This document shows, piece by piece, positions 1 to 64,000 of a DNA stretch of 64,000 nt. The notes under the pieces are model-generated. The model saw nothing but the letters and a program-made list of their open reading frames with translations. It was not told the DNA's origin and did not search any database. The DNA is from Rathayibacter sp. VKM Ac-2804 (GTDB taxonomy: Bacteria > Actinomycetota > Actinomycetes > Actinomycetales > Microbacteriaceae): contig NZ_CP047420.1 in the NCBI RefSeq assembly GCF_009866655.1, positions 3,348,001-3,412,000 of the forward strand. The letters run 5' to 3'. Numbering within the stretch: the stretch's first letter is position 1; each line of letters starts with the position of its first letter. The position numbers and the translations under genes are program-made.

Positions 1-283
1 CGACGACAGCCTTCGCCTCGCCGAGGCCGAGGCTCGTGAGCGCGCGGACCTCCTTGATGACCTGGATCTTCTTCTCGCCGGCGGCCTCGAGCACGACGTC
101 GAACTCGGTCTGCTCCTCGACCTCTTCGGCCGGGGCGGCCGGGCCGGCGACGCCGGCAGCCGCGACGGGCGCGGCGGCGGTGACCTCGAAGACCTCTTCG
201 AACTTCTTCACGAACTCAGAGAGCTCGATGAGCGTGAGCTCCTTGAAGGCCTCGATGAGCTCGTCCTGCGTGAGCTTTGCCAT
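1..283 (-). CDS. rplL: 50S ribosomal protein L7/L12 (3' part missing)
   Basis: This gene encodes the stalk protein of the large ribosomal subunit, which recruits translation GTPases. The visible 94 residues start [20 protein letters not shown], followed by an Ala/Pro-rich hinge (about residues 36-55) and the start of the C-terminal domain ([21 protein letters not shown]), all typical of L7/L12. The gene runs off the left edge of the window, so about 30 residues are missing. The ATG is preceded by AAGGAG at good spacing. It lies 63 bases downstream of rplJ on the same strand, as expected for an rplJL operon. Confidence 0.97.
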
Positions 284-346
284 GATTTTTCTCCTTGTTG
301 TTTCTTGTCTACGAACCGCGTGCACGCTGCCTCCCGGAGGGAGACG

Positions 347-862
347 TCAGCTCGCGGACTCCTGCTTCTCGCGCAGTGCCTCGACCGTGCGAACGGCCTT
401 GGACAGCGGGGCCTGGAACAGGTAAGCCGCACCGAAGAGCGAGGCCTTGAAGGCGCCGGCGAGCTTGCCGAGCAGCACTTCACGGGACTCGAGGTCGGCG
501 AGCTTGCCCACCTCTTCAGCGGTCAGCGGGTTACCGTCGAAGTAACCGCCCTTGACCACGAGGAGAGGGTTTGCCTTGGCGAAGGCACGCAGCGACTTCG
601 CGACGGCGACGGGGTCGCCGTGCACGAACGCGATGGCCGAAGGGCCAGCGAGCTCGGCGTCGAAGGACGAGATCCCGGCGTTGTTCGCCGCGATCTTGGT
701 CAGCGTGTTCTTCACCACGGCGTAGGTCGCGTGCTCACTGATGTCCTTGCGCAGCGTCTTGAGCTGAGCAACAGTGAGACCGCGGTACTCGGTCAGCAGA
801 ACGGCGGTCGAACTCTGGAACTTCTCCGTGAGTTCGGCGACCGAGGCTTCCTTGTTCGCCAT
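347..862 (-). CDS. rplJ: 50S ribosomal protein L10
   Basis: L10 anchors the L7/L12 dimers to the 23S rRNA to form the ribosomal stalk. The 171-residue product starts [18 protein letters not shown] and contains the conserved [17 protein letters not shown] and KNTLTKIAA segments; its length is normal for actinobacterial L10. The ATG at 862 was chosen because the family begins with the MANKE-like sequence; the open frame continues upstream only through the leader. rplL follows. Expression is probably autoregulated through the leader at 863-945. Confidence 0.97.
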
Positions 863-945
863 GGGTACTCCTGTGAATTCTCGTGCCGGTAGCCCGAAGG
901 CACGCAAAGAAAAAGGCTCCGGCGCAGGAGCGCGGGAGCCTGGGG
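863..945 (-). promoter_or_regulatory. rplJ leader with hairpin (L10-leader type)
   Basis: Upstream of rplJ, on the minus strand, a strong stem forms between AGGCTCC (935-941) and GGAGCCT (914-920) and is followed directly by TTTTCTTTG. This arrangement matches the terminator-like end of ribosomal protein L10 leaders, where the L10(L12)4 complex binds its own mRNA. The hairpin and T-run are seen directly; assignment to the L10 leader family is from position and is inferred. Confidence 0.6.
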
Positions 946-1140
946 ATCGCGATGAACGCGGAACTGGTCTCTTGCACACCTGCGCGGGCCATTCGCTTCG
1001 CGAATCCTTCGTCCGGCGGCGATCCGCGGGGCCTGGGCCCTGCTCGTGCGCACACCGGAAACCGGCGGTCTTTGGCTTCGGGAAGCGTACGACGTCGACG
1101 GGCCCGTGCGCAAGTCGGCCCGACACGGGATGCTGGAGGG

Positions 1141-1704
1141 ATGACAGGCTCGCCCTCCGCCTCCGACCCCGAACCCGGCGCGCACGACGGCGCCGACGCG
1201 GACGCCGACGGCACGACCGACACCGCGATCGCCGCCGTCGAGGGCGAGCTGAGCACCCTCTTCAACCGGGTGCGCGACGCGATGCGCTCGGCCGCCGAAC
1301 GACTCCACCCCGAGCTCAGCACCGCGGGCTACCGGACGCTCGCCACCCTCGAGCGGCGCGGCCCGATGCACTCGGGCGCCCTGGCCGAGCTGCTCGAGAC
1401 GGACAAGTCCTCGATCAGCCGGCAGATCTCGGCGCTGGACCGCCTCGGTCTCCTCCAGCGCTCCCCCGACCCCGACGACGGACGCGCGACGATCCTCTCC
1501 GTGCCGCCGGAGACCGCCGAGCGGATGCGGGCGATCCGCAGCTCGCGCCAGGCGCTGATGCACGAGGAGCTGCGCCGCTGGGAGGCGGGGGACGTCGAGC
1601 TCTTCGCCGTCCTGCTGCGCCGCATCACCGCCCTCGACATGCGCGGCGCTAGCACCGCCCAGACCGGGGGACAATCGGGCGCGGGCCCGGAGCCGACCGC
1701 GTAG
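1141..1704 (+). CDS. MarR family transcriptional regulator
   Basis: This 187-residue protein has a MarR winged-helix domain: after an acidic, disordered N-terminus (about 30 residues) comes [20 protein letters not shown], then the recognition region [25 protein letters not shown] and the wing [15 protein letters not shown]. The ATG at 1141 is preceded by GATGCT six bases upstream and by GGAGGG. It ends only 11 bases before the acyl-CoA dehydrogenase-like gene, so it probably heads, and may control, the following four-gene operon. Its ligand is unknown. Confidence 0.85.
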
Positions 1705-1715
1705 CGTCGCGGGAG

Positions 1716-2714
1716 ATGGAACAGCTCGCCCCTCCCTCCCTCCCTGCTGACGTCGACGGCGCCCTGGCGCTCGCCCGCACCCTCTCCGCGGACCCGCCTC
1801 GGCCCGGCACCGGCCGCACCGCCGAGCTGCATGCGCTGCTCGAGCGCCTCGCCCGGCACGACCTCGGCGTCGCCCGGGCGATCGAGCCGCATCTCGACGC
1901 GCTCGCGATCCTCGGCGAGGCGGGGCTGAGCGCCCGGGACGCCGGAGTGGACGACGACGCGGTCTGGGGCGTCTTCGCGGCGGAGGGCGGCGACGAGCCG
2001 CTCATCGCGACTCCCGACGGCGACGCCTGGCGGCTGGACGGCGTGAAGCCCTGGTGCTCGCTGGCCGGGCGCCTCGACGCGGCCCTGATCACGGCGCACG
2101 TCGGCGAGGGCTCCGGCGAGCGCCGCCTCTTCGCCGTGCGCCTCGGCGACGGCACCGCGACCCCGGAGGAGAACGCCTGGCACCCCCGCGGCCTGATCGA
2201 GATCCCGAGCGGGCCGGTGCGCTTCTCCGGCGCCCGGGCTCAGGAGGTCGGCGCCCCCGGCTGGTACCTCTCGAGGCCCGGCTTCGCCTGGGGCGGCATC
2301 GGCGTGGCCGCCTGCTGGCTCGGCGGTGCCCGGGGCGTCGCCGCGGCGCTGGCCCGAGCGGCCGCCCGCCGCGAGGATCCGCACCTGCTCGCGCACCTCG
2401 GCGCGGTGGACACCGCTCTCTCCGCCGGCCGGCGCGCGCTCGACGAGGCATCGGCGCTGATCGACGCCGGCGAGGCCGAGGGGAGCCGCGGCTCGCTGCT
2501 GGCCAAGCGGGTCCGCGGCACCGTCGCGAGCGCCGTGGAGGAGGTCCTGCTGCGCGCCGGCCGCGCCCTCGGGCCCGCTCCGCTCGCCCTCGACGCGGAG
2601 CACGCCAAGCGGGTCGCCGACCTCGCTCTCTACGTCCGCCAGCACCACGCCGAGCGCGACGACGCGGCCCTCGGCCGCGCGGTCCTCGCCAGCGGGGAGG
2701 CGGAGGAGTGGTGA
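1716..2714 (+). CDS. acyl-CoA dehydrogenase-like protein
   Basis: The 332-residue product resembles the acyl-CoA dehydrogenase fold: an N-terminal helical part, a middle beta domain (DGDAWRLDGVKPWCSLAGRLD, comparable to the FAD-contacting region) and a C-terminal helical domain. It is shorter than classical family members (about 380), and I cannot see a clear catalytic Glu, so the substrate and even the activity are uncertain. It overlaps the deacetylase gene by four bases (GTGA), which implies translational coupling. Its partners suggest a role in modifying a glycoconjugate or lipid rather than in fatty-acid breakdown. Confidence 0.75.
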   Translation: MEQLAPPSLPADVDGALALARTLSADPPRPGTGRTAELHALLERLARHDLGVARAIEPHLDALAILGEAGLSARDAGVDDDAVWGVFAAEGGDEPLIATPDGDAWRLDGVKPWCSLAGRLDAALITAHVGEGSGERRLFAVRLGDGTATPEENAWHPRGLIEIPSGPVRFSGARAQEVGAPGWYLSRPGFAWGGIGVAACWLGGARGVAAALARAAARREDPHLLAHLGAVDTALSAGRRALDEASALIDAGEAEGSRGSLLAKRVRGTVASAVEEVLLRAGRALGPAPLALDAEHAKRVADLALYVRQHHAERDDAALGRAVLASGEAEEW

Positions 2715-3475
2715 GCCGGGTCATCGCCTTCGACGGGCACCTCGAGGGCACGCCCGTGGAGCACTGGCGCGAGGACGGCCGGCTCGATCGGCTCCCGGTG
2801 CTGTCCGCGGACGCGCTCCTCTCCGTCGACCGCGTGCTCGTCGTGGTCGCCCACGCCGACGACGAGACGCTGGGCTGCGGCGGCACGATCGCCCTCGCCC
2901 GCCGCCTCGGCGTCCCCGTGGACGTCGTGATCGTGACGGACGGCGGTGCGGCCCACGGCGCCTCCTCCCCCGGGGCCGCGGCCGCTCTCGTCGCCGAGCG
3001 GCGCGCCGAGGCCCGCGCGGCGCTCGACGAGCTCGGCGCCGGCATCGGCCTCGCCTTCCTCGACGTCCCCGACTCGGGCACGCCCGAGCACCGCGACCGG
3101 ATCCTCGCGGATGTCCTCGCGCGCGCCGGCGCCGAGTCCGGCCGGGTCCTCCTGCTCTCCACCTGGACCGGCGACGGCCACCGCGACCACCGCGTGGTCG
3201 GCGAGGTCTGCACCGAGGCCGCCGACGCCCTCGGCCACCCGCTGCTCGCCGCGCCGATCTGGCTCTGGCACTGGGCCGCGCCCGACGACGCCGAGGTGCC
3301 ATGGTCCGCCCTCGTGCGCGTCGAGGCCGACGACGATCTGCGGGCGCGCAAGGCCCGCGCCCGCGAGCGCTACCCGAGCCAGACCGCGCCCGGGCCGGCC
3401 GGCACCGCCCCCGTCCTGCACCCGCGCTTCGTCCGCGCGTTCGCCGGCGACGACCGCCTGGTACGGGTCCGCTGA
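2711..3475 (+). CDS. PIG-L family deacetylase
   Basis: The product is a 254-residue zinc-dependent N-deacetylase of the PIG-L/LmbE family, which removes N-acetyl groups from GlcNAc-type sugars in GlcNAc-PI, mycothiol, bacillithiol and related molecules. The metal motif AHADDETLGCGG (about residues 52-63) and the later GDGHRDHRVVG motif are intact. The GTG start overlaps the previous TGA (GTGA). The stop overlaps a possible ATG of the methyltransferase gene. The acceptor sugar is unknown. Confidence 0.9.
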   Translation: MSRVIAFDGHLEGTPVEHWREDGRLDRLPVLSADALLSVDRVLVVVAHADDETLGCGGTIALARRLGVPVDVVIVTDGGAAHGASSPGAAAALVAERRAEARAALDELGAGIGLAFLDVPDSGTPEHRDRILADVLARAGAESGRVLLLSTWTGDGHRDHRVVGEVCTEAADALGHPLLAAPIWLWHWAAPDDAEVPWSALVRVEADDDLRARKARARERYPSQTAPGPAGTAPVLHPRFVRAFAGDDRLVRVR

Positions 3476-3591
3476 TGGCGACCCCGGGGCTAGCGCACGG
3501 CGATCCGACCGACAAGTGGCGGAGAGAAGCCGCGATCCTGCCTAGGCTCGGAGGCACGAGCGGGCGCGGCCCCGACGACGAGGACACGGGG

Positions 3592-4176
3592 ATGAGCTAC
3601 TTCGACGAGCTGTACGAGCGGCACGAGGACCCCTGGGGGTACACGAGCCGCTGGTACGAGGAGCGCAAGCGCGCCCTCACCCTCGCCAGCCTGCCCGAGC
3701 GGCGCTACGACTCCGTCCTCGAGATCGGCTCCTCGATCGGCGTGCTCGCCGAGGCCCTCGCCGCGCGGGCCGAGCACCTGCTCGCCCTGGACGTCTCGGC
3801 CGCCGCCGTGGAGCGGGCCGCCCGCCGCCTCGCGCCGCTCGAGCACGTGCGCGTCGAGCACCACGACATCACCCGCGGAGTGCCGGAGGGCCCGTTCGAC
3901 CTGATCGTGCTCTCCGAGGTCGGCTACTACCTCGGCCGCGAGACGCTCGAGCGGACGCTCCGCGGGGTGCGCGACCGCCTCTCCGCCTCGGGCGAGCTGG
4001 TCACCGTGCACTGGCGGCACCCGATCGACGGCCTCGAGCTCGACGGCGACGCCGTGCAGAGCGCCGTCGCCGGTCTCGGGCTGCGGCGGATCGCCCGGCA
4101 TGAGGAGGAGGACCTGCTCCTCGAGGTGCACTCGCGCGACGGCCGCTCGGTCGCCCGGCGGACGGGGCTGCTGTGA
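3592..4176 (+). CDS. class I SAM-dependent methyltransferase, NodS-like
   Basis: The 194-residue protein begins with SYFDELYERHEDPWGYTSRW, a pattern typical of NodS-type N-methyltransferases, followed by the SAM-binding motif VLEIGSSIGVLAEALA and an acidic LLALDVS motif; LSEVGYYL lies near the expected active site. I chose the ATG at 3592 because the family starts there. An in-frame ATG at 3475 overlaps the upstream stop (TGATG) and would add 39 poorly conserved residues. NodS methylates a free amine on a de-N-acetylated sugar, which fits the PIG-L deacetylase directly upstream. Confidence 0.85.
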   Translation: MSYFDELYERHEDPWGYTSRWYEERKRALTLASLPERRYDSVLEIGSSIGVLAEALAARAEHLLALDVSAAAVERAARRLAPLEHVRVEHHDITRGVPEGPFDLIVLSEVGYYLGRETLERTLRGVRDRLSASGELVTVHWRHPIDGLELDGDAVQSAVAGLGLRRIARHEEEDLLLEVHSRDGRSVARRTGLL

Positions 4177-4877
4177 CCCGGATCGAGCAGGTGCTGATCG
4201 TCGTGCCGGCCCACGACGAGGAGGAGCGGATCGGCGCCGCCGTCGCGTCCGTGCTGCGCAGCGCCGAGCACCTCGCCCTGGCGCATCCGCCGATCGTGGT
4301 CCGGCTGATCGTCGCGGCCGACGGCTGCACGGACGCGACCGTCGAGCGCGCCCGGGCCGCCGGCGCCGAGGTGCTCGAGCTCGAGCGCTGCGGGGTCGGC
4401 GCCGCGCGGGCGGCCGGCATCGCGCACGCCCTCGGCACCGTCTCCGTGCCGGACGACCGGGTCTGGCTCGCGAACACCGACGCCGACACCGTCGTGCCGG
4501 AGGAGTGGCTGCTCGAGCACGTCGAGCACGCCCGCCACCACGACGCGCTGGTCGGCACCGTCCGGCCCGACCCCACCGACCTGTCGCCGGCGATGTACCG
4601 GCGCTGGCGGCGCACGCGCGAGCAGGAGGAGTCGGTCGGCAGCATCCACGGCGCGAACCTCGGGGTCCGCGCGAGCGCGTACCTGGCCGCCGGCGGCTTC
4701 GGCGGCGAGCCGCTGCACGAGGACGTCCTGCTGGTGGAGCGCCTGCACGCCGCGGGCGCGCGGGTCGGGGCGACCGACCGCGGCGAGGTGACCACCTCCG
4801 GACGCCGCCGCAACCGCGTGGACGGCGGCTACGGACCGTATCTGCACGACCGGTTCGCGGACGCTCCGGTGCACTGA
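4173..4877 (+). CDS. glycosyltransferase family 2
   Basis: The 234-residue protein is a GT-A enzyme: the nucleotide-sugar region VLIVVPAHDEEERIGAAV, then LIVAADGCTD, the DxD region LANTDADTVVPEEW, and an acceptor segment HGANLGVRASAYLAAGGF followed by an ED pair (LHEDVLL). It has no membrane segments, so it works in the cytosol or at the inner membrane face. Its GTG start overlaps the methyltransferase stop (GTGA), and it is the last gene of the operon. Donor and acceptor are unknown. Confidence 0.88.
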   Translation: MTRIEQVLIVVPAHDEEERIGAAVASVLRSAEHLALAHPPIVVRLIVAADGCTDATVERARAAGAEVLELERCGVGAARAAGIAHALGTVSVPDDRVWLANTDADTVVPEEWLLEHVEHARHHDALVGTVRPDPTDLSPAMYRRWRRTREQEESVGSIHGANLGVRASAYLAAGGFGGEPLHEDVLLVERLHAAGARVGATDRGEVTTSGRRRNRVDGGYGPYLHDRFADAPVH

Positions 4878-5037
4878 CGCTCCTCCGACCGCGCGGACCT
4901 CTGCTACAACGCGCGGGCGCAAGCAGATCGGCGACGCCGTTGTCAACGGTCCGGCCCTGAATTGTCACGGCATCCGCAGGAGAGTGGAATGGGGGCCGAG
5001 CACGACCCTGTGCTCTCTCCGATGGAAGGGTCACCGC

Positions 5038-5271
5038 ATGAATCCCCGCCTCGTCCTGCTGGCGCTCGTCGCCCTCGCTGCGTACGTCTTCGGCGCCCGC
5101 GCCGGTCGCGGACGCTACGAAGAGCTCCGCCATCTCGCACTCGGCGTGTGGAACGACCCCGCCACGAAGAAGACGCGCAAGAAGCTCAAGAAGACCTCGA
5201 AGCGCGAGGCGAAGCACTTCACCGCGGTCGCCGACAAGGCACGCGCGAAGGTGCAGCGCTCACTCCGCTGA
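5038..5271 (+). CDS. small membrane-anchored protein, unknown function
   Basis: This 77-residue protein starts MNPRLVLLALVALAAYVFGA, a single hydrophobic segment, and continues with a strongly basic tail rich in Lys and Arg (TKKTRKKLKKTSKREAKH). The likely topology is an N-terminal anchor with a cytoplasmic basic tail. GGAAGGG lies about eight bases before the ATG. I recognise similar short proteins in related actinobacteria but know of no assigned function. It precedes the GlsB-like gene by 88 bases and may be co-transcribed with it. Confidence 0.7.
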   Translation: MNPRLVLLALVALAAYVFGARAGRGRYEELRHLALGVWNDPATKKTRKKLKKTSKREAKHFTAVADKARAKVQRSLR

Positions 5272-5359
5272 TCGACATCATCTGCAAGGACGCCTTCACG
5301 ACAGGCGTTGACGCTCGCACCGGAACGGCCGGTCGAGCACACTACGAAGGAGACACATC

Positions 5360-5626
5360 ATGGGCATCATCGGTTGGATCGTCCTCGGCCTCATCGCCGG
5401 CGCACTCGCAAAGCTCATCCTGCCCGGCAAGCAGGGCGGCGGATGGATCATCACCATCATCCTCGGCATCGTCGGAGCCCTCCTCGGAGGATTCATCGGC
5501 GGCGCGCTCTTCGGGCGCGACGACCCGATGGGCTTCAACCTCGTCAGCATCATCCTCGCCGTCGTCGGCGCGATCATCGTTCTGCTGATCTACGGCGCGA
5601 TCACCGGCCGCAAGTCCCGCGCGTAG
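5360..5626 (+). CDS. GlsB/YeaQ/YmgE family stress membrane protein
   Basis: The 88-residue protein has three hydrophobic segments (MGIIGWIVLGLIAGALAKLI; WIITIILGIVGALLGGFIGG; LVSIILAVVGAIIVLLIYGA), the pattern of the transglycosylase-associated/YeaQ family of small membrane proteins linked to general stress. AAGGAG is well placed before the ATG. A strong terminator follows at 5641. The molecular role of the family is not settled. Confidence 0.92.
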   Translation: MGIIGWIVLGLIAGALAKLILPGKQGGGWIITIILGIVGALLGGFIGGALFGRDDPMGFNLVSIILAVVGAIIVLLIYGAITGRKSRA

Positions 5627-5640
5627 TCACGCGACCCTCG

Positions 5641-5670
5641 AAGGCCCCCGGCATCCGTGCCGGGGGCCTT
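5641..5670 (+). terminator. rho-independent terminator after GlsB-like gene
   Basis: A perfect stem pairs AAGGCCCCCGGCA with TGCCGGGGGCCTT around a four-base loop, 15 bases after the GlsB-like stop codon. The following CGTCGTTCC is only weakly T-rich, as is common in high-GC actinobacteria. Confidence 0.8.
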
Positions 5671-5842
5671 CGTCGTTCCCCGGCGCGGTGACGGCGCGGG
5701 GCGTCGTGGAACCGGCGCCGGACGACCGCCGATGTTCGCGAGCCGCGCAAGGCCTTGCACCTGGGAGGCCGCGGGGCGTGGACTGTACTCCGGCCGCATG
5801 CTCTCCGATGCGGTCGATCCCCGGACGAAAGGACGCTCGAGT

Positions 5843-6691
5843 ATGAGCACGGACGCGAACACTGTCCCCACGATCACCCTCAACAACGGAGTCGAGATCC
5901 CGCAGCTGGGCTTCGGTGTCTTCCAGATCGACCCCGCCGAGACGAAGGACGCGACCCTCGCCGCCCTCGAGGTCGGCTACCGCCACATCGACACCGCCGA
6001 GATGTACGGCAACGAGGCCGGCGTCGGCGAGGCCGTGCGCGCCTCCGGCCTCGACCGCTCCGAGGTGTTCGTCACCTCGAAGCTCAACAACGGCTTCCAC
6101 GCCCGCGAGGACGCCCTCCAGGCGATCGACGACACCCTCGCCGAGCTGAAGTTCGACTACGTCGACCTCTTCCTCATCCACTGGCCGCTGCCGAAGGTCG
6201 GAGACTACCTGGAGACCTGGAAGGCGATGGAGGAGATCTACCGCAGCGGCAAGGCGAAGGCGATCGGCGTCTCCAACTTCCAGACGAACCACCTCAACCG
6301 GCTGCGCGCCGAGGCGACGATCGTCCCGGCCGTGAACCAGATCGAGGTGCACCCCTTCCTCACGCAGGACGAGCTCCGCGCCTACGGCGTCGAGCACGGC
6401 ATCGCGACCGAGGCCTGGTCGCCGATCGCGCAGGGCAAGGTCCTGGACGACGAGGCGATCGTGCGCATCGCGAGCAGCGTCGACCGCTCCCCCGCGCAGG
6501 TCGTCCTCCGCTGGCACCTCCAGCGCGGCGACATCGTCTTCCCGAAGTCGGTCACGCGCAAGCGCGTGGAGGAGAACTTCGCCCTCTTCGACTTCGAGCT
6601 GGACGACGAGTCGATGACCGCGATCTCCGCGCTCAACCGCGACGAGCGCACCGGCCCGAACCCGGACGAGTTCAACTACATCCCGAGCTGA
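5843..6691 (+). CDS. aldo/keto reductase (AKR5-like)
   Basis: The 282-residue NADPH-dependent reductase has the family markers: GFGVFQIDP, YRHIDTAEMYGNEAGVG (catalytic Asp and Tyr), DLFLIHWPLP (with the catalytic His) and IGVSNFQTNHL, plus the cofactor-binding IVFPKSVTRKRVEENF near the C-terminus. Such enzymes reduce aldehydes and ketones such as 2,5-diketo-D-gluconate or methylglyoxal; the substrate here is not evident. The ATG at 5843 starts the usual STDANTVPTITLNNGVEIP segment, with AAAGG about ten bases upstream. Confidence 0.93.
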   Translation: MSTDANTVPTITLNNGVEIPQLGFGVFQIDPAETKDATLAALEVGYRHIDTAEMYGNEAGVGEAVRASGLDRSEVFVTSKLNNGFHAREDALQAIDDTLAELKFDYVDLFLIHWPLPKVGDYLETWKAMEEIYRSGKAKAIGVSNFQTNHLNRLRAEATIVPAVNQIEVHPFLTQDELRAYGVEHGIATEAWSPIAQGKVLDDEAIVRIASSVDRSPAQVVLRWHLQRGDIVFPKSVTRKRVEENFALFDFELDDESMTAISALNRDERTGPNPDEFNYIPS

Positions 6692-6727
6692 CCCTCGGCT
6701 CCTGAGCCGGCTCCTCCGGCTCGCACG

Positions 6728-6776
6728 AACGCCTCCGGCTCGCGGGATCCTCGGATCCCCGCGAGCCGGAGGCGTT
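6728..6776. terminator. long hairpin, likely bidirectional terminator
   Basis: AACGCCTCCGGCTCGCGGG pairs with the complementary CCCGCGAGCCGGAGGCGTT around a short GATCC-containing loop, between the convergent aldo/keto reductase (plus) and SDR (minus) genes. Its right arm contains the CGCGAGCCGGAG motif that is also repeated at 24139-24279. Confidence 0.7.
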
Positions 6777-6798
6777 TCCGCGTGCCGGGCGGTGGTGG

Positions 6799-7644
6799 CT
6801 ACTGCGCGTCGCGCCAGGAGTGCTCGGGGGCGTAGCCGAGGACCTCGCGGGCGTGGTCGATCGAGAGCAGCGTGTCGTTCACACCGAGCTCGCCGCGCAG
6901 CTCGACGCCGGGGAAGACCTCGGCGACCAGCTCGTCGTTCGGACGGGTCATCACGGTGTCGGCCGCCGCGATGATGAAGCGGTCGAAGCCGGGCTCGCGG
7001 TGCGCGAGGGCCTTCTCGACCGCCTGGGCGCCGTCGCGGCCGTCGATGTAGCCCCAGAGGTTCCACTTGCGCAGCGTCGCGTCGGCGTCGAAGGACGGGA
7101 ACTCGGCGTAGTCCTCCTCGTTCATCACGTTGGAGAAGCGCAGGCCGATGATCGTGAGGTCCTCGTGCCAGCGGCAGAGCTCGATCGCGAGCTGCTCCTC
7201 GAGGTGCTTGGTGAGCGAGTAGACCGACTCCGGGCGGGCCGGGTACTTCTCGTCGACCGGGATGTAGGGCGGCGGCACGTCGAACGGCAGGCCGAGCACC
7301 GTCTCGCTGGACGCGTAGACGATGCTGCGGATGCCCGCGCGGATCGCCGCGTGGAAGACGTTGAACGTCGACGACATGTTGTTCTGGAAGGTCGCGATGT
7401 CGGGCACGATACCGGGCGCCGGCACGGCCGCGAGGTGCACGACCGCGTCGATCCCCTCGTAGCGGTCGCCCACGGCCTGCAGGGCGTCGACGACCTGCCC
7501 GTAGTCGGTGATGTCGATGCTGATGACGCCCTCGCCGCGGGTTCCCGCGCGGTCGAGGACGAAGACGTCGTGGCCGGATTCGCGGAGGCGGGTGACGACG
7601 CTGCGGCCGAGTTTCCCGGATCCACCGGTGACTGCGATTCTCAT
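6799..7644 (-). CDS. NAD(P)-dependent SDR epimerase/reductase
   Basis: This is a 281-residue extended short-chain dehydrogenase. The N-terminal MRIAVTGGSGKLGRSVV is the Rossmann glycine motif. SSETV and YSLTK correspond to the catalytic Ser and YxxxK. GLRFSNVM resembles the substrate-binding loop of NAD-dependent epimerases. The ATG at 7644 is preceded by TAGCGT seven bases upstream, so the mRNA may be leaderless. A HAD gene lies 48 bases further upstream on the same strand. The substrate is unknown, probably a nucleotide sugar or sugar acid. Confidence 0.88.
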   Translation of the reverse strand: MRIAVTGGSGKLGRSVVTRLRESGHDVFVLDRAGTRGEGVISIDITDYGQVVDALQAVGDRYEGIDAVVHLAAVPAPGIVPDIATFQNNMSSTFNVFHAAIRAGIRSIVYASSETVLGLPFDVPPPYIPVDEKYPARPESVYSLTKHLEEQLAIELCRWHEDLTIIGLRFSNVMNEEDYAEFPSFDADATLRKWNLWGYIDGRDGAQAVEKALAHREPGFDRFIIAAADTVMTRPNDELVAEVFPGVELRGELGVNDTLLSIDHAREVLGYAPEHSWRDAQ

Positions 7645-7692
7645 GCCTCGAACGCTAACGGGCCGCGGGCCTGCGGACGAGGGGCTGGCGGA

Positions 7693-8613
7693 TCAGCCCG
7701 CGACGTGGAGGGAGATGCCGCCGCCGACCTCGGGCGTCGTCTCGTCGGCGACGAGCTCGGTCCAGCGGCGCAGCACGGCGGCGCCGGCCTCGTCGTTGAT
7801 CGCGCCGTCGACCACGAGGATCGGGTACGGCTTGTCCGGGACGCCCTCCGCGGGGCGCACGTCGACGTGGGCGACGTCGTAGGCGTGCTCGGACAGCCAG
7901 TCGGCCATCGCGTAGTCGCTGCGGGAGTCGCCGACCGTGCGCCAGCGCTGCGGGATCGGGCCGGTGGCGCCGAGCAGCTCGACGGCGCGCTGAGCGCCGA
8001 GGTCCTTGCCGAGGCGGTTCGACTCGATGTCGGTGGAGATCACGGTCGGGTCGATGCGGTACTCGACGGCGCCGGTGTCGTTCGGGTAGCGGATGCCGCG
8101 GCGCTCGACGCCGAGGCCGGCCGCGGTCATGATCTGCAGGGCGTCGGCGTCGAAGACGAGCTGGCGCTCGAGGTAGTCCTCGCTGGAGAGGTCGACGAGC
8201 TGCTCGGCCGAGACCATCGCGCGCTTGGTCTCGTCGAAGAAGACCAGGTCGTCGTAGTCCTCGCGGATCATCCGCTCGAGGTCGCGGGCGACGGCCTCCG
8301 GGATCGCGAGCGACTCGTCCACGATCGGCTCGGAGGTGCCGCGGTAGTCGACGGTGAACCAGACGGCGCCCTTCTCGCAGACGCAGACGATGCGCGCATC
8401 GGCCGAGACGCCGCGCTCGAGCAGCGACGGCAGCACCCGCTCGCGCAGGAACGCGTCGGAGCGGCCGGTGTTGAAGACGAGCGGGATGCCCGCGTTCGCG
8501 AGGGTGACGAGGTCGTCGGCGATCGAGGCGATGGCGATCGTGCGGCTGATCGGGCTGGCGATCGGCCCGTCGACGTCGAGGAGCAGGCCGAGCGGAGGTG
8601 TGGTGGAGGTCAT
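7693..8613 (-). CDS. HAD-superfamily hydrolase
   Basis: The 306-residue protein begins with LLLDVDGPIASP, HAD motif I with the nucleophilic Asp and the acid/base Asp. VFNTGRSDAF corresponds to motif II, and TVGDSRSDYAMADWL is the Mg-binding motif IV with its DSxxD pattern. The long insert between motifs suggests a C2-type cap, as in sugar phosphatases. The ATG at 8613 has GGAGACG directly upstream; an in-frame ATG at 8622 is less well placed. The substrate is not identifiable. A palindromic repeat lies just upstream. Confidence 0.82.
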   Translation of the reverse strand: MTSTTPPLGLLLDVDGPIASPISRTIAIASIADDLVTLANAGIPLVFNTGRSDAFLRERVLPSLLERGVSADARIVCVCEKGAVWFTVDYRGTSEPIVDESLAIPEAVARDLERMIREDYDDLVFFDETKRAMVSAEQLVDLSSEDYLERQLVFDADALQIMTAAGLGVERRGIRYPNDTGAVEYRIDPTVISTDIESNRLGKDLGAQRAVELLGATGPIPQRWRTVGDSRSDYAMADWLSEHAYDVAHVDVRPAEGVPDKPYPILVVDGAINDEAGAAVLRRWTELVADETTPEVGGGISLHVAG

Positions 8614-8651
8614 CGTCTCCATTCTGCCGTGCGCGCGCGTCCGGCCGTCCC

Positions 8652-8712
8652 CGCGAGATGCCACTTGTGCACGCTTTCGACGGCGTGTCGCGTGCACAAG
8701 TGGCATCTCGCG
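8652..8712 (-). repeat. palindromic element family 1, copy 1 (reverse orientation)
   Basis: Arms CGCGAGATGCCACTTGTGC and GCACAAGTGGCATCTCGCG form a perfect 19-bp stem around a loop of about 23 bases. The asymmetric loop is inverted relative to copies 2-4, so this copy has the opposite orientation. It lies between the HAD gene and the secreted-protein gene. Confidence 0.9.
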
Positions 8713-8724
8713 GCGGGGAGGAGG

Positions 8725-9297
8725 TCAGTCCGTGGTCAGGACGAGGGTGCGCTGCGTGAGGGTGCCGTCGGGGGACTCGACGGCGAGGGTGATCAGTGTC
8801 TCGGCGTCGCGGCAGGGGACGGAGAGGGCGGAGTAGCCGGTCACGGAGAGGTCGACGGGGTCGCCGGACTGCGCATCGGTCGTGCCGACGGCGAGACGGG
8901 CGGCGACGCCGCCCTCGGTCTGCCAGGAGAGCGCGACCGGGACGGAGGCGGTGCGGTCGCCGGCGCAGTCGATCGTCGCGGGCGAGGCGGTGAAGGAGAG
9001 GACGGCGGCGGCGGCGGATTCGGGGGCGGCCGAGGCGACGACTCCCTCGGTCGGGGAGGCGGCCGAGGGGGCGTCTGCGGCGGGGGCGGTCGTCTCCGCC
9101 GCGGGCCCGGTCGTCGCGGCCTCGGTGGGCGCGGTCGACGGGGCGGCGGCGGCCGAGGCGGAGGGGGCGACCGGGGTGGACGTCGGGGCGCCCGCGCCGT
9201 CGGCCGGGCGGACGAGGAGGACGATCGCGACGATCACGGCGACGAGGCCGAGGACCGCGAGGACGATCCCGAGGGTGCGGGCGGTACGGGGCGGCAT
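8725..9297 (-). CDS. membrane-anchored extracytoplasmic protein, unknown function
   Basis: The 190-residue protein has one N-terminal hydrophobic segment (about residues 8-29, TLGIVLAVLGLVAVIVAIVL), then a 65-residue linker almost entirely of Ala, Ser, Thr and Pro, then a beta-rich domain of about 95 residues with two cysteines (TIDCAGD and VPCRDAE) that could form a disulfide. This is a typical layout for an anchored cell-wall protein with an Ig-like head. GAGGAG precedes the ATG. There is no sorting motif. Its function is unknown; the neighbouring surface peptidase gene may be coincidental. Confidence 0.72.
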   Translation of the reverse strand: MPPRTARTLGIVLAVLGLVAVIVAIVLLVRPADGAGAPTSTPVAPSASAAAAPSTAPTEAATTGPAAETTAPAADAPSAASPTEGVVASAAPESAAAAVLSFTASPATIDCAGDRTASVPVALSWQTEGGVAARLAVGTTDAQSGDPVDLSVTGYSALSVPCRDAETLITLAVESPDGTLTQRTLVLTTD

Positions 9298-9309
9298 CGG
9301 GACTCCTCG

Positions 9310-9423
9310 GTGGTGCGGGTGCTGTGGTGCGTCGGTGCGGAAGTGCGGGCGTTCGGAGGTGCGGAGGTGCGGGCGTGCGGAGGTGCGGAGGTGCGGTCGT
9401 GCGGCGTTGCGGTCGTGCGGAGA
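9310..9423. repeat. short tandem repeat, GTGCGGAGG-like units
   Basis: About 110 bases made of degenerate 9-10-bp units such as GTGCGGAGG, GTGCGGGCG and GTGCGGTCG lie between the secreted-protein gene and the M14 peptidase terminator. The units keep GTGCGG and vary in the last bases. Any reading frame through it gives only low-complexity Arg/Cys/Gly sequence, so I regard it as non-coding. Confidence 0.75.
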
Positions 9424-9432
9424 GAGCGAGGC

Positions 9433-9467
9433 GGGAGGGCCGGCGGATCGTGCTCGCCGGCCCTCCC
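9433..9467 (-). terminator. terminator of the M14 peptidase gene
   Basis: GGGAGGGCCGGC and GCCGGCCCTCCC form a perfect 12-bp stem with an 11-base loop, 11 bases past the peptidase stop codon on the minus strand. No clear T-run is visible. Confidence 0.7.
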
Positions 9468-9477
9468 GGGGCGGAGG

Positions 9478-12400
9478 CTACGCCTCCTCGGCCTCGCGGC
9501 GGCTGCGGGCGATCAGCAGGGCGCCGAGACCGAGCACGACAGCACCTCCCGAGAGCAGCAGCCAGGGGCCGGTGTCGACGCCGGTCGACGCGAGGCCGCC
9601 GGTGCCGGGCGTCGCGACGGGTGCCGCGGTCGCCGTGGCGGTGGGCTCCGGAGCCGCGGTGGGCGCGACCGTCGGAGCGGCGGTCGCGGTCGGCTCCGGC
9701 GTGGCGGAGGGCTCCGGGGTCACCGTCGGCTCGGGAGTCGCGGTGGGCTCCGGGGTCGCGGTCGGCTCGGGCGTGGCCGTCGGCTCGGGAGTCGCGGTCG
9801 GCTCCGGCGTCGCGGTCGGCTCAGGAGTCGCCGTCGGCTCCGGCGTCGCGGTCGGCGTCGCCGTCGGCTCCGGCGTCCCCGGCAGCTCGACGGCCGCGCC
9901 CTCGGGCGCCACGGCGAGCAGCGCTCGGGCGACGTCGCTGAACGCGCCGACCGGGTGGTTGCGGAAGACCGGCGAGGTGCCGAAGAGGAAGCCCTCGGTG
10001 CCCGACTCCGTCGCGAACGAGACGGCCGAGGCCTGCCCGGCCGCGTCGCTCCGGGACTGGCCCTCGGAGGCGACCCAGTGCCCGGCGACGAAGGTGTCCT
10101 CGGCGGCGTAGCTCTGCTCCACCGTCACGGACGCGTCGAAGCCGTCGAACCAGAGGGCCGGCGAGACGAAGGCGGTGTCCTGCGGATAGTCGCCGAGGAT
10201 CCCGTCGGCCGGGGTCTCGACCGAGACGATGCCGTTCGAGCCGCCGGTGCCGGTCTGCGCGGTCAGCGTCGCCAGGCCGAAGTCGGTCGCGAAGGCCGCT
10301 CCCGCTCCGCCGCGGCCGACCACGTCGCCGCCCGCCGCGAGGAACTCCTCGACGGCGGTGCGGCCCGCGGCCTGCTCCGGGGTGAAGGACAGCGCGCGGC
10401 CCAGCAGCAGCACGTCCGCGTCGGTCAGGACGGTCTCGCCCGAGGCGAGCGTCTCGGCCGTGACGGCGACCGCGTCGGCGAAGCCGAGCTTGGCCAGCGC
10501 GTCGCGGTCCTCGTGCGAGCCGGAGTAGGCGACGCGGACGGCGGAGAGCGCGGTGCCGTCCTCGTCCTCGATCCGCTCGGCGGTGGTCGCCGAGAAGTCG
10601 ACGCCGAACTCGGCGGCGGCGGCCTTCGCGGCGGCGAGGCCGTCGGCGTCGGCGCGGAGGGCGATCGTGCCGTCGGCGAACTGCTCGAGCGCGACTCCGG
10701 CGCCCAGGAGCGCGTTCACCGCCTGGTACTCGAGCACGCCGCGCGGCTCGAAGGCGAGGTAGCCGGCGTCCGCGGGGACGCTGCCGCTCGGAGCGACCGC
10801 GGTGACCGGCTCGAGCTCGACGGCGGGCATCGGGTCGAGCGTGGAGCCGACCGGGATCACGTCGGCGCCCCAGAGCAGCGAGAGGCTCCAGGCCGAGACG
10901 TCGTACATCTCGGGCACGCGGTCGGAGATGTCGGTGCCGTCGGCGAGCAGCACGTTCGCGAGGCCGCGGACGGGCTGGTGCATGTCGACGACGTAGGAGC
11001 CGGCCTGGTAGGTCGTGCCGCCCGCGGTCATCGCCGTGGTCGTGCGGTCGACCTCGACGCCGTGCGCGAGCAGCTGCGCGACGAGGGTCTCGGCGTCGGA
11101 CGCCGAGCGCTGGGCGTCACCGGCGGGGATGACGTAGGCGCGGGGGTACTCGGTCGTGTAGACGTCGGTCTTGTCCCAGATCTCGGTCCACTCGGTCGGC
11201 GTGCCGGCCGGCAGGTCCGAGGCGGAGACGTCGGCGGGGATCTCGACGGCGGGGGCGCCGGTGACGCCGCGCTCGAAGATCTGCACCTGGTTGCTCAGCA
11301 GGGCGTCGCGGTTGGCCTCGATGTAGTCGACCGAGGCGTCCATGACGATCCCGGCGATCTCGATGTCGATGTCGGCGTTCGCCTGGCCCTCGGCGATCTG
11401 CTCGGGCGTCTCGTTGTCGGTGCGGCCCAGCGGCAGCTCGACCGTGTTGGTGATCGCGCCCTGGAAGGCGACGTACTGCGGCGCGAAGATCGGGGGCCAG
11501 TCGTCCCAGCCCGCGCGGATGTCGCGGTAGGGGATCAGGATCTGGCCCGTGTTCTCGGTCGTGACGCTGCCGTCGGCCGCCTTGTAGGTGTTGCCGGGCA
11601 CGTCCGCCTCGACGACGCGGCGCTCGATCTCGAGCGCGGTCGCGTAGGCGTGCGGCAGGAACAGGTCGTACTCGTAGTTTTCGCCGTGCGGCGGGCCGCA
11701 GGGCTCGACCTGCAGGATGCCGGTGTAGCCGTGGATGTCGATGAAGTAGGTCGGCTGCAGGACGCTGGAGAGGTCGCGGATGACGGCCGCCTCGTTGGTC
11801 GCTCCCGTGATCATGTCGCGGTTGGGGTCGTAGCCCGCCGCGACGGCGCGCTGGCCGAGGGCCCGGCCGTCGGGGTTGTTGGTGACGGTGAAGTAGAGGC
11901 GGTTGCCCTCGAGGAGCGCCTCGGTCTCGGCGTCCTCGGCGGTGGCGACCTTCTCGATGTAGTCCAGGATCGCGTCGGATCCCTCCCACTCGTTGCCGTG
12001 GATGTTGCCGTTGAACCAGGTCGGCACCTTGTACTCGGCCATCAGCTCGGCGTCGGCTGCGGCCGCCTCCGGCTCGTTCTTCAGGCGATCGCGCCACTCG
12101 GCCTGCTGCGCGGTCTCGGCGGCGGACTCGGGTGCGGTGACGGTGACCAGGTAGATGTCGCGGCCGAGGCCGGACTTCCCGACCACCTGGGTCGAGACGC
12201 GGTCGGAGCGCGCGGCGAGGTCGTTCAGCGCCGGCGCGATCTGGTCGTACGGCGTGACGCCGCGGGTCAGCGAGGCGTCGGTCGGATCGACCGCGACCTC
12301 GGTGAGGGCTTCCCGGTAGGGGTAGCTCGCGGGCTCGGTGATCGGCGCCGAGGCGGGGCGGACGAGGTCCACCCGCTCGAAGGCGGAGGGTGCGGCGGCG

Positions 12401-12507
12401 GTCGGTGTCGCGGTGGTGGTCGCTGTCGCGGCGGGCGCGATCAGCAGACCGCCGGCGGCGAGCGCGAGGGCCGCGCAGCCGGAGGTCAGGGCGGTGCGTG
12501 TTCTCAA
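9478..12507 (-). CDS. M14 zinc carboxypeptidase, cell-wall anchored (LAxTG)
   Basis: This 1009-residue secreted metallopeptidase has a signal peptide (hydrophobic core about residues 10-28, ending APAATA) and an M14 domain. The zinc motif HGNEWEG lies near residues 168-174, the third ligand in IDIHGYTG near 257, and the likely catalytic Glu in NTVELPLG near 355. A long beta-rich region follows, then a tandem (TPEPTA)n stretch at about 880-960, and a sorting tail LASTG, hydrophobic segment, RSRRE. LAxTG is the motif recognised by actinobacterial class E sortases. The start is TTG with only a weak ribosome site. It probably trims peptides outside the cell. Confidence 0.9.
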   Translation of the reverse strand: MRTRTALTSGCAALALAAGGLLIAPAATATTTATPTAAAPSAFERVDLVRPASAPITEPASYPYREALTEVAVDPTDASLTRGVTPYDQIAPALNDLAARSDRVSTQVVGKSGLGRDIYLVTVTAPESAAETAQQAEWRDRLKNEPEAAAADAELMAEYKVPTWFNGNIHGNEWEGSDAILDYIEKVATAEDAETEALLEGNRLYFTVTNNPDGRALGQRAVAAGYDPNRDMITGATNEAAVIRDLSSVLQPTYFIDIHGYTGILQVEPCGPPHGENYEYDLFLPHAYATALEIERRVVEADVPGNTYKAADGSVTTENTGQILIPYRDIRAGWDDWPPIFAPQYVAFQGAITNTVELPLGRTDNETPEQIAEGQANADIDIEIAGIVMDASVDYIEANRDALLSNQVQIFERGVTGAPAVEIPADVSASDLPAGTPTEWTEIWDKTDVYTTEYPRAYVIPAGDAQRSASDAETLVAQLLAHGVEVDRTTTAMTAGGTTYQAGSYVVDMHQPVRGLANVLLADGTDISDRVPEMYDVSAWSLSLLWGADVIPVGSTLDPMPAVELEPVTAVAPSGSVPADAGYLAFEPRGVLEYQAVNALLGAGVALEQFADGTIALRADADGLAAAKAAAAEFGVDFSATTAERIEDEDGTALSAVRVAYSGSHEDRDALAKLGFADAVAVTAETLASGETVLTDADVLLLGRALSFTPEQAAGRTAVEEFLAAGGDVVGRGGAGAAFATDFGLATLTAQTGTGGSNGIVSVETPADGILGDYPQDTAFVSPALWFDGFDASVTVEQSYAAEDTFVAGHWVASEGQSRSDAAGQASAVSFATESGTEGFLFGTSPVFRNHPVGAFSDVARALLAVAPEGAAVELPGTPEPTATPTATPEPTATPEPTATPEPTATPEPTATPEPTATPEPTATPEPTVTPEPSATPEPTATAAPTVAPTAAPEPTATATAAPVATPGTGGLASTGVDTGPWLLLSGGAVVLGLGALLIARSRREAEEA

Positions 12508-12648
12508 GCGGAGATCTTTCGTGTCGGAGGTCGGCGCGGACGAGGCTCCGCGCTCGCTCCTGCGTCATCGACCTCGAAGCAACGTGTGAACCCTCTCAGG
12601 AACCTAGGCCACCCGTGTTTCCGGCACGTGTCACGCCCGCCCCCCCCT

Positions 12649-12709
12649 CGCGAGATGCCACTTGTGCGCGCGACACGCCGTGAAAGGCGTGCACAAGTGG
12701 CATCTCGCG
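12649..12709 (+). repeat. palindromic element family 1, copy 2
   Basis: Arms CGCGAGATGCCACTTGTGC and GCACAAGTGGCATCTCGCG (loop GCGCGACACGCCGTGAAAGG and a few more bases) lie between the GntP stop codon and the M14 peptidase start. The orientation matches copies 3 and 4. Confidence 0.9.
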
Positions 12710-12725
12710 CTGGGGGTCAGCGGGG

Positions 12726-14222
12726 TCAGCCCAGGAAGAGGGAGAGGAGGAGCACCATGCCGAGGGCCAGGACCGAGGCGAGGGAGACGCCGACCGTCAC
12801 CGACTTGAGGGCGCCGCGGACGGACTGGCCGAGGAAGCTCTGCAGCAGCCAGAAGGTGTTCGAGGTGACGTGGATGCAGAACAGCGCGCCGGAGCCGGCG
12901 GCGAGCGCGATCAGCAGCGGGTCGAGTCCGAGGGTCGCGGCGACCGGGGCGACGACGCCCGCGGCGGTGATCGCCGAGAGGGTGACCGAGCCGACGGCGA
13001 TGTGCAGCACGGCCGCCATCACCCAGACCAGCAGCAGCGGCGCGGAGGCGTTCGCCGAGAAGTAGCCCTTCAGCACCTCGCCGAGGTCGCCCTCCGCGAT
13101 CACCGCGGCGAGCGCCCCGCCGACGCCGGTGAGCAGGAAGATCTGGCCGCCGTCCTGGAAGCCCTTCGCCACCGCCTTCTCCATCCGCGCCGTGCCCGCG
13201 ACCGAGCGGCCGACGAGCCCGGTGGCGATCACGGCGAGCAGCAGCGCGATCACCGGGTTGCCGAGGAACTGCAGCACCGGCACCTCCGCGCCCGCGACCG
13301 AGAGCACGGCCTGAGCGGCGATGAGCAGCAGCGCGAGCAGCATCGGGGCGAACAGCAGGAGCAGCGGGCGCTCGCGCGGGGCGTCGGCGTCGTGCGCGAC
13401 GGCGGAGTCGAGCGCTCCGGCGGAGTCACGGCCACCGTCCGTCCCGCGCTCGCCGCCGTCGGACGGGCCTCCCGCGGATCGTGCGGACCCGGCCGAGGCC
13501 GACCCGCCGGCGGCCTCGCCCTCCACCCGCTCCCCCGCCGGCACCGTGGCGAGCCCGGCGGTCTCGTCGCGGACGACGAGCTGCTCGTCGCGCGCCGGGT
13601 CCCAGAAGCCCATCCGGAAGGCGAGCGACATCAGGAGGATGGTGAGCACCACGGTCGGCGCGACCACCGCGAAGCCGCCCAGCATCATCACGCCGAGCGG
13701 CACCCCGAGCAGCCCCGCGAGCGCCACGGCCGCGAAGCCCGGCACCATCATCACGATGCCCATCTCGAGGCCGACGGCGAAGGTGACCGCGACGATCCCG
13801 GTGCCGTTCCGGCCGAGCCGCGGCGCGATCCTCCGGGCGAGCGGTGCCGCGATGACGATCAGGGCGTCGACGAAGATCGTCTGCAGATACGTGGCGAAGG
13901 ACAGCCCCAGCGCGTAGGGGATGCCGCGCTTGCCGAAGACCCGCAGCAGCCCCTCGACGAGGCGCACGACGGCGCCCATCTCGTTGAGCATCGCGCCGAT
14001 CAGGACGCCCCAGCCGATCAGGAGCCCCGCCTCCATCATCACCTCGCCGAAGCCGCGGGTCATGGTCGAGACGGTGTCGACGGGACCGAGCCCGGTCAGC
14101 AGCCCGATGGCCGCGGCGCCCACGGCGAGCGCGAGCACCGGATTGAAGCGGAAGCGGACGATCGCGACGACGACCACGACGATGACCAGGGCGACGACGC
14201 CGAGGGTGTACCACTCCGGCAT
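12726..14222 (-). CDS. GntP family permease (gluconate:H+ symporter-like)
   Basis: The 498-residue integral membrane protein has about 12 hydrophobic segments and the GntP hallmarks, including FRFNPVLALAVGA near the N-terminus, GIPYALGLSFATYLQTIFVD, and TSNTFWLLQSFLGQSVRGAL near the C-terminus. Family members import gluconate or related sugar acids with protons. A long hydrophilic insert of Gly/Ser/Asp (about residues 215-290) sits in the central cytoplasmic loop. The ATG at 14222 follows GGAGGAGG. It is divergent from a Gfo/Idh/MocA oxidoreductase, which suggests a shared sugar-acid function; this is inferred. Confidence 0.92.
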   Translation of the reverse strand: MPEWYTLGVVALVIVVVVVAIVRFRFNPVLALAVGAAAIGLLTGLGPVDTVSTMTRGFGEVMMEAGLLIGWGVLIGAMLNEMGAVVRLVEGLLRVFGKRGIPYALGLSFATYLQTIFVDALIVIAAPLARRIAPRLGRNGTGIVAVTFAVGLEMGIVMMVPGFAAVALAGLLGVPLGVMMLGGFAVVAPTVVLTILLMSLAFRMGFWDPARDEQLVVRDETAGLATVPAGERVEGEAAGGSASAGSARSAGGPSDGGERGTDGGRDSAGALDSAVAHDADAPRERPLLLLFAPMLLALLLIAAQAVLSVAGAEVPVLQFLGNPVIALLLAVIATGLVGRSVAGTARMEKAVAKGFQDGGQIFLLTGVGGALAAVIAEGDLGEVLKGYFSANASAPLLLVWVMAAVLHIAVGSVTLSAITAAGVVAPVAATLGLDPLLIALAAGSGALFCIHVTSNTFWLLQSFLGQSVRGALKSVTVGVSLASVLALGMVLLLSLFLG

Positions 14223-14308
14223 GACGCCTCCTCCGCCCGCGGCGGCGCGGGTTCTCACACCCTAGGGGTGCGCGCCGCCGCCGCGGGAGTCGGCGGGCCG
14301 CATCGGCG

Positions 14309-14362
14309 AGTCGCCCGGGAGGGCTCGTTCTCCAGCCCGGGAACGAGCCTTCTCGGGCGACT
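14309..14362. promoter_or_regulatory. long imperfect palindrome between divergent genes
   Basis: AGTCGCCCG (14309-14317) pairs with CGGGCGACT (14354-14362), and GGCTCGTTC (14322-14330) with GAACGAGCC (14341-14349), giving an interrupted stem of about 20 bp. It lies between gntP-like (minus) and the oxidoreductase (plus). It may be an operator region or a dispersed hairpin; the sequence alone does not decide. Confidence 0.5.
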
Positions 14363-14427
14363 CAGGAGCTCCGGGCCTGCGCGACGGGGGCTCGGCGTCG
14401 TGCAGGAGGAGGGAATAGCGTGGCGGG

Positions 14428-15450
14428 ATGGCACTGACGCTTCCCGAGCCCCGGCTCCCCTCGCTCCTCGACTCCCCGGTGCTGCGCTGGGGAGTCCTCG
14501 CCCCCGGCTCGATCGCCGGCACCTTCGTCGACGCGCTGCAGAAGCACACGCGGCAGCGGGTCGTCGCCGTCGGCTCGCGCTCCCAGGAGCGCGCGGACGA
14601 GTTCGCGCGGCGCTTCGGCGTCGAGCGGGCCTCGGCCGGCTACGAGGCCGTCGTGAACGACCCGGAGGTCGACGTCGTCTACATCGCCTCGCCGAACTCG
14701 GAGCACGCGCGCCAGGCCCTGCGCGCGATCGCCGCGGGCAAGCACGTCCTCGTCGAGAAGCCGTTCGCCACCACGGCGGGCGAGGCCGAGATGATCGTCC
14801 ACGCCGCGCGCGACGCCGGCGTCTTCGCGATGGAGGCGATGTGGATGCGCTACCTGCCGCAGATGGACGTCGTCCGGCAGCTGCTCGCGGACGGCGCGGT
14901 CGGCGATCCCGCGCTGGTCTCCGCCGACTTCGGCGCCGCGTTCGCGTTCGACCCGGCCAGCCGCATCTTCGATCCGGCGCTGGCGGGCGGCGGCCTGCTC
15001 GACGTGGGCGTCTACGCCTCCTCGTTCGTCTCGATGGTGGCCGGCGCCCCGCAGAGCACCGTCGTCGCCGGCGCCCTGACCTCGACCGGGGTGGACGCGA
15101 TGGCGACGATCGTCGGGCGGCACGCGCACGGCGTCCAGTCGGTCGCGACGTCGACCGTGCTCGCCGACACCCTGCACGCCGCGAGCGTCGCGGGCAGCGA
15201 GGGGCGGATCGACGTGCACCCGTCGTTCTGGACGCCGAGCGGCGTCACCCTGACCCGCGGCTCCGACAGCGCCTCGTGGCGTGACGAGACGGGGCTGCAG
15301 GGCGGCGAGGGCCTCGCCTGGGAGGCGGTGCACCTCGCGCAGTACGTGGCGGAGGGGCGCACCGAGTCGCCGGTGCACCCGCTGGACGAGACGGTGCAGG
15401 TGGTGCGCACGCTGGACGAGGCGCGCCGGCGCCTGGGCGTCGAGGTCTGA
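14428..15450 (+). CDS. Gfo/Idh/MocA family oxidoreductase
   Basis: The 340-residue NAD(P)-dependent dehydrogenase has a Rossmann fold starting RWGVLAPGSIAGTFVDALQ, then VYIASPNSEHARQALRAIAAGKHVLVEKPFA, the family signature with the catalytic Lys of EKP. AMEAMWMRYLPQ and GGLLDVGVYASSF match the dimeric dihydrodiol/glucose-fructose type subgroup. TAGCGT lies six bases before the ATG, so this is probably a leaderless start. It is divergent from the GntP permease. Confidence 0.92.
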   Translation: MALTLPEPRLPSLLDSPVLRWGVLAPGSIAGTFVDALQKHTRQRVVAVGSRSQERADEFARRFGVERASAGYEAVVNDPEVDVVYIASPNSEHARQALRAIAAGKHVLVEKPFATTAGEAEMIVHAARDAGVFAMEAMWMRYLPQMDVVRQLLADGAVGDPALVSADFGAAFAFDPASRIFDPALAGGGLLDVGVYASSFVSMVAGAPQSTVVAGALTSTGVDAMATIVGRHAHGVQSVATSTVLADTLHAASVAGSEGRIDVHPSFWTPSGVTLTRGSDSASWRDETGLQGGEGLAWEAVHLAQYVAEGRTESPVHPLDETVQVVRTLDEARRRLGVEV

Positions 15451-15561
15451 CGCGCGGAAGTCCGATCTGCAGATGATCCGGCCACCCCGCGCCGCTCCTG
15501 CGCGGAGGAGAGCGCCTTCCGGGCGGGGTCGCCCGCGGATCGAACAGGCACCCGACAGTCG

Positions 15562-17118
15562 TCAGCCCGCCGGCAGCTCCACGCGGAAGCTCGTGCGCCC
15601 CGGCTCGGACTCGACCAGCACGCGTCCGCCGTGCGCGTCGACCACCGCCGCCACGATCGCGAGGCCCAGCCCCGTCGAGCCGGTCGTCCGCGCGCGGGAG
15701 GAGTCGCCACGGGCGAAGCGCTCGAACAGCACCGGCACCAGCGCCTCGTCGATGCCCGGACCGGAGTCGGTGATCGTCACCACCGCGATCGGCCGGCCGC
15801 GCTCGTCCCGGTCCTCGGCGAGCGCCGCGACGACGCGCGTCCCCGGCGGCGTGTGGACGGTGGCGTTCCGCAGCAGGTTCGCGACCACCTGGTGCAGCCG
15901 GAAGCCGTCGCCGCGGATCTCGATCGGCTCCTCCGGCAGGTCGAGGTCCCACTCGTGGTCGGGTCCGGCGACGTGCGCGTCCGATACGGCCTCGATCAGC
16001 ACCATCGTCAGATCGACCGGCTCCGTCTCGAGATCGCGGCCCTCGTCCAGGCGCGCCAGCAGCAGGAGGTCCTCGACGAGCGAGGTCATCCGGGTCGCCG
16101 CCGACTCGATCCGATCGAGCGAGTACTCCGCTGCCCCGGAGAGCTCGACGTCGCCGCGACGGGGCAGCTCGGCGTAGCCGCGGATGGCCGCGAGCGGCGT
16201 GCGCAGCTCGTGCGAGGCGTCGGCGACGAACTGCCGGACCTTGTTCTCGCTGGCCTGGCGCGACTCCAGAGCACCGCCGACGTGGTCGAGCATGCGGTTG
16301 AAGGCGGCGCCCACCCGGCCGACCTCGGTGCGGACGTCGGCGTCCTCCTCCGGCACGCGCTCGATCAGCTCGACCTCGCCGCGCTCCAGCGGCAGCTCGG
16401 CGACGCGGGTCGCCGTCGCCTCCACCCGCTCGAGCGGGCGCAGCGCCACCCGGATGATCGCGGTCGCGATCAGGGCGACCAGCAGCATCGCGAGCAGGAC
16501 GACGACGACCACGACGGTGGTGAGGGTGCCGAGCGTCTCCTCCGTCTGGCCGAGCGGGACGCCGACGAGCACGACCGCGCCGTCGACGAGCCGCGCCTCG
16601 ACCCGGTACTCGCCGAGGGCGCCGCCGAGGTCGAGCGTCGTCGCGTCGCCGAGGCTCTGCACAGCGTCGGCGAGGACGGAGTCGGCGGGCTCGGCGAACT
16701 CCCGGCAGGACCCGGAGCTGTCGATGTACGCGCCGGTGTAGGCGCCGGTCGACCCGAGCACCGCGGTGATCGTCTGGGTGTCCTGGTTCGGCCGCCCCGC
16801 GAAGTCGCCGCTCGGGCAGGTCGTCGCGCGCTCGATCGCGCTGGAGCCGGCGAACTGGCTCGGCCCGTCGAATCCGGCCAGCCGGTCCAGCGACTCCGAG
16901 AGCTGGGTCTCCGCGTTGTCGTAGAGGATCCCGCGCAGGGACAGCACGCTCACCGTGCCGACGATCCCCGCGGTCACCGCGACCAGCGCGACGACGGCGA
17001 CGACCATGCGGCGCCGCAGCGTCCACGGCGCGCGGCGGGCCGCGTTCGAGCGCCGCAGCGCGGACCGGGTGGCGAAGTCGCCGAGTGTGGGACGCAGCCG
17101 CCCGCCCCCGGTCGTCAC
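15562..17118 (-). CDS. sensor histidine kinase
   Basis: The 518-residue membrane kinase has a first transmembrane segment (about residues 38-60), an extracytoplasmic sensor of about 110 residues with two cysteines, a second segment (about 175-200), HAMP (to about 255), HisKA with ASHELRTPLAAIRG (phospho-His near 301), and HATPase_c with NLLRNATVHT, DSGPGIDE and GSTGLGLAIVAAV. The GTG start overlaps the response-regulator stop (GTGA), so the two are translated together. The layout is like PrrB/TcrY-type kinases; the signal is unknown. Confidence 0.95.
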   Translation of the reverse strand: MTTGGGRLRPTLGDFATRSALRRSNAARRAPWTLRRRMVVAVVALVAVTAGIVGTVSVLSLRGILYDNAETQLSESLDRLAGFDGPSQFAGSSAIERATTCPSGDFAGRPNQDTQTITAVLGSTGAYTGAYIDSSGSCREFAEPADSVLADAVQSLGDATTLDLGGALGEYRVEARLVDGAVVLVGVPLGQTEETLGTLTTVVVVVVLLAMLLVALIATAIIRVALRPLERVEATATRVAELPLERGEVELIERVPEEDADVRTEVGRVGAAFNRMLDHVGGALESRQASENKVRQFVADASHELRTPLAAIRGYAELPRRGDVELSGAAEYSLDRIESAATRMTSLVEDLLLLARLDEGRDLETEPVDLTMVLIEAVSDAHVAGPDHEWDLDLPEEPIEIRGDGFRLHQVVANLLRNATVHTPPGTRVVAALAEDRDERGRPIAVVTITDSGPGIDEALVPVLFERFARGDSSRARTTGSTGLGLAIVAAVVDAHGGRVLVESEPGRTSFRVELPAG

Positions 17119-17876
17119 TGCTCGGCGGGCTTCAGCAGGTAGCCGGCGCCGCGGACCGTGTGGATCATCGGCGAGCGCCCGGCGTCGATCTTCTTGCGGA
17201 GGTAGGAGATGTAGATCTCGACCACGCTCGATCTGCCACCGAAGTCGTACGACCAGACCCGGTCGAGGATCTGCGCCTTGCTCAGCACACGGCGGGGGTT
17301 CCGCATCAGGAAGCGCAGCAGCTCGAACTCCGTCGCGGTCAGCTCGATGTCGGTGCCGGCCCGGCGCACCTCGTGGCTGTCCTCGTTCAGGACGAGGTCG
17401 CCCACGACGACCTCCGGGTCGTCGGCGTCGTTGGCGAGCAGGGTGGAGCGGCGGATCAGCCCGCGCATCCGGGCGACGAGCTCCTCGAGCGAGAACGGCT
17501 TGGTGACGTAGTCGTCGCCGCCGGCGGTGAGCCCCGCGATGCGGTCGTCGAGCGCGTCCTTGGCGGTGAGGAAGAGGACCGGGGTCTCGCTGCCGTCGGC
17601 GCGGATCCGCTGGAGCACCTGCAGCCCGTCGATGTCGGGCAGCATCACGTCGAGCACGATGACGTCGGGGCGGAACTCGCGGGTGATCGTGATCGCGGAG
17701 CGGCCCTCGGCAGCGGTGCGCACCTCCCAGCCCTCGTAGCGCAGCGCCATCTGCAGCAGATCGGTGAGGGTGCTCTCGTCGTCGACGACGAGGACGCGGA
17801 TCGGCGTGCCGTCCGCTCGCTTGAGGCGGGTGCGCTGCGCGGAGGCGAGGTGCTTCGAAGGGGCCGGGGTGCTCAT
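17115..17876 (-). CDS. OmpR/PhoB family response regulator
   Basis: The 253-residue protein has a receiver domain (IRVLVVDDESTL with the acidic pocket; LDVMLPDIDG with the phospho-acceptor Asp near residue 76; the conserved Lys in DDYVTKPFS) and a C-terminal winged helix (about 155-250; ELTATEFELLRFLMRNPRRV, VVEIYISYLRKKID, RGAGYLLKP). It is paired with the kinase immediately downstream. The target genes are not evident from the window. A 25-residue N-terminal extension precedes the receiver. Confidence 0.95.
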   Translation of the reverse strand: MSTPAPSKHLASAQRTRLKRADGTPIRVLVVDDESTLTDLLQMALRYEGWEVRTAAEGRSAITITREFRPDVIVLDVMLPDIDGLQVLQRIRADGSETPVLFLTAKDALDDRIAGLTAGGDDYVTKPFSLEELVARMRGLIRRSTLLANDADDPEVVVGDLVLNEDSHEVRRAGTDIELTATEFELLRFLMRNPRRVLSKAQILDRVWSYDFGGRSSVVEIYISYLRKKIDAGRSPMIHTVRGAGYLLKPAEQ

Positions 17877-18212
17877 GACTCCCCAGTATCAGGAGTTTCC
17901 TATGAGCGCGCTATGCCCGGGCGATGGCCCGGCTGTGCGCGGCCGGAGAGCGACGGCGGCGATGGACGCCCGGCCGGCTTTCTCCGAAAGCGGAAGTCCC
18001 CCTCTCGTCCCGAGCGGCGAAGCCGCGTCGCGTCTCGGCTGTGAGGAGGAGGACGCGGCCGTGCCCCTCTGCATGCTGGTCGAGGAGCCCCGCAGGGGCG
18101 CATCGAGACCCGCCGTGACCAATAGGGCTCGCGTGCAGACCCGTCCATCAGGGGCGGGCGGATCTCGAGACGCCCGCTGCGCGGGCTACTCGATCAGCAT
18201 GGGCTTGCCGCC
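17877..18212. other. intergenic stretch containing repeat family 2
   Basis: This 336-base gap between the divergently placed response-regulator start and the permease stop holds a full copy of repeat family 2 (18072-18201). The remainder (17883-18070) is GC-rich with no open frame I can support; the promoter of the two-component operon should lie near its left end. Confidence 0.5.
18072..18201 (+). repeat. inverted-repeat element family 2, copy A
   Basis: This 130-bp element begins CATGCTGGTCGAGGAGCCCC and ends with the inverse GGGCTACTCGATCAGCATG. The central part is variable (GACCCGCC to GGCGGATCTCGAG). It matches copies B and C in both arms. Confidence 0.85.
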
Positions 18213-19661
18213 CTAGCGCTTCGGCGCCCGCGCCGACTCGTCGGCCGGATCGGCGTCGAACTCCTCCGGGTCGACGACCGCCGAGCGGGCGTAGCCGCGC
18301 ACGCGCCGGTCGATGAAGGTCGCGAACCAGAGCAGCACGCCGATCACGAGCAGCACGGCCGCGATCTCGTACTGCGCGATGTCGCGACCGGAGGTGATCG
18401 GCAGCACCAGGTAGACGCAGGCGATCGCGCCGAGCACCGGCAGCACGGTCGGCGTCCGGAAGTGCTCGTGCTCGACCGGCTGGCGCCGCAGCACCAGGAC
18501 CGCGACGTTCACCACCGCGAAGACCGCGAGCAGCAGCAGCGACGTGGTGCCGCCGAGCAGGACCGCGATCGGGTCGGAGGGGTCGCGCGACACGTACGCG
18601 GTGAGCAGCAGCGCGAGGACCGTGGTGAACAGGATCGCCGCCCACGGCGTCCGCCGGCCGGCCAGCACGTTCTTCAGGAACGGCGGCAGCACGCCCTGCT
18701 TGCTCATCCCGTAGAGCAGTCGGCTGGCCATCATCATGTTGATCAGAGCGCTGTTCGCGACGGCGAAGAGGGAGATGAACGGCAGCAGCGTCGAGATCGG
18801 GAAGTCCGGCGCGGCCGTCTCGACGACCGTCACGAGCGGGGTGTCGTTGCCGGCCAGCTCGCCGATCGGCACGATCGCGACGGCCAGCGTCGAGACCAGC
18901 ACGTAGACGACGGCCGTGATGCCGAGACCGGTCAGCATCACCTTCGGGAAGATGCGGCTCGGATCCTTGGTCTCCTCGGCCATGTTGACCGAGTCCTCGA
19001 AGCCGACCATCGCGAAGAAGGCCAGCGAGGTGGCGGTGCTGATCGCGAGCAGCAGCGACTTGTCCTCGGGCGTCTCGAAGGCGACGACCCGGGAGAAGTC
19101 GGCCTGGCCGCCGAAGACCGCGAAGGAGCAGACGAGGATCACCAGCAGCAGGCCCGACAGCTCGATCAGGGTGAGCACCACGTTGAGGCCGACGCTCTCC
19201 GCGACTCCGCGCAGATTCACCAGCGCGATGCAGACCATGAAGATCAGCGCGATGCTCAGCCGCGTGCCCGCGCCGTCGCCGAGGCCGAAGCCGATCGCGA
19301 AGTTGCTCGCGAACGCGCCGGAGGCGGCCGAGGCCGAGGTGATCCCGCTCGCCATCACGGTGAAGCAGACCAGGAAGGTGACGAAGTGGATCCCGAACGC
19401 CTTGTGCGCGTAGAGCGCGGCCCCGGCGGCCTGCGGGAACTTGGTCACCAGCTCGAGGTAGGAGCAGGCGGTGAGCGTCGCGACGACGAAGGCGATCACG
19501 AACGGCAGCCAGGCGGCACCGCCCACCTCCGAGGCGACCTGCCCGGTCAGGGCGTAGATGCCGGTGCCGAGGATGTCCCCCACCACGAACAGCAGGAGGA
19601 GCTTGGGGCCGAGGACCCGCTTGAGCTCGGGAGGTGCCGTCTTCTCGCTGGTCGCCGTCAT
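18213..19661 (-). CDS. APC family amino acid permease
   Basis: The 482-residue protein has about 12 transmembrane segments and starts with the APC signature VVGDILGTGIYALTGQVA, the unwound-helix substrate site. SLAFFAMVGFEDSVNMAEETKDPSR is the conserved TM6-loop region. The hydrophilic C-terminal tail is acidic. Family members are amino acid or polyamine transporters; the substrate is not evident. GGAGG precedes the ATG. It stands alone. Confidence 0.92.
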   Translation of the reverse strand: MTATSEKTAPPELKRVLGPKLLLLFVVGDILGTGIYALTGQVASEVGGAAWLPFVIAFVVATLTACSYLELVTKFPQAAGAALYAHKAFGIHFVTFLVCFTVMASGITSASAASGAFASNFAIGFGLGDGAGTRLSIALIFMVCIALVNLRGVAESVGLNVVLTLIELSGLLLVILVCSFAVFGGQADFSRVVAFETPEDKSLLLAISTATSLAFFAMVGFEDSVNMAEETKDPSRIFPKVMLTGLGITAVVYVLVSTLAVAIVPIGELAGNDTPLVTVVETAAPDFPISTLLPFISLFAVANSALINMMMASRLLYGMSKQGVLPPFLKNVLAGRRTPWAAILFTTVLALLLTAYVSRDPSDPIAVLLGGTTSLLLLAVFAVVNVAVLVLRRQPVEHEHFRTPTVLPVLGAIACVYLVLPITSGRDIAQYEIAAVLLVIGVLLWFATFIDRRVRGYARSAVVDPEEFDADPADESARAPKR

Positions 19662-19768
19662 GATCGCGCCTCCATCGGTTCGTACCGGGTGGCGCGAGCC
19701 TAGGGCCGCGCGGGAGGCAGGGGGAAGCCCCGGGGACGGAACGACGGCGCGATCGCGCCCGGGAACGC

Positions 19769-19805
19769 AGAAGCGCCAGGACCCCGAACCGGTCCTGGCG
19801 CTTCT
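19769..19805 (-). terminator. terminator of the Tat-exported protein gene
   Basis: AGAAGCGCCAGGACC pairs with GGTCCTGGCGCTTCT around a seven-base loop, 55 bases past the stop codon on the minus strand. It could also end transcription from the other side. Confidence 0.75.
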
Positions 19806-19859
19806 GTGGTGGTCGGATCAATGGGGACGACGGACTCCGCCTTCCCCCGTGGTCGAGAC

Positions 19860-20372
19860 CTAGATCGGGAGGCAGACCCCGAGGAAGCCGGTCAGCGGGA
19901 AGGCGGAGACACCGGTGAGGTTCGCTGCCGCGGTGTTGTTCCCGGTGTTGGTCTCCGTGTAGCCGGCGGGGACGCTGGCGAGGGAGAGCCGGAACTCGGC
20001 CACGGCGAAGACCCCGAGGACGCCCGTGATGTCGATGATCGCCGACGGGGTCGCCGTCACGATCGTGAAGGTGATGGTGTTGTTGACGAGGACGCCGACG
20101 TTCGCACCCGTGGCCGAGACACCCACATTGGCCAGGCGCGGGCTGGTCAGCGTGAAGGTCGTGCCGGCGGGGATGTTGCCGGTCACGGCGGACACCGTGA
20201 AGCGCGGCACGGCGTTGCCCACCGTGAGCGTGCGGCAGGTGCGCGAGACGACGATGTCGACGGTCGCGTTCGACGCGGCGGCGGCGGGCGTGGCGATGGC
20301 GACGGCGACGACCGGCACGCTCCACGCAGCGGTCTTGGCGAGGTTTCGGCGGGAGATGGAGTTCTCGGGCAC
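19860..20372 (-). CDS. Tat-exported surface protein, unknown function
   Basis: The 170-residue protein starts with a twin-arginine signal (SRRNLAKTAAWSVPVVAVAI, cleavage probably after ATPAAAA). The mature part is rich in Val, Thr, Ala and Asn with beta-strand patterns (TVDIVVSRTCRTLTVG, IPAGTTFTLTSP, YTETNTGNNTAAANL), like DUF11/CARDB-type extracellular beta domains. The GTG at 20372 is preceded by AAAGGGA at good spacing and places the RR motif near the N-terminus; upstream in-frame starts would bury it. There is no anchor motif, so it is probably released or wall-associated. Confidence 0.75.
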   Translation of the reverse strand: MPENSISRRNLAKTAAWSVPVVAVAIATPAAAASNATVDIVVSRTCRTLTVGNAVPRFTVSAVTGNIPAGTTFTLTSPRLANVGVSATGANVGVLVNNTITFTIVTATPSAIIDITGVLGVFAVAEFRLSLASVPAGYTETNTGNNTAAANLTGVSAFPLTGFLGVCLPI

Positions 20373-20707
20373 GGGTTCCCTTTCGAGAGGAGTGGGGTCG
20401 GAGGCCGTGCGTCGGAGGAACCCCCCACGTCCGGACAAGGGGAAAGCTAGGGAGCTGTCCCCCTTTCGATCCACACCGCCGGAGCCGGCGAGGATCCTTC
20501 GCTTCCGTCTGATCCTGGGAGCGCTCTGAACGCGGCCTCTGAGGTCGAACACTCGATTCCGCGCCGTTCCGGGCACCGCCGCTCGCCGCTCCCACGGCCG
20601 AGGGCTCGCCCGCGGTCCGATCCGCCGGGCGCAGGCTCGCCGCGCGGCCCGATCAGGCGTCGCGGAATCGCGCCCCGCTGGCGGGCCCGGACGGATCCGC
20701 CGCCGGG
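20373..20707. other. intergenic region upstream of the Tat-exported protein
   Basis: These 335 bases should hold the promoter of the minus-strand Tat protein gene. The only structure I see is an inverted repeat, GGACA (20433-20437) with TGTCC (20456-20460), enclosing AGCT-AGGG-AGCT. No credible gene is present. Confidence 0.45.
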
Positions 20708-20905
20708 TCAGCCGTCGTCGAGGTCCTCCGCGGCGCAACGCAGCCGCAGCAGCACCTGCAGCTCCAGCACCTGCTCCCGCCACTCCCGGCCGAGCAGCCG
20801 ATCGAGGGCCGCGAGCCGCTGGTGGACGGTGTCGGCGCCAGCACCGCGGGCCGCGACGTCGCGATCCTCGGCCTCGCCACGACCCTTCCGCAGGCGCTCG
20901 CTCAT
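20708..20905 (-). CDS. small hypothetical protein
   Basis: This possible 65-residue soluble protein (MSERLRKGRGEAEDRD...) is charged and helical, with a Leu-rich second half (RLAALDRLLGREWREQVLEL). It is divergent from the MacB-type permease gene, starting 101 bases from it. I do not recognise it. The composition fits a real protein better than its neighbours in other frames, but it could be spurious. Confidence 0.4.
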   Translation of the reverse strand: MSERLRKGRGEAEDRDVAARGAGADTVHQRLAALDRLLGREWREQVLELQVLLRLRCAAEDLDDG

Positions 20906-21006
20906 CGGCGACTCAAAGACGACAGAGACGACTCGGATAGCCGGCCTTCCTACTGTCGGGACGTCGAGCGGGCCCCTCCGCTCGTCCTCCCCGACCGAAG
21001 GACGCC

Positions 21007-22500
21007 ATGTTCGCCACCTATCTCCGGCGAGAGCTGACCAACCGCCGCCGGCAGACGATGATCATCGCCGCCGGTATGGCGCTCGCCATCGCCCTCGTGA
21101 TCCTCGTCACCTCGTTCTCCGCCGGCGTCCGCAGCGCCCAGGCCTCGGTCCTCGAGTCCGTCTACGGCGTCGGCACCGACATCACCGTGACCCAGGCCGC
21201 CGCCGCGCCGACGGAGGGCGAGGCCCCCGGCCAGCGCTTCGACTTCGGCTCCACCGACGGCACGACCGACGACGGCACCACCTCCGTCAGCCAGTCACGC
21301 CTCGAGGCCGACCGCGGCACGACCACGTTCGACGCCTCGGCCGTCGCCACCGCGCAGGGCGTGACCGGCGTCTCCGCTGCGATCGGCGTTCTCTCGCTGA
21401 ACAACACCACCTTCAGCGGGCAGCTGCCCGGCTCCTCCCAGCAGGGCGGCACGGACGGCACCGCGGACCAGGGAGCAGCGGGCACCGCTCCGGCGGCCGG
21501 CGAGGCGCCCACGGGCGGCCCGGACGGCGCGGGCGGCTCCTCCTTCGGCGTCGACTCCTTCTCGGTGCTCGGCCTCGACCCGGCCGGCTCCGCGATCGGC
21601 CCCCTGGCCGACGTGAGCCTCACCGACGGCCGCACCTTCACCACGGACGACGCGGGCCAGGACGTCGTCGTCGTCGACTCCTCCTACGCGACCACGGCCG
21701 CGCTGTCCGTCGGCTCGACCGTCGACATCGGCGGAACCGCCTTCAGCGTGATCGGCATCGTCACGACCGACTCCACGGACGCGAGCACCGCCTCCGACAC
21801 GTACATCCCGCTCGACGTCGCCCAGACCCTCTCCGGCCAGGCCGGCCTGATCTCCTCCGTCTACGTCCAGGCCGCCTCCTCCGAGGACATCTCCTCGATT
21901 CAGACCGCCCTGCAGACCGCGCTGCCCGACGCGACCGTCTCGACGCAGGCCGATCTCGCCTCGAGCGTCTCCGGCTCGCTCTCCACCGCGGGCGACCTGG
22001 TCGCGAACCTCGGCACCTGGCTCTCGCTGCTGGTCCTCGCCGCCGCGTTCCTGATCGCGATCCTGTTCACCGTCTCGGGCGTCACTCGGCGCACCCGCGA
22101 GTTCGGCACGCTCAAGGCCATCGGCTGGAGCAACGGCGCGATCGTGCGCCAGGTGGCCGGCGAGTCGGTCGTCCAGGGGCTGATCGGCGGCACCGCGGGC
22201 ATCGTCCTCGGGCTCGTCGGCGTCACGATCGTCAATCTGATCGCGCCCACGCTCTCGGGCACCTCCACCAGCACCTCGGCGATGGGCGCCGGTGGTCCCG
22301 GCGGCGGCTTCGGCGGAGGCGGCCCCGGCGCCGCGCAGACCGCCGCGGCCACCGAGGTGGCGCTCTCGCTCCCCGTCACCGTGCCGGTGATCCTGCTCGC
22401 GGTCGGCCTCGCCGTCCTCGGCGGGCTGCTCGCCGGAGCCCTCGGCGGCTGGCGCGCCTCGCGCCTGCGCCCGGCCGCGGCGCTCCGCTCGGTCGGCTGA
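21007..22500 (+). CDS. MacB/FtsX-type ABC transporter permease
   Basis: The 497-residue permease has a first transmembrane helix (about residues 19-40), a large extracytoplasmic MacB-PCD-like domain (about 41-340, with a low-complexity Gly/Thr/Ala insert near 65-180), and three C-terminal helices with the FtsX motif TRRTREFGTLKAIGWSNGAIV. A Gly-rich loop (GGPGGGFGGGGPG) separates the last two helices. It forms a complex with the ATPase gene 43 bases downstream. Such systems export or mechanotransmit rather than import; the substrate is unknown. AAGGA precedes the ATG. Confidence 0.93.
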   Translation: MFATYLRRELTNRRRQTMIIAAGMALAIALVILVTSFSAGVRSAQASVLESVYGVGTDITVTQAAAAPTEGEAPGQRFDFGSTDGTTDDGTTSVSQSRLEADRGTTTFDASAVATAQGVTGVSAAIGVLSLNNTTFSGQLPGSSQQGGTDGTADQGAAGTAPAAGEAPTGGPDGAGGSSFGVDSFSVLGLDPAGSAIGPLADVSLTDGRTFTTDDAGQDVVVVDSSYATTAALSVGSTVDIGGTAFSVIGIVTTDSTDASTASDTYIPLDVAQTLSGQAGLISSVYVQAASSEDISSIQTALQTALPDATVSTQADLASSVSGSLSTAGDLVANLGTWLSLLVLAAAFLIAILFTVSGVTRRTREFGTLKAIGWSNGAIVRQVAGESVVQGLIGGTAGIVLGLVGVTIVNLIAPTLSGTSTSTSAMGAGGPGGGFGGGGPGAAQTAAATEVALSLPVTVPVILLAVGLAVLGGLLAGALGGWRASRLRPAAALRSVG

Positions 22501-22543
22501 CCCCCTCGACTCCTCGTCCCCTCGTCCCCGGAAGGACACCCGC

Positions 22544-23215
22544 ATGTACACCCTCACGAACGTCACCAAGAGCTACGACGGAGCGAAGACGAAGGTCACC
22601 GCGCTGAAGGACGTCACCCTCACCATCCCGGACGGGCAGATGGTCGCGATCCAGGGACCGACCGGCGGCGGCAAGTCGACGCTGCTGCAGATGCTCGGCG
22701 CGCTCGACCGGCCCACCTCGGGCACCGTCGTCCTCGGCGAGCACGAGATCTCCTCGGCGGGCGATGCGCGCCTCGCGGCCATCCGCGCGCGGGAGGTGGG
22801 GATCGTCTTCCAGAGCTTCAACCTCATCCCGACGCTCACCGCGCTCGAGAACGTCGAGACGGCCCTCGCTCCGCAGCGCATCCCGCGGGCGGAGCGGGCC
22901 GAGCGGGCGAAGGCGGCGCTCGCCTCGGTCGGCCTCGCCGACCGCCTCGACCACCTGCCCGCCGAGCTCTCCGGCGGTCAGCAGCAGCGCGTCGCGATCG
23001 CCCGCGCGCTGGTCAAGAACCCGACGGTGCTCCTCGCCGACGAGCCGACCGGCGCCCTCGACGAGGACACCCGCGACGACATCATGACGCTGCTCGAGAC
23101 CCTCTGGAAGGACCTCGGCCTCACCCTCGTCATCGTCACCCACGACTCCACCGTCGCCCGCCGCGCCCAGCGCCGCCTGCACCTCAAGGGCGGCCACGTC
23201 CGCGACGTCGCCTGA
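22544..23215 (+). CDS. ABC transporter ATP-binding protein (MacB/LolD type)
   Basis: The 223-residue ATPase has Walker A GPTGGGKST, Q-loop FQSFNLIPTLTALENV (typical for MacB/LolD), signature LSGGQQQR, Walker B VLLADEPTGALD and the switch His in VTHD. It pairs with the FtsX-type permease just upstream. GGAAGGA precedes the ATG. The partners form a full Type VII-like ABC system without a separate periplasmic adaptor in view. Confidence 0.95.
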   Translation: MYTLTNVTKSYDGAKTKVTALKDVTLTIPDGQMVAIQGPTGGGKSTLLQMLGALDRPTSGTVVLGEHEISSAGDARLAAIRAREVGIVFQSFNLIPTLTALENVETALAPQRIPRAERAERAKAALASVGLADRLDHLPAELSGGQQQRVAIARALVKNPTVLLADEPTGALDEDTRDDIMTLLETLWKDLGLTLVIVTHDSTVARRAQRRLHLKGGHVRDVA

Positions 23216-23230
23216 CGGCGGAGGAGCACA

Positions 23231-23356
23231 CATGCTGGTCGAGTAGCCCCGCAGGGGCGTATCGAGACCCGCCGCCCCCAACAGGGCGGATCTGCAGACT
23301 CACGTCCAGACGTCGGTGGATCTCGATACGCCCGCTGCGCGGGCTACTCGATCAGC
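23231..23356 (+). repeat. inverted-repeat element family 2, copy B
   Basis: This element begins CATGCTGGTCGAGTAGCCCC and ends GCGGGCTACTCGATCAGCA, about 126 bp in all. It lies between the convergent ABC ATPase and dienelactone hydrolase genes and is closely similar to copy C in both arms. Confidence 0.88.
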
Positions 23357-23397
23357 AAGTGTGCGGGCACAGCTCGGCGGACGTGCCGCCGACCGCC

Positions 23398-24123
23398 TCA
23401 GCCCGCGTGCTCCCGCAGGAACGCCAGCGCACGCGGCCACGCGTCGGTCGCCGCGTCCGCCCGGTACATGCCCTCGTTCGCGTCGTTGAAGAACGCGTGC
23501 CCCGCCCCCGGATACACGACGACCTCCACCTCCTTGCCCGCGGTCGCCTCGCGGATCCCGGGCACCTGCGCCATCAGCGGTTCGTCCTGGTCGCCGTAGA
23601 ACGCGAGGACCGGCACCCGCAGCGAGCCGAGCTCCTCCGCCGAGGCCGTGTTGTGCCCGTAGAACGGCACCGCCGCGGCCACGCGCGGCTCCGCGAGCGC
23701 GAGGGCCCAGCTGAAGGTGCCGCCGTAGCAGAAGCCGGTGACGGAGACGCTCGTCGTCCCCTCCTCGCGCAGGAGCCGCTCGACCAGCGCCCGGAGGATC
23801 GCGACCGTCCGCACCGCGTGCTGCGGCGTGAACACCGGGGCGAAGAAGGTCCGCAGCTCGACCTGGCGCGGCAGCCGGCGCACCGGGTGGTCGTAGTCAG
23901 CGCGCTGCTCGGTCTCGAGCTGCTCGAGCAGCCCGCTGTCGGCGAGCAGCTCGGGCGCGACGACCCGGAAGCCCTCGGCCGCGTACCGGTCGGCGACCGA
24001 GCGGATGTGGCCGTCGACCCCCCACACCTCGTGGATCAGGATGAGGACGCGCCCGCCCTCCCCGCTGCAGTACACCGGTACATCGTGGTCGGCCAGGGTC
24101 CAGGTCTCATCGCTCGTGGGCAT
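23398..24123 (-). CDS. dienelactone hydrolase family protein
   Basis: The 241-residue alpha/beta hydrolase has the dienelactone-hydrolase triad: Cys in GFCYGG, Asp in FYGDQDE and His in GAGHAFFND. IHEVWGVDGHIRSVADRYA near the N-terminus is the conserved Glu-containing segment of the family. These enzymes open lactone rings or hydrolyse small esters. TAGGGT lies six bases before the ATG, so the mRNA is probably leaderless. Confidence 0.93.
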   Translation of the reverse strand: MPTSDETWTLADHDVPVYCSGEGGRVLILIHEVWGVDGHIRSVADRYAAEGFRVVAPELLADSGLLEQLETEQRADYDHPVRRLPRQVELRTFFAPVFTPQHAVRTVAILRALVERLLREEGTTSVSVTGFCYGGTFSWALALAEPRVAAAVPFYGHNTASAEELGSLRVPVLAFYGDQDEPLMAQVPGIREATAGKEVEVVVYPGAGHAFFNDANEGMYRADAATDAWPRALAFLREHAG

Positions 24124-24138
24124 CTGCGCACCCTAGAC

Positions 24139-24279
24139 CCGCGAGCCGGGAGCGCACCCACTGGCGGTCCTCCGGCACGCAGAACCTCGTCCGGCTCGTC
24201 GAAACGGCCGACTCCCGCGAGCCGGAGCCGACTCCGCGAGCCGGAGGTGCTCCGGAGTCGCGATTCCCGCGAGCCGGAG
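24139..24279. repeat. cluster of CGCGAGCCGGAG mini-repeats
   Basis: Four copies of CGCGAGCCGGAG or a one-base variant lie at 24139-24150, 24216-24227, 24235-24246 and 24268-24279, with related GTGCCGGAG units to about 24311. They fill the 206-base gap between the hydrolase start and the GNAT stop. The same 12-mer occurs in the hairpin at 6728-6776. Confidence 0.65.
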
Positions 24280-24329
24280 CCGTTCCGACGTGCCGGAGGT
24301 GACGTGCCGGAGCTGTCCCGGAGTCGCAG

Positions 24330-24803
24330 TCAGCCCGCCGCAGGCGTGAGCGGCGGCGCGACGAGGATCTCGTCCCACTCCCCCTCGGGCCTCTCGTAGC
24401 GGAAGCCGTGCCGCTCGTAGAGCCGGCGGGCGGCGCTCCCCCGCAGCACGTCGAGCCGGAAGGGCCGATCGGCGCGCCCGTCCTCGAGCATCACCCGCCG
24501 GAGGACCGCCGCCCCGATCCCGCGCCCCTGCGCGGCGGTCGCAAGGTAGAAGTGCTCGATCCAGACCGCGTCCTCCTCGAGGCGCGAGGCGATGCAGCCG
24601 ACGAGCTCGCCGTCCACCTCGATCACGCGGGTGTGCTCCGGCCGGTAGCCGTCCAGGAAGCGGTGACGCACCCGGTGCTCGTCGTAGCGGTCGAGCCGGT
24701 CGAGGTCCGGCCGCATCACGACGGCGCGCAGCTCGGCTATGACCGGGGCGTCGTCGAGCGTCCCGGGACGGAGGCTCCAGTGCGCGGCGCGCTCAGCGCC
24801 CAC
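24330..24803 (-). CDS. GNAT family N-acetyltransferase
   Basis: The 157-residue protein has the acetyl-CoA motif YLATAAQGRGIGAAVLRRVM and the C-terminal ARRLYERHGFRYE strand typical of GNAT enzymes. Its start lies inside the 3' end of the LysR-type effector gene (11-base overlap), which implies co-translation. The substrate is unknown. Confidence 0.9.
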   Translation of the reverse strand: MGAERAAHWSLRPGTLDDAPVIAELRAVVMRPDLDRLDRYDEHRVRHRFLDGYRPEHTRVIEVDGELVGCIASRLEEDAVWIEHFYLATAAQGRGIGAAVLRRVMLEDGRADRPFRLDVLRGSAARRLYERHGFRYERPEGEWDEILVAPPLTPAAG

Positions 24804-25752
24804 GGGGCTTCCGGGTCCGCCGCACCGCCGGCCGCGCGGTCCCGCCGGGCCGGGCGGGCTTCTTCTTCCCGCCGCCCGCCTTCTCGCGCTTCTCCCGCGC
24901 CTCGCGGGCCTTCGCCTTCGCCGCCTTCGCGCGCGACTCGACCTTCGGGGTCGCCGCAGTGCCGCGGGTCGTGTTCGCGCTGCGGCCGCGGACGACGCCG
25001 ATGAAGTCCTCGACGTCGTCGGTCTTGTCCTCGGTCGCCCAGGCGAGGCGGATGCTGGTGGGCGCGACGCCGCTGACCGGGACGACCCGCACGTCCTTCC
25101 GGCTGTGCACGCGGGCGACCGACTGCGGCACGATCAGCACGCCGACGCCGGCCGCGACCTGCTCGACCGCGTCGTCGAGTCCGGCCATCCGCGGCAGCGC
25201 GCGGCGGGTCCCGTCCGCGATCTCCACGGCGAGCGCCGCCCACTCCGGCACCGTCGCCGGCTCCTGCAGCAGGTGCTCGTCCGCGAGGTCGGCGACGTCC
25301 ATCCCCTCGGCGTCGGCGAAGGCGTGGTCGCGGGGCAGGACCACGACGGGCTGCTCCTCGTAGAGCAGGATCGAGCTGACGGAGTCGCTGCGCACGTCGC
25401 CGCGCACGAAGACGATCTGCGCGCGGCCGTCGCGCAGCACCTCCTCCTGCTCGCTCTCGGCGATCGGGAGCACCCGGAGCCGCAGGTCGGGTCGGCGCTC
25501 GGCCCAGACGCGGGTCCACTTGGTCGGCGTGACGCCGGGCACCAGCGCGATCAGGAGGGCCGGGCCCTCGGGCTCGGCGACGTCCCGCTCGGCGTCGTCC
25601 GGCTCCGCGTCGTCGAGCACGGCGTCGTCCGGCACGGCGTCGTCCGGCTCCGGCGTCTCGAACTCCGTCTGCGCGGCGTCGGCCCTGTCGTCCAGGCCGC
25701 CCGCGTCCTCGCGGTGTGCCGGCTGCTCGCGGGGGTCCGGCTCGTCGCTCAT
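24793..25752 (-). CDS. LysR-type substrate-binding domain protein lacking the HTH
   Basis: The 319-residue protein carries a type-2 periplasmic-binding fold as in LysR effector domains (about residues 65-255: LLIALVPGVTPTKWTRVW, VFVRGDVRSDSVSSILLYEE, GVGVLIVPQSVARV). Instead of a DNA-binding domain it has a long acidic, repetitive N-terminus rich in Asp-Glu-Pro, and a very basic Lys/Arg/Pro tail that might contact nucleic acid. The ATG at 25752 has TACCCT six bases upstream. It is divergent from the DUF5997 gene with a 43-base gap, a pairing I know to recur in related genera. Its function is unknown. Confidence 0.8.
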   Translation of the reverse strand: MSDEPDPREQPAHREDAGGLDDRADAAQTEFETPEPDDAVPDDAVLDDAEPDDAERDVAEPEGPALLIALVPGVTPTKWTRVWAERRPDLRLRVLPIAESEQEEVLRDGRAQIVFVRGDVRSDSVSSILLYEEQPVVVLPRDHAFADAEGMDVADLADEHLLQEPATVPEWAALAVEIADGTRRALPRMAGLDDAVEQVAAGVGVLIVPQSVARVHSRKDVRVVPVSGVAPTSIRLAWATEDKTDDVEDFIGVVRGRSANTTRGTAATPKVESRAKAAKAKAREAREKREKAGGGKKKPARPGGTARPAVRRTRKPRGR

Positions 25753-25795
25753 CCGTCCAGGGTAGGTCCTGCGCACCCACCGGTAGGGTTGCCGC
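25753..25795. promoter_or_regulatory. back-to-back leaderless promoters
   Basis: TACCCT (minus strand, 25764 to 25759) lies six bases before the minus-strand ATG, and TAGGGT (25784-25789) lies six bases before the plus-strand ATG at 25796. Both are TANNNT -10 boxes at the distance expected for transcripts that begin at the start codon. The whole divergent promoter region is 43 bases. Confidence 0.7.
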
Positions 25796-26182
25796 ATGGC
25801 CAAGGCGACACAGACGATGAAGGCTGCGACCGCGGCGAAGAAGCTCCAGATCTTCTTTCCCGCGACTCCGGAGGAGTTCCAGGAGTCGGCGATCACGCGC
25901 GAGCAGTACGACGACCTCGTCGCGAACCCGCCGGAGTGGCTGACGAAGCTCCGCGAGACCGGCCCGCACCCGCGCCCGGTGATCGCCTCGCGCCTCAACG
26001 TGTCGATCTCGGGCCTGGCCCGCGGCGGCATCGACGAGGCGCTCACGACCGAGCAGATCCAGGCCCTCCTCGACGAGGTCCCCGAGTGGCTCCGCGTCGA
26101 GCAGAACTCCTACGCCGAGGTCCGCCGCGAGCAGGCCCGCCTGAAGGCCGAGCGCGCCGCCAAGGACGCCGAGTCCGCGTAA
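25796..26182 (+). CDS. DUF5997 family protein
   Basis: The 128-residue soluble protein (KKLQIFFPATPEEFQESAIT, NPPEWLTKLRETGPHPRPVIASRLNVSISGLARGG) matches my memory of the actinobacterial DUF5997 family. RPVIASRLNVSISGLARGGI looks like a helix-turn-helix-like segment, and the C-terminus is a charged helix. It is transcribed divergently from the LysR-type effector domain protein and probably has a leaderless mRNA. Its function is unknown; together the two could be the separated DNA-binding and effector halves of a regulator, which is speculation. Confidence 0.8.
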   Translation: MAKATQTMKAATAAKKLQIFFPATPEEFQESAITREQYDDLVANPPEWLTKLRETGPHPRPVIASRLNVSISGLARGGIDEALTTEQIQALLDEVPEWLRVEQNSYAEVRREQARLKAERAAKDAESA

Positions 26183-26192
26183 GCCGGACTGC

Positions 26193-26253
26193 CGCGAGAT
26201 GCCACTTGTGCACGCGACACGCCGTGAGAGGCGTGCACAAATGGCATCTCGCG
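26193..26253 (+). repeat. palindromic element family 1, copy 3
   Basis: Arms CGCGAGATGCCACTTGTGC and GCACAAATGGCATCTCGCG (one mismatch) lie between the convergent DUF5997 and Gfo/Idh genes. Confidence 0.9.
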
Positions 26254-26260
26254 GAGGCGG

Positions 26261-27343
26261 CTAGGCCGGGACGTCCACCCAGGCGCCGGCCGCCGACGCG
26301 TCGAGCACGGCGTCCGTGATCCGCGCGGCGCGCAGGCCGTCGGCGAAGGTCGGCAGACCCTCGACCTCGGCACCCGCGACGGCGGCGTAGGTGTCGCGGG
26401 CGAACGCGGTGAACGCGTCCTGGTAGCCCATCGGATGCCCGCTCGGCACGATCGAGAGCCGTGCCGCATCGGGGCGGAGGATCGACCCGTCGCGCGGGAT
26501 CAACGCAGCGCTGTCGCGCCGCCCGACCCACAGCGTCTCGGGCAGCTCCTGCTCGAACCGCAGCGACTCCTCGAGCCCCGAGACCTCGAGCACCAGCTCG
26601 TTGCGGTGCCCCGCGGTCACCTGCGAGACGAGCAGCGTGCCCACGGCGCCGCCCGCGAGACGCACGATCACTCCGGCCGCGTCCTCGGTCTCGACCCGAC
26701 GGCCACCGCGCTCGGCGTGCACGGTGCTCGTGAGCGAAGCGAGCGCCGCGATCCGCTCGCCCGTGACGAACTCGAGCAGGTCGACCAGGTGCGAGCCGAT
26801 GTCGGCGAAGGCGCGCGAGCGCCCGCCCGCCGCCGGGTCGACGCGCCAGTTGTCGTCGGAGGCGCCGAGCAGCCAGTCCTGCAGGTAGCTGCCGCGCACC
26901 GTGACGAGCCGCCCGGCCTCGCCGGCCGCGACCCGGGCTCGCGCCTCGCGCACCATCGGGTGGAAGCGGTAGGCGAACGGCACCGTGGCGACCACTCCGG
27001 CCTCGGCGGCGGCCTCGACGAGCGCCGTCGCCTCCGCCGTCGTCGCCGCGAGCGGCTTCTCGCAGACCACGTGCTTGCCCGCCGCGATCGCCGCGAGCGC
27101 GAGCCCGGCGTGCGTCCCGTTCGGCGTGCAGACGTGCACCACGTCGATCGAGTCGTCCTCGATCAGCGCGCGAGCGTCGTCGTAGGCGACCTCGAATCCG
27201 AGCTCACCGGCCGCCCGCTCGCCCTTCGCCGGGCTGGAGGAGGCGATGCCCGCGAGCACCGCGCCCGCACTGCGGGCCGCCCGGCTGTGCACGGCGGCCA
27301 TGAAGCCGCCGCCGAGCACGCCGACCCGCAGGGGTCCGCCCAT
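26261..27343 (-). CDS. Gfo/Idh/MocA family oxidoreductase
   Basis: The 360-residue dehydrogenase starts RVGVLGGGFMAAVHSRAARS and has VHVCTPNGTHAGLALAAIAAGKHVVCEKPLA with the EKP motif, and RAFADIGSHLVDLLEFVTG. It is the last gene of a three-gene minus-strand operon; its ATG overlaps the stop of the second Gfo/Idh gene (ATGA-type). Together with the isomerase it probably oxidises and epimerises an inositol or a keto-sugar. Confidence 0.92.
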   Translation of the reverse strand: MGGPLRVGVLGGGFMAAVHSRAARSAGAVLAGIASSSPAKGERAAGELGFEVAYDDARALIEDDSIDVVHVCTPNGTHAGLALAAIAAGKHVVCEKPLAATTAEATALVEAAAEAGVVATVPFAYRFHPMVREARARVAAGEAGRLVTVRGSYLQDWLLGASDDNWRVDPAAGGRSRAFADIGSHLVDLLEFVTGERIAALASLTSTVHAERGGRRVETEDAAGVIVRLAGGAVGTLLVSQVTAGHRNELVLEVSGLEESLRFEQELPETLWVGRRDSAALIPRDGSILRPDAARLSIVPSGHPMGYQDAFTAFARDTYAAVAGAEVEGLPTFADGLRAARITDAVLDASAAGAWVDVPA

Positions 27344-28452
27344 CAGACGAGCGTCGCTTCGCTCGGGTCCCAGTCCTCGGGCAGAGCGGGGCGCGGCGCG
27401 ACGGTGCTCTCCACGAGCACCTTCTCGCCGGTCTCGGCGGCCTCGAGCAGCGACAGCATCACGTCGGTCACGTGGTACGCCAGGTCACCCGACGCCGCCT
27501 CGGGGCGGTCGGCCCGGATCGCGCGGGCGAGCTCGAGCACGCCGGTGCCGCGCGAGGCGGTCGAGCCGGTGGCCGGGATGACCTCGGGCTCGGACCCGCC
27601 GCGCCGGTACAGCGTCAGCTCGCCGTCGTGCATGTTCGGGTCGGGCAGCACGAGGGTGCCCTCCGAGCCGTTGATCTCGACGAAGCCCATCCGCGGCAGG
27701 CTCGACTCGAAGCTCCAGACGCCCTGCGCCGAGGCGCCCGACTCGAAGCGCAGGAGCCCGCCGATGTGCGTCGGGATCGTGACGGGGAACTCGGTCCCCT
27801 CGCGCGGGCCGGAGCCGACGGTGCGGGTCGCGCGCGCCTGCGAGGAGACCGCGGTGACGCTCTCGACCGGGCCGAGGTTCTGCACGAGGGTCGTGATGTA
27901 GTACGGCCCCATGTCCAGCAGCGGGCCGCCGCCGGTGGTGAAGAAGAACTCGGGGTTCGGGTGCCAGCCCTCGGGGCCCGGGCCCTGGAAGAGGGTGATC
28001 GCCGAGAGCGGCGTGCCGATGGCCCCGCTCTCGATGATGCGCTGCGCGGTCTGCAGGCCGGCGCCGAGGAAGGTGTCGGGCGCCGTGGCGACGCGCAGCC
28101 CCTTCTCCTTCGCGAGGGCCAGCAGCTCCACGCCGCTGTCGCGGTCGAGCGAGAACGGCTTCTCGGTCCAGACGTGCTTGCCCGCCTCGACGGCCTTCCG
28201 CGCCACCTCGACGTGGGCGGCCGGGATGGTGAGGTTCACGACGATCTCGATGCCGGGGTGCGCGAGCAGCTCGTCCACCGTGCCCGAGGCCGGCACGCCG
28301 AAGGCCTCGGCCTGCGCCCGCGCGCGGTCGAGGTCGATGTCGGCGACGAAGAGGACCTCGAGGTCGGGGAAGACGGTGAGGTTGGTCAGGTACTGCGTGC
28401 TGATGTTACCGGCGCCGATGACGCCGACGCCGACGCGCCCGGTGCCGCTCAT
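27343..28452 (-). CDS. Gfo/Idh/MocA family oxidoreductase
   Basis: The 369-residue dehydrogenase has GVGVIGAGNISTQYLTNL, VVNLTIPAAHVEVARKAVEA, KHVWTEKPFS and the later GGGPLLDMGPYYITTLVQNLG. It is the middle gene of the operon, overlapping the isomerase gene by four bases and the next Gfo/Idh gene at its stop. The two paralogues are clearly divergent in sequence, so they probably act on different intermediates. Confidence 0.93.
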   Translation of the reverse strand: MSGTGRVGVGVIGAGNISTQYLTNLTVFPDLEVLFVADIDLDRARAQAEAFGVPASGTVDELLAHPGIEIVVNLTIPAAHVEVARKAVEAGKHVWTEKPFSLDRDSGVELLALAKEKGLRVATAPDTFLGAGLQTAQRIIESGAIGTPLSAITLFQGPGPEGWHPNPEFFFTTGGGPLLDMGPYYITTLVQNLGPVESVTAVSSQARATRTVGSGPREGTEFPVTIPTHIGGLLRFESGASAQGVWSFESSLPRMGFVEINGSEGTLVLPDPNMHDGELTLYRRGGSEPEVIPATGSTASRGTGVLELARAIRADRPEAASGDLAYHVTDVMLSLLEAAETGEKVLVESTVAPRPALPEDWDPSEATLV

Positions 28453-29228
28453 GCGCCGAGCTCCGAGACGTAGCGGCGGCCGGAGGCGAGGCCCTCGAAG
28501 ACGTCGCCCGCGTAGGCGTCGAACTCGAGGACGGCGAGGGACTGCGGGGCGGCGGCGAGGATCGCCGGGACGTCCATCGCGCCCTCGCCCGCGGGCAGCT
28601 GCTCCAGCGTCTCCTTCGAGATCGGCCCGTCCTTGATGTGCAGGAACTGCACGCGGTCGCCGAGGCGGCCGAGCACCTCGACCGGGTCGTCACCGCCGAC
28701 CGCGGCCCAGTAGGTGTCCAACTCGAGGACGATGCGCGGATCGAGCAGGCCCGCGAGGTGCTCGAAGGCGCTGCGGCCGTCGACGCGGTTCTCGAACTCG
28801 AAGGCGTGGTTGTGGTAGCCGAGCGCCAGCCCGCGCGACGCGGCGGAGTCGACGAGCGCATTGAGCTCGTCGGCGACTCCAGCGACGGAATCCGCACTGG
28901 TCCAGCGCTCCGGGTCGACCATGGGGTCGATCACGGTCTGCACGCCGAGCGAGGCGGCGATGTCGAGGATCTCCTCGACCGGCGCCCCGGTCTCGAGGAG
29001 GCGGGCGTGCGCGCTCGGCGCGGTGAGCCCGCTGGCCGGGAGTGCGGAGCGGTAGGCGTCGGCGCGGTTCACGACGTCGAACAGCTCGACCTTCGCGAAG
29101 CCGAGGCCGGCGAGCCGGTCGAGCGCGGCGGGCAGGTCGGCGGCGAGCGCGTCGCGGACCGAGTACAGCTGGACGGAGAGGTCTGGGGGTGTGGCCACCG
29201 GGGGGTGCTCCTGATCGACGTCGAACAT
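28449..29228 (-). CDS. sugar phosphate isomerase/epimerase (xylose isomerase-like TIM barrel)
   Basis: The 259-residue protein has the AP-endonuclease-2/IolE-like barrel: LSVQLYSVRDALAADLPAAL, GYHNHAFEFE and ELDTYWAAVGGDDPVE with conserved metal ligands, then QFLHIKDG. It is the first gene of the operon with the two Gfo/Idh genes. The ATG at 29228 follows GGGGGA. The upstream region carries a perfect palindrome (29252-29273) shared with the divergent ROK gene, so expression is probably repressed by the ROK protein until its sugar ligand is present. Confidence 0.92.
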   Translation of the reverse strand: MFDVDQEHPPVATPPDLSVQLYSVRDALAADLPAALDRLAGLGFAKVELFDVVNRADAYRSALPASGLTAPSAHARLLETGAPVEEILDIAASLGVQTVIDPMVDPERWTSADSVAGVADELNALVDSAASRGLALGYHNHAFEFENRVDGRSAFEHLAGLLDPRIVLELDTYWAAVGGDDPVEVLGRLGDRVQFLHIKDGPISKETLEQLPAGEGAMDVPAILAAAPQSLAVLEFDAYAGDVFEGLASGRRYVSELGA

Positions 29229-29251
29229 TGGTCCCCCGACCCTACGCGGAC

Positions 29252-29273
29252 TTTTGCTTGCAGCCAAGCAAAA
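29252..29273. promoter_or_regulatory. operator-like palindrome for the ROK regulator
   Basis: TTTTGCTTG and CAAGCAAAA form a perfect 9-bp inverted repeat with a four-base spacer, in the 116-base gap between the isomerase (minus) and ROK (plus) genes. Its A/T-rich composition stands out in this GC-rich DNA. Binding by the ROK protein is inferred. Confidence 0.75.
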
Positions 29274-29344
29274 CCCCGTCGAGTGGCGCGGGAAAGCGCG
29301 CTCCCGACGCGCAGAAGACGTGTTCGCTGTGGTTGACTCCAGCC

Positions 29345-30517
29345 ATGTCCCCGCGTCGCCGCTCCTCGATCAGCGCGGTGGGCGAGCTGCTGCTCCTGCT
29401 GTCCGACGGGGCGCCGCGCACCCGGGCCGACGTCGTCGCCGAGACCGGCCTGCCGCGGGCCGCCGTCTCCGCCCAGCTCGACGCGCTGATCGCCACCGGA
29501 CTCGTCGCCCGCCGCGACGACGCCCCCTCCTCCGGCGGGCGCCCGGCCGGCCGCGTCGCCTTCGACGCCCGCGCGCGCAGCCTCCTCGTCATCGACTTCG
29601 GCGCCGCGCACGCGACCGTCGCCCTCACCGACCTCGACGGCCGGGTGCTGGCGGAGCGCCGCGAGGCGATCGCGATCGCCGACGGCCCGCAGATCGTCCT
29701 CGGTCACGCCCTCGACGTCGCCGGCGCGCTGCTCCAGGAGGCTCCCGGCGCCGGTCCGCTCGCGGGCGTCGGCGTCGGCGTCCCCGGCCCGGTCGAGCAC
29801 GCGACCGGCCGCCCGGTGAAGCCGCCGATCATGCCCGGCTGGGACCGCTTCGACATCCCGTCGTCCGTCGCCCGCAGCCTCCCCGTGCCGGTCCTCGTGG
29901 ACAACGACGTGAACCTCCTCGCCCTCGGCGAGCACGCCGCCCACTACTCCGACGTCGACGACCTCCTCTACGTGAAGGTCTCCACCGGCATCGGCGCCGG
30001 CATCGTCAGCGGCGGCGCCCTCCAGCGCGGGGCCCTCGGCGCGGCGGGCGACCTCGGCCACGTGCAGGTGCCCGGCGACCGCGGCGAGGCCGACCTCGAG
30101 GCCATCGCGAGCGGCTCGGCCATCGCCCGCCGCCTCACCGCCGCGGGCCTGCACACGGCCGCGGGACTGCCGGTCTCGAGCACCTCCGATGTCGTCGCCC
30201 TGCTCACCGCGGGCGAGCCGACCACCGTCGAGCTGACCCGCGCCGCCGGCCGCGACCTCGGCGAGGTGCTCGCGACCTGCGTCAACCTGCTCAACCCCTC
30301 CGTCATCGTCATCGGCGGCAGCATCGCGGAGGCGAGCCACGAGGTTCTCGCCGGCGTCCGCGAGGTGGTCTACCGCCGCTCACTCCCCCTGGCGACCCGC
30401 GCCCTCGACATCGTGCAGGCCTCCGGCGACACCGGCGGCGGCGTCCGCGGCGCCGCCCTGATGGTCCGCCGCCACCTGCTCTCCCCCGCCGAGGTCGACG
30501 CCTTCCTCGGCGCCTGA
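29345..30517 (+). CDS. ROK family transcriptional regulator
   Basis: The 390-residue protein has an N-terminal winged helix (SISAVGELLLLLSDGAPRTRADVVAETGLPRAAVSAQLDALI) and a ROK sugar-kinase-like domain (LLVIDFGAAHATVAL, GVGVGVPGPVEH, VLVDNDVNLLALGEH, STGIGAGIVSGGAL, GAAGDLGHVQV). The usual zinc-site cysteines after the GH motif seem to be missing, as in some regulators. It is divergent from the isomerase/Gfo operon and probably represses it and itself through the palindrome between them. Confidence 0.93.
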   Translation: MSPRRRSSISAVGELLLLLSDGAPRTRADVVAETGLPRAAVSAQLDALIATGLVARRDDAPSSGGRPAGRVAFDARARSLLVIDFGAAHATVALTDLDGRVLAERREAIAIADGPQIVLGHALDVAGALLQEAPGAGPLAGVGVGVPGPVEHATGRPVKPPIMPGWDRFDIPSSVARSLPVPVLVDNDVNLLALGEHAAHYSDVDDLLYVKVSTGIGAGIVSGGALQRGALGAAGDLGHVQVPGDRGEADLEAIASGSAIARRLTAAGLHTAAGLPVSSTSDVVALLTAGEPTTVELTRAAGRDLGEVLATCVNLLNPSVIVIGGSIAEASHEVLAGVREVVYRRSLPLATRALDIVQASGDTGGGVRGAALMVRRHLLSPAEVDAFLGA

Positions 30518-30697
30518 CCGCTCCGCGCGCTCCGTCGTCGAGTGGACGGTCGACGGGCTCCGCGAGATCCGCCGACCCCTGTTCGCGTCCTCTCGCTCGT
30601 GGCGCCGACTCCGACCGGACGCCTATCGGGGTGTGCGCGCGCCTCGCGCCCCGTTCCGCGTCCGCTCGCGCCGCTGGCGGCGGGGACGGAGGGCCGC

Positions 30698-31315
30698 TCA
30701 GCGGAGCGGGCCGGCCGCGAAGACGGAGGTGTAGACCGCGACCCGCAGCTGCTCGACCGACCGCGCCGCCCCCTCGGCGAGACCGCCGGCGTCGATCGCA
30801 CCGCGGAGGATCTCGACGCGCCGCTCCTCCGAGACCGCCCGGACGAAGGGCAGGATGCGCGCGGCGTCCAGGATCGCGAAGGCGAGGACGCCGCGCTCCC
30901 CCGCCGGCTCGCCCTCGACGAGGGCGGTCAGCTCGGCGAGGAGCGCACTGCGCCGCGCGTCGTCGAGCACCGTGATCCGCACGGTCGGCAGCATCCCGAG
31001 GAACCGCGAGCGCTGCACGGTCAGATCGCCGCGCGCCTCGAGCTCCTCGAGCCCGGCCCGGAGCGCGTCCTCGCCCAGCTCACCGACGACGGCGCCCGGA
31101 TCCGTGGTGCGCTCGAGCACGGCGGCCAGCGCCGCAGGCAACCGGGACGCATCGACCGTGACGAGCTGCCCCTCCTCGAGGCGCAGCGCTCCGGAGAGCA
31201 CCGCATCGGCCACAGCAGCCGCTCCGGCCGCCTCCGAGGGGCCGGTGCCGCCACCCGCCCAGGCGCCGTCGCGGGTGAGGCAGAGCAGGATCACGTCCGA
31301 GGTGAAGGAAGCCAT
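30698..31315 (-). CDS. GPP34 (GOLPH3/VPS74-like) family protein
   Basis: The 205-residue protein is mostly helical and resembles bacterial GPP34 proteins: DVILLCLTRDGAWAGG at the N-terminus, an Ala-rich helix, VLERTTDPGAVVGELGEDAL, and VTVLDDARRSALLAELTALV-like segments. In eukaryotes the family binds phosphoinositides at the Golgi; in actinobacteria the function is unknown. TACCAT lies five bases before the ATG. It is divergent from the YqaJ nuclease gene. Confidence 0.8.
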   Translation of the reverse strand: MASFTSDVILLCLTRDGAWAGGGTGPSEAAGAAAVADAVLSGALRLEEGQLVTVDASRLPAALAAVLERTTDPGAVVGELGEDALRAGLEELEARGDLTVQRSRFLGMLPTVRITVLDDARRSALLAELTALVEGEPAGERGVLAFAILDAARILPFVRAVSEERRVEILRGAIDAGGLAEGAARSVEQLRVAVYTSVFAAGPLR

Positions 31316-31431
31316 CCGGCATGGTAGCGATGCTCCAGGACAGTGCGCGGCGCCCTGACGTGCAATCGCACCTCCCCCCGCCGACGGCGTGCCGGTTGGG
31401 CAGGACGGCCCGGGAGGCAGAGAATGAATCG

Positions 31432-32079
31432 GTGCCCGATCTGCAGCTCTCGTTCCCCTGGGAGACGCAACCCGTCTTCGTGGACGCGAAGCCGCCGCAC
31501 CTCCGACGGGTCGTGGCCGACTCCTCCGACCGCGTCGCCTGGCTGCGCGCCCGCTCGCGGGGCATCACCGCGACCGACGTCGCGCGCCTGTCCTCCCCCG
31601 CGGCCATCGACCGCGCCGCGCTCGACAAGCTCTACGGCTCGAGCTTCAGCGGCAACGCCTTCACCGACCACGGCCGCGCCCGCGAGCCGGAGATCGCCGC
31701 CTGGGTGCTCCGCGAGCACGCGATCGAGCCGAGCAGCACCCTCTTCCACGCGAGCCAGGAGCGCCGCCACCTGGCCACTCCCGACGGCATCGGCCTCCGC
31801 GAGGACGGCCGCCTCGAGCTCTGCGAGATCAAGACGACCTCGAAGCAGTGGCGCAGCATCCCGCGCCACTACCTGCGCCAGGTCTTCTGGCAGCAGTACG
31901 TCCTCGGCGCCGAGCGCACCCTCGTCGTCTGGGAGCAGCACCGCGACTTCGTGCCGATCGACGCCGTGCCCGAGTTCCGCTGGGTCGACCGCGACGAGGA
32001 CGAGATCCACGTGCTGGTCCGCCTCGCCGGCATGCTGATGGCCGAGCTGCACGAGAGAACCCGCGCGGGCCGGAGATGA
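31432..32079 (+). CDS. YqaJ-like viral recombinase/exonuclease family protein
   Basis: The 215-residue protein has a PD-(D/E)XK nuclease core: SRGITATDVARLSS, GRAREPEIAAWVLRE (first acidic), LATPDGIGL (Asp) and LELCEIKTTSKQW (the ExK motif), then the YLRQVFWQQYVLG helix. Such proteins are lambda-exonuclease-like. The GTG at 31432 is supported by GAGAAT six bases upstream and TTGGGC 18 bases before that; a longer frame from 31321 would leave no promoter space next to the divergent gene. No phage genes surround it. The alpha/beta hydrolase gene overlaps its stop (ATGA). Confidence 0.85.
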   Translation: MPDLQLSFPWETQPVFVDAKPPHLRRVVADSSDRVAWLRARSRGITATDVARLSSPAAIDRAALDKLYGSSFSGNAFTDHGRAREPEIAAWVLREHAIEPSSTLFHASQERRHLATPDGIGLREDGRLELCEIKTTSKQWRSIPRHYLRQVFWQQYVLGAERTLVVWEQHRDFVPIDAVPEFRWVDRDEDEIHVLVRLAGMLMAELHERTRAGRR

Positions 32080-32828
32080 CCGCCCTGCTCCTGCACGGCC
32101 TGGGCGGCGACCGCTCCCAGCCGCTCGGACTCCTGCGCGCAGCGCTGCCGGCCGGCACCGAGGTGATCGCCCCGGACGTCCGGGCGCACGGCGCCTCCGA
32201 GCTGATCGGCGGCGCCGCCGACTTCTCGCTCGACGCCCTGGCCGACGAGGTCACCGAGCACGTGATCCGGGCCGGAGCCGCGCACAAGCCCCTCACGGTC
32301 CTCGGCATCTCGATGGGCGCCGCGATCGCCCTGCGGCTCGCCAGCCGCAAGGTCCTGCCGATCGACCGCGCCGTCTTCGTCCGCCCCGCCTTCACCGCGG
32401 AGCCGCTGCCGGACAACCTCACGGTCTTCCCCGTCATCGCGCAGCTCCTGCACGACCACGGCGCCAAGCGCGGCGAGCGGCTCTTCCGAGCGTCCGGCCT
32501 CTTCGAGCGCGCGGCCCAGGTGTCGCCCGCGTCGGCAGACGCGCTCTGCCTGCAGTTCCGGTCGCCGCAGGCACAGGAGCGGGCCGTCCGCCTGGCCGAG
32601 ATCCCCCGCAACGCCGCCTACCGCGACTCCGGCGAGCTCGGCGGGGTCATCGCGCGCACACTGGTGATCGCGGCCGACCGCGACCCGGTGCACCCGGTCG
32701 CGGTCGCCGAGCAGTGGGCTAGGGCTCTTCCGGACGCAGACCTCGAGCGGGTCCCGTCGCGGGACGCCGGTCTGGCGCAGCAGCAGGAGCGGATCCGCGG
32801 CCACGTCCGGGAGTGGCTCGGCCGCTGA
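32076..32828 (+). CDS. alpha/beta hydrolase
   Basis: The 250-residue hydrolase has LLLHGLGGDRSQ (oxyanion region), the nucleophile elbow GISMGAA with Ser, and an Asp in IAADRDPVHPVAVAE. The usual C-terminal His may be degenerate (RVPSRDAGLAQQ), so catalysis is not certain. Its ATG overlaps the stop of the YqaJ gene. Its 3' end overlaps the convergent DUF998-like gene by 110 bases. Confidence 0.85.
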   Translation: MTALLLHGLGGDRSQPLGLLRAALPAGTEVIAPDVRAHGASELIGGAADFSLDALADEVTEHVIRAGAAHKPLTVLGISMGAAIALRLASRKVLPIDRAVFVRPAFTAEPLPDNLTVFPVIAQLLHDHGAKRGERLFRASGLFERAAQVSPASADALCLQFRSPQAQERAVRLAEIPRNAAYRDSGELGGVIARTLVIAADRDPVHPVAVAEQWARALPDADLERVPSRDAGLAQQQERIRGHVREWLGR

Positions 32829-33528
32829 GCTCCTCGCCGGCCAGCCCACCCTTGAACTCCTCGCCAGCGAGCCCACCCTTGAACTCCTCGCCAGCGAGCC
32901 CACCCTTGAACTCCTCGCCCGCCAGGACGAGCCCGACGACGGCCAGCCAGAGCACCGCGATCGCCGTCGCGACGAACTCGAGGGTGCCGCCGACTCCCAG
33001 CCACAGCCGCAGCAGCGAGAAGATCGCGCCGGTTCCTGCCACCAGGGCCACCGCGACGCCCGCGACCAGTGACAGCCGGGCGACCCCGGGCCGCTCCCGC
33101 GCCGTGGCGAGCTGCAGCATCGCCAGGCACGCCGCGGAGAAGCCGAGCACCGCGGCCGACGTGTGGATCAGGTCCTGCCAGCTGAACGCCGGACCGACCG
33201 GCAGCGGGCAGCCCGCCGAGCAGGTCACCTGCGAGGCGAGCGCGAAGCACAGCGCGGCGAGGAGGATCGCCAGCGCCGGCCGGAAGCCGGGCAGCAGCCG
33301 CGTCCGCACCGCTCGCGCCCCGACGGCGATGGCGACGCCGCCGGCCGCGACCAGCAGCAGGGCGATGCGGAAGGTCCCGGCGGTCGGCAGGTCCGGTGCG
33401 CCCATCTCGCTGACGTAGACCCAGCGGCTGGTGCCGATGCTGAAGCGCGCGGCGAGCAGCAGGGCGAGCCCCGCGAGGACCAGGAGCGCTCCGACCACGA
33501 GAAGGGGGCCGTTCGCTCGTCGTCGCAC
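32719..33528 (-). CDS. DUF998-like membrane protein with a repeat tail
   Basis: The 269-residue protein has six hydrophobic segments (beginning GPLLVVGALLVLAGLALLL and including LLPGFRPALAILLAALCFAL and SLVAGVAVALVAGTG), resembling DUF998 proteins. A tail of three to four GEEFKGGLA units follows, then a basic, Pro-rich end encoded inside the 3' end of the convergent hydrolase gene. I prefer the GTG at 33528 (CACGAT six bases upstream) to the longer frame from 33606. The true end may have changed by slippage in the 27-bp repeat. Confidence 0.62.
   Translation of the reverse strand: MRRRANGPLLVVGALLVLAGLALLLAARFSIGTSRWVYVSEMGAPDLPTAGTFRIALLLVAAGGVAIAVGARAVRTRLLPGFRPALAILLAALCFALASQVTCSAGCPLPVGPAFSWQDLIHTSAAVLGFSAACLAMLQLATARERPGVARLSLVAGVAVALVAGTGAIFSLLRLWLGVGGTLEFVATAIAVLWLAVVGLVLAGEEFKGGLAGEEFKGGLAGEEFKGGLAGEELSGRATPGRGRGSAPAAAPDRRPATGPARGLRPEEP
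32827..32924. repeat. 27-bp tandem repeat
   Basis: Units of 27 bases containing CCCACCCTTGAACTCCTCGC occur at 32844, 32871 and 32898, preceded by a partial unit from 32827. The first two full units are identical. The array starts exactly at the stop codon of the plus-strand hydrolase and encodes the GEEFKGGLA tail on the minus strand. Confidence 0.9.
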
Positions 33529-33760
33529 CTGCTCATCGTGCCAGACCGCACCGGGGGTGCCGCTCAGGAGGCGGGTCACCGCCCTGCCCTCCCGTACGGG
33601 GGACACAGAGGCTTTCTTCTCGGAGGGGTGACACCGCCGAAACAGCCCGGACTCATTACCGGGCTTGACTGAACGCGGCGCGCGGAAGCGGGGTCGGTCG
33701 GGGCGGACAGCCGCCTCCCGCCTGCTCGAAGGACCACCGGCGCCGGATCAGGAAAGGGCG

Positions 33761-34792
33761 ATGATGCACAACAGCGCGCTCGGCCACGGCCTCGCGATCG
33801 GCGACATCCCGGAGGAGGTGGTGCTCCCCGACACGATGACGGCGGCGGTCATCGACGCCCCGGGCGACTGCTCGGTCCTCCACCTGGCGACGGTGCCCAC
33901 GCCGACCGCGATCAACGCCGAGTTCGCCGTCAAGGTGATCGCGGCGGGAGTGAACCCGCTCGATGTGAAGACGCGAGCGGGCAAGGGAGTCGCCGCGCAG
34001 ATCCCCTCCTACCCGGCGGTGCTCGGCCACGACTTCTCCGGCATCGTCGTCTCGAGTCCGTACCCGGCGCACCCGCTGCGCCCCGGCGACGAGGTCTACG
34101 GCTTCGTGATGGTGCCGCGCTACTCCGGCTCCTACGCGGAGTACGTCAGCGTCCCGAGCGTCTCGCTGGCCCGCAAGCCGTCGACGCTCTCGCACGTCGA
34201 GGCGGCGGGGGTGCCGCTCGCCGCGCTGACCGCCTGGGGCATGGTCGTCGAGCTGGCGAAGGCGCACGAGGGCCAGCGGATCCTGATCCACGCCGGGTCG
34301 GGCGGCGTCGGTCACTTCGCGGTGCAGTTCGCCGCCTACTTCGGCGCGTCGGTGATCGCGACCGGCTCGACCCGCAATCTGCAGTGGCTCCGCGAGCTCG
34401 GGGCGGACCAGGTCATCGACCACACCACCGAGCGCTTCGACGAGCTGCTGTCCGGCGTCGACGTGGTGATCGACCTCGTCGGCAACGTGCACGACAGCAC
34501 GGGCTCCCGCTCACTGTCGGTGCTGCGCCCCGGTGGGCTGATCGTCAACGCGCCGACCGGCAGCTGGCCCGAGTTCTTCCAGGAGGCGGCCGCCGCGGGC
34601 GTGCGCGCCTCCACCTTCCGGGTCGCTCCCGACGGCGCGACCCTCGGCGTCGTCTCGCGCCTGCTCGAATCCGGCGACGTCCGCGTCTTCATCGACGGCG
34701 TCTACCCGCTCTCCTGCGCCGGCGAGGCGCACGCGCAGCTCGAGACCGGCCACACCCGCGGCAAGCTCGTCCTCACGGTCGCCGAGGGCTGA
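33761..34792 (+). CDS. zinc-type alcohol dehydrogenase / quinone oxidoreductase-like protein (MDR)
   Basis: The 343-residue medium-chain reductase has a GroES-like N-terminal part (VKVIAAGVNPLDVKTRAGKG, VLGHDFSGIVVSS, PGDEVYGFV) and a nucleotide-binding part (RILIHAGSGGVGHFAVQFAAYFGASVIAT). It lacks the zinc-ligand cysteines, so it fits the zinc-free NADPH:quinone reductase branch. GGAAAGGG precedes the ATG pair at 33761/33764. It is monocistronic, with palindromic repeat copy 4 downstream. Confidence 0.92.
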   Translation: MMHNSALGHGLAIGDIPEEVVLPDTMTAAVIDAPGDCSVLHLATVPTPTAINAEFAVKVIAAGVNPLDVKTRAGKGVAAQIPSYPAVLGHDFSGIVVSSPYPAHPLRPGDEVYGFVMVPRYSGSYAEYVSVPSVSLARKPSTLSHVEAAGVPLAALTAWGMVVELAKAHEGQRILIHAGSGGVGHFAVQFAAYFGASVIATGSTRNLQWLRELGADQVIDHTTERFDELLSGVDVVIDLVGNVHDSTGSRSLSVLRPGGLIVNAPTGSWPEFFQEAAAAGVRASTFRVAPDGATLGVVSRLLESGDVRVFIDGVYPLSCAGEAHAQLETGHTRGKLVLTVAEG

Positions 34793-34805
34793 CCCCTCCC
34801 CTCCT

Positions 34806-34865
34806 GCGAGATGCCACTTGTGCACGCGACACGCCGTGTCCGGCGTGCACAAGTGGCATCTCGCG
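34806..34865 (+). repeat. palindromic element family 1, copy 4
   Basis: Arms GCGAGATGCCACTTGTGC and GCACAAGTGGCATCTCGC lie between the convergent oxidoreductase and GNAT genes. The loop (ACGCGACACGCCGTGTCCGGCGT) matches copies 2 and 3. Confidence 0.9.
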
Positions 34866-34880
34866 GCGGGGAGCAGGGCG

Positions 34881-35441
34881 TCAGGGCAGGGGGCGCTCGA
34901 GGACGAAGTCCTCCTCGAGCCGGCCGCCGACGAGGAAGTGCCGGATGCCGACGGGCGCGAAGCCGTGCTTCGCGTAGAAGCGACGCGCGCGCTCGTTCTC
35001 CTGGTTCACGCCCAGCCAGACGCTGAGGGCGCCGATCGCGCGCGCCTCGTCGAGGGTCGCGGCCATCAGCCGCGCCGCGATCCCCGAGCCGTGACGGTCG
35101 GGCAGCGCGTAGCACTTGCTGAGCTCGATCGTCGGCCGGACCGTGACCGCGACCTCCGCCTCGGGGTCGGACGGCTCGCCCCGCACGAGCATCGTGTAGC
35201 CGAGCGCGCGCGAGTCGTCCTCCGCGAGGAACAGCACGCGACAGGGGTCGGCGAGGTAGCCGCGGAACCGCTCGACCGACAGCACGGTCCGGATGAAGTC
35301 GGCCTTCGCCTCCTCGGTGACGTGCGGAGGGCAGGCGAGCGGGAACGTCGCAGCGGCGACCGCCGCGAGCTCCTCCGCGTCAGCGGGCTGTGCGCGGCGG
35401 ACGGTCACGGGGTCGGCGCTCGGGCGGAGGGAGTCGGACAC
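34881..35441 (-). CDS. GNAT family N-acetyltransferase
   Basis: The 186-residue protein starts VTVRRAQPADAEELAAVAA, with IELSKCYALPDRHGSGIAARLMAATLDEA (acetyl-CoA loop) and LGVNQENERARRFYAKHGFAPVG, which is strongly GNAT and close to the RimI/diamine-acetyltransferase-like type. The GTG at 35441 has CATACT seven bases upstream and no ribosome site, so it may be leaderless. The substrate is unknown. Confidence 0.9.
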   Translation of the reverse strand: MSDSLRPSADPVTVRRAQPADAEELAAVAAATFPLACPPHVTEEAKADFIRTVLSVERFRGYLADPCRVLFLAEDDSRALGYTMLVRGEPSDPEAEVAVTVRPTIELSKCYALPDRHGSGIAARLMAATLDEARAIGALSVWLGVNQENERARRFYAKHGFAPVGIRHFLVGGRLEEDFVLERPLP

Positions 35442-35485
35442 GCCGTTCAGTATGCCCGGCGCGCGCGGCTCCCCCGGGACGACGA

Positions 35486-35517
35486 AGGAGGGGACCCGCC
35501 GAAGCGGATCCCCTCCT
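35486..35517 (-). terminator. terminator of the rplK-rplA operon
   Basis: AGGAGGGGA and TCCCCTCCT form a stem with an inner GCGG/CCGC extension, 36 bases past the rplA stop on the minus strand. Confidence 0.75.
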
Positions 35518-35552
35518 GTCACTGCCTGCGCAGCTCAGTGCTGTGCCGAGGC

Positions 35553-36245
35553 TCAGGCCAGGACGTTGACGTCCAGCGGGATGCCGGGGCCGAAGGTCGT
35601 CGAGACGGCGGCCTTCTGGATGTAGCGGCCCTTCGAGGAGGACGGCTTCAGGCGGACGATCTCGTCGAGAGCCGTCTTGAAGTTCTCCTGGAGCTGCTCC
35701 TCCGTGAAGGCGGCCTTGCCGACGACGAGGTGCACGTTGGCGTGCTTGTCGACGCGGAACTCGATCTTTCCGCCCTTGATCTCGGTCACGGCGCGCGCCA
35801 CGTCCGGGGTCACGGTGCCGGTCTTCGGGTTGGGCATGAGGCCGCGGGGGCCGAGCACCTTTCCGAGACGGCCGACCTGGCCCATGAGCTCCGGGGTCGA
35901 GACCGCGGAGTCGAACGAGGTGTAGCCGCCGGCGACCTTCTCGATGAGCTCGGCGCCGCCGACCTCGTCGGCGCCCGCGGCGATCGCGGCCTCAGCGGCC
36001 GGACCGGTCGCGAACACGATGACGCGGGCGGTCTTGCCCGTGCCGTGCGGCAGGATGACCGTGCCGCGGACCATCTGGTCGGCCTTGCGCGGGTCGACCC
36101 CGAGCTTGAGCGCGACCTCGACGGTGCTGTTGAACTTCGCCGAGCCGGTCTCGCGCGCGAGCGCGACGGCCTCGTCGGCGGTGTAGAACTTGCCCTCTTC
36201 GAGCTTGGCGGCGGCGGCCCGGTAGGCCTTCGACTTCTGTGCCAT
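35553..36245 (-). CDS. rplA: 50S ribosomal protein L1
   Basis: L1 forms the mobile L1 stalk of the large subunit. The 230-residue product starts [20 protein letters not shown] and contains [36 protein letters not shown] and [19 protein letters not shown], all conserved. AAGGAG precedes the ATG. It is the second gene of rplK-rplA. Unusually, rplJ-rplL does not follow; it lies 34.7 kb further along at the window start. Confidence 0.98.
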
Positions 36246-36325
36246 GTTGTTTCTCCTTGAAACGAGAATGTGGTTCTAGAGCCTGGCGGGCTCTCCCACG
36301 GTGTGAGTTCTGGAAAGGCGGAGGA

Positions 36326-36757
36326 CTAGCCCTCGACCGTGATGCCCATCGAGCGAGCCGTGCCGGCGATGATCTTCGAGGCGGCCTCGATGTCGTTCGC
36401 GTTGAGGTCGGTCTGCTTCGCCTCGGCGATCTCGCGGACCTGCGCCATGGTGAGCTTGGCGACCTTCACGGTGTGCGGGGTCGACGAGCCCTTGGCGACG
36501 CCGGCCGCCTTCTTGATGAGCTCCGCCGCGGGCGGGGTCTTCAGGATGAAGGTGAACGAGCGGTCCTCGTAGACGGTGATCTCGACGGGGATGACGTTGC
36601 CGCGCTGCGACTCGGTCTGCGCGTTGTACGCCTTGCAGAACTCCATGATGTTGACGCCGTGCTGACCGAGCGCCGGACCGATCGGAGGGGCCGGGTTCGC
36701 GGCGCCCGCCTTGATCTGGAGCTTGATCAGGCCGGTGACCTTCTTCTTGGGGGCCAT
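36326..36757 (-). CDS. rplK: 50S ribosomal protein L11
   Basis: L11 is part of the GTPase-associated centre. The 143-residue product ([74 protein letters not shown]) is full length. AAAGGA precedes the ATG. It follows nusG after about 200 bases that contain a hairpin (36908-36937), so rplK-rplA may have its own promoter. Confidence 0.98.
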
Positions 36758-36907
36758 TCAGGATTCCTTTTCTCAGGGTTCGAGTGGTCGGGGGCTCCCG
36801 GCCGCTCTCCCGCGCACCCGGCGGGGCCGGATCGCGGTGGAGGAGGGTCGGTCGGCGCGCACGAGAACGGGCGCCGACACGAAAACCCGTACGAGCTTAC
36901 ACGGCGA

Positions 36908-36937
36908 AGGCCCTCCCCGACAGTGCGGGAAGGGCCT
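36908..36937 (-). terminator. hairpin between nusG and rplK
   Basis: AGGCCCTCCCCG pairs with CGGGAAGGGCCT (one mismatch) 20-50 bases past the nusG stop codon. There is no strong T-run, so it may be a partial terminator or an attenuator between nusG and rplKA. Confidence 0.6.
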
Positions 36938-36957
36938 CGGCCGGACGGCGTCCGTCG

Positions 36958-37935
36958 TCAGAGCTTGGTGACCTGGTCGAACGACAGCTCGACCGGGGTC
37001 TCGCGCTCGAAGAGCGACACGAGCACCGTGAGCTTGCCGCTCTCGGGCTTGATCTCGCTGATCGAGCCGGGAAGACCCGCGAACGAGCCCTCCTTGATCG
37101 TGATGGTCTCGCCGATCTCGAAGTCGACCTCGGCGGGCAGCACGCGCTGGGCCTGCTTCTGGCCCTTGACGCCGGCCGTCTTGGACGGCGCGACCTCCTT
37201 GATCTCGACCAGGCTCTTCAGCATCGTGAAGGCCTCCTCGAAGCGCAGCGGCGTCGGGTTGTGGGCGTTGCCCACGAAGCCGGTGACACCCGGGGTGTGG
37301 CGGACGACCGACCACGAGTCCTCGTTGAGGTCCATGCGCACCAGCACGTAGCCGGGGATGCGCACGCGGGTGACCATCTTGCGCTGGCCGTTCTTGATCT
37401 CGACCACGTCCTCCATCGGGACCTGGACCTCGAAGATGTAGTCCTCGGCCTCGAGCGAGACCTTGCGGTTCTCGATGTTGGACTTCACGCGCTTCTCGAA
37501 GCCCGCGTAGGAGTGGATGACGTACCACTTGCCCAGCTTGCCGCGCAGCTCGGCGCGGAACGCCTCGTACGGGTCGATGTCGGCGAGGTCCTCGCCCTCG
37601 GCCTCCGCGTCCTCCGCGGCGACCTCGGCCTCGTCCTCGACGGCCTCGAGGGCCGCTTCGGCCTCCTCGACGGTGTCGATGTGCGCGGCCTCGTCGACGG
37701 CCGAGTCGGCCTCGGGGTCGTCGACCGAGCCGATCGCGTCGAGCGCGGCCTCGAGGTCCGACGCGAGGTCGTCCTCGGACTCGTTCTCGTCGATGATGCT
37801 CAGCGCGCCCTCCTCGGCGGGCTCGACGGCGTCCTCGGCCTGAGCCTGGGTGTCGCCCTCCTGAACCTCGTCGACCTCGGACGACTGCTCGGCGGCGGTG
37901 GCCCAGTCGACGTCGTCGCGGTTTCTGTCAGACAC
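36958..37935 (-). CDS. nusG: transcription termination/antitermination protein NusG
   Basis: The 325-residue protein has a standard NusG core (NGN domain from KWYVIHSYAGFEKRVKSNIE to GYVLVRMDLNEDSWSVVRHTPGVTGFVG, KOW domain with GETITIKEGSFAGLPGSISEI) preceded by about 125 residues rich in Glu, Asp and Ala. Long acidic N-termini are usual in actinobacterial NusG, although this one is on the long side. It lies between secE and rplK. Confidence 0.97.
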   Translation of the reverse strand: MSDRNRDDVDWATAAEQSSEVDEVQEGDTQAQAEDAVEPAEEGALSIIDENESEDDLASDLEAALDAIGSVDDPEADSAVDEAAHIDTVEEAEAALEAVEDEAEVAAEDAEAEGEDLADIDPYEAFRAELRGKLGKWYVIHSYAGFEKRVKSNIENRKVSLEAEDYIFEVQVPMEDVVEIKNGQRKMVTRVRIPGYVLVRMDLNEDSWSVVRHTPGVTGFVGNAHNPTPLRFEEAFTMLKSLVEIKEVAPSKTAGVKGQKQAQRVLPAEVDFEIGETITIKEGSFAGLPGSISEIKPESGKLTVLVSLFERETPVELSFDQVTKL

Positions 37936-38046
37936 TCGTAACTCTCTCTCGATCGATCGGCCGCGTCCCGTCCGGGAATCGCGTGCCGCTGCCGTCGGCG
38001 TCCCCCGCTCGTGCGGACGGGACGCTCCCGGGTCGGGTGGCGGGGG

Positions 38047-38322
38047 TCAGGCCGCCGGTGTGCCGAACACGTAGGTCACGGCGAGCGCGAACACCCAGTC
38101 CAGCAGCGACACCAGCGCCATCATGATCACGACGAAGATCAGGACCACGACGACGTAGTTGCCGAGTTCCTTCCGCGTCGGAGTGACGACCTTCTTCAGC
38201 TCGGCGATGACCTGCCGGATGAAGAGGGCGATGCGCGCGAACGGACTGCGCCGCGCCTCGCGCTGCTGATTGGCGATCGCGACGACGTCCTCGCTCGGCT
38301 CGTCGACTGCTTTCCCGGCCAC
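38047..38322 (-). CDS. secE: preprotein translocase subunit SecE
   Basis: SecE clamps SecY in the Sec channel. The 91-residue product has an N-terminal amphipathic segment (FIRQVIAELKKVVTPTRKEL, the conserved SecE motif) and a single transmembrane helix (NYVVVVLIFVVIMMALVSLL). I chose the GTG at 38322 because AAAGG lies nine bases upstream; the GTG at 38328 is too close to it. tRNA-Trp lies 112 bases upstream, which is the usual actinobacterial order. Confidence 0.95.
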   Translation of the reverse strand: MAGKAVDEPSEDVVAIANQQREARRSPFARIALFIRQVIAELKKVVTPTRKELGNYVVVVLIFVVIMMALVSLLDWVFALAVTYVFGTPAA

Positions 38323-38434
38323 CTGCACGCACCTTTCCCGCACCGGAACCTCCGGTGTGGCCGACCGCCCGTGGGCGGTCCTGGACCGATGACCGCTGCA
38401 TCGCGGGGACCGCGTGCGACGGGCATCGATGTGC

Positions 38435-38506
38435 AGGGCGGACAGGGCTCGAACCTGCAACCTGCGGTTTTGGAGACCGCTGCTCTACCAATTGAGCCAC
38501 CGCCCT
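38435..38506 (-). tRNA. tRNA-Trp (CCA)
   Basis: The minus strand folds as a complete cloverleaf: acceptor AGGGCGG with CCGCCCT, D-arm GCTC..GAGC, anticodon stem GCGGT/ACCGC with loop CTCCAAA giving anticodon CCA, and T-arm GCAGG TTCGAGC CCTGT-like. It lies just upstream of secE. Confidence 0.96.
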
Positions 38507-38728
38507 ATGGATGCCGTTGCGAGCATCCGAGGAGGAGCCGAACTCTTCCGAACCCCACCGCGGCCCTCTCGGGCGCTGCACCTGGACGGCGCTGCACCCT
38601 GGATGGCGCTGTGAATCCTGGCAGCGTTCGACTACCGCAGACGAGTGTACGTGGACCCGCTGGACGTGTCCAGCCGGGCGCAGCCCGTCGCCCGCCGCCC
38701 TCCGCGCCCGCGCGATACGCTGGCCGTC

Positions 38729-39955
38729 GTGTCCTCCACCACGCGCATCTCCGCCCGCATCGCCGCCATCGCCGAGTCCGCGACCCTCAAGGTCGACGCG
38801 AAGGCGAAGGCCCTCCAGGCCCAGGGGCGGCCCGTGATCTCCTACGCCGCGGGCGAGCCCGACTTCACGACGCCGCAGCACATCGTCGAGGCCGCGTCGG
38901 CCGCGGTGCTGGACCCGAAGAACTACCGGTACACCCCGGCGGCCGGCCTCCCCGACCTCCGCCAGGCGATCGCCGAGAAGACCGCGCGCGACTCCGGCTG
39001 GGCCGTCGAGGCGTCGCAGGTCGTCGTCACCAACGGCGGCAAGCAGGCCGTCTACCAGGCGTTCCAGACGCTCCTCGACGACGGCGACGAGGTGCTCGTG
39101 CCGACCCCCTACTGGACGACCTACCCCGAGGCGATCAAGCTCGCCGGCGGCGTCCAGGTCGACGTCTTCGCCGGCGCGGACCAGGGCTACCTGGTCACCG
39201 TCGAGCAGCTGGAGGCCGCGCGCACCGAGCGCACCAAGGTCCTCCTCTTCGTCTCCCCCTCCAACCCCACCGGCGCGGTCTACTCCGCCGAGCAGACGCG
39301 TGAGATCGGCGAGTGGGCCGAGGAGCACGGCCTCTGGATCATCGCCGACGAGATCTACCAGAACCTGGTCTACGCGGCCGAGGGGCAGGACGACGCGAGC
39401 CCGCTCACGCGCGCGACCTCGATCGTCGAGGCCGTCCCCGCGCTGCGCGACCGCACGATCCTCGTCAACGGCGTGGCCAAGACCTACGCGATGACCGGCT
39501 GGCGCGTGGGCTGGATGGTCGGCCCCGCCGACGCGATCAAGGGCGCCTCCAACCTGCAGTCGCACCTCTCGAGCAACGTCTCGAACATCTCGCAGCGCGC
39601 CGCCATCGCCGCCCTCACCGGCCCGCAGGAGCCCGCCGAGGAGATGCGCCTCGCCTTCGACCGCCGTCGCCGCGCCATCGTCGACGCGCTGAACGCGATC
39701 GACGGCGTCGACTGCCCGACCCCCGGCGGCGCGTTCTACGTCTACCCGGACGTCCGAGGACTGCTGAACCGCGAGTGGGACGGCGTCACCCCGACCACCT
39801 CGCTCGAGCTCGCCGACCTCATCCTCGAGAAGGCCGAGGTCGCCACCGTCCCCGGGGAGGCCTTCGGCCCCAGCGGCTACCTCCGCCTCTCCTACGCGCT
39901 CGGCGACGACGCGCTGATTGAAGGCGCGAAGCGCCTTCAATCGCTGTTCCGTTGA
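38729..39955 (+). CDS. pyridoxal-phosphate aminotransferase (aspartate aminotransferase, class I)
   Basis: The 408-residue enzyme resembles AspC/AAT subgroup Igamma: [98 protein letters not shown] with the PLP Lys in AKTYAMTG, and the substrate Arg in YLRLSYAL. The GTG at 38729 is preceded by TACGCT at seven bases, indicating a leaderless mRNA. The last 13 codons contain a perfect 27-base hairpin. Its position next to secE and murB is conserved in related bacteria. Confidence 0.94.
39916..39942. repeat. perfect hairpin inside the aminotransferase 3' end
   Basis: GATTGAAGGCGC, loop GAA, GCGCCTTCAATC: a 12-bp perfect stem ending 13 bases before the stop codon. It is coding (IEGAKRLQS). No T-run follows. 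Confidence 0.8.
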
Positions 39956-40088
39956 GCTGATCTCCTCCTTCGTCGTCGATCAGCCGCGGTCGGCCGTTTG
40001 AGGTGGGCGCGTTCCGCAGAGCGTCCCGCGTCCACGCACGACGATTCGCTGGCACGCGAATCGCCGGTTGCGTTCGGCCCTGCTGCCG
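39953..40088 (+). repeat. 136-bp direct repeat, unit 1
   Basis: The first of two tandem units starts at the last base triplet of the aminotransferase gene (TGAGCTGATCTCCTCC). It contains an inner palindrome GATTCG-CTGGCACG-CGAATC near 40043. It differs from unit 2 by one base (T at 40072, C at 40223). Confidence 0.92.
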
Positions 40089-40103
40089 TGCCGACGGAGT
40101 TCC

Positions 40104-40239
40104 TGAGCTGATCTCCTCCTTCGTCGTCGATCAGCCGCGGTCGGCCGTTTGAGGTGGGCGCGTTCCGCAGAGCGTCCCGCGTCCACGCACGACGATTCGC
40201 TGGCACGCGAATCGCCGGTTGCGCTCGGCCCTGCTGCCG
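40104..40239 (+). repeat. 136-bp direct repeat, unit 2
   Basis: The second unit of the tandem pair is 151 bases on from unit 1 and 135 of 136 bases are identical. Its reverse complement opens a frame (SRASESSC...) in both units, but this looks like a shadow. Confidence 0.92.
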
Positions 40240-40300
40240 AGACCCCGGGCGGTGTCTCTTCCTGAAGTGCGGGGCTTCGCGGGAGGCCGGTCGTGGGCAT

Positions 40301-40337
40301 GACACGCCGAGTGGGGGAGCGCAAGTGGCATCTCGCG
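40301..40337 (+). repeat. palindromic element family 1, copy 5 (truncated)
   Basis: GACACGCCGAGTGGGGGAGC then GCAAGTGGCATCTCGCG retains the loop start and the right arm; the left arm GCGAGATGCCACTTGTGC is absent. It is probably a decayed or recombined copy. Confidence 0.75.
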
Positions 40338-40384
40338 GGGGCGGATGACTGGGCTCGGGGGACAGGACAGGGCACGCTGGGGGG

Positions 40385-41269
40385 ATGACGCCTGACGACG
40401 CCGTCCGAGTCCGTGATCTGCGGAAGGACTACGGGGGTGCGCCCGCGCTGAGCGGAGTCTCGTTCGAGATCGCGCGCGGGGAGACGTTCGCGCTGCTCGG
40501 CCCCAACGGAGCGGGCAAGTCGACGACGATCGAGATCCTCGAGGGGTACCGGGACCGCTCCGGCGGCGAGGCCTCGGTGCTCGGCGTGGATCCGCGCCAC
40601 GGCGACCTCGCCTGGAAGTCGCGGCTCGGGATCGTGCTGCAGTCCAGCGGCGAATCGGGCAACGCGACGGTCCGCGAGCAGATCGCGCACTTCGCGAGCC
40701 TCTACCCGAGCCCGCGGGACGTCGACGAGACGATCGAGGCGGTCGGACTCACGGCCAAGGCGCGCTCGCGCATCGGCAAGCTCTCCGGCGGGCAGCGCCG
40801 CCGCGTCGACGTGGCGCTGGGGATCGTGGGCCGCCCGGAACTGGTGTTCCTCGACGAGCCGACGACGGGCTTCGACCCGGAGGCGCGGCACTCGTTCTGG
40901 GACCTCGTCGCCCTCCTCAAGAGCGAGGGCACGACCATCCTGCTCACGACGCACTACCTGGACGAGGCCGCCCAGCTCGCCGACCGGGCCGCGGTCATCG
41001 CGGGCGGGCGGCTCCTCGCGATCGGTCCGATGGACGGGATCGGCGGCGAGGAGGCCCGCGTGCCGATCGTGCAGTGGCGGGAGGACGGCGCGCGGCGTCG
41101 ACGGCGCACGACGGAGCCGGCCCGCGTCGTCGCCGAGCTCAGCGCCCGCCTCGGCGAGCCGACGGCCCTCGAGGTCCTCCGGCCCAGCCTCGAGGACATC
41201 TACCTCGACCTGATCCGCGACGACCGTGCGGGCGAGACCGCCCTCGACGTGATCGGAGAGCCGGCATGA
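40385..41269 (+). CDS. ABC transporter ATP-binding protein (ABC-2 exporter type)
   Basis: The 294-residue ATPase has Walker A GPNGAGKST, Q-loop LQSSGESGNATVREQ, signature LSGGQRRR, Walker B LVFLDEPTTGFD and switch His TTHYLDEA. It carries an extra C-terminal domain of about 70 residues, like DrrA-type drug or polysaccharide exporters. It overlaps the permease gene by four bases (ATGA). Substrate unknown, possibly drug or lipid export. Confidence 0.94.
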   Translation: MTPDDAVRVRDLRKDYGGAPALSGVSFEIARGETFALLGPNGAGKSTTIEILEGYRDRSGGEASVLGVDPRHGDLAWKSRLGIVLQSSGESGNATVREQIAHFASLYPSPRDVDETIEAVGLTAKARSRIGKLSGGQRRRVDVALGIVGRPELVFLDEPTTGFDPEARHSFWDLVALLKSEGTTILLTTHYLDEAAQLADRAAVIAGGRLLAIGPMDGIGGEEARVPIVQWREDGARRRRRTTEPARVVAELSARLGEPTALEVLRPSLEDIYLDLIRDDRAGETALDVIGEPA

Positions 41270-42120
41270 GCGCCGTCACCGCACCCCGCCCCGCGCTTCG
41301 CACCGGCGTCGGCCGCACCCTCCGGCTCGGCGCAGCGCGCGCCCGCTACGAGGTGCGCTCCTACTTCCGTGCGCCCGACCAGGTCTTCTTCACCTTCCTC
41401 TTCCCCGTCCTGCTGCTCGCGATCTTCTCGGTCGCCTTCGGTGACGGCGCGGTCATGCAGGCCGACCCGCAGGATCCAGGGATCAGCATGGCCGAGTACT
41501 ACGTGCCGGGACTCGCAGCGGCGGGCATCCTGCTCTCCGGCGTGCAGAACCTCGGAGTCGACATCGCCATCGAGCGCGGCGACGGCACGCTCAAGCGCCT
41601 CGCGGGCGCTCCCCTGCCCGTCCTGAGCTACTTCCTCGGCAAGTTCGGCCAGGTGCTCGTCACCAGCGCCGCGCAGACGGCGCTGCTGCTCGCGGTCGCT
41701 GCGACCGCCTTCTCCGTGCCGCTGCCGACCGACGGCGGCCGCTGGGCGACCTTCGCCTGGGTCTACCTCGCCGGGGTCGCCACCTCGGCGATCCTCGGCA
41801 TCGCGGTCTCCGCACTCCCCCGCACAGGCAAGAGCGCGACGGCGGTCATCGTGCCGCCGCTGCTCGTGCTGCAGTTCATCTCGGGCTCCTACCTCTCCTT
41901 CACGACGCTGCCGGACTGGCTGCAGACGATCGCGAGCGTCTTCCCGCTCAAGTGGATCGCGCAGGGCATGCGCGCGGTCTTCCTGCCTGCCGACTTCGAG
42001 CAGGCCGAGGTGAACGGCGCGTGGGACCTGGCCGGAGTCGCGATCGTGCTCGGGATCTGGCTGGTGCTCGGCCTGATCGCGAGCCGCCTCACCTTCCGCT
42101 GGATCCGCCGCGACGCCTGA
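41266..42120 (+). CDS. ABC-2 type transporter permease
   Basis: The 284-residue permease has six hydrophobic segments (starting QVFFTFLFPVLLLAIFSVAF) and the DrrB-like GTLKRLAGAPLPVLSYFLGK loop. It forms an exporter with the ATPase whose gene it overlaps. The last two helices flank PDWLQTIASVFPLKWIAQGM, a family hallmark. A fragment of repeat family 2 follows the stop codon. Confidence 0.93.
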   Translation: MSAVTAPRPALRTGVGRTLRLGAARARYEVRSYFRAPDQVFFTFLFPVLLLAIFSVAFGDGAVMQADPQDPGISMAEYYVPGLAAAGILLSGVQNLGVDIAIERGDGTLKRLAGAPLPVLSYFLGKFGQVLVTSAAQTALLLAVAATAFSVPLPTDGGRWATFAWVYLAGVATSAILGIAVSALPRTGKSATAVIVPPLLVLQFISGSYLSFTTLPDWLQTIASVFPLKWIAQGMRAVFLPADFEQAEVNGAWDLAGVAIVLGIWLVLGLIASRLTFRWIRRDA

Positions 42121-42133
42121 CGGCACCGCTGCC

Positions 42134-42177
42134 GGCGGATCCCGACGCGCCGCTCCGCGGGCTGCTCGATCAGCAGG
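42134..42177 (+). repeat. inverted-repeat element family 2, fragment D
   Basis: GGCGGATCCCGACGCGCCGC followed by TCCGCGGGCTGCTCGATCAG keeps the right arm of the family-2 element only. It lies between the convergent ABC-2 permease and murB. Confidence 0.6.
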
Positions 42178-42206
42178 CTGGCGCGCGCTGCGCGATCTGT
42201 GGCGCG

Positions 42207-43334
42207 TCAGACGGTGGTGCCGACGACCACGGGCTCGGGGTGCAGGAGGATGCCGAACTCGGCGAGCACCCGGCCCTGCACGTAGCGGGCGAGCTCGGCG
42301 ATCTGCTCGGCGGTGGCGCCGCCGCGGTTCGTGAGCGCGAGGGTGTGCTTGCTCGACACCGCCGCGCGCGAGCCCGGGAGCGAGAAGCCGCGGGCGACCC
42401 CCGCGTGCTCGATCAACCACGCGGCGCTGAGCTTGACGAGCGCGTCGGGCGCGGACGGCGCGGGCAGCCGGATCGGCGCGCCCGCCTCGACGTCGGCGAG
42501 CGGCGTCACCAGGGGAGCCTCGCTCGCGGGGGTCTCGGGCCAGCGCGGGGCGGTCGGCGGAAGACCGCTCGCGGCCGCGACGGTGACGATCGGGTTGGTG
42601 AAGAAGGAGCCGGCGCTGGCGGTGTCCGGATCGTCCGCATCGAGCACCATGCCCTTCGCGCCGCGCAGCCGCAGCACGCTCGCGCGCACCTCGGCGAGCG
42701 GCACGCGATCGCCCAGTTCCGCGCCGAGCGCGCTGGCGAGCTGCCCGTAGGCGACGGGGGCGCCGAGGCCCGCACCGCCGACGTCCTCGAGCGCGAACTC
42801 GACCGCGAGGACGGCGCCGCGTCGACCCTGCTTGACGGCGGACGTCCGGTAGCCCAGCTCGAGCTCCGCCGCCGTCAGCCGCACGGGCTGGTGCGCGCCC
42901 TCGTCCAGGAAGTCGACCGCGACGAGGGTGTCGGAGAGCTCCTGACCGTAGGCGCCGATGTTCTGGACCGGCGACGCCCCGACCGTCCCGGGGATGCCGC
43001 TGAGCGCTTCGAGCCCGGCCCAGCCGCGCTCGACGGTGGCCGCGACGAGGCCGTCCCACGACTCGCCCGCCTGCACGCGCAGGTGCACCGCGCCCGGCCG
43101 GTCGGACGCCAGCCGCTCGATACCGGTCGTGCGGACCCGCACCACCGTCCCCTCGACACCCTCGTCGCCGACGAGGAGGTTGGAGCCTCCCCCCAGCAGC
43201 AGCCAGGGCTCGTCGTCGGCCCAGACCTCGCGGAGGGTCGCGATCAGCTCGGCCTCGGTGGCCGGCTCGAGCAGGCGCTCGGGGACCCCTCCGACGCGCA
43301 GAGTGGTGAGGGTGGAGAGGGCGGGTGCTGTCAT
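42207..43334 (-). CDS. murB: UDP-N-acetylenolpyruvoylglucosamine reductase
   Basis: MurB makes UDP-MurNAc for peptidoglycan. The 375-residue protein has the FAD-binding LTTLRVGGVPERL, LLGGGSNLLVGDEG, GLEALSGIPGTVGASPVQNIGAYGQEL and the catalytic SAGSFFTNPIV with Ser, ending with the Glu of LHPEPVVVG. It is a type I MurB of typical length for the actinobacterial group. It lies directly downstream of the two MaoC genes, with only ten bases between, so the three probably form one operon. Confidence 0.97.
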   Translation of the reverse strand: MTAPALSTLTTLRVGGVPERLLEPATEAELIATLREVWADDEPWLLLGGGSNLLVGDEGVEGTVVRVRTTGIERLASDRPGAVHLRVQAGESWDGLVAATVERGWAGLEALSGIPGTVGASPVQNIGAYGQELSDTLVAVDFLDEGAHQPVRLTAAELELGYRTSAVKQGRRGAVLAVEFALEDVGGAGLGAPVAYGQLASALGAELGDRVPLAEVRASVLRLRGAKGMVLDADDPDTASAGSFFTNPIVTVAAASGLPPTAPRWPETPASEAPLVTPLADVEAGAPIRLPAPSAPDALVKLSAAWLIEHAGVARGFSLPGSRAAVSSKHTLALTNRGGATAEQIAELARYVQGRVLAEFGILLHPEPVVVGTTV

Positions 43335-43344
43335 CGGGGCGCGA

Positions 43345-43776
43345 TCAGGCCAGCGAGACGCGCGCCTGGGCCTTGCCGAGCACGGCCTGGCCGCCGAAGG
43401 TCACGGCGAGGTCGATGCGCGCGGTCCCGGCCTCGGCGTCGAGCGCTCCGACCTTCGCGACGACGTCGAGCTCGGCGCCCTCCTTCGGGTCGACGACGAC
43501 CGGCCGGGTGAAGCGGACCTGGTAGTCGACGACGCGGCCGGGGTCGCCGACCCAGTCGACGACGACCTGGACGGCGGTGCCCATCGTGAGCATGCCGTGC
43601 GCGAGCACACCCGGCAGCCCGACCTCGGCCGCGACGTCGTCGCGGTAGTGGATCGGGTTGAAGTCGCCGGAGGCGCCGGCGTAGCGCACGAGCGAGCCGC
43701 GCTCCAGGTGGAAGCGCCGCTCGCCGACGACGTCGCCGACGGTGAGCTCGGACAGGAGGGGGCGCTCGGCGCTCAT
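43345..43776 (-). CDS. MaoC family dehydratase (HadB-like)
   Basis: The 143-residue hot-dog protein has the hydratase-2 motif YAGASGDFNPIHYRDDVAAE with catalytic Asp and His, then GVLAHGMLTMG. In mycobacteria the HadA/HadB pair forms a 3-hydroxyacyl-ACP dehydratase next to secE/nusG, and the same position is kept here. The ATG overlaps the upstream HadA-like stop (ATGA), so the two subunits are made together. Confidence 0.9.
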   Translation of the reverse strand: MSAERPLLSELTVGDVVGERRFHLERGSLVRYAGASGDFNPIHYRDDVAAEVGLPGVLAHGMLTMGTAVQVVVDWVGDPGRVVDYQVRFTRPVVVDPKEGAELDVVAKVGALDAEAGTARIDLAVTFGGQAVLGKAQARVSLA

Positions 43777-44219
43777 TCGTCTCCCCTGACGACGAGGGTG
43801 GACAGGGCGGTGACGACGTGGTCGCCGTCGGCGTCGACCATGGTCGACTGCGTGGTGATCATCGAGTGCGCGCCGAGCTGCTTGATGCTCGCGACCGAGA
43901 GGGTCGCGGTCAGCTCGTCGCCCGCGACGATGGGGCGCGAGTAGCTGAAGCGCTGGTCGCCGTGGACGACGCGGCTGAAGTCGATCCCCGCGTCGGGGGC
44001 GGCGAGCAGCTGGGCGAGCGTGAACTCCTGGATCACCACGGCGAAGGTCGGCGGGGCGACGACGTCGCGGTAGCCCGCGCGGCGCGCCGCCGCGGGGTCG
44101 AGGTGGAGGGGGGACTCCGCGGAGACGGCGCGCGCGAACTCGCGCACCTTCTCGCGTCCCACCTGATAGGGCTCCGTCGGCGCGAACACGCGCCCGGTGA
44201 GGTCGGGGTTCACTGGCAC
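43773..44219 (-). CDS. MaoC N-terminal domain dehydratase subunit (HadA-like)
   Basis: The 148-residue protein is the FAS1-dehydratase-type partner: GRVFAPTEPYQVGREKVREFARAV, then VAPPTFAVVIQEF and VVHGDQRFSYSRPIVAGDEL. It lacks the catalytic D/H motif and should form a heterodimer with the downstream MaoC subunit. The GTG at 44219 is preceded by TAAGAT six bases upstream, a near-ideal leaderless promoter. It heads the HadA-HadB-murB operon. Confidence 0.9.
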   Translation of the reverse strand: MPVNPDLTGRVFAPTEPYQVGREKVREFARAVSAESPLHLDPAAARRAGYRDVVAPPTFAVVIQEFTLAQLLAAPDAGIDFSRVVHGDQRFSYSRPIVAGDELTATLSVASIKQLGAHSMITTQSTMVDADGDHVVTALSTLVVRGDE

Positions 44220-44225
44220 CCGGCC

Positions 44226-44231
44226 ATCTTA
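44226..44231 (-). promoter_or_regulatory. -10 box of the MaoC/murB operon
   Basis: TAAGAT on the minus strand lies exactly six bases before the GTG start codon, implying transcription from or just at the start codon. Confidence 0.65.
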
Positions 44232-44277
44232 GGCGCTGGCCTCGGAGGCCCCTGCGGGCCCCTCCCCCCTCGATGAG

Positions 44278-44295
44278 GGTCATGCACGTATGACC
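44278..44295. promoter_or_regulatory. operator-like palindrome upstream of XRE gene
   Basis: GGTCAT and ATGACC are separated by GCACGT, with outer GAT...ATC symmetry that extends it to about 27 bases. It lies in the gap between the MaoC operon (minus) and the XRE gene (plus) and is a plausible binding site for the XRE protein. Confidence 0.5.
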
Positions 44296-44357
44296 ATCGG
44301 CAATTACCCACGCGAGTATGGGTGACCCGGGCCGATTCTTCTCCGAAGCTGGCGAGC

Positions 44358-44648
44358 ATGTCCACACCTGACCCCGAACGCGACTGGATGACCTACGCCC
44401 GCGAGCTCGGCACCAACCTCCACCGCGCCCGCATGGCCAAGGGCGAGAGCCAGGAGCGCATCGCCCATGCGGCCGGCCTGGCGGGCTACACCTACCAGAA
44501 GTTCGAGAAGGGCGAGTCGAAGCCGGGCTCGCCCGCGAACCCGCAGCTGAAGACGCTCTTCGCGCTCTGCGAGGCCCTCGACATCGAGCTGTCGGACCTC
44601 CTGCCGCCGAACCCGCCCCGCTCATCGGGCGGCACCGGGGCCCAGTAG
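44358..44648 (+). CDS. XRE family helix-turn-helix protein
   Basis: The 96-residue protein is a single HTH domain: YARELGTNLHRARMAKGESQERIAHAAGLAGYTYQKFEKGESKPGSPANPQLKTLFALCEALDIEL, followed by a short Pro/Ser tail. A GTG at 44322 could extend it by 12 residues. Its stop lies 27 bases inside the convergent DUF6907-like gene. It probably regulates itself or the MaoC operon through the palindrome at 44278; this is inferred. Confidence 0.85.
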   Translation: MSTPDPERDWMTYARELGTNLHRARMAKGESQERIAHAAGLAGYTYQKFEKGESKPGSPANPQLKTLFALCEALDIELSDLLPPNPPRSSGGTGAQ

Positions 44649-44954
44649 CCCCAGCGCCTCCTCGACGCCGCGCGCGAGGCGCGCCGCGGCGCTGAGGTCG
44701 AGGTCGATCGCGCCGAGTCCGTCGGATTCGAGCCGCAGCCGCTCCTCGGCCCGGCCTCCCGGCCGGCACAGCGAGACGTGCACGACGGCGGCGACGGGAT
44801 CCGCGGCCGCCCCCGCGTCGCACCAGAGCACCAGCGGGATCGAGTGCGCCCGCGAGCGGTGCAGCCGCTCCTCCGCGCGCTCGATCTCGTCGTGCTCCCC
44901 CGCGCACCAGCGGGGGCAGCCGTCGTCGTCTCGCCTGTCCTGTCGTCCATCCAT
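44622..44954 (-). CDS. DUF6907-like small protein
   Basis: The 110-residue protein has the pattern CPRWCAGEHDEIERAEERLHRSRAHSIPLVLW, with C-x3-C and an H-x-S motif, as in the DUF6907 group of actinobacterial proteins, then an acidic Leu-rich half. The ATG at 44954 was chosen because it precedes the Cys motif by 12 residues. It is convergent with the XRE gene, overlapping it by 27 bases. Its function is unknown. Confidence 0.68.
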   Translation of the reverse strand: MDGRQDRRDDDGCPRWCAGEHDEIERAEERLHRSRAHSIPLVLWCDAGAAADPVAAVVHVSLCRPGGRAEERLRLESDGLGAIDLDLSAAARLARGVEEALGLLGPGAAR

Positions 44955-45119
44955 GTTCCGCACCAATCGTTCGAGGCGCACAGCACACCAGGCGGCACCG
45001 ACATCGAGGCGGGCCCCCCGACCGGATCCCCGGAGGGTGTGGACAGGCACCCGGCACCTCCCCCCTGTGGAGGAATGCAGTCACTGTGCCATACCGGGAT
45101 GGCGGCGCGGCGGGCCGCG

Positions 45120-45842
45120 TCAGCGGTGCACGATCAACCAGGTCGCGACCGCCCTCGTGGAGCCGCGGTTGATCATCCGGTGGCCGCGCTCGCACGGGAA
45201 CGTGATCGCGTCGCCCGCCGAGAGGACCACGGTCTCGTCCTCGAACTCGACGGTGAGCTCGCCCTGGGTGACGGTCCCGATCTCGACGCCGTCGTGCCGG
45301 AGGAACCGGCGGTGCGCGGTCGAGGTCGCCCCCGGAGGGTAGGTCGACTCGAAGAAGTCGACGGCGTCGACGGGCCGGGGCGCCAGCCGGCGGAAGAGCA
45401 CGCCGCCCTCGAGCACGACCGGAGCGACCTCCCCCGCGCGCACCACCGCCGTCGTGATCGCCGGAGCCGCGCCCTCGGTCGGCGGCACCGGAGTGGGCAC
45501 CGGAGTGGACGCCGGCGCCGACGCCCCGGCGGCGGTCGTGTCGAAGACCGCGGAGAGCGGCACGCCGAGGGCGCCGACCATCGCGATCAGGCGCCCGACC
45601 GACGGCTGCATCGCCCCGCGCTCGATCTGCGAGACGGCGCTGGCGGAGATGCCCAGCTCGCGGGCGAGCGCGCGCAGCGACATCCCTGACGCGAGACGCA
45701 GCTCGCGCAGGCGCGCGCCGACGCCCTCGTGGCCCGTCTCGAGGAGGACGCCGGCGACGTCCGGAGCCGCGCCGGGAGCGGGATCGGGGGCGATCTCGTC
45801 GGTCGGCATGCGGGGCGTCGTCCTCTCCTCGGTGATCGTCAC
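45120..45842 (-). CDS. XRE-family regulator with C-terminal cupin domain
   Basis: The 240-residue protein has an N-terminal HTH (GARLRELRLASGMSLRALARELGISASAVSQIERGAMQPSVGRLIAMVGALGVPLSAVF, about residues 42-100), a Pro/Ala linker, and a cupin domain at about 165-240 with VDFFESTYPPGATSTAHRRFLRHDGVEIGTVTQGELTVEFED. HTH-cupin proteins commonly control amino acid, hydantoin or polyamine uptake. It is divergent from the NCS1 permease, with a perfect palindrome in between. A second in-frame ATG at 45809 has a better ribosome site (GGAGAGG). Confidence 0.9.
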   Translation of the reverse strand: MTITEERTTPRMPTDEIAPDPAPGAAPDVAGVLLETGHEGVGARLRELRLASGMSLRALARELGISASAVSQIERGAMQPSVGRLIAMVGALGVPLSAVFDTTAAGASAPASTPVPTPVPPTEGAAPAITTAVVRAGEVAPVVLEGGVLFRRLAPRPVDAVDFFESTYPPGATSTAHRRFLRHDGVEIGTVTQGELTVEFEDETVVLSAGDAITFPCERGHRMINRGSTRAVATWLIVHR

Positions 45843-45896
45843 ACAGCTGTAACGGGCGCGAAACGAACCTCGCCGCGCGGAGCCCTAGGTTCTCCC

Positions 45897-45918
45897 GTGT
45901 GAAGTCATCACTTCACAC
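45897..45918. promoter_or_regulatory. operator-like palindrome upstream of the NCS1 permease
   Basis: GTGTGAAGT and ACTTCACAC form a perfect 9-bp inverted repeat with a four-base spacer (CATC). TAGGTT at 45886-45891 lies just before it and fits a -10 box, so the palindrome would cover the transcription start. Binding by the XRE-cupin protein is inferred. Confidence 0.75.
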
Positions 45919-46039
45919 GATCCGAACGCCCACCGCTCGCGCGGAGGCGGCCGATCGCCTCGGCCGACCGCCTCGACCACCCTGACACATCCGCTCCGTG
46001 CGCCGACCCGCGCACGCCCGCCCGAGAGGTGGATCCACC

Positions 46040-47617
46040 ATGACCGACCGCGCCACCGCACCCCGCATCGAACCCTCGCCCGCAGCGCCCGCCGAGAGCG
46101 CCGGCCTCGCCGGCCCCTCGCTCGTCAAGCCGGGCTACGACGACCGCCTCGCCAACGAGGACCTCGCCCCGCTCGTCAAGCAGCGCTGGACGAGCTACAA
46201 CATCTTCGCGTTCTGGATGTCCGACGTGCACAGCGTCGGCGGCTACGTCACCGCCGGCTCGCTCTTCGCCCTCGGCCTCGCCGGCTGGCAGGTGCTGGTG
46301 GCCCTCGTGGTCGGCATCGTCATCGTGCAGGTCTTCTGCAACCTCGTCGCGAAGCCCAGCCAGGTGACCGGCGTCCCCTACCCGGTGATCAACCGCGCCA
46401 TCTTCGGCGTCCGCGGCGCGAACATCCCCGCGATCATCCGCGGGCTCATCGCCATCGCCTGGTACGGCGTCCAGACCTACCTCGCCGCGCAGTCGCTGAA
46501 CATCGTGTTCCTCAAGTTCTTCCCGGCGCTCGCCTCCTGGAACACCCCGGAGGCGTCCTTCCTCGGCCTCTCGGCACTCGGCTACCTCTCCTACTCGATC
46601 CTCTGGGTCGCGCAGGCCGCGCTCTTCTGGCGCGGCATGGAGTCGATCCGCCGCTTCATCGACTGGGCCGGCCCGGCCGTCTACGTCGTGATGCTCGTGC
46701 TCGCGATCTACCTGGTCTCGCAGGCCGGCTGGGAGAACATCTCGCTCAACCTCGGCTCGGGCGAGGTCCTCGACCTCGCGTCGTCGATCCCGGTGATGAT
46801 CTCGGCGGTCGCGCTGGTCGTCTCCTACTTCTCCGGCCCGATGCTCAACTTCGGCGACTTCTCCCGCTACGCCCGCAGCTACCGCGCCGTGAAGAAGGGC
46901 AATCTCCTCGGCCTGCCGATCAACTTCCTCTTCTTCTCCCTGCTCACCGTGATCACCGCCTCCGCGACGGTCCCCGTCTTCGGCGAGCTGATCACCGATC
47001 CGATCGAGACGGTCGAGCGGATCGACACCTGGTTCGCCGTCCTGCTCGGCGGGCTCACCTTCGTCATCGCGACGATCGGCATCAACATCGTCGCCAACTT
47101 CATCTCGCCCGCGTTCGACTTCTCCAACGTCAACCCGAAGAAGATCAGCTGGCGGATGGGCGGCATGATCGCGGCGGTCGGCTCGGTGCTGCTCACCCCG
47201 TGGAACTGGTACTCGAACGACACCGCCATCCACTACACGCTCGGCATCCTCGGCGCCCTGATCGGCCCGCTGTTCGGCGTCCTGATCGCCGGCTACTACC
47301 TGGTCAGCCGCCAGCGCGTCTGGGTGGACGACCTCTACACGATGAGCGAGAAGGGCCGCTACTGGTTCTCCCGCGGCTTCAACCCCAACGCCGTCTGGGC
47401 CACCGTGATCGGCGGTGTCCCCTCCGTCCTCTCGGTGCTCGTGCCGCGCTGGATCGAGGAGGCGGGCGGACCGTCGTTCACCTGGCTCGGCGACTACAGC
47501 TGGTTCCTCGGCTGCGGCCTCGGCTTCGTCGCGATGGCCCTCCTCGAGCGCCGCGCTCCCCGCATCGGCCGCCTCGAGGAGGACCTCGCCAACGTGAGCG
47601 ACGGCAGCGCGGTCTGA
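46040..47617 (+). CDS. NCS1 family permease (hydantoin/allantoin-type)
   Basis: The 525-residue transporter has 12 hydrophobic segments and NCS1 signatures such as YNIFAFWMSDVHSVGGYVTAG in helix 1 and GVPYPVINRAIFGVRGANIP in helix 3. The Trp/Gln-containing sites resemble the Mhp1 hydantoin transporter described from Microbacterium, a relative. NCS1 proteins carry nucleobases, hydantoins or allantoin with Na+ or H+. GAGAGG precedes the ATG. It is followed by a racemase gene and divergent from the XRE-cupin gene. Confidence 0.92.
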   Translation: MTDRATAPRIEPSPAAPAESAGLAGPSLVKPGYDDRLANEDLAPLVKQRWTSYNIFAFWMSDVHSVGGYVTAGSLFALGLAGWQVLVALVVGIVIVQVFCNLVAKPSQVTGVPYPVINRAIFGVRGANIPAIIRGLIAIAWYGVQTYLAAQSLNIVFLKFFPALASWNTPEASFLGLSALGYLSYSILWVAQAALFWRGMESIRRFIDWAGPAVYVVMLVLAIYLVSQAGWENISLNLGSGEVLDLASSIPVMISAVALVVSYFSGPMLNFGDFSRYARSYRAVKKGNLLGLPINFLFFSLLTVITASATVPVFGELITDPIETVERIDTWFAVLLGGLTFVIATIGINIVANFISPAFDFSNVNPKKISWRMGGMIAAVGSVLLTPWNWYSNDTAIHYTLGILGALIGPLFGVLIAGYYLVSRQRVWVDDLYTMSEKGRYWFSRGFNPNAVWATVIGGVPSVLSVLVPRWIEEAGGPSFTWLGDYSWFLGCGLGFVAMALLERRAPRIGRLEEDLANVSDGSAV

Positions 47618-47695
47618 CCCGCGCGCTCCCCCCCCCCGCCCGCCACTGACACCCGACCCCACCCGGGCGGCCGCCTCGCCATCCACGCCATCCTC

Positions 47696-47735
47696 CAGAA
47701 GTCGCGGTAGTCGCGCGTGACTACCGCGACTTCTG
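47696..47735. repeat. perfect 17-bp hairpin between permease and racemase
   Basis: CAGAAGTCGCGGTAGTC and GACTACCGCGACTTCTG are exact complements with the loop GCGCGT. It lies in the 184-base gap between two co-directed genes. It may be a partial terminator, an mRNA-stabilising structure, or a third type of dispersed palindrome. Confidence 0.85.
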
Positions 47736-47801
47736 AGGAGTGGCAGGTGGTGAGTCGGGCGCCGTCGCCGTTCCACCCCCGCAGCATCCCGAGGAGCGCC
47801 C

Positions 47802-48536
47802 GTGCGCATCACCGTCGTCAATCCGAACACCAGCGAGCGCATGACGGGAGCGATCGGCCGCGCCGCGCGGTCCGTCGCCTCCGTCGGCACCGAGATCGTC
47901 GCCGTCACTCCGCCGATGGGGCCCGCCTCGATCGAGAGCCACTACGACGAGGCGCTGGCCGTCCCGGGGCTGCTGCACGAGATCGTCCGCGGCGACGCGG
48001 CGGGCAGCGACGGCTACGTCGTCGCCTGCTTCGGCGACCCGGGTATCGACGCGGCCCGCGAGATCGCCCGCGGGCCGGTGATCGGCATCGCCGAGGCCGC
48101 GATGCACATGGCCTCCCTGGTCGGCCGGCGGTTCAGCGTCGTCACCACGCTCTCGCGCACGAGCGGACGGGCCTGGGACATCGCGCACCGCGCCGGCTTC
48201 GACCGGGCCTGCGCGGGAGTGCACGCCTGCGACATCCCGGTGCTCGAGCTCGACGACCCGCACTCCGACGCGCGCCGGGTGATCCTCGAGGAGTGCGCCG
48301 CCGCCCTCGCGACGGACGGCTCCGACGTGATCGTGCTCGGCTGCGCCGGGATGGCCGACCTCTGCCGCGACCTCTCGCACGAGCTCGGGGTCCCGGTGAT
48401 CGACGGGGTCGCCGCCGCGGTCCGGCTGGTCGAGAGCCTCGTCGCGATGGGAGTCACGACCTCGCGCCGCGACGAGTTCGCAGCGCCGCGCCCGAAGGAG
48501 ATGACGGGGCTGCTCGCCCCGTTCGCGCTGGCCTGA
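47802..48536 (+). CDS. hydantoin racemase-like aspartate/glutamate racemase family protein
   Basis: The 244-residue protein begins MRITVVNPNTSERMTGAI, the typical N-terminus of the Asp/Glu/hydantoin racemase family, and has the two catalytic cysteines in VVACFGDPGIDAARE and VIVLGCAGMADLC. Hydantoin racemases invert 5-substituted hydantoins during amino acid supply. With the NCS1 permease it suggests uptake and racemisation of hydantoins or allantoin, but no hydantoinase or carbamoylase lies in the window. Confidence 0.9.
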   Translation: MRITVVNPNTSERMTGAIGRAARSVASVGTEIVAVTPPMGPASIESHYDEALAVPGLLHEIVRGDAAGSDGYVVACFGDPGIDAAREIARGPVIGIAEAAMHMASLVGRRFSVVTTLSRTSGRAWDIAHRAGFDRACAGVHACDIPVLELDDPHSDARRVILEECAAALATDGSDVIVLGCAGMADLCRDLSHELGVPVIDGVAAAVRLVESLVAMGVTTSRRDEFAAPRPKEMTGLLAPFALA

Positions 48537-48558
48537 GGCGAGCGCACGACGCGGGACG

Positions 48559-48598
48559 CACGAAGTGCCCGGGAGCAGACGCTCCCGGGCCCTTCGTG
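48559..48598. terminator. bidirectional terminator
   Basis: CACGAAG-TGCCCGGGAGC pairs with GCTCCCGGGCCCTTCGTG around AGAC, between the convergent racemase (plus) and surface-protein (minus) genes. Confidence 0.8.
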
Positions 48599-48606
48599 TG
48601 CAGCGG

Positions 48607-49821
48607 CTAGGACTGCTGCGCGCTCCGGTGACGGCGCGTCGCGACGAGCGACACGAGGCCGAGCGCCAGCAGGGCGGCCGCACCGGAGACGAGGCCCGCG
48701 GTCTCGACACCGGTCTCGGCGAGCGCCGAGCCACCCGAGGTCGTGGTCACGGCGCCGGACGCGACGGTCAGGTGGATCTGATCGCCGACGTACTCGCGTC
48801 CGGTCTCACCGCCGTCCACGAATCCGACGATGGTGACGCGGACGTCGTTGTGACCGGGAGTGGTCGCGTAGGTCCGCGTCGCACCGGGGAAGTAGCCGCC
48901 GTCAAAGGGGATCGACCCGAGCAGAACCGGCGTGAAGCCGTCGAGCTCGTTCGGCCGCTCGTAGTCGAAGGACCAGATCCGGACCTCGCCGCGCGGGACG
49001 CAGGCGATGGTGCCGATCTCGGGGACGGTCACGGTCACGGAGCGGACACCGGCGGTCGCGGTCACCGGGCCCGAGAGCGACTCGACGACGTAGTTGCGGT
49101 TCGCGCCGAGGCAGGCTTCGAGGTCGGTGGCGTAGAGCGTCGCGACCTGCGTGTACGGCTCGAGGATCCACATCGGGGACCCACCCACCGACTGGATGAC
49201 GGTGACGGTGACGGTGTACTCGCGGCTGGTGCGGACCGGGACGGTCAGGGTCCCGCCTGCGTAGCCCTCGTCTCCGACGACGACCTCGGCGCTGGCGATG
49301 TCGTCCGTGGTCTCGGTGAGGGTCGGCATGATCGCGAGGATGATCGTCGATCCGTCGGTGCAGTCCGCCAGCTCGGAGGGCGGCACGGTCGCCGTCACGG
49401 TGCCCGGCCGGGTCAGGTCGACCGTGAGGGCCGCGGCGTCGAAGGGGAGAGCCGGCGGCACGAACGGGTCGCAGCCGGGCGCGGCGGGCTGCGGCTCGGC
49501 AGGCGTCGGCTCGGGAGTCGCGGTCGGGGTCGTCGTCGGCCCGGGAGTCGCGGTCGGGGTCGTCGTCGGCACGACCGTGGGAGTCGCGGTCGGCGTCGCC
49601 GTCGGCGTCGCGGTCCCGGTCGGCTGCGGGGCCGCGGTCGGGACAGCCGTCGGTGTCGGGGTCGCGGTCGGAGTCGACGTCGCGACGGCGGTCGCGGTCG
49701 GCTCCGGAGTGCTGGTCGACGCGGCGGCGGCCGGGGCGATCAGGCCGCCGGCGAGGCCGACGACGAGGGTGAGGCACGCGAGACGCGAGCGCGAGCGGAG
49801 AGAGGTCCCCCGGAGAGACAT
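48607..49821 (-). CDS. LAxTG-anchored cell-surface protein 1
   Basis: The 404-residue secreted protein has a signal peptide (LRSRSRLACLTLVVGLAGGL; cleavage near APAAAA), a Pro/Thr/Ala spacer (about residues 35-115, PTATP-like units), a beta-rich domain of about 250 residues with four cysteines, and a sorting tail LAETG (near 369) with a hydrophobic helix and RRHR. It should be linked to the wall by a class E sortase. Its first 64 codons and leader are almost identical to those of the neighbouring paralogue, but the mature domains differ. GAGAAGGAA precedes the ATG. Confidence 0.85.
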   Translation of the reverse strand: MSLRGTSLRSRSRLACLTLVVGLAGGLIAPAAAASTSTPEPTATAVATSTPTATPTPTAVPTAAPQPTGTATPTATPTATPTVVPTTTPTATPGPTTTPTATPEPTPAEPQPAAPGCDPFVPPALPFDAAALTVDLTRPGTVTATVPPSELADCTDGSTIILAIMPTLTETTDDIASAEVVVGDEGYAGGTLTVPVRTSREYTVTVTVIQSVGGSPMWILEPYTQVATLYATDLEACLGANRNYVVESLSGPVTATAGVRSVTVTVPEIGTIACVPRGEVRIWSFDYERPNELDGFTPVLLGSIPFDGGYFPGATRTYATTPGHNDVRVTIVGFVDGGETGREYVGDQIHLTVASGAVTTTSGGSALAETGVETAGLVSGAAALLALGLVSLVATRRHRSAQQS

Positions 49822-49960
49822 GGATGTATTCCTTCTCGAGAATGTAGAAGCGGGATCGGCGCCGAAGCTGCCCCCGTGGCGCCTGGCTGATGTCTATCAG
49901 CGGCCTGAACATCCGCACATCCCCCGCGAGGACGCGCTCTGCATCGATCGCGTAACGGCG
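49628..49960 (-). repeat. duplicated leader and signal-peptide module, copy 1
   Basis: This 333-bp block covers the promoter/leader and the first 64 codons of surface protein 1. It is about 99 percent identical to 51061-51393, with differences near 49654, at 49830 and at 49848. It includes the palindrome GCTGAT-GTCT-ATCAGC (49886-49901). Confidence 0.92.
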
Positions 49961-50038
49961 TCTTCACGAGATCTGGGCGCGCCTCTCAGGCGGCTCGATC
50001 GACCGCCGACCGGACCCTCCCGCGGGCACGCCGAAGAC

Positions 50039-50060
50039 CCGGAAGCGACGACTCCCGGGC
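50039..50060 (-). terminator. terminator-like hairpin after surface protein 2
   Basis: CCCGGAAG and CTCCCGGG form an imperfect stem 28 bases past the stop codon of surface protein 2 on the minus strand; TCTTCGG follows. Confidence 0.55.
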
Positions 50061-50087
50061 CCCGGCGGTGGCCGGTCGTGCTGCGGT

Positions 50088-51254
50088 CTAGGACCGCTGG
50101 GCGGTTCGGCGGCGGGCGATCACGAGGGCTGTGAAGCCGGCGAGCAGCAGGGCTGCGGCGCCGGTCGCTGCACCCGCGGCATCCGAGCCGGTGTCCGCGA
50201 GCCGAGTGCCGCCCGAGGTCGTGGTCGCCGTCGTGGTGGTGGTCTTCGCTGCGGTCACGACGAGGAACTCGCGCTCATCGTCGGGCTGGTTCACGCTCGG
50301 GGCGAAGACCTGGAACAGACCCCCGCTCTCGCCGTCGACGACCCCGCCGGCCAGGACGACCACGAAGTACCGGCCAGGGGCGAAGGATCCGGAGACGGTA
50401 GCCCCGTCGAAGGTCGAGTCGCTCCGGAGCGGGCCGAGCTCGACGCCCTCCTGCTCGTCGTTGCCGTCAGCTAGCTTGACCAGGACCCGGAACTCCAGCT
50501 CGTCGAAGCAGTCGGCGAGCGTCAGCGCTCCCACGGTGACGTCGATCCGGCCGACGCCGGCGACGGCGTCGACGGTGAAGGGCTCGTTCGTCTGAGAACG
50601 GTCCAGGCCCGCGGCGCAGGTGTCGAAGGCGCTGAGCACCGTGACGGTCTGCTGGAACACCGAGCCGTCGACGGCCGTCGAGACCGACACGGTCCAGTCG
50701 TCCGAATACGGCAGGGCGACCTCGATGATGCGCGGCGGCAACCCCTCGGCGGGGACCTGCTCGACGGTGTCCAGGGCGACTCCGACGCCGCCGTCCTGGG
50801 CGATGCGGTAGAAGATGCTCGCCGCACCGACGGGGCCCGTAGCGGAGCGGGCGGGCACCGCCAGCGTGATCGTCCCGGGGGCAGTGCTGACGGAGATCGC
50901 GCCGTCGAAGGTCACAGTGCCGGGGATCGGGGCGGGAGAGGCCGTCGGCGTCGTGACGGGGGTCTCGACCGGAGTCGGAGTCGCCGTCGGTGTCGCAGTC
51001 GCCGTCGCGGTCGCAGTCGCCGTCGGCGTCGCGGTCCCGGTCGGCTGCGGCGTCGCGGTCGGGGCCGCGGTCGGGACAGCCGTCGGGGTGGGGGTCGCGG
51101 TCGGAGTCGACGTCGCGACGGCGGTCGCGGTCGGCTCCGGAGTGCTGGTCGACGCGGCGGCGGCCGGGGCGATCAGGCCGCCGGCGAGGCCGACGACGAG
51201 GGTGAGGCACGCGAGACGCGAGCGCGAGCGGAGAGAGGTCCCCCGGAGAGACAT
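50088..51254 (-). CDS. LAxTG-anchored cell-surface protein 2
   Basis: The 388-residue protein has the same signal peptide as surface protein 1, a PTATP/TATA spacer to about residue 100, a beta-rich domain of about 250 residues with two cysteines (FDTCAAGLD and LADCFDEL), a Thr-rich stretch and the sorting tail LADTG (near 352) with a hydrophobic helix and RRR. The mature domain is unlike that of protein 1 beyond a general beta pattern. The shared leader suggests common expression of different surface antigens. Confidence 0.85.
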   Translation of the reverse strand: MSLRGTSLRSRSRLACLTLVVGLAGGLIAPAAAASTSTPEPTATAVATSTPTATPTPTAVPTAAPTATPQPTGTATPTATATATATATPTATPTPVETPVTTPTASPAPIPGTVTFDGAISVSTAPGTITLAVPARSATGPVGAASIFYRIAQDGGVGVALDTVEQVPAEGLPPRIIEVALPYSDDWTVSVSTAVDGSVFQQTVTVLSAFDTCAAGLDRSQTNEPFTVDAVAGVGRIDVTVGALTLADCFDELEFRVLVKLADGNDEQEGVELGPLRSDSTFDGATVSGSFAPGRYFVVVLAGGVVDGESGGLFQVFAPSVNQPDDEREFLVVTAAKTTTTTATTTSGGTRLADTGSDAAGAATGAAALLLAGFTALVIARRRTAQRS

Positions 51255-51393
51255 GGATGTCTTCCTTCTCGAGAATGTGGAAGCGGGATCGGCGCCGAAG
51301 CTGCCCCCGTGGCGCCTGGCTGATGTCTATCAGCGGCCTGAACATCCGCACATCCCCCGCGAGGACGCGCTCTGCATCGATCGCGTAACGGCG
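51061..51393 (-). repeat. duplicated leader and signal-peptide module, copy 2
   Basis: This block is offset by exactly 1433 bases from copy 1 and nearly identical; identity stops at the low-complexity spacer on one side and 20 bases before the EI24 gene on the other. The palindrome GCTGAT-GTCT-ATCAGC recurs at 51319-51334. Confidence 0.92.
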
Positions 51394-51412
51394 CTTCTGC
51401 GAGGATCGAGCC

Positions 51413-52201
51413 ATGGCGATCCTCCGCGACCTGGCCCTCGGTGCACGGCTCTTCGGCAGGGGGTTCGGCACCTGGGTCCGCTCGCCCCGGGCCATGCTCC
51501 TCGGCGCGATCCCGCCCCTGATCGTCGGCCTCGTCTTCGTCGGCGTGCTGGTGCTCGTCCTCACCCGGATCGACGGCGTCGTCCTCGCACTGACGCCGTT
51601 CGCGGACGACTGGGACGAGTCCTGGGCGGGGACCGTCCGCCTGCTGATCTCGATCGCCGCGGTCGGCGCGCTGGTGGCCCTCGGCGTCGTCCTGTTCGCC
51701 GCCGTCACCCTCCTGGTCGGCGATCCGTTCTACGAGCGGATCTGGCGCGGGGTCGAGAACGAGCTCGGCGGCGTGCCCGACGAGCACGAGACGGGGTTCT
51801 GGAGCGGACTCGGCCGCTCGCTCCGCGACTCCGGGGTGCTGGTGGCCACCTCGCTCGGGATCGGCGTCGTGCTGGTCCTGCTCGGCGTCATCCCGATCGT
51901 CGGACAGGTGATCGGCCTGATCGCCGGCGCGCTCGTCGGCGGCCGGGCGCTCGCCCTCGAGCTGACCGGGTTCGCCGGGGACGCGCGAGGCCTGACCCTC
52001 CGCGACCGCCGCCGCCTCCTCGGCGAGCGCCGCGCGGTGTCGCTCGGCTTCGGCATCGCGGTCTACCTGACCTTCCTCGTCCCCGGCGGCGCGGTGGTCG
52101 CCACGCCCGCTGCGACGGCCGGGGCGACGCTCCTGCTCCGGACCCTCCGCGGCGAGTCGACGGAGCGGATCGAGCCCGCAGCCGACGCCGCGACCGCCTG
52201 A
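51413..52201 (+). CDS. EI24 domain-containing (CysZ-like) membrane protein
   Basis: The 262-residue protein has four hydrophobic regions (RAMLLGAIPPLIVGLVFVGV, RLLISIAAVGALVALGVVLF, VLVATSLGIGVVLVLLGVIP, RAVSLGFGIAVYLTFLVPGG) and the motif LLVGDPFYERIWRGVENELG, as in EI24/CysZ proteins. Some members take up sulfate; others have no known role. GAGG precedes the ATG. Its promoter must lie within or beside the duplicated leader module. Confidence 0.87.
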   Translation: MAILRDLALGARLFGRGFGTWVRSPRAMLLGAIPPLIVGLVFVGVLVLVLTRIDGVVLALTPFADDWDESWAGTVRLLISIAAVGALVALGVVLFAAVTLLVGDPFYERIWRGVENELGGVPDEHETGFWSGLGRSLRDSGVLVATSLGIGVVLVLLGVIPIVGQVIGLIAGALVGGRALALELTGFAGDARGLTLRDRRRLLGERRAVSLGFGIAVYLTFLVPGGAVVATPAATAGATLLLRTLRGESTERIEPAADAATA

Positions 52202-52230
52202 TCGGGTGGCCGCCCGAGCGGCCGCTCCCC

Positions 52231-52236
52231 TAGACT
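52231..52236 (+). promoter_or_regulatory. -10 box of the trp leader
   Basis: TAGACT is followed by six bases (TCCCCC) and then the GTG of the leader peptide, so the transcript probably begins at the start codon. No clear -35 is visible; the region upstream carries a GGCCGC-CCGA-GCGGCC hairpin (52208-52223) that may end the EI24 transcript. Confidence 0.7.
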
Positions 52237-52242
52237 TCCCCC

Positions 52243-52284
52243 GTGCTCACGTCGACCCTCCGCCCCTGGTGGCCCGCCTCCTAG
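52243..52284 (+). CDS. trpL: trp operon leader peptide
   Basis: GTG opens a 13-codon frame, MLTSTLRPWWPAS, ending TAG. It has two adjacent Trp codons (52267-52272), as in classical trp attenuators. Ribosome stalling at low Trp-tRNA would control the downstream hairpins (52314-52338 and 52346-52374). It has no ribosome site and follows a TAGACT box by six bases, so it is likely read from a leaderless mRNA. The sequence features are seen directly; the attenuation mechanism is inferred from position and content. Confidence 0.85.
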   Translation: MLTSTLRPWWPAS

Positions 52285-52313
52285 GCAGGCCGACGCGCAG
52301 ACTCCTCTCGCAC

Positions 52314-52338
52314 ACGACCGCCTCGACCGGGCGGTCGT
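52314..52338 (+). terminator. trp attenuator hairpin
   Basis: ACGACCGCC pairs with GGCGGTCGT around a seven-base loop, followed by TCTGC. It lies 30 bases past the leader-peptide stop. It is the likely transcription terminator of the attenuator, though its T-run is short. Confidence 0.6.
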
Positions 52339-52345
52339 TCTGCAT

Positions 52346-52374
52346 GTCGGGGCCCGGGTGAGGGACACCCCGAC
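52346..52374 (+). promoter_or_regulatory. second hairpin of the trp leader
   Basis: GTCGGGG and CCCCGAC form a stem with an internal GGGT...ACCC pairing, directly before the AAGGA ribosome site of the anthranilate synthase gene. It could mask the ribosome site or act in the attenuator switch. Confidence 0.5.
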
Positions 52375-52386
52375 CCAAGGACCACG

Positions 52387-54261
52387 ATGACCTCGCTCCT
52401 CTCCCGCATCCTCGCCTCCGACGGATCGCTGCCGTTCGCGGTCGTCCTCCGGCAGGGCCGGACGGACGTCGACGTCTTCACGGGCGACGTCGTCGACGTC
52501 GACGGCCTCGCCGACATCCCGCTCGACGGCGCCGACGTGCTGACGCTCGTGCCCTACCGCCAGGTGCGCGAGCGCGGCTTCGCGGCCAAGGACGACGGCG
52601 CTCCACTGCGCAACCTCGTGGTGCGCGAGCGCGAGAGCGTGCCGCTCGCCGAGGTGCTGCGGCTGCTGCCCGAGCGCGAGATCCCGGTCGAGGAGCGCGG
52701 CTTCGACGTGCCCGACGAGGAGTACGCGGAGATCGTCCGCCGGGTGATCGACGACGAGATCGGCCGGGGCGAGGGCGCCAACTTCGTCATCAACCGCGCG
52801 TTCGTCGCGCACACCGATGCTCCCGCGGTCGAGGCGGTGCTGGCCTGGTTCCGCCGGCTGCTCACCGACGAGTCCGGCGCCTACTGGACCTTCGCGATCC
52901 ACACTCCCGGCGCCGACGGCTCGCCGGCCGTCACCGCGGTGGGCGCGACGCCCGAGCGCCACGTCTCGGTGCGCGACGGCGTGGCGATGATGAACCCGAT
53001 CAGCGGCACCTTCCGCCACCCCGCGGCCGGCCCGACCGGCGCCGAGGTCCTCGCGTTCCTCGCCGACGTCAAGGAGAGCGAGGAGCTCTTCATGGTGGTC
53101 GACGAGGAGATGAAGATGATGAGCGCGGTCTGCCCGAACGGCGGCCGGATCCTCGGCCCGTTCCTCAAGCAGATGTCGCGGCTCAGCCACACCGAGTACC
53201 TGCTCGAGGGGCGCACCGACCTCGACGTCCGCGAGGTGCTGCGGCTGACGATGTTCGCGCCGACCGTCACCGGCTCGCCGATGGAGAACGCCTGCGCCGT
53301 GATCGCGGAGTACGAGAAGGAGCCGCGCGGCTACTACTCCGGTGTGCTCGCGCTGTTCGAGCCGGAGGAGCACGGCTACACGGTCGACGCGCCGATCCTG
53401 ATCCGCACCGCCTACCTCCGCGAGGACGGCCGGCTCACCGTGCCGGCCGGGGCGACGCTCGTGCGGCACTCGACACCGGAGGGCGAGGTCGCCGAGACCC
53501 GCGCGAAGGCCTCCGGCGTGCTCTCCGCGCTGGGGCTGCTCCCCCACCGCGACATCCCGCCGGCGATCGACCTCAACGCGCAGCCCGGCGTGCAGGAGGC
53601 GCTCGAGGCGCGCAATGAGCGGCTCGCCTCGTTCTGGCTGCGGCCGCAGGCCCCCGAGCACATCGAGGGTCTCGCCGGCCACACCGCCCTCATCGTCGAC
53701 AACGAGGACCAGTTCACGACGATGCTCGCGCACCAGCTGCGCCACCTCGGCATGGACGCCCGGGTCGAGCGCTGGTCGAGCGTCGAGGACGTACTGAGCG
53801 ACGACCTCGTCGTGTTCGGGCCCGGTCCCGGCGACCCGCGCGACGACTCCGAGCCGCGGATCGCGCGCCTGCGGGCGCTGATGACCGAGCGGCTCGCCTC
53901 GGAGCGGCCGATGCTCGCCGTCTGCCTCAGCCACCAGATGCTGTCGCTGCTCGCCGGGCTGCCGGTCGAGCCGCTGCCCGCGCCCCGGCAGGGCGTCCGG
54001 CTGGCGGTCGACGTCTTCGGCGAGGACGCGGCGATCGGCTTCTACAACACCTTCTCGTCCGTGGCCGGCGCGGACGTGTCGAGCACCCCGCTGCTCGACC
54101 TCGAGATCTCGCGGGACCCCGCGACGGGGATCGTCGACGCGCTCCGCGGCGAGGCGGTCGCATCGGTCCAGGGCCACCTCGAGTCCGTGCTCTCCTCCGA
54201 CGGCCTGCGCACCCTCGAGCGCCTGGTGCGCACCGCGACGTCGCAGCCGGCGCGCGCGTGA
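52387..54261 (+). CDS. anthranilate synthase, fused TrpE-TrpG (PhzE-like architecture)
   Basis: The 624-residue protein joins a chorismate-binding TrpE-type domain (about 1-420, with GATPERHVSV, MNPISGTFRHP and PTVTGSPMENACAVI) to a class I glutamine amidotransferase (about 430-620). The amidotransferase Cys is in LAVCLSHQM (near 511) and the His/Glu pair in VQGHLES (near 596). Such fusions make anthranilate, or aminodeoxyisochorismate in phenazine producers. The Trp-Trp leader peptide upstream favours a tryptophan role. No other trp gene is nearby; glpX follows, overlapping by four bases (GTGA). Confidence 0.92.
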   Translation: MTSLLSRILASDGSLPFAVVLRQGRTDVDVFTGDVVDVDGLADIPLDGADVLTLVPYRQVRERGFAAKDDGAPLRNLVVRERESVPLAEVLRLLPEREIPVEERGFDVPDEEYAEIVRRVIDDEIGRGEGANFVINRAFVAHTDAPAVEAVLAWFRRLLTDESGAYWTFAIHTPGADGSPAVTAVGATPERHVSVRDGVAMMNPISGTFRHPAAGPTGAEVLAFLADVKESEELFMVVDEEMKMMSAVCPNGGRILGPFLKQMSRLSHTEYLLEGRTDLDVREVLRLTMFAPTVTGSPMENACAVIAEYEKEPRGYYSGVLALFEPEEHGYTVDAPILIRTAYLREDGRLTVPAGATLVRHSTPEGEVAETRAKASGVLSALGLLPHRDIPPAIDLNAQPGVQEALEARNERLASFWLRPQAPEHIEGLAGHTALIVDNEDQFTTMLAHQLRHLGMDARVERWSSVEDVLSDDLVVFGPGPGDPRDDSEPRIARLRALMTERLASERPMLAVCLSHQMLSLLAGLPVEPLPAPRQGVRLAVDVFGEDAAIGFYNTFSSVAGADVSSTPLLDLEISRDPATGIVDALRGEAVASVQGHLESVLSSDGLRTLERLVRTATSQPARA

Positions 54262-55112
54262 GCGACGTCCGGCTGATCGCGTCGCCGTCCTACTCCGCCG
54301 AGCTGCGCGAGGCGGTGGCCGCGAGCGTCCGGGCGGCGGCGGAGGCGGCGCGCGGCTGGTACGGGCGCGGCGACAAGCTCGCCGCCGACGCGGCCTCGGT
54401 CGCGGCGATGCGCGCGGTGCTCGCCGAGGCGCCGTTCGACGGTGTCGTGGTCATCGGCGAGGGCGAGAAGGACGACGCGCCCATGCTCGCGAACGGCGAG
54501 CGGCTCGGCCGGGCCGGCTCGCCCTCCTGCGATGTCGCGGTGGATCCGCTGGACGGCACGCGGCTGACGGCGGAGGGGATCCCCGGCTCGGTCTGCGTGA
54601 TCGCGCTCGCGCCGCGCGGCACGATGCTCGATCCGCGCGACGTCTTCTACATGGACAAGCTGGTCTGCTCCGGTGCGGGGGCGGGGGTCGTCGGGCTGGA
54701 CCTGGCTCCCGGCGAGAACGCGCGACGGCTGGCGGAGGCCCTGGGCAAGCCGGTCTCCGAGCTGGTGGTCGCCGTCCTCGACAAGCCGCGGCACGCCGGA
54801 CTGATCGCGGCCCTGCGGGACGCCGGCGTCGCGCTGTCCCTGCGCGGCGAGGGCGACGTCTCGGTCGCGATCGAGGCGGCCGACCCCTCCGGCGCCGTCG
54901 ACCTGGTGCTCGGCATCGGCGGCACCCCCGAGGGCGTCGTCGCCGCCTGCGCCGTCCGCGCCCTCGGCGGCGTGATGGAGGGCCGCCTGGCTCCGCAGAC
55001 GGACCTCGAGCGGTCGAACGCCCTGGCCGCCGGCCACGACCTCACCCGCTTGCTGACCCTCGACGACCTCGTCTCCTCCCCTGACGTCCTCTTCGCCGGC
55101 TGCGAGGTCTGA
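54258..55112 (+). CDS. glpX: fructose-1,6-bisphosphatase class II (GlpX), short form
   Basis: The 284-residue protein has the GlpX motifs: VVVIGEGEKDDAPMLANGE, DVAVDPLDGTRLTAEGIPGS, FYMDKLVCSGAGAG and GIGGTPEGVVAACAVRALGG. The usual family length is about 320-340, and the C-terminal 40 residues or so are missing, so it may be a specialised or weakly active paralogue. Its GTG overlaps the anthranilate synthase stop, placing it under the trp leader, which is an unusual pairing. Confidence 0.85.
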   Translation: MSDVRLIASPSYSAELREAVAASVRAAAEAARGWYGRGDKLAADAASVAAMRAVLAEAPFDGVVVIGEGEKDDAPMLANGERLGRAGSPSCDVAVDPLDGTRLTAEGIPGSVCVIALAPRGTMLDPRDVFYMDKLVCSGAGAGVVGLDLAPGENARRLAEALGKPVSELVVAVLDKPRHAGLIAALRDAGVALSLRGEGDVSVAIEAADPSGAVDLVLGIGGTPEGVVAACAVRALGGVMEGRLAPQTDLERSNALAAGHDLTRLLTLDDLVSSPDVLFAGCEV

Positions 55113-55247
55113 TCCTTCCCCTCCCTCCCGGGGTGCGGTCGGCGACCGGCGGCTCGGCCGCGCTCGACGCGGGTCCACCCACGGTCGCGTCTTCGTGAGT
55201 TCCGAAGAGGGGTAGGTGGTTGTTCCTCAATGAGGGATCATATTCGT

Positions 55248-55364
55248 ATGGTCGAGGCGCCGGGCCCGGCCGCACCGCGAGGAACGGCGACGATGACATC
55301 GACACGAACGACCCCCTTCACCCTCTATCAGGTGCACGTGCGGGGTCAGTGGCAGGCCTGGTAG
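55248..55364 (+). CDS. small peptide, candidate precursor or leader of the ABC operon
   Basis: A 38-codon frame runs from ATG at 55248 (GAGGGA ten bases upstream) to TAG at 55362; an in-frame ATG at 55230 would give 44 residues. The peptide ends VHVRGQWQAW with two Trp residues near the C-terminus and has no hydrophobic core. It lies 27 bases before the first permease gene and in the same frame, so it could also be the severed N-terminus of that permease with an in-frame amber codon. Its codons (ACA, CGA, GGA, TAT) are unlike the neighbouring genes. I cannot assign a function. Confidence 0.45.
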   Translation: MVEAPGPAAPRGTATMTSTRTTPFTLYQVHVRGQWQAW

Positions 55365-55391
55365 AGCCGGAGCCCGACCATCGACACGACC

Positions 55392-56207
55392 GTGCCGTCG
55401 CGCTTCGCACTGGTCCTCACCGATCTGCGGTCGTCGTTGCGCTGGCCGCAGGCGCTCCTCGGTGTGATCCTCGTCGTCGGTCCGACCGCCCTCGGGCTGG
55501 CGGAGGTGGGCGGCGGTGTCTACCGCGACGAGCTGGACGTCTACTCGCAGTTCATGATCTCCCCGATGATCGTCCTCTTCCCCGTCTTCATCACGACGGC
55601 CTGCTGCAGCGGCACCGCTGCCGAGATCAGGAACAGGTTCGTCATCCTCGTCCGCGCGCGGACGGATCTCCGGTCCTACCTGACGACCCGGGTGCTCAGC
55701 GTCGCCCTCGGAGGATTCGTGCTCGGCTTCGTCGCCGCACTCCTTCCCGGACTGATCGCCTTCGGGATCTGGCCGGAGCTGGGTGCGCCCTTCATCGATC
55801 CGGTCGTGTACGGACTCGCACCGGACGAGGTGGAACGGAACGCCCTGGAGCGCGTGAACTACTCGCAGCTGCTCGCCTTCGGCTGGCCGGTGTACCTGAT
55901 CGGCTACTCCTCGGTGCTGGGCGCCTGGGGCGCGATCACGGCGATGGCCGGGGTGCTCGCACTGGTCGCACTGAAGAACCTGGGGCTGGCGATGGTGCTG
56001 CCCGCAGTGATCTTCTTCGTCGAGACGATGGCTGTCGCTCTGGTCGACCGGCCGCTTCTCGGATTCATGTACGGAGCCTTCCCGTTCGGTCTCGATCAGG
56101 CGCCGATCGGCATCATGGTCCTGCCGCTCGCGGTCGCTGGAGCCGCGACGGTTCTCGCCGCACGGCGGATCCTCGGTAGAGCCCAGCGACTCCCGGCGCT
56201 GACATGA
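55392..56207 (+). CDS. ABC-type multi-spanning membrane protein A
   Basis: The 271-residue protein has about six hydrophobic segments (WPQALLGVILVVGPTALGL, FMISPMIVLFPVFITTACC, TTRVLSVALGGFVLGFVAAL and others) and a soluble loop near residues 130-165. It resembles ABC-2-like permeases of peptide export or immunity systems only in layout; I find no family signature. The GTG at 55392 follows an in-frame TAG by 27 bases. Its stop overlaps the next gene by four bases. Confidence 0.75.
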   Translation: MPSRFALVLTDLRSSLRWPQALLGVILVVGPTALGLAEVGGGVYRDELDVYSQFMISPMIVLFPVFITTACCSGTAAEIRNRFVILVRARTDLRSYLTTRVLSVALGGFVLGFVAALLPGLIAFGIWPELGAPFIDPVVYGLAPDEVERNALERVNYSQLLAFGWPVYLIGYSSVLGAWGAITAMAGVLALVALKNLGLAMVLPAVIFFVETMAVALVDRPLLGFMYGAFPFGLDQAPIGIMVLPLAVAGAATVLAARRILGRAQRLPALT

Positions 56208-57673
56208 TCGCCTCGCTCTCCCGCCGTGTCCGCCTGCTGCTCGCCGGCTGGGCCCTCGCAGCTGCCGCCGCGTACTCGATCCACCAGCGGATGCTCTGGG
56301 CCGCGTCGGGTTCCTCGTTCGGATTCGTCGACCTGGCGATCGAAGTCGTGAACGACCCGCTCTTCGTCTGCTGCGGACTGGGAGCGCCCTGGTGCATCGC
56401 CTTCTTCCTGGCGTCGAGATCCCTCCCGCCGGAGGCGGTGTGCATCCGGGCCGGATCGCTCAGGAACGCTCTCCTCGTCCTCCTGCGCAGCGACGCGGCG
56501 AGCGCTGCGGTCGTCCTGTTCGGGGTGCTGACGACGTGCTGGGTGTGCTCGCTCGGGCTGGCGAACGACGTCGCGCGCGTGCCCGGATCGGTGAGTGCGC
56601 TGCTCGCGGACGTCGCGCTGCCCCCGCCCGTCGGAGTGCTGCTCCAGCTCCCGCTCCTCCTGCTCTTCCTCGCGACGATCGGGTCCCTCCTCTCCGCCTG
56701 CTGGGTGCTCTCGGGCGGGAGTGTCCTCGTCGGGGTTGCGGCGACGGTGCTGCTCGGCTGGTTCGCCGTCTCGGCGGCGGGGGGACTCCCGAGGGACTCC
56801 GCCGTCAGCTCGGCCTTCCTCTCCAGCTCGTCGCTCCATCTCGGGCGGCCGTTCGGCGTGCTGGGCGCCTTCGTCGTCCTGCTCTCGATCGAGGTCGTGC
56901 TCCTCGGCGCGATGCGGGTGCAGGACCGCCGGCTGTCCGGAGCGGCGCGGTCACGGGGTGCCGGATGGGCGGTGTACGTGCTCCTCCTCGGTTCGGTCGC
57001 ACTCGGACCGACGGGGCTCCGGTCGGCCGCAGAGGGGCTTCCGGCACCCGGGATCGAGGGGAGCGTCCTCGGTCCTCTCTTCGCGGGCCCTGTCGGCGCT
57101 CTCGCACCCACTCTGTTCTCCGTCCTCATCATCACCGGCTTCGCGCTGACCTGGCAGCTCAGTGAGCTCGATCCCCGACGCCCGATCCTCCGCTGCGAGC
57201 TGATCCGGTTCGGATCGAACGGCGCTCGGAATCGGCGGCTCGGCGCGGGGCTCCTCGCCCGCGCGCTCGGGGTGAGTGCGCTCGTCGCCGCTCTGGCCGG
57301 TGCCGAGGCGCTGCTTCGGGGCGCACCCGGCGAGCTCGCGTCCTTCGCCGACCCGGTGGTGGGGTTCCAGCTCCTGGTCAACGGAACGCTGCAGTTGATG
57401 CTGGTCGCGGCCGTCTCCTCCGCGTTCGCGCCGCTCGCCGGATCGGGTGCGCTGCCCGCCGCCTTCTCCGCCGGGCTGGCCTTCCTGCCGAGCAAGCTCC
57501 TCGAGGGCAACCCGCTCGCCGTTGCGGGCCTCTGGAGATGCGCAGGGGGCTGGCCGAGCGTCCTCCACGGGACGGCGCTGGCGCTGGGGAGCGCCTGCAT
57601 CGTCCTCGTCGCAGCAGGCATCGCGTCTCGACTGGCCGAGAGGCATCCCAGAACAGAAAGAGGTCGCCCATGA
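56204..57673 (+). CDS. ABC-type multi-spanning membrane protein B
   Basis: The 489-residue protein has ten or more hydrophobic segments (starting LLLAGWALAAAAAYSIHQRM, FLATIGSLLSACWVLSG, VLGAFVVLLSIEVVLLGAM, ending ALALGSACIVLVAAGIA) and several conserved-looking short loops. It is about twice the size of protein A. I do not recognise the family. It is translationally coupled at both ends (ATGA overlaps), so it very probably works with protein A and the ATPase. Confidence 0.75.
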   Translation: MIASLSRRVRLLLAGWALAAAAAYSIHQRMLWAASGSSFGFVDLAIEVVNDPLFVCCGLGAPWCIAFFLASRSLPPEAVCIRAGSLRNALLVLLRSDAASAAVVLFGVLTTCWVCSLGLANDVARVPGSVSALLADVALPPPVGVLLQLPLLLLFLATIGSLLSACWVLSGGSVLVGVAATVLLGWFAVSAAGGLPRDSAVSSAFLSSSSLHLGRPFGVLGAFVVLLSIEVVLLGAMRVQDRRLSGAARSRGAGWAVYVLLLGSVALGPTGLRSAAEGLPAPGIEGSVLGPLFAGPVGALAPTLFSVLIITGFALTWQLSELDPRRPILRCELIRFGSNGARNRRLGAGLLARALGVSALVAALAGAEALLRGAPGELASFADPVVGFQLLVNGTLQLMLVAAVSSAFAPLAGSGALPAAFSAGLAFLPSKLLEGNPLAVAGLWRCAGGWPSVLHGTALALGSACIVLVAAGIASRLAERHPRTERGRP

Positions 57674-58308
57674 CGAACGCCATCACGGTCGAGGGTGTGT
57701 CCAAGAGCATCCGCGGGCATCTGCTCTACAGCGACGTGGCGTTCGAGCTGCGCCGAGGCGGTCTGTACGCCCTCCTCGGCCCGAACGGCTCCGGGAAGTC
57801 GGTCCTGCTGCGACTGCTCTGCGGATTCCTGAGGCCGGACTCGGGCAGCATCAGCGTCGACCCGGCGATCTCGCCGGAAGGGCGGACGTTCCCGGACGGC
57901 TTCGGGATCACGATCGACGGCCCCGCCTACATCGCAGGCCTCTCCGCGGAGCAGAACCTCCTGCGACTGGCCGCGATCCGCAAGCGCATCGGGATCGAGG
58001 AGATCCGCGCGACGCTCGCCTCGGTACGTCTGCAGAGCACGGGGCGCTCAGCGGTCCGCACCTTCTCCTCGGGGATGAAGCAGAAGCTGTCCCTCGCGCA
58101 GGCTCTGATGGAGGACCCGAAGGTGCTCCTCCTCGACGAGCCGTTCACCGCGCTCGACACGGAGAGCGTCGCGGTCGTCAAGGACCTCCTCCGCGAGCGG
58201 GTGGCCGAGGGGGTCACCGTCCTCCTGACGATGCACGGCGAGGCGGACTTCCTCGCCGAGTGCGACGGCGTCCTCCGGATCGAGAACCGCACGATCTCGA
58301 TGCTCTGA
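57670..58308 (+). CDS. ABC transporter ATP-binding protein
   Basis: The 212-residue ATPase has Walker A GPNGSGKS, signature FSSGMKQKLS, Walker B VLLLDEPFTALD and a switch His in LTMHGEADF. It resembles bacteriocin-immunity and ABC-2 exporter ATPases (BcrA/NatA type). Its ATG overlaps the stop of membrane protein B. It ends the three-gene operon that begins at 55392. The substrate is probably a peptide or lipid, but this is inferred. Confidence 0.92.
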   Translation: MTNAITVEGVSKSIRGHLLYSDVAFELRRGGLYALLGPNGSGKSVLLRLLCGFLRPDSGSISVDPAISPEGRTFPDGFGITIDGPAYIAGLSAEQNLLRLAAIRKRIGIEEIRATLASVRLQSTGRSAVRTFSSGMKQKLSLAQALMEDPKVLLLDEPFTALDTESVAVVKDLLRERVAEGVTVLLTMHGEADFLAECDGVLRIENRTISML

Positions 58309-58322
58309 CGACCGGTCGTCTC

Positions 58323-58383
58323 CGCGAGATGCCACTTGTGCCCGCCTTTCGCGGCGCGTCGCGCGCACAAGTGGCATCTCGCG
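58323..58383 (-). repeat. palindromic element family 1, copy 6 (reverse orientation)
   Basis: Arms CGCGAGATGCCACTTGTGC and GCACAAGTGGCATCTCGCG; the inverted loop is like copy 1. It lies 14 bases past the ATPase stop codon, in the convergent gap with tRNA-Met. Confidence 0.9.
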
Positions 58384-58406
58384 GAGGGGGTGCGGCGGGG
58401 ACGACG

Positions 58407-58439
58407 AAGGCCCCGGCTCGACGTGCGAACCGGGGCCTT
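58407..58439. terminator. bidirectional terminator
   Basis: AAGGCCCCGG and CCGGGGCCTT, with TCG/CGA extending the stem, sit between the ABC ATPase gene and tRNA-Met. Confidence 0.75.
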
Positions 58440-58446
58440 CTCGATG

Positions 58447-58520
58447 TAGCGGGAGCGGGACTTGAACCCGCGACACCACGATTATGAGCCGTGTGCTCTA
58501 ACCACCTGAGCTACCCCGCC
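58447..58520 (-). tRNA. tRNA-Met (CAT), elongator type
   Basis: The minus strand gives acceptor GGCGGGG/TCCCGCT (G-U at the first pair), D-arm GCTC/GAGC, anticodon stem CACGG/TCGTG with loop CTCATAA, and T-arm GCGGG TTCAAGT CCCGC. The 1-72 pair is G-U, not the C-A mismatch of the initiator, so it is an elongator Met (or, less likely, a lysidine Ile) tRNA. Confidence 0.93.
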
Positions 58521-58553
58521 GCACGTTTCCGGAGGCTGGCCTGCCGGGAACGG

Positions 58554-58625
<72 letters not shown>

Positions 58626-58743
58626 GCACCTGCGGGTCTGACTGCCCCTCTCGGGGCGTGCCCGCGATTTGGCACCGTTAGACGATAGCACCTCCACGGG
58701 GCGGTGATGACCGCGGGGTGGAGGGGGTGGTCCGGGCGGGGTG

Positions 58744-58784
58744 GGTCTCGATACGCCCGCTTCGCGGGCTACTCGACCAGCAAG
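58744..58784 (+). repeat. inverted-repeat element family 2, half copy
   Basis: TCTCGATACGCCCGCTTCGC through GGGCTACTCGACCAGCAAG matches the right arm of family 2 only. Confidence 0.75.
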
Positions 58785-58833
58785 GGACGAGCCGTCCCCT
58801 GCGCTGGTGGAGCAGCTGCGCACCGGGGCCCTT

Positions 58834-58961
58834 CATGCTGGTCGAGTAGCCCCGCAGGGGCGTATAGAGACCCGCCGTCGTCAGCACGTGGGTCTTCAGA
58901 CTCCTGCTCTGACGCCGGTGGATCTCGATACGCCCGCTGCGCGGGCTACTCGATCAGCATG
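58834..58961 (+). repeat. inverted-repeat element family 2, copy C
   Basis: It begins CATGCTGGTCGAGTAGCCCC and ends GGGCTACTCGATCAGCATG, about 128 bp, closely similar to copy B. Confidence 0.88.
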
Positions 58962-59003
58962 GACTTCCCGATCTCGACGCGGCGATCCCTGCTCGGGACC
59001 CGG

Positions 59004-59981
59004 CTACGAGCGGCTCGCCGTGTCGAGCGCGGCCAGCTCGTCCGCCGTCAGCTCGAGCGTCGCGGAGGCGACGAGGGCGGGCAGCTGCTCCATCACGCGG
59101 GCGCTCGCGATCGGCGCCGCGACGCCGTCCTGCAAGCGGAGCCACGCGAGGGCGACGGTCGCGACCTCGGCGTCGTGGGCGGCCGCGGCCGCGTCGAGGG
59201 CCGCCAGCACCCGGCGTCCGCGGGCGTCGAGGTACTGCGCGGCACCGGAGGCGCGCGGGCTGTCGGGCGTCGAGCCGTCGCGGTACTTGCCCGTCAGGAA
59301 GCCGGACGCGAGCGCGTAGTAGGGGACGACGGCGAGCCCGGCCTCGCGGGCGAGCGGCAGGACGTCCGCCTCGATGCCGCGCTCGACGAGGTTGTAGTGC
59401 GGCTGGACGGCGACCGGTGCGTGCAGGCCCTCCTCCTTCGCGAGGCGCAGCCACTCCGCGATGCGGTCGGCGCTGAAGTTCGAGACGCCGATGGCGCGGA
59501 CGAGGCCCTCGTCGACGAGCTCGGAGAAGACCCGGGCGATGTCCTCGAGCGGGACGGCGTCGTCGTCGAAGTGCGCGTAGTAGAGATCGATCCGGTCGGT
59601 GCGCAGGCGCTGGAGCGAGGCGCGGGCGGCCTTGCGGACGTTGTCGGGGGCGAGACCGGTGAACTCGGGGTGCCTGCTGACCTTGGTCGCGATCACGACG
59701 TCGTCGCGCGAGCCCGAGCGGCGCGAGAGCCACTCGCCGATGATCGTCTCGGACTCGCCGCCGTGGTTGCCGGGGACCCAGGCCGAGTAGGAGTCGGCCG
59801 TGTCGATGAAGTCGCCGCCCGCGGCGACGTAGCCGTCGAGGACGTCGAAGGAGGTCTGCTTCCCGGCGGTCCAGCCGAAGACGTTGCCGCCGAGAGAGAG
59901 CGGGAAGACCTCGATGCCGGAGTCGCCCAGGGGCGTGCGGGTGAGGGAGTCGTGGGACGGAGCTGCGCTGTCGGTCGTCAT
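59004..59981 (-). CDS. aldo/keto reductase (AKR, YajO/Tas-like)
   Basis: The 325-residue reductase has TPLGDSGIEVFPLSLGGNVFG, DFIDTADSYSAWVPG (catalytic Asp and Tyr), DLYYAHFDDDAVPLEDI (His) and IGVSNFSADRIAEWL. The ATG at 59981 follows GGGGG. The subgroup reduces diverse aldehydes; its substrate is unknown. Confidence 0.93.
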   Translation of the reverse strand: MTTDSAAPSHDSLTRTPLGDSGIEVFPLSLGGNVFGWTAGKQTSFDVLDGYVAAGGDFIDTADSYSAWVPGNHGGESETIIGEWLSRRSGSRDDVVIATKVSRHPEFTGLAPDNVRKAARASLQRLRTDRIDLYYAHFDDDAVPLEDIARVFSELVDEGLVRAIGVSNFSADRIAEWLRLAKEEGLHAPVAVQPHYNLVERGIEADVLPLAREAGLAVVPYYALASGFLTGKYRDGSTPDSPRASGAAQYLDARGRRVLAALDAAAAAHDAEVATVALAWLRLQDGVAAPIASARVMEQLPALVASATLELTADELAALDTASRS

Positions 59982-60069
59982 CCCCCGATTCAACTCGCCG
60001 CGGGCCGCACTGCCGATCCCCCGCCGCGCATGCGGAGCAAGCACTCAGCCACTCGCGGCGCGCTGGGCG

Positions 60070-60984
60070 TCAGCCGCCGAGCGGGTAGTCGGCGTAGGCG
60101 AAGCGCGTCGAGTCCGGAGACCAGCCGGCGACGTTGATCGTGCCCTGGCCGCCGAAGAGCGACTGCACCACCCGGCCCGGGGACGTGTCGCCGTCCGCGC
60201 GCCCCTCGAGCGCGATCAGCCGCAGCTCGACCGGCAGGTTCTCCGGGTGCCCGGCCGTCCCCGCGGGGTACGCCAGGTAGAGCAGGTGCGCGCTGTCCGG
60301 CGACTCGTGCGGGAACCAGTCGACCGTGTCCGAGGCCACGAACCGCTCGATCCCGGAGCCGTCGAGACGCATCCGGAACAGCTGGGCGACACCGCCCTCC
60401 CGCTCGGAGTTGAAGAAGAGCCGTTCCCCGTCCGCGGAGAAGTCGACGCCGTCGTCGGGGTGCGCGTCGTCGGTCAGCGCGGTCAGCGGACCGCCCTCGG
60501 CCGGCATCGTGAACACGTTGGTGACCCAGCGCCCGGTCGCGTCCTCGCCGCCGCCGATCAGCGCGAGCAGCCGGCCGTCGGGCGAGACGCCGTGCAGGTA
60601 GTGCTTGAAGCGCGGCACGGGTCCGGCGGAGGTGAGCCGGCGCGCGGGTGCCGAGCCGTCGAGCGCGACCGCGTAGAGGTGGCCGTCGCGGGCCGAGACG
60701 TAGGCGGTGCCGCCGCCGGGAGCGAGCACGTGGTCGTTGTTGAGCTCGTCCGGCACCCCGTCGAGCGGGATCGCCTCGAGGGCGGCGGGCCCGACCGGCG
60801 CGTCCCCGAGAGGCAGCCGGAACAGCCCGCCGTCCCCGTTCACGACGAGGAACGACCCGTCCGGCGACCAGTTCGGCGCCTCCACGAGCAGCTCCGCGGA
60901 GGAGAACACCGTCGTCGCCTCGCCGCTCGCGACGTCGAGCACGCGGATCCGGCAGGTCTGGTCGGGGAGCAGTGAGCGGGCCAT
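60070..60984 (-). CDS. TolB-like beta-propeller protein
   Basis: The 304-residue protein has repeated WD40-like/TolB-type blades: EAPNWSPDGSFLVVNGDGGL, YLHGVSPDGRLLALIGGG, VDFSADGERLFFNSEREGG and VAGWSPDSTRFAYADYP. There is no signal peptide, so it acts in the cytosol or is a stand-alone propeller. The ATG at 60984 has TACCGT seven bases upstream (probably leaderless); the GTG at 60993 would overlap this box. Its function is unknown. Confidence 0.9.
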   Translation of the reverse strand: MARSLLPDQTCRIRVLDVASGEATTVFSSAELLVEAPNWSPDGSFLVVNGDGGLFRLPLGDAPVGPAALEAIPLDGVPDELNNDHVLAPGGGTAYVSARDGHLYAVALDGSAPARRLTSAGPVPRFKHYLHGVSPDGRLLALIGGGEDATGRWVTNVFTMPAEGGPLTALTDDAHPDDGVDFSADGERLFFNSEREGGVAQLFRMRLDGSGIERFVASDTVDWFPHESPDSAHLLYLAYPAGTAGHPENLPVELRLIALEGRADGDTSPGRVVQSLFGGQGTINVAGWSPDSTRFAYADYPLGG

Positions 60985-61103
60985 GCGCACCACGGTAGGG
61001 GAACGGAGGTCGTCAAGCCCGTCCGCACTCAGGTTCCGGCCGCCCGCCCTCCCTTATCCTTGTCTGGACAACTGTGCTGAGTGGAACCGGGGAGGACTGT
61101 GTG

Positions 61104-64000
61104 ATGCTCCTCACCCTCGCGATCACGTTCGCCCTCGCGGTGGTCACGCCGTGGATCGTCGACCGCTTCGGCCCGAAGGTCTTCTACGCCCTCGCGCTCG
61201 TGCCGGCCGCCACCTTCGTGTCGACCGCGGCCTCGCTGCCGACGGTCCTCGCCGGCGGGGAGCTCCGCGAGGAGATCCCGTGGATCCCCTCCCTCGACAT
61301 CTCCCTCTCGTTCCGGCTCGACGCGCTGTCGATCGTCCTCGCGCTCGTCGTCAGCGGCGTCGGCGCCCTCGTCCTCGCCTACTGCGGCAGCTACTTCAAG
61401 AGCGACGAGCCGTCTCTCGGCCGCTTCGCCGCCCTGCTCTTCGCCTTCGCGGGCGTGATGTACGGGCTGGTCACCGCCGACGACGTGATCATCCTCTTCG
61501 TCTTCTGGGAGGCCACGAGCGTCCTCTCCTACCTGCTGATCGGGCACTACAGCGGGCGCAAGGAGAGCCGTGGAGCCGGCCTCCAGGCGCTGCTGGTCAC
61601 CACCCTCGGCGGCCTGGCGATGCTCGTCGGCGTGATCATCCTGATCGTCGAGTCCGGCACCTCGAGCCTCGCGGGCATCGTCGCCGCCGCGCCGTCCGGC
61701 CCGATCGTCTCGGTCGCCCTCGTCCTGGTGCTGCTCGGCGCCTTCTCCAAGTCGGCGCTCGTCCCCTTCCACTTCTGGCTGCCGGCCGCGATGGCCGCGC
61801 CGACCCCGGTCAGCGCCTACCTGCACGCCGCCGCGATGGTGAAGGCCGGCATCTACCTCGTCGCCCGTCTCGCTCCCGGCTTCGCGGACGACGCCGTCTG
61901 GCTGCCCGTGATCGTCAGCGTCGGCGTCTGGACGATGCTCGTCGGCGGCTGGCGCTCGCTCCGCCAGTACGACCTCAAGCTCGTCCTCGCCTACGGCACC
62001 GTGAGCCAGCTCGGCTTCCTGACCGTCGCGGTCGGCTTCGGCTCGCGCGACGCGGCGCTCGCCGGGCTCACCCTGCTGATCGGCCACGCGCTGTTCAAGG
62101 CGCTCCTGTTCCTCGCCGTCGGCATCGTCGACCACCGCGCCGGCACCCGCGACCTGCGCAAGCTCAGCGGTCTCGGCCGCCAGGCGCCGGTGCTCGCGGG
62201 CGCCGCGCTGCTCGGCGTGCTCTCGATGGCCGGCATCCCGCCGCTGCTCGGCTTCGTCGCCAAGGAGGCGGTCTTCACCAGCCTGCTGTCCGCGATCGAG
62301 CAGGGCTCGTTCTGGGCCTGGGTCGCGCTGATCGGACTCGTGCTCGGCTCGATCCTCACCGTCGCCTATTCGGCCCGCTTCTTCTGGGGCGCGTTCGCCC
62401 GCAAGAAGGGCCTCGAGGACACCCACCTCCACGCGGAGCCGTGGACCTTCACCGCACCCACCGTCGTCCTCGCCGTCGTGAGCGTCGTCGGCGGCATCGG
62501 CGCGTCCCTCCTCGACCCGCTGGTCGCGGTGTACGCGGACACGCTCCCCTACGGCGCCCCCGACGCCGACCCGCAGCTCGCCGCGGCGGCCGAGGAGTCC
62601 GACCACGGCGGCTACCACCTCGCGCTCTGGCACGGCTTCGAGCCGGCCCTCGCGCTCAGCGCCCTGGTCATCGCGATCGGCCTGCTGCTCTTCGCGAAGC
62701 GGATCGCGGTCGCGCGGATCCAGTCCCGGGTCCCGAACACGATCGACTCCGCCGAGGGCTACTGGGCGACCGTCCGCTGGCTCGACCGCGTCGCCAGCAC
62801 GGTCACCGAGTTCGTCCAGCGCGGCTCGCTCCCCCGCTACCTGACGGTGATCTTCGCGGTCTTCGTCCTCGGCGTCGGCGGCGCCGCGGCGCTGAACCGC
62901 ACCTGGCCCGGCGACCTCGTCTTCTGGGACTCGCCCGGCCAGCTCGCCGTCGCCGCCGTGATGATCCTCGCGGCGATCCTCTGCGCCGTCGCGCGCAACC
63001 GCGTCGCCGCCGTGCTGCTCGCCGGCGCCACCGGCTACGGGATGGTCGCCCTCTTCGCGATCCAGGGCGCCCCGGACCTCGCGCTCACCCAGGCGCTGAT
63101 CGAGACGATCACGCTGGTCGTCTTCGTCCTCGTGCTGCGCCGCCTCCCCACCCGGATCGCGCAGAAGCACCAGCCGATGCGCAAGCGCCTGCGCGCGGTC
63201 ATCGGCATCGCGGTCGGAGCGGTCATGGCCCTCGCCGCGACGATCGCCCTCGGCGCCCGCACCGCGACCCCGATCTCCGTCGACCTCCCCCGCCTCGCGT
63301 ACGAGGAGGGCAAGGGCCGCAACATCGTCAACGTCCTGCTCGTCGACATCCGAGCCTGGGACACCATGGGCGAGATCTCCGTGCTCGTCGTGGTCGCCAC
63401 CGGTGTCGCGAGCCTGATCTTCCTCTCCAGCCGGGCCGGCGGCGCCCCGCGTCTCGAGCACCCGACCGCCGCCGACCGCGAGGAGCGGGCGACCGACCTC
63501 ACCGCGCCCTCGGCCGACGCGGAGAAGACCGGCGACCGCGGCTCCTGGCTGGTCGCCGGCCGGACGCTCCGCCCCGAGAACCGCTCGATCGTGCTCGAGG
63601 TGCTGGTGCGCCTGCTCTTCCACCCCGCGATGATCGTCTCGGTCTACCTGCTCTTCACCGGTCACAACACCCCGGGTGGAGGCTTCGCGGGCGGTCTGCT
63701 CGCCGGTCTCGCACTCGTCGCGCGCTACCTCGCCGGCGGCCGGTTCGAGCTCGGCGAGGCCGCGCCGATCGACGCGGGCAAGGTCCTCGGCCTCGGCCTG
63801 CTCTTCGCGGTCGGCACCGCCGTCTCCTCGCTCGCCTTCGGCCTCGAGGTGCTCGAGTCGAGCTGGCTCGACCTCTACCTTCCCGTCCTCGGCGAGCTGC
63901 ACCTGGGCACCTCCACCCTCTTCGACATCGGCGTGTACCTGATCGTGATCGGCCTGACCCTCGACATCCTCCGCAGCCTCGGCGGCGAGGTCGACCGCCA
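61104..64000 (+). CDS. mrpA: Na+/H+ antiporter Mrp subunit A, fused to MrpB-like domain (3' end missing)
   Basis: At least 965 codons are open to the window edge. The N-terminal part is a complex-I NuoL/MrpA-like membrane protein (FVFWEATSVLSYLLIGHYSG, APTPVSAYLHAAAMVKAGIYLVARL, LIGHALFKALLFLAVGIVDH). From about residue 836 follows FHPAMIVSVYLLFTGHNTPG and GGFAGGLLAGLALVARYLAG, typical of MrpB. Such MrpA-MrpB fusions are common in actinobacteria. The complex exchanges Na+ for H+ and supports pH and salt tolerance. GGGGAGG lies eight bases before the ATG; MrpC onwards should follow beyond the window. Confidence 0.95.
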   Translation, partial: MLLTLAITFALAVVTPWIVDRFGPKVFYALALVPAATFVSTAASLPTVLAGGELREEIPWIPSLDISLSFRLDALSIVLALVVSGVGALVLAYCGSYFKSDEPSLGRFAALLFAFAGVMYGLVTADDVIILFVFWEATSVLSYLLIGHYSGRKESRGAGLQALLVTTLGGLAMLVGVIILIVESGTSSLAGIVAAAPSGPIVSVALVLVLLGAFSKSALVPFHFWLPAAMAAPTPVSAYLHAAAMVKAGIYLVARLAPGFADDAVWLPVIVSVGVWTMLVGGWRSLRQYDLKLVLAYGTVSQLGFLTVAVGFGSRDAALAGLTLLIGHALFKALLFLAVGIVDHRAGTRDLRKLSGLGRQAPVLAGAALLGVLSMAGIPPLLGFVAKEAVFTSLLSAIEQGSFWAWVALIGLVLGSILTVAYSARFFWGAFARKKGLEDTHLHAEPWTFTAPTVVLAVVSVVGGIGASLLDPLVAVYADTLPYGAPDADPQLAAAAEESDHGGYHLALWHGFEPALALSALVIAIGLLLFAKRIAVARIQSRVPNTIDSAEGYWATVRWLDRVASTVTEFVQRGSLPRYLTVIFAVFVLGVGGAAALNRTWPGDLVFWDSPGQLAVAAVMILAAILCAVARNRVAAVLLAGATGYGMVALFAIQGAPDLALTQALIETITLVVFVLVLRRLPTRIAQKHQPMRKRLRAVIGIAVGAVMALAATIALGARTATPISVDLPRLAYEEGKGRNIVNVLLVDIRAWDTMGEISVLVVVATGVASLIFLSSRAGGAPRLEHPTAADREERATDLTAPSADAEKTGDRGSWLVAGRTLRPENRSIVLEVLVRLLFHPAMIVSVYLLFTGHNTPGGGFAGGLLAGLALVARYLAGGRFELGEAAPIDAGKVLGLGLLFAVGTAVSSLAFGLEVLESSWLDLYLPVLGELHLGTSTLFDIGVYLIVIGLTLDILRSLGGEVDR

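What the first reader, a model, noticed from the sequence alone, without database searches (positions are those of the whole stretch)
55230..58308. Tiny Trp-rich peptide gene in front of an unfamiliar two-permease ABC operon
A 38-44-codon frame ending VHVRGQWQAW sits 27 bases before a tightly coupled operon of two membrane proteins of unfamiliar sequence (271 and 489 residues) and one BcrA/NatA-like ATPase. A small peptide plus asymmetric permeases plus an ATPase is the layout of bacteriocin, pheromone or immunity systems. The peptide uses codons rare in neighbouring genes (ACA, CGA, TAT), which suggests recent acquisition. That the peptide is the substrate is inference.
Basis: partly seen in the sequence, partly recalled or inferred. 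Interest (0 to 1): 0.72.

Follow-up and report, generated by a model that had tools for sequence, protein, structure and literature searches.

The report
Broken secreted-protein gene before ABC transporter
The supposed tiny peptide gene is the leftover end of a larger gene for a small secreted protein, which in related bacteria is intact and sits beside the same transporter genes; the pair looks like an uncharacterised bacterial weapon with its self-protection pump, here with the weapon lost and the pump kept.

Summary
The frame exists, but it is not a peptide gene. In Rathayibacter sp. VKM Ac-2857 (L021) the same place holds an intact 134-residue gene for a protein with a signal peptide and nearly the same ending. 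Against it the window has an in-frame internal deletion of 330 bp that keeps the ribosome site, the start (55293) and the last 18-19 codons: a 23-codon remnant.

The intact protein belongs to a family without a Pfam or NCBIfam model (ten members scanned), found in Actinomycetota and Bacillota. In 23 of 23 loci examined it or its remnant lies beside the same short permease; in the 21 of these held long enough, a long membrane protein (split in two genes in two loci) and an ATPase follow. In four loci on separate branches the secreted gene is broken while the ABC genes stay open; 12 further permease loci lack it. Against this, two loci have an intact secreted gene with a frameshifted or shortened ATPase.

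Most likely the secreted protein is a Sec-exported bacteriocin-like factor and the ABC transporter protects the producer; the window is a non-producer that kept protection. The remnant is shown; the function is inferred. Lactococcin 972 membership failed.

The parts
55293..55364 (+). Remnant of the secreted-protein gene: original start codon, first codons and last 18-19 codons, joined in frame (23 codons and stop)
   Evidence: Alignment to the intact gene L021:7569-7973; 58/60 bases identical from 55305; profile match to model positions 103-132, E=2.6e-4
55303..55308 (+). Deletion junction; 330 bp present in L021 are missing here; a 4-base direct repeat (CGAA) is present at both ends in L021
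55195..55292 (+).
   Evidence: aligned leader; in-frame stop in L021 just before the position of 55248
55392..56207 (+). Short permease P1, 271 aa, 6 TM segments by simple hydropathy, GTG start
   Evidence: homologues in 17 of 398 family genomes, own included
56204..57673 (+). Long membrane protein P2, 489 aa, about 10 TM segments by simple hydropathy, ATGA overlap with P1; in two relatives (L046, L050) its place is taken by two half-sized genes
   Evidence: no family match
57670..58308 (+). ABC ATPase P3, 212 aa, ATGA overlap with P2
   Evidence: PF00005, 95 bits; best named subfamily TIGR03740 lantibiotic protection ATPase, 128 bits, below its cut-off 309.75
58320..58389 (.). ~66-nt near-perfect palindromic repeat at the 3' end of the operon; crossover point of an inversion relative to L021

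Best explanation
The operon is one copy of an uncharacterised system: a small secreted protein with a Sec-type signal peptide, plus an ABC transporter of two membrane proteins and one ATPase. Shown by sequence: in the window the secreted-protein gene is destroyed by an in-frame internal deletion that leaves a 23-codon remnant, while the three ABC genes are open. Inferred: the secreted protein is a bacteriocin-like antibacterial factor exported by Sec; the transporter does not export it but expels it from, or keeps it off, the producer's own membrane or cell-wall target. A strain that loses the factor but keeps the transporter remains protected from producing neighbours, which would explain why the transporter outlives the factor in separate lineages. 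The remnant itself most likely has no function beyond leaving the operon's leader translated.
For: Remnant. Signal peptide: hydrophobic N-terminus with an AxA motif (A24, A26) invariant in 22 aligned members; in the wider alignment of 76, A26 stays at 90% or more, A24 does not. Family: 18 proteins at E<=0.001, then 73 at E<=10 (worst 3.1e-5) when searched with 22 sequences, including entries named Anoxybacillus, Exiguobacterium, Halalkalibacterium, Thalassobacillus, Bacillus cereus group and Brachybacterium, named hypothetical or uncharacterized where named; no Pfam model at its cut-off in ten members. Linkage: 23 of 23 examined loci with the secreted gene or a remnant have P1 next to it. Plasmids: 5 such records, one a 9.97-kb mobilizable plasmid. 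Asymmetric decay: secreted gene broken with ABC genes open in 4 loci (window; L050, L068; L071; P2 checked, in L050 as two overlapping half genes), which the permease tree puts on separate branches (4 changes, at least 3 forced by starred branches); 12 permease loci without it. ABC genes under constraint between window and L021: dN/dS 0.36, 0.31, 0.26. Precedent: in the pneumococcal lactococcin-972-like scb locus 157 of 571 genomes keep only scbBC and lack the bacteriocin gene (PMC11796350, section 5).
Against: No activity data for any member. Counterexamples to the asymmetry: Planococcus plasmid pPS15-2 has an intact secreted gene but an ATPase split over several frames, from decay or sequencing error; in L048 the secreted gene is intact and the ATPase frame is only 181 codons, ending about 45 model positions early. 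The split P2 of L050 could be a frameshift instead of two genes, although L046, with an intact secreted gene, has the same split. Any secreted protein that depends on its ABC partner would show the same asymmetry. The dN/dS values cover both lineages and do not isolate the time since the deletion. Some permease loci without the secreted gene may be other ABC systems: two, in one genome, carry a PadR-like frame upstream (L042, L043; recognised by eye), one has P1 alone (L044) and one (L056) is a very long branch. In the scb precedent strains with only scbBC were inhibited in plates (section 12 heading and legend, seen in passages) and the function of B and C is unverified. The fold could not be predicted.
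Confidence: 0.58

Rival explanations
1. The secreted protein is a cell-surface or signalling factor, not a toxin, and the ABC transporter processes, inserts or senses it; the window has lost this function and the ABC genes are awaiting decay.
For: No activity data; members are named hypothetical or uncharacterized; the ABC genes evolve faster than neighbouring glpX and the anthranilate-synthase-like gene (dN/dS 0.26-0.36 against 0.10 and 0.01); a frameshifted or shortened ATPase beside an intact secreted gene in two loci.
Against: Four separate losses leave the ABC genes open; plasmid carriage and patchy distribution (8 of 398 family genomes) fit an accessory competition trait better.
Confidence: 0.27
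2. The ABC transporter exports or matures the secreted protein, in the manner of a dedicated bacteriocin exporter.
For: Constant linkage; NCBIfam scores P3 also against the putative bacteriocin export subfamily TIGR03608 (L_ocin_972_ABC) at 81.6 bits, below its cut-off of 254.85.
Against: The protein carries its own Sec-type signal peptide with an AxA site; an exporter would have no use in the 4 loci without an intact cargo; no peptidase domain was reported in P3.
Confidence: 0.1
3. The short frame is a working gene: a Trp-containing peptide that is the substrate, pheromone or leader peptide of the operon.
For: The frame is open with a ribosome-binding-like GAGGAA before 55293; a second, separate locus (L071, G470) also keeps an in-frame 45-codon remnant with start and C-terminus.
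Against: It is the end of a larger gene in L021; no hydrophobic stretch for export (best 11-residue hydropathy 0.3); two other broken loci have internal stops instead; 10 permease loci show no trace of it.
Confidence: 0.05

Closest known systems
Lactococcin 972-like bacteriocin loci (TIGR01653; pneumococcal scbABC)
   Same: Small protein with a Sec signal peptide, next to genes for a predicted immunity protein and a transporter protein; strains that lost the bacteriocin but keep the other genes are common in scb (157 of 571; PMC11796350 section 5).
   Different: Ten secreted proteins of this system give no TIGR01653 match or one below the cut-off and the family aligns to 12 Lcn972-family proteins only over the signal peptide; the ATPase is below the cut-off of the Lcn972-associated subfamily TIGR03608; here two membrane proteins lie beside the ATPase, where scb has ScbB and ScbC.
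LanFEG lantibiotic self-protection ABC transporters
   Same: One ATPase plus two different membrane proteins; the ATPase's best-scoring named subfamily is TIGR03740, lantibiotic protection.
   Different: Score 128 bits against a cut-off of 309.75; P1 and P2 match no permease model; P2 is about twice the usual permease length (usual length recalled); the partner is a 134-residue Sec-type protein, not a modified lantibiotic.

Membership tests
Lactococcin 972 family (TIGR01653) | Score above the curated cut-off of 32.1 bits | tested here: not met
   No TIGR01653 match for three members; of seven more only P0029 was listed, 16.5 bits
Lactococcin 972 family (TIGR01653) | Homologous mature domain | tested here: not met
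   Profile-profile alignment of 76 against 12 sequences (12 of the 15 loci held; two of the 12 below the family cut-off) gives probability 93.4 but covers 31 columns, all signal peptide
Lactococcin 972 family (TIGR01653) | Sec-type signal peptide | tested here: met
   Hydrophobic N-terminus and invariant AxA in 22 members, by sequence only
Lactococcin 972 family (TIGR01653) | Antibacterial activity | not testable with these tools
LanFEG lantibiotic protection ABC | ATPase above the TIGR03740 cut-off | tested here: not met
   128 bits, cut-off 309.75
LanFEG lantibiotic protection ABC | Permeases matching curated permease models | tested here: not met
   No permease model hit for P1 or P2 of the window or for eight homologous membrane proteins, E<=1
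LanFEG lantibiotic protection ABC | Two permeases and one ATPase in one operon | tested here: met
LanFEG lantibiotic protection ABC | Lantibiotic precursor and modification genes nearby | tested here: inconclusive
   None of three upstream neighbours matches such a family; the rest of the window was not annotated
The system described here | Secreted-protein gene or remnant beside P1 | tested here: met
   Window remnant and 22 other loci

The most novel reading that the evidence does not exclude
The in-frame remnants are not mere debris: in two separate lineages (the window and L071) the deletion removed the signal peptide core and most of the protein but kept the ribosome site, the start and the conserved C-terminal end. 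These short cytoplasmic peptides may have been selected, for instance as a C-terminal ligand that engages the transporter or sets its expression, which would be a new way to turn a secreted weapon into a protection-only module.
Probability: 0.07. Interest if true: 0.75.

Novelty: new variant of a known kind. Interest (0 to 1): 0.48.

Why it matters
A family of small secreted proteins tied to a dedicated ABC transporter occurs in two phyla and on plasmids, and the ten members scanned meet no Pfam or NCBIfam model at its cut-off. If it is an antibacterial protein with its protection pump, it is a new group of Sec-exported bacteriocins, and the window is a natural protection-only mutant. It is also a caution: a short open frame before an ABC operon can be the tail of a lost gene.

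Tried and rejected
Rejected: a 38-44-codon peptide gene; membership of the lactococcin 972 family; membership of LanFEG by curated models; PADLOC defence systems (no match at E<=0.01 for P1, P2 or two secreted proteins; only cross-matches of the ATPase to 17 models, best mad3 at 87.6 bits, not followed up).

A selenocysteine reading of the internal TGA in L050 was considered, because it falls in a conserved Cys column; it was dropped because the TGA in L068 lies elsewhere, in the signal peptide. No selenocysteine machinery was searched for.

Led nowhere: no solved structure matches the secreted family by sequence; P1 alone found only three close protein clusters, and the genome-contig scan only L021; no match in the phage collection; two further secreted proteins against plasmids gave no match or only the same four Priestia records; eight literature searches listed nothing whose title or abstract start describes this family, so it is not claimed to be unpublished. 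Of these papers only PMC11796350 was opened (section 5 and passages); the others were seen as search listings only. Weak secreted-family matches in G120 (3), G079 (1), G516 and G603 were not followed up.

Rows left out: alignment A3 holds 76 of the 81 secreted-family proteins held (P0008, P0020, P0082, P0084, P0085 left out as near-copies or fragments); A4 holds 12 of 15 lactococcin-972 loci; the permease tree leaves out L073 (same plasmid as L074) and L099-L101, which were fetched later.
Full report
WHAT IS THERE. The window lies in one contig of 4,087,733 bases (G000); its nearest named relative here is Rathayibacter sp. VKM Ac-2857 (L021). The frame 55230-55364 and the three genes after it are present as described, with 27 bases between the stop and the GTG at 55392 and ATGA overlaps between the following genes. 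Open frames of 38 codons or more are common in this GC-rich DNA (374 in the window), so the frame by itself means little.

WHAT THE FRAME IS. In L021 the same permease (91% identical) is preceded by an intact 134-residue gene, L021:7569-7973, whose protein has an N-terminal signal peptide and ends in LRTTPFTVYQVHMRGQWQAW. Aligning the two regions shows a shared leader, a shared start region with small differences and a shared 3' end, with 330 bp of L021 missing in the window; the missing piece is bounded in L021 by the 4-base repeat CGAA. From 55305 to the stop 58 of 60 bases are identical. The reading frame is kept, so the window has a 23-codon remnant, 55293-55364. The remnant has no hydrophobic stretch. 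Intact close relatives exist in entries named R. festucae (P0007, 18 member sequences; P0008).

THE FAMILY OF THE SECRETED PROTEIN. A profile of seven members found 8 of 398 genomes of the same taxonomic family, the window's own (its second copy) included. Searching 5.8 billion proteins with it gave 18 proteins at E<=0.001, and with 22 sequences 73 proteins at E<=10, among them entries named Anoxybacillus, Exiguobacterium, Halalkalibacterium, Thalassobacillus, Bacillus cereus group, Brachybacterium and Microbacterium, where named as hypothetical or uncharacterized protein. No Pfam or NCBIfam model reaches its cut-off in the ten members scanned; a few chance-level matches and one weak lactococcin_972 match (16.5 bits, cut-off 32.1) were listed. 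An AxA motif at the end of the signal peptide is invariant in 22 members, and V125 and G129 near the C-terminus are shared; in 76 members only G129 is invariant.

THE SYSTEM. P1 homologues occur in 17 of 398 genomes of the family (20 matches). Of these 20 loci, 10 have the secreted gene or a remnant directly upstream and 10 have none detectable by a profile scan of six frames. Searching instead with the secreted protein, all 9 full-length matches, six further strong ones and two more lie beside P1. All four Priestia plasmid records found and one Planococcus plasmid have both; in four of these five the secreted gene is divergent from P1, in pHJT3_2 it is codirectional. In all, 23 of 23 examined loci with the secreted gene or a remnant (the window included) have P1 next to it; two of them (L096, L097) were held too short to see more. 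In the other 21 a P2-like membrane protein follows: 17 were checked, where 15 have one frame of 468 to 510 codons and two (L046, L050) have two half-sized overlapping frames instead; four plasmids have an annotated gene of that size. P2 thus looks like a fusion of two half permeases, though it is too divergent to be linked by sequence in many loci. The ATPase is present in the 21, split over frames in Planococcus and short in L048 (181 codons). In 19 of the 20 P1 loci an ATPase follows; L044 has P1 alone. Weak matches to the secreted profile in G120, G079, G516 and G603 were not followed. Two further plasmids, from Parageobacillus and Arthrobacter, have P1 without a detectable secreted gene in the stretch read, which makes 12 such loci.

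LOSS OF THE SECRETED GENE. It is broken in four loci whose ABC genes are open: the window (internal deletion), L071 of G470 (a separate in-frame internal deletion with a 45-codon remnant), L050 of G360 (internal stop in the mature part; P2 as two half genes, which could also be a frameshift) and L068 of G553 (internal stop in the signal peptide). A tree of 32 P1 proteins puts the four on separate branches (4 changes, at least 3 forced by well supported branches). The presence of the secreted gene is scattered over that tree (8 changes; 37 of 500 shuffles as low). The reverse, an intact secreted gene with a damaged ATPase, was seen clearly on Planococcus plasmid pPS15-2 and possibly in L048. 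Between window and L021 the ABC genes show dN/dS 0.36, 0.31 and 0.26, against 0.10 for glpX and 0.01 for the anthranilate-synthase-like gene: constrained but fast. This cannot be assigned to the time after the deletion.

HOW IT PROBABLY WORKS. Shown: linkage, signal peptide by sequence, repeated loss of one partner. Inferred: a factor that leaves by Sec and a transporter that protects its maker. The parallel is the lactococcin-972-like scb locus, where 414 of 571 genomes have scbABC and 157 only scbBC (PMC11796350, section 5); [quoted passage not shown]

WHAT IT IS NOT. The secreted proteins are not members of TIGR01653 by score, and profile comparison aligns only the signal peptides. The ATPase scores best against the lantibiotic-protection subfamily TIGR03740, far below its cut-off, and the permeases match no model. 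It works like these systems; membership is not supported.

LIMITS AND CHANGES. Bacillota chromosomal contexts were not fetched; only plasmids were seen. TM counts are simple hydropathy counts. On checking, the short ATPase of L048 and the split P2 of L046 and L050 were added; the confidence was lowered from 0.60 to 0.58, and the first rival raised from 0.25 to 0.27, for the second possible counterexample.

Noticed in passing
window 8651-8728, 12644-12709, 26192-26256, 34797-34869, 58320-58389; L021 7368-7438, 10926-10995, 11938-12008: A ~66-nt near-perfect palindrome recurs; the copy at 58320 folds into a very stable hairpin. The operon is inverted relative to its flanks between window and L021, with a crossover at copies of it.
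   Followed up: partly
L021 11064-11921: A 285-codon gene between two palindromes in L021 has no DNA match in the window; it resembles siderophore-interacting proteins by eye only.
   Followed up: no
L046 2673-4099; L050 first half to 8213, second half 8210-8902 (reverse-complement coordinates for L050): P2 is replaced by two half-sized overlapping frames in two loci, which suggests that P2 is a fusion of two half permeases.
   Followed up: partly
L038 (G000:C1:1322000-1336000): The same genome holds a second, intact copy of the system: secreted protein, P1, P2 and P3; its P1 is 27% identical to the window's over the matched part.
   Followed up: partly
L089 (G000:C1:3884393-3884611): A lactococcin-972-like frame, 25.7 bits, below the family cut-off, elsewhere in the same genome.
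   Followed up: no
L080 (G134:C1:1198596-1198949): A lactococcin 972 family gene above the cut-off lies about 7 kb from a P1 locus that lacks the secreted gene.
   Followed up: no
window 58446-58625: tRNA-Met and tRNA-Thr genes follow the operon, a common setting for variable DNA (recalled).
   Followed up: no
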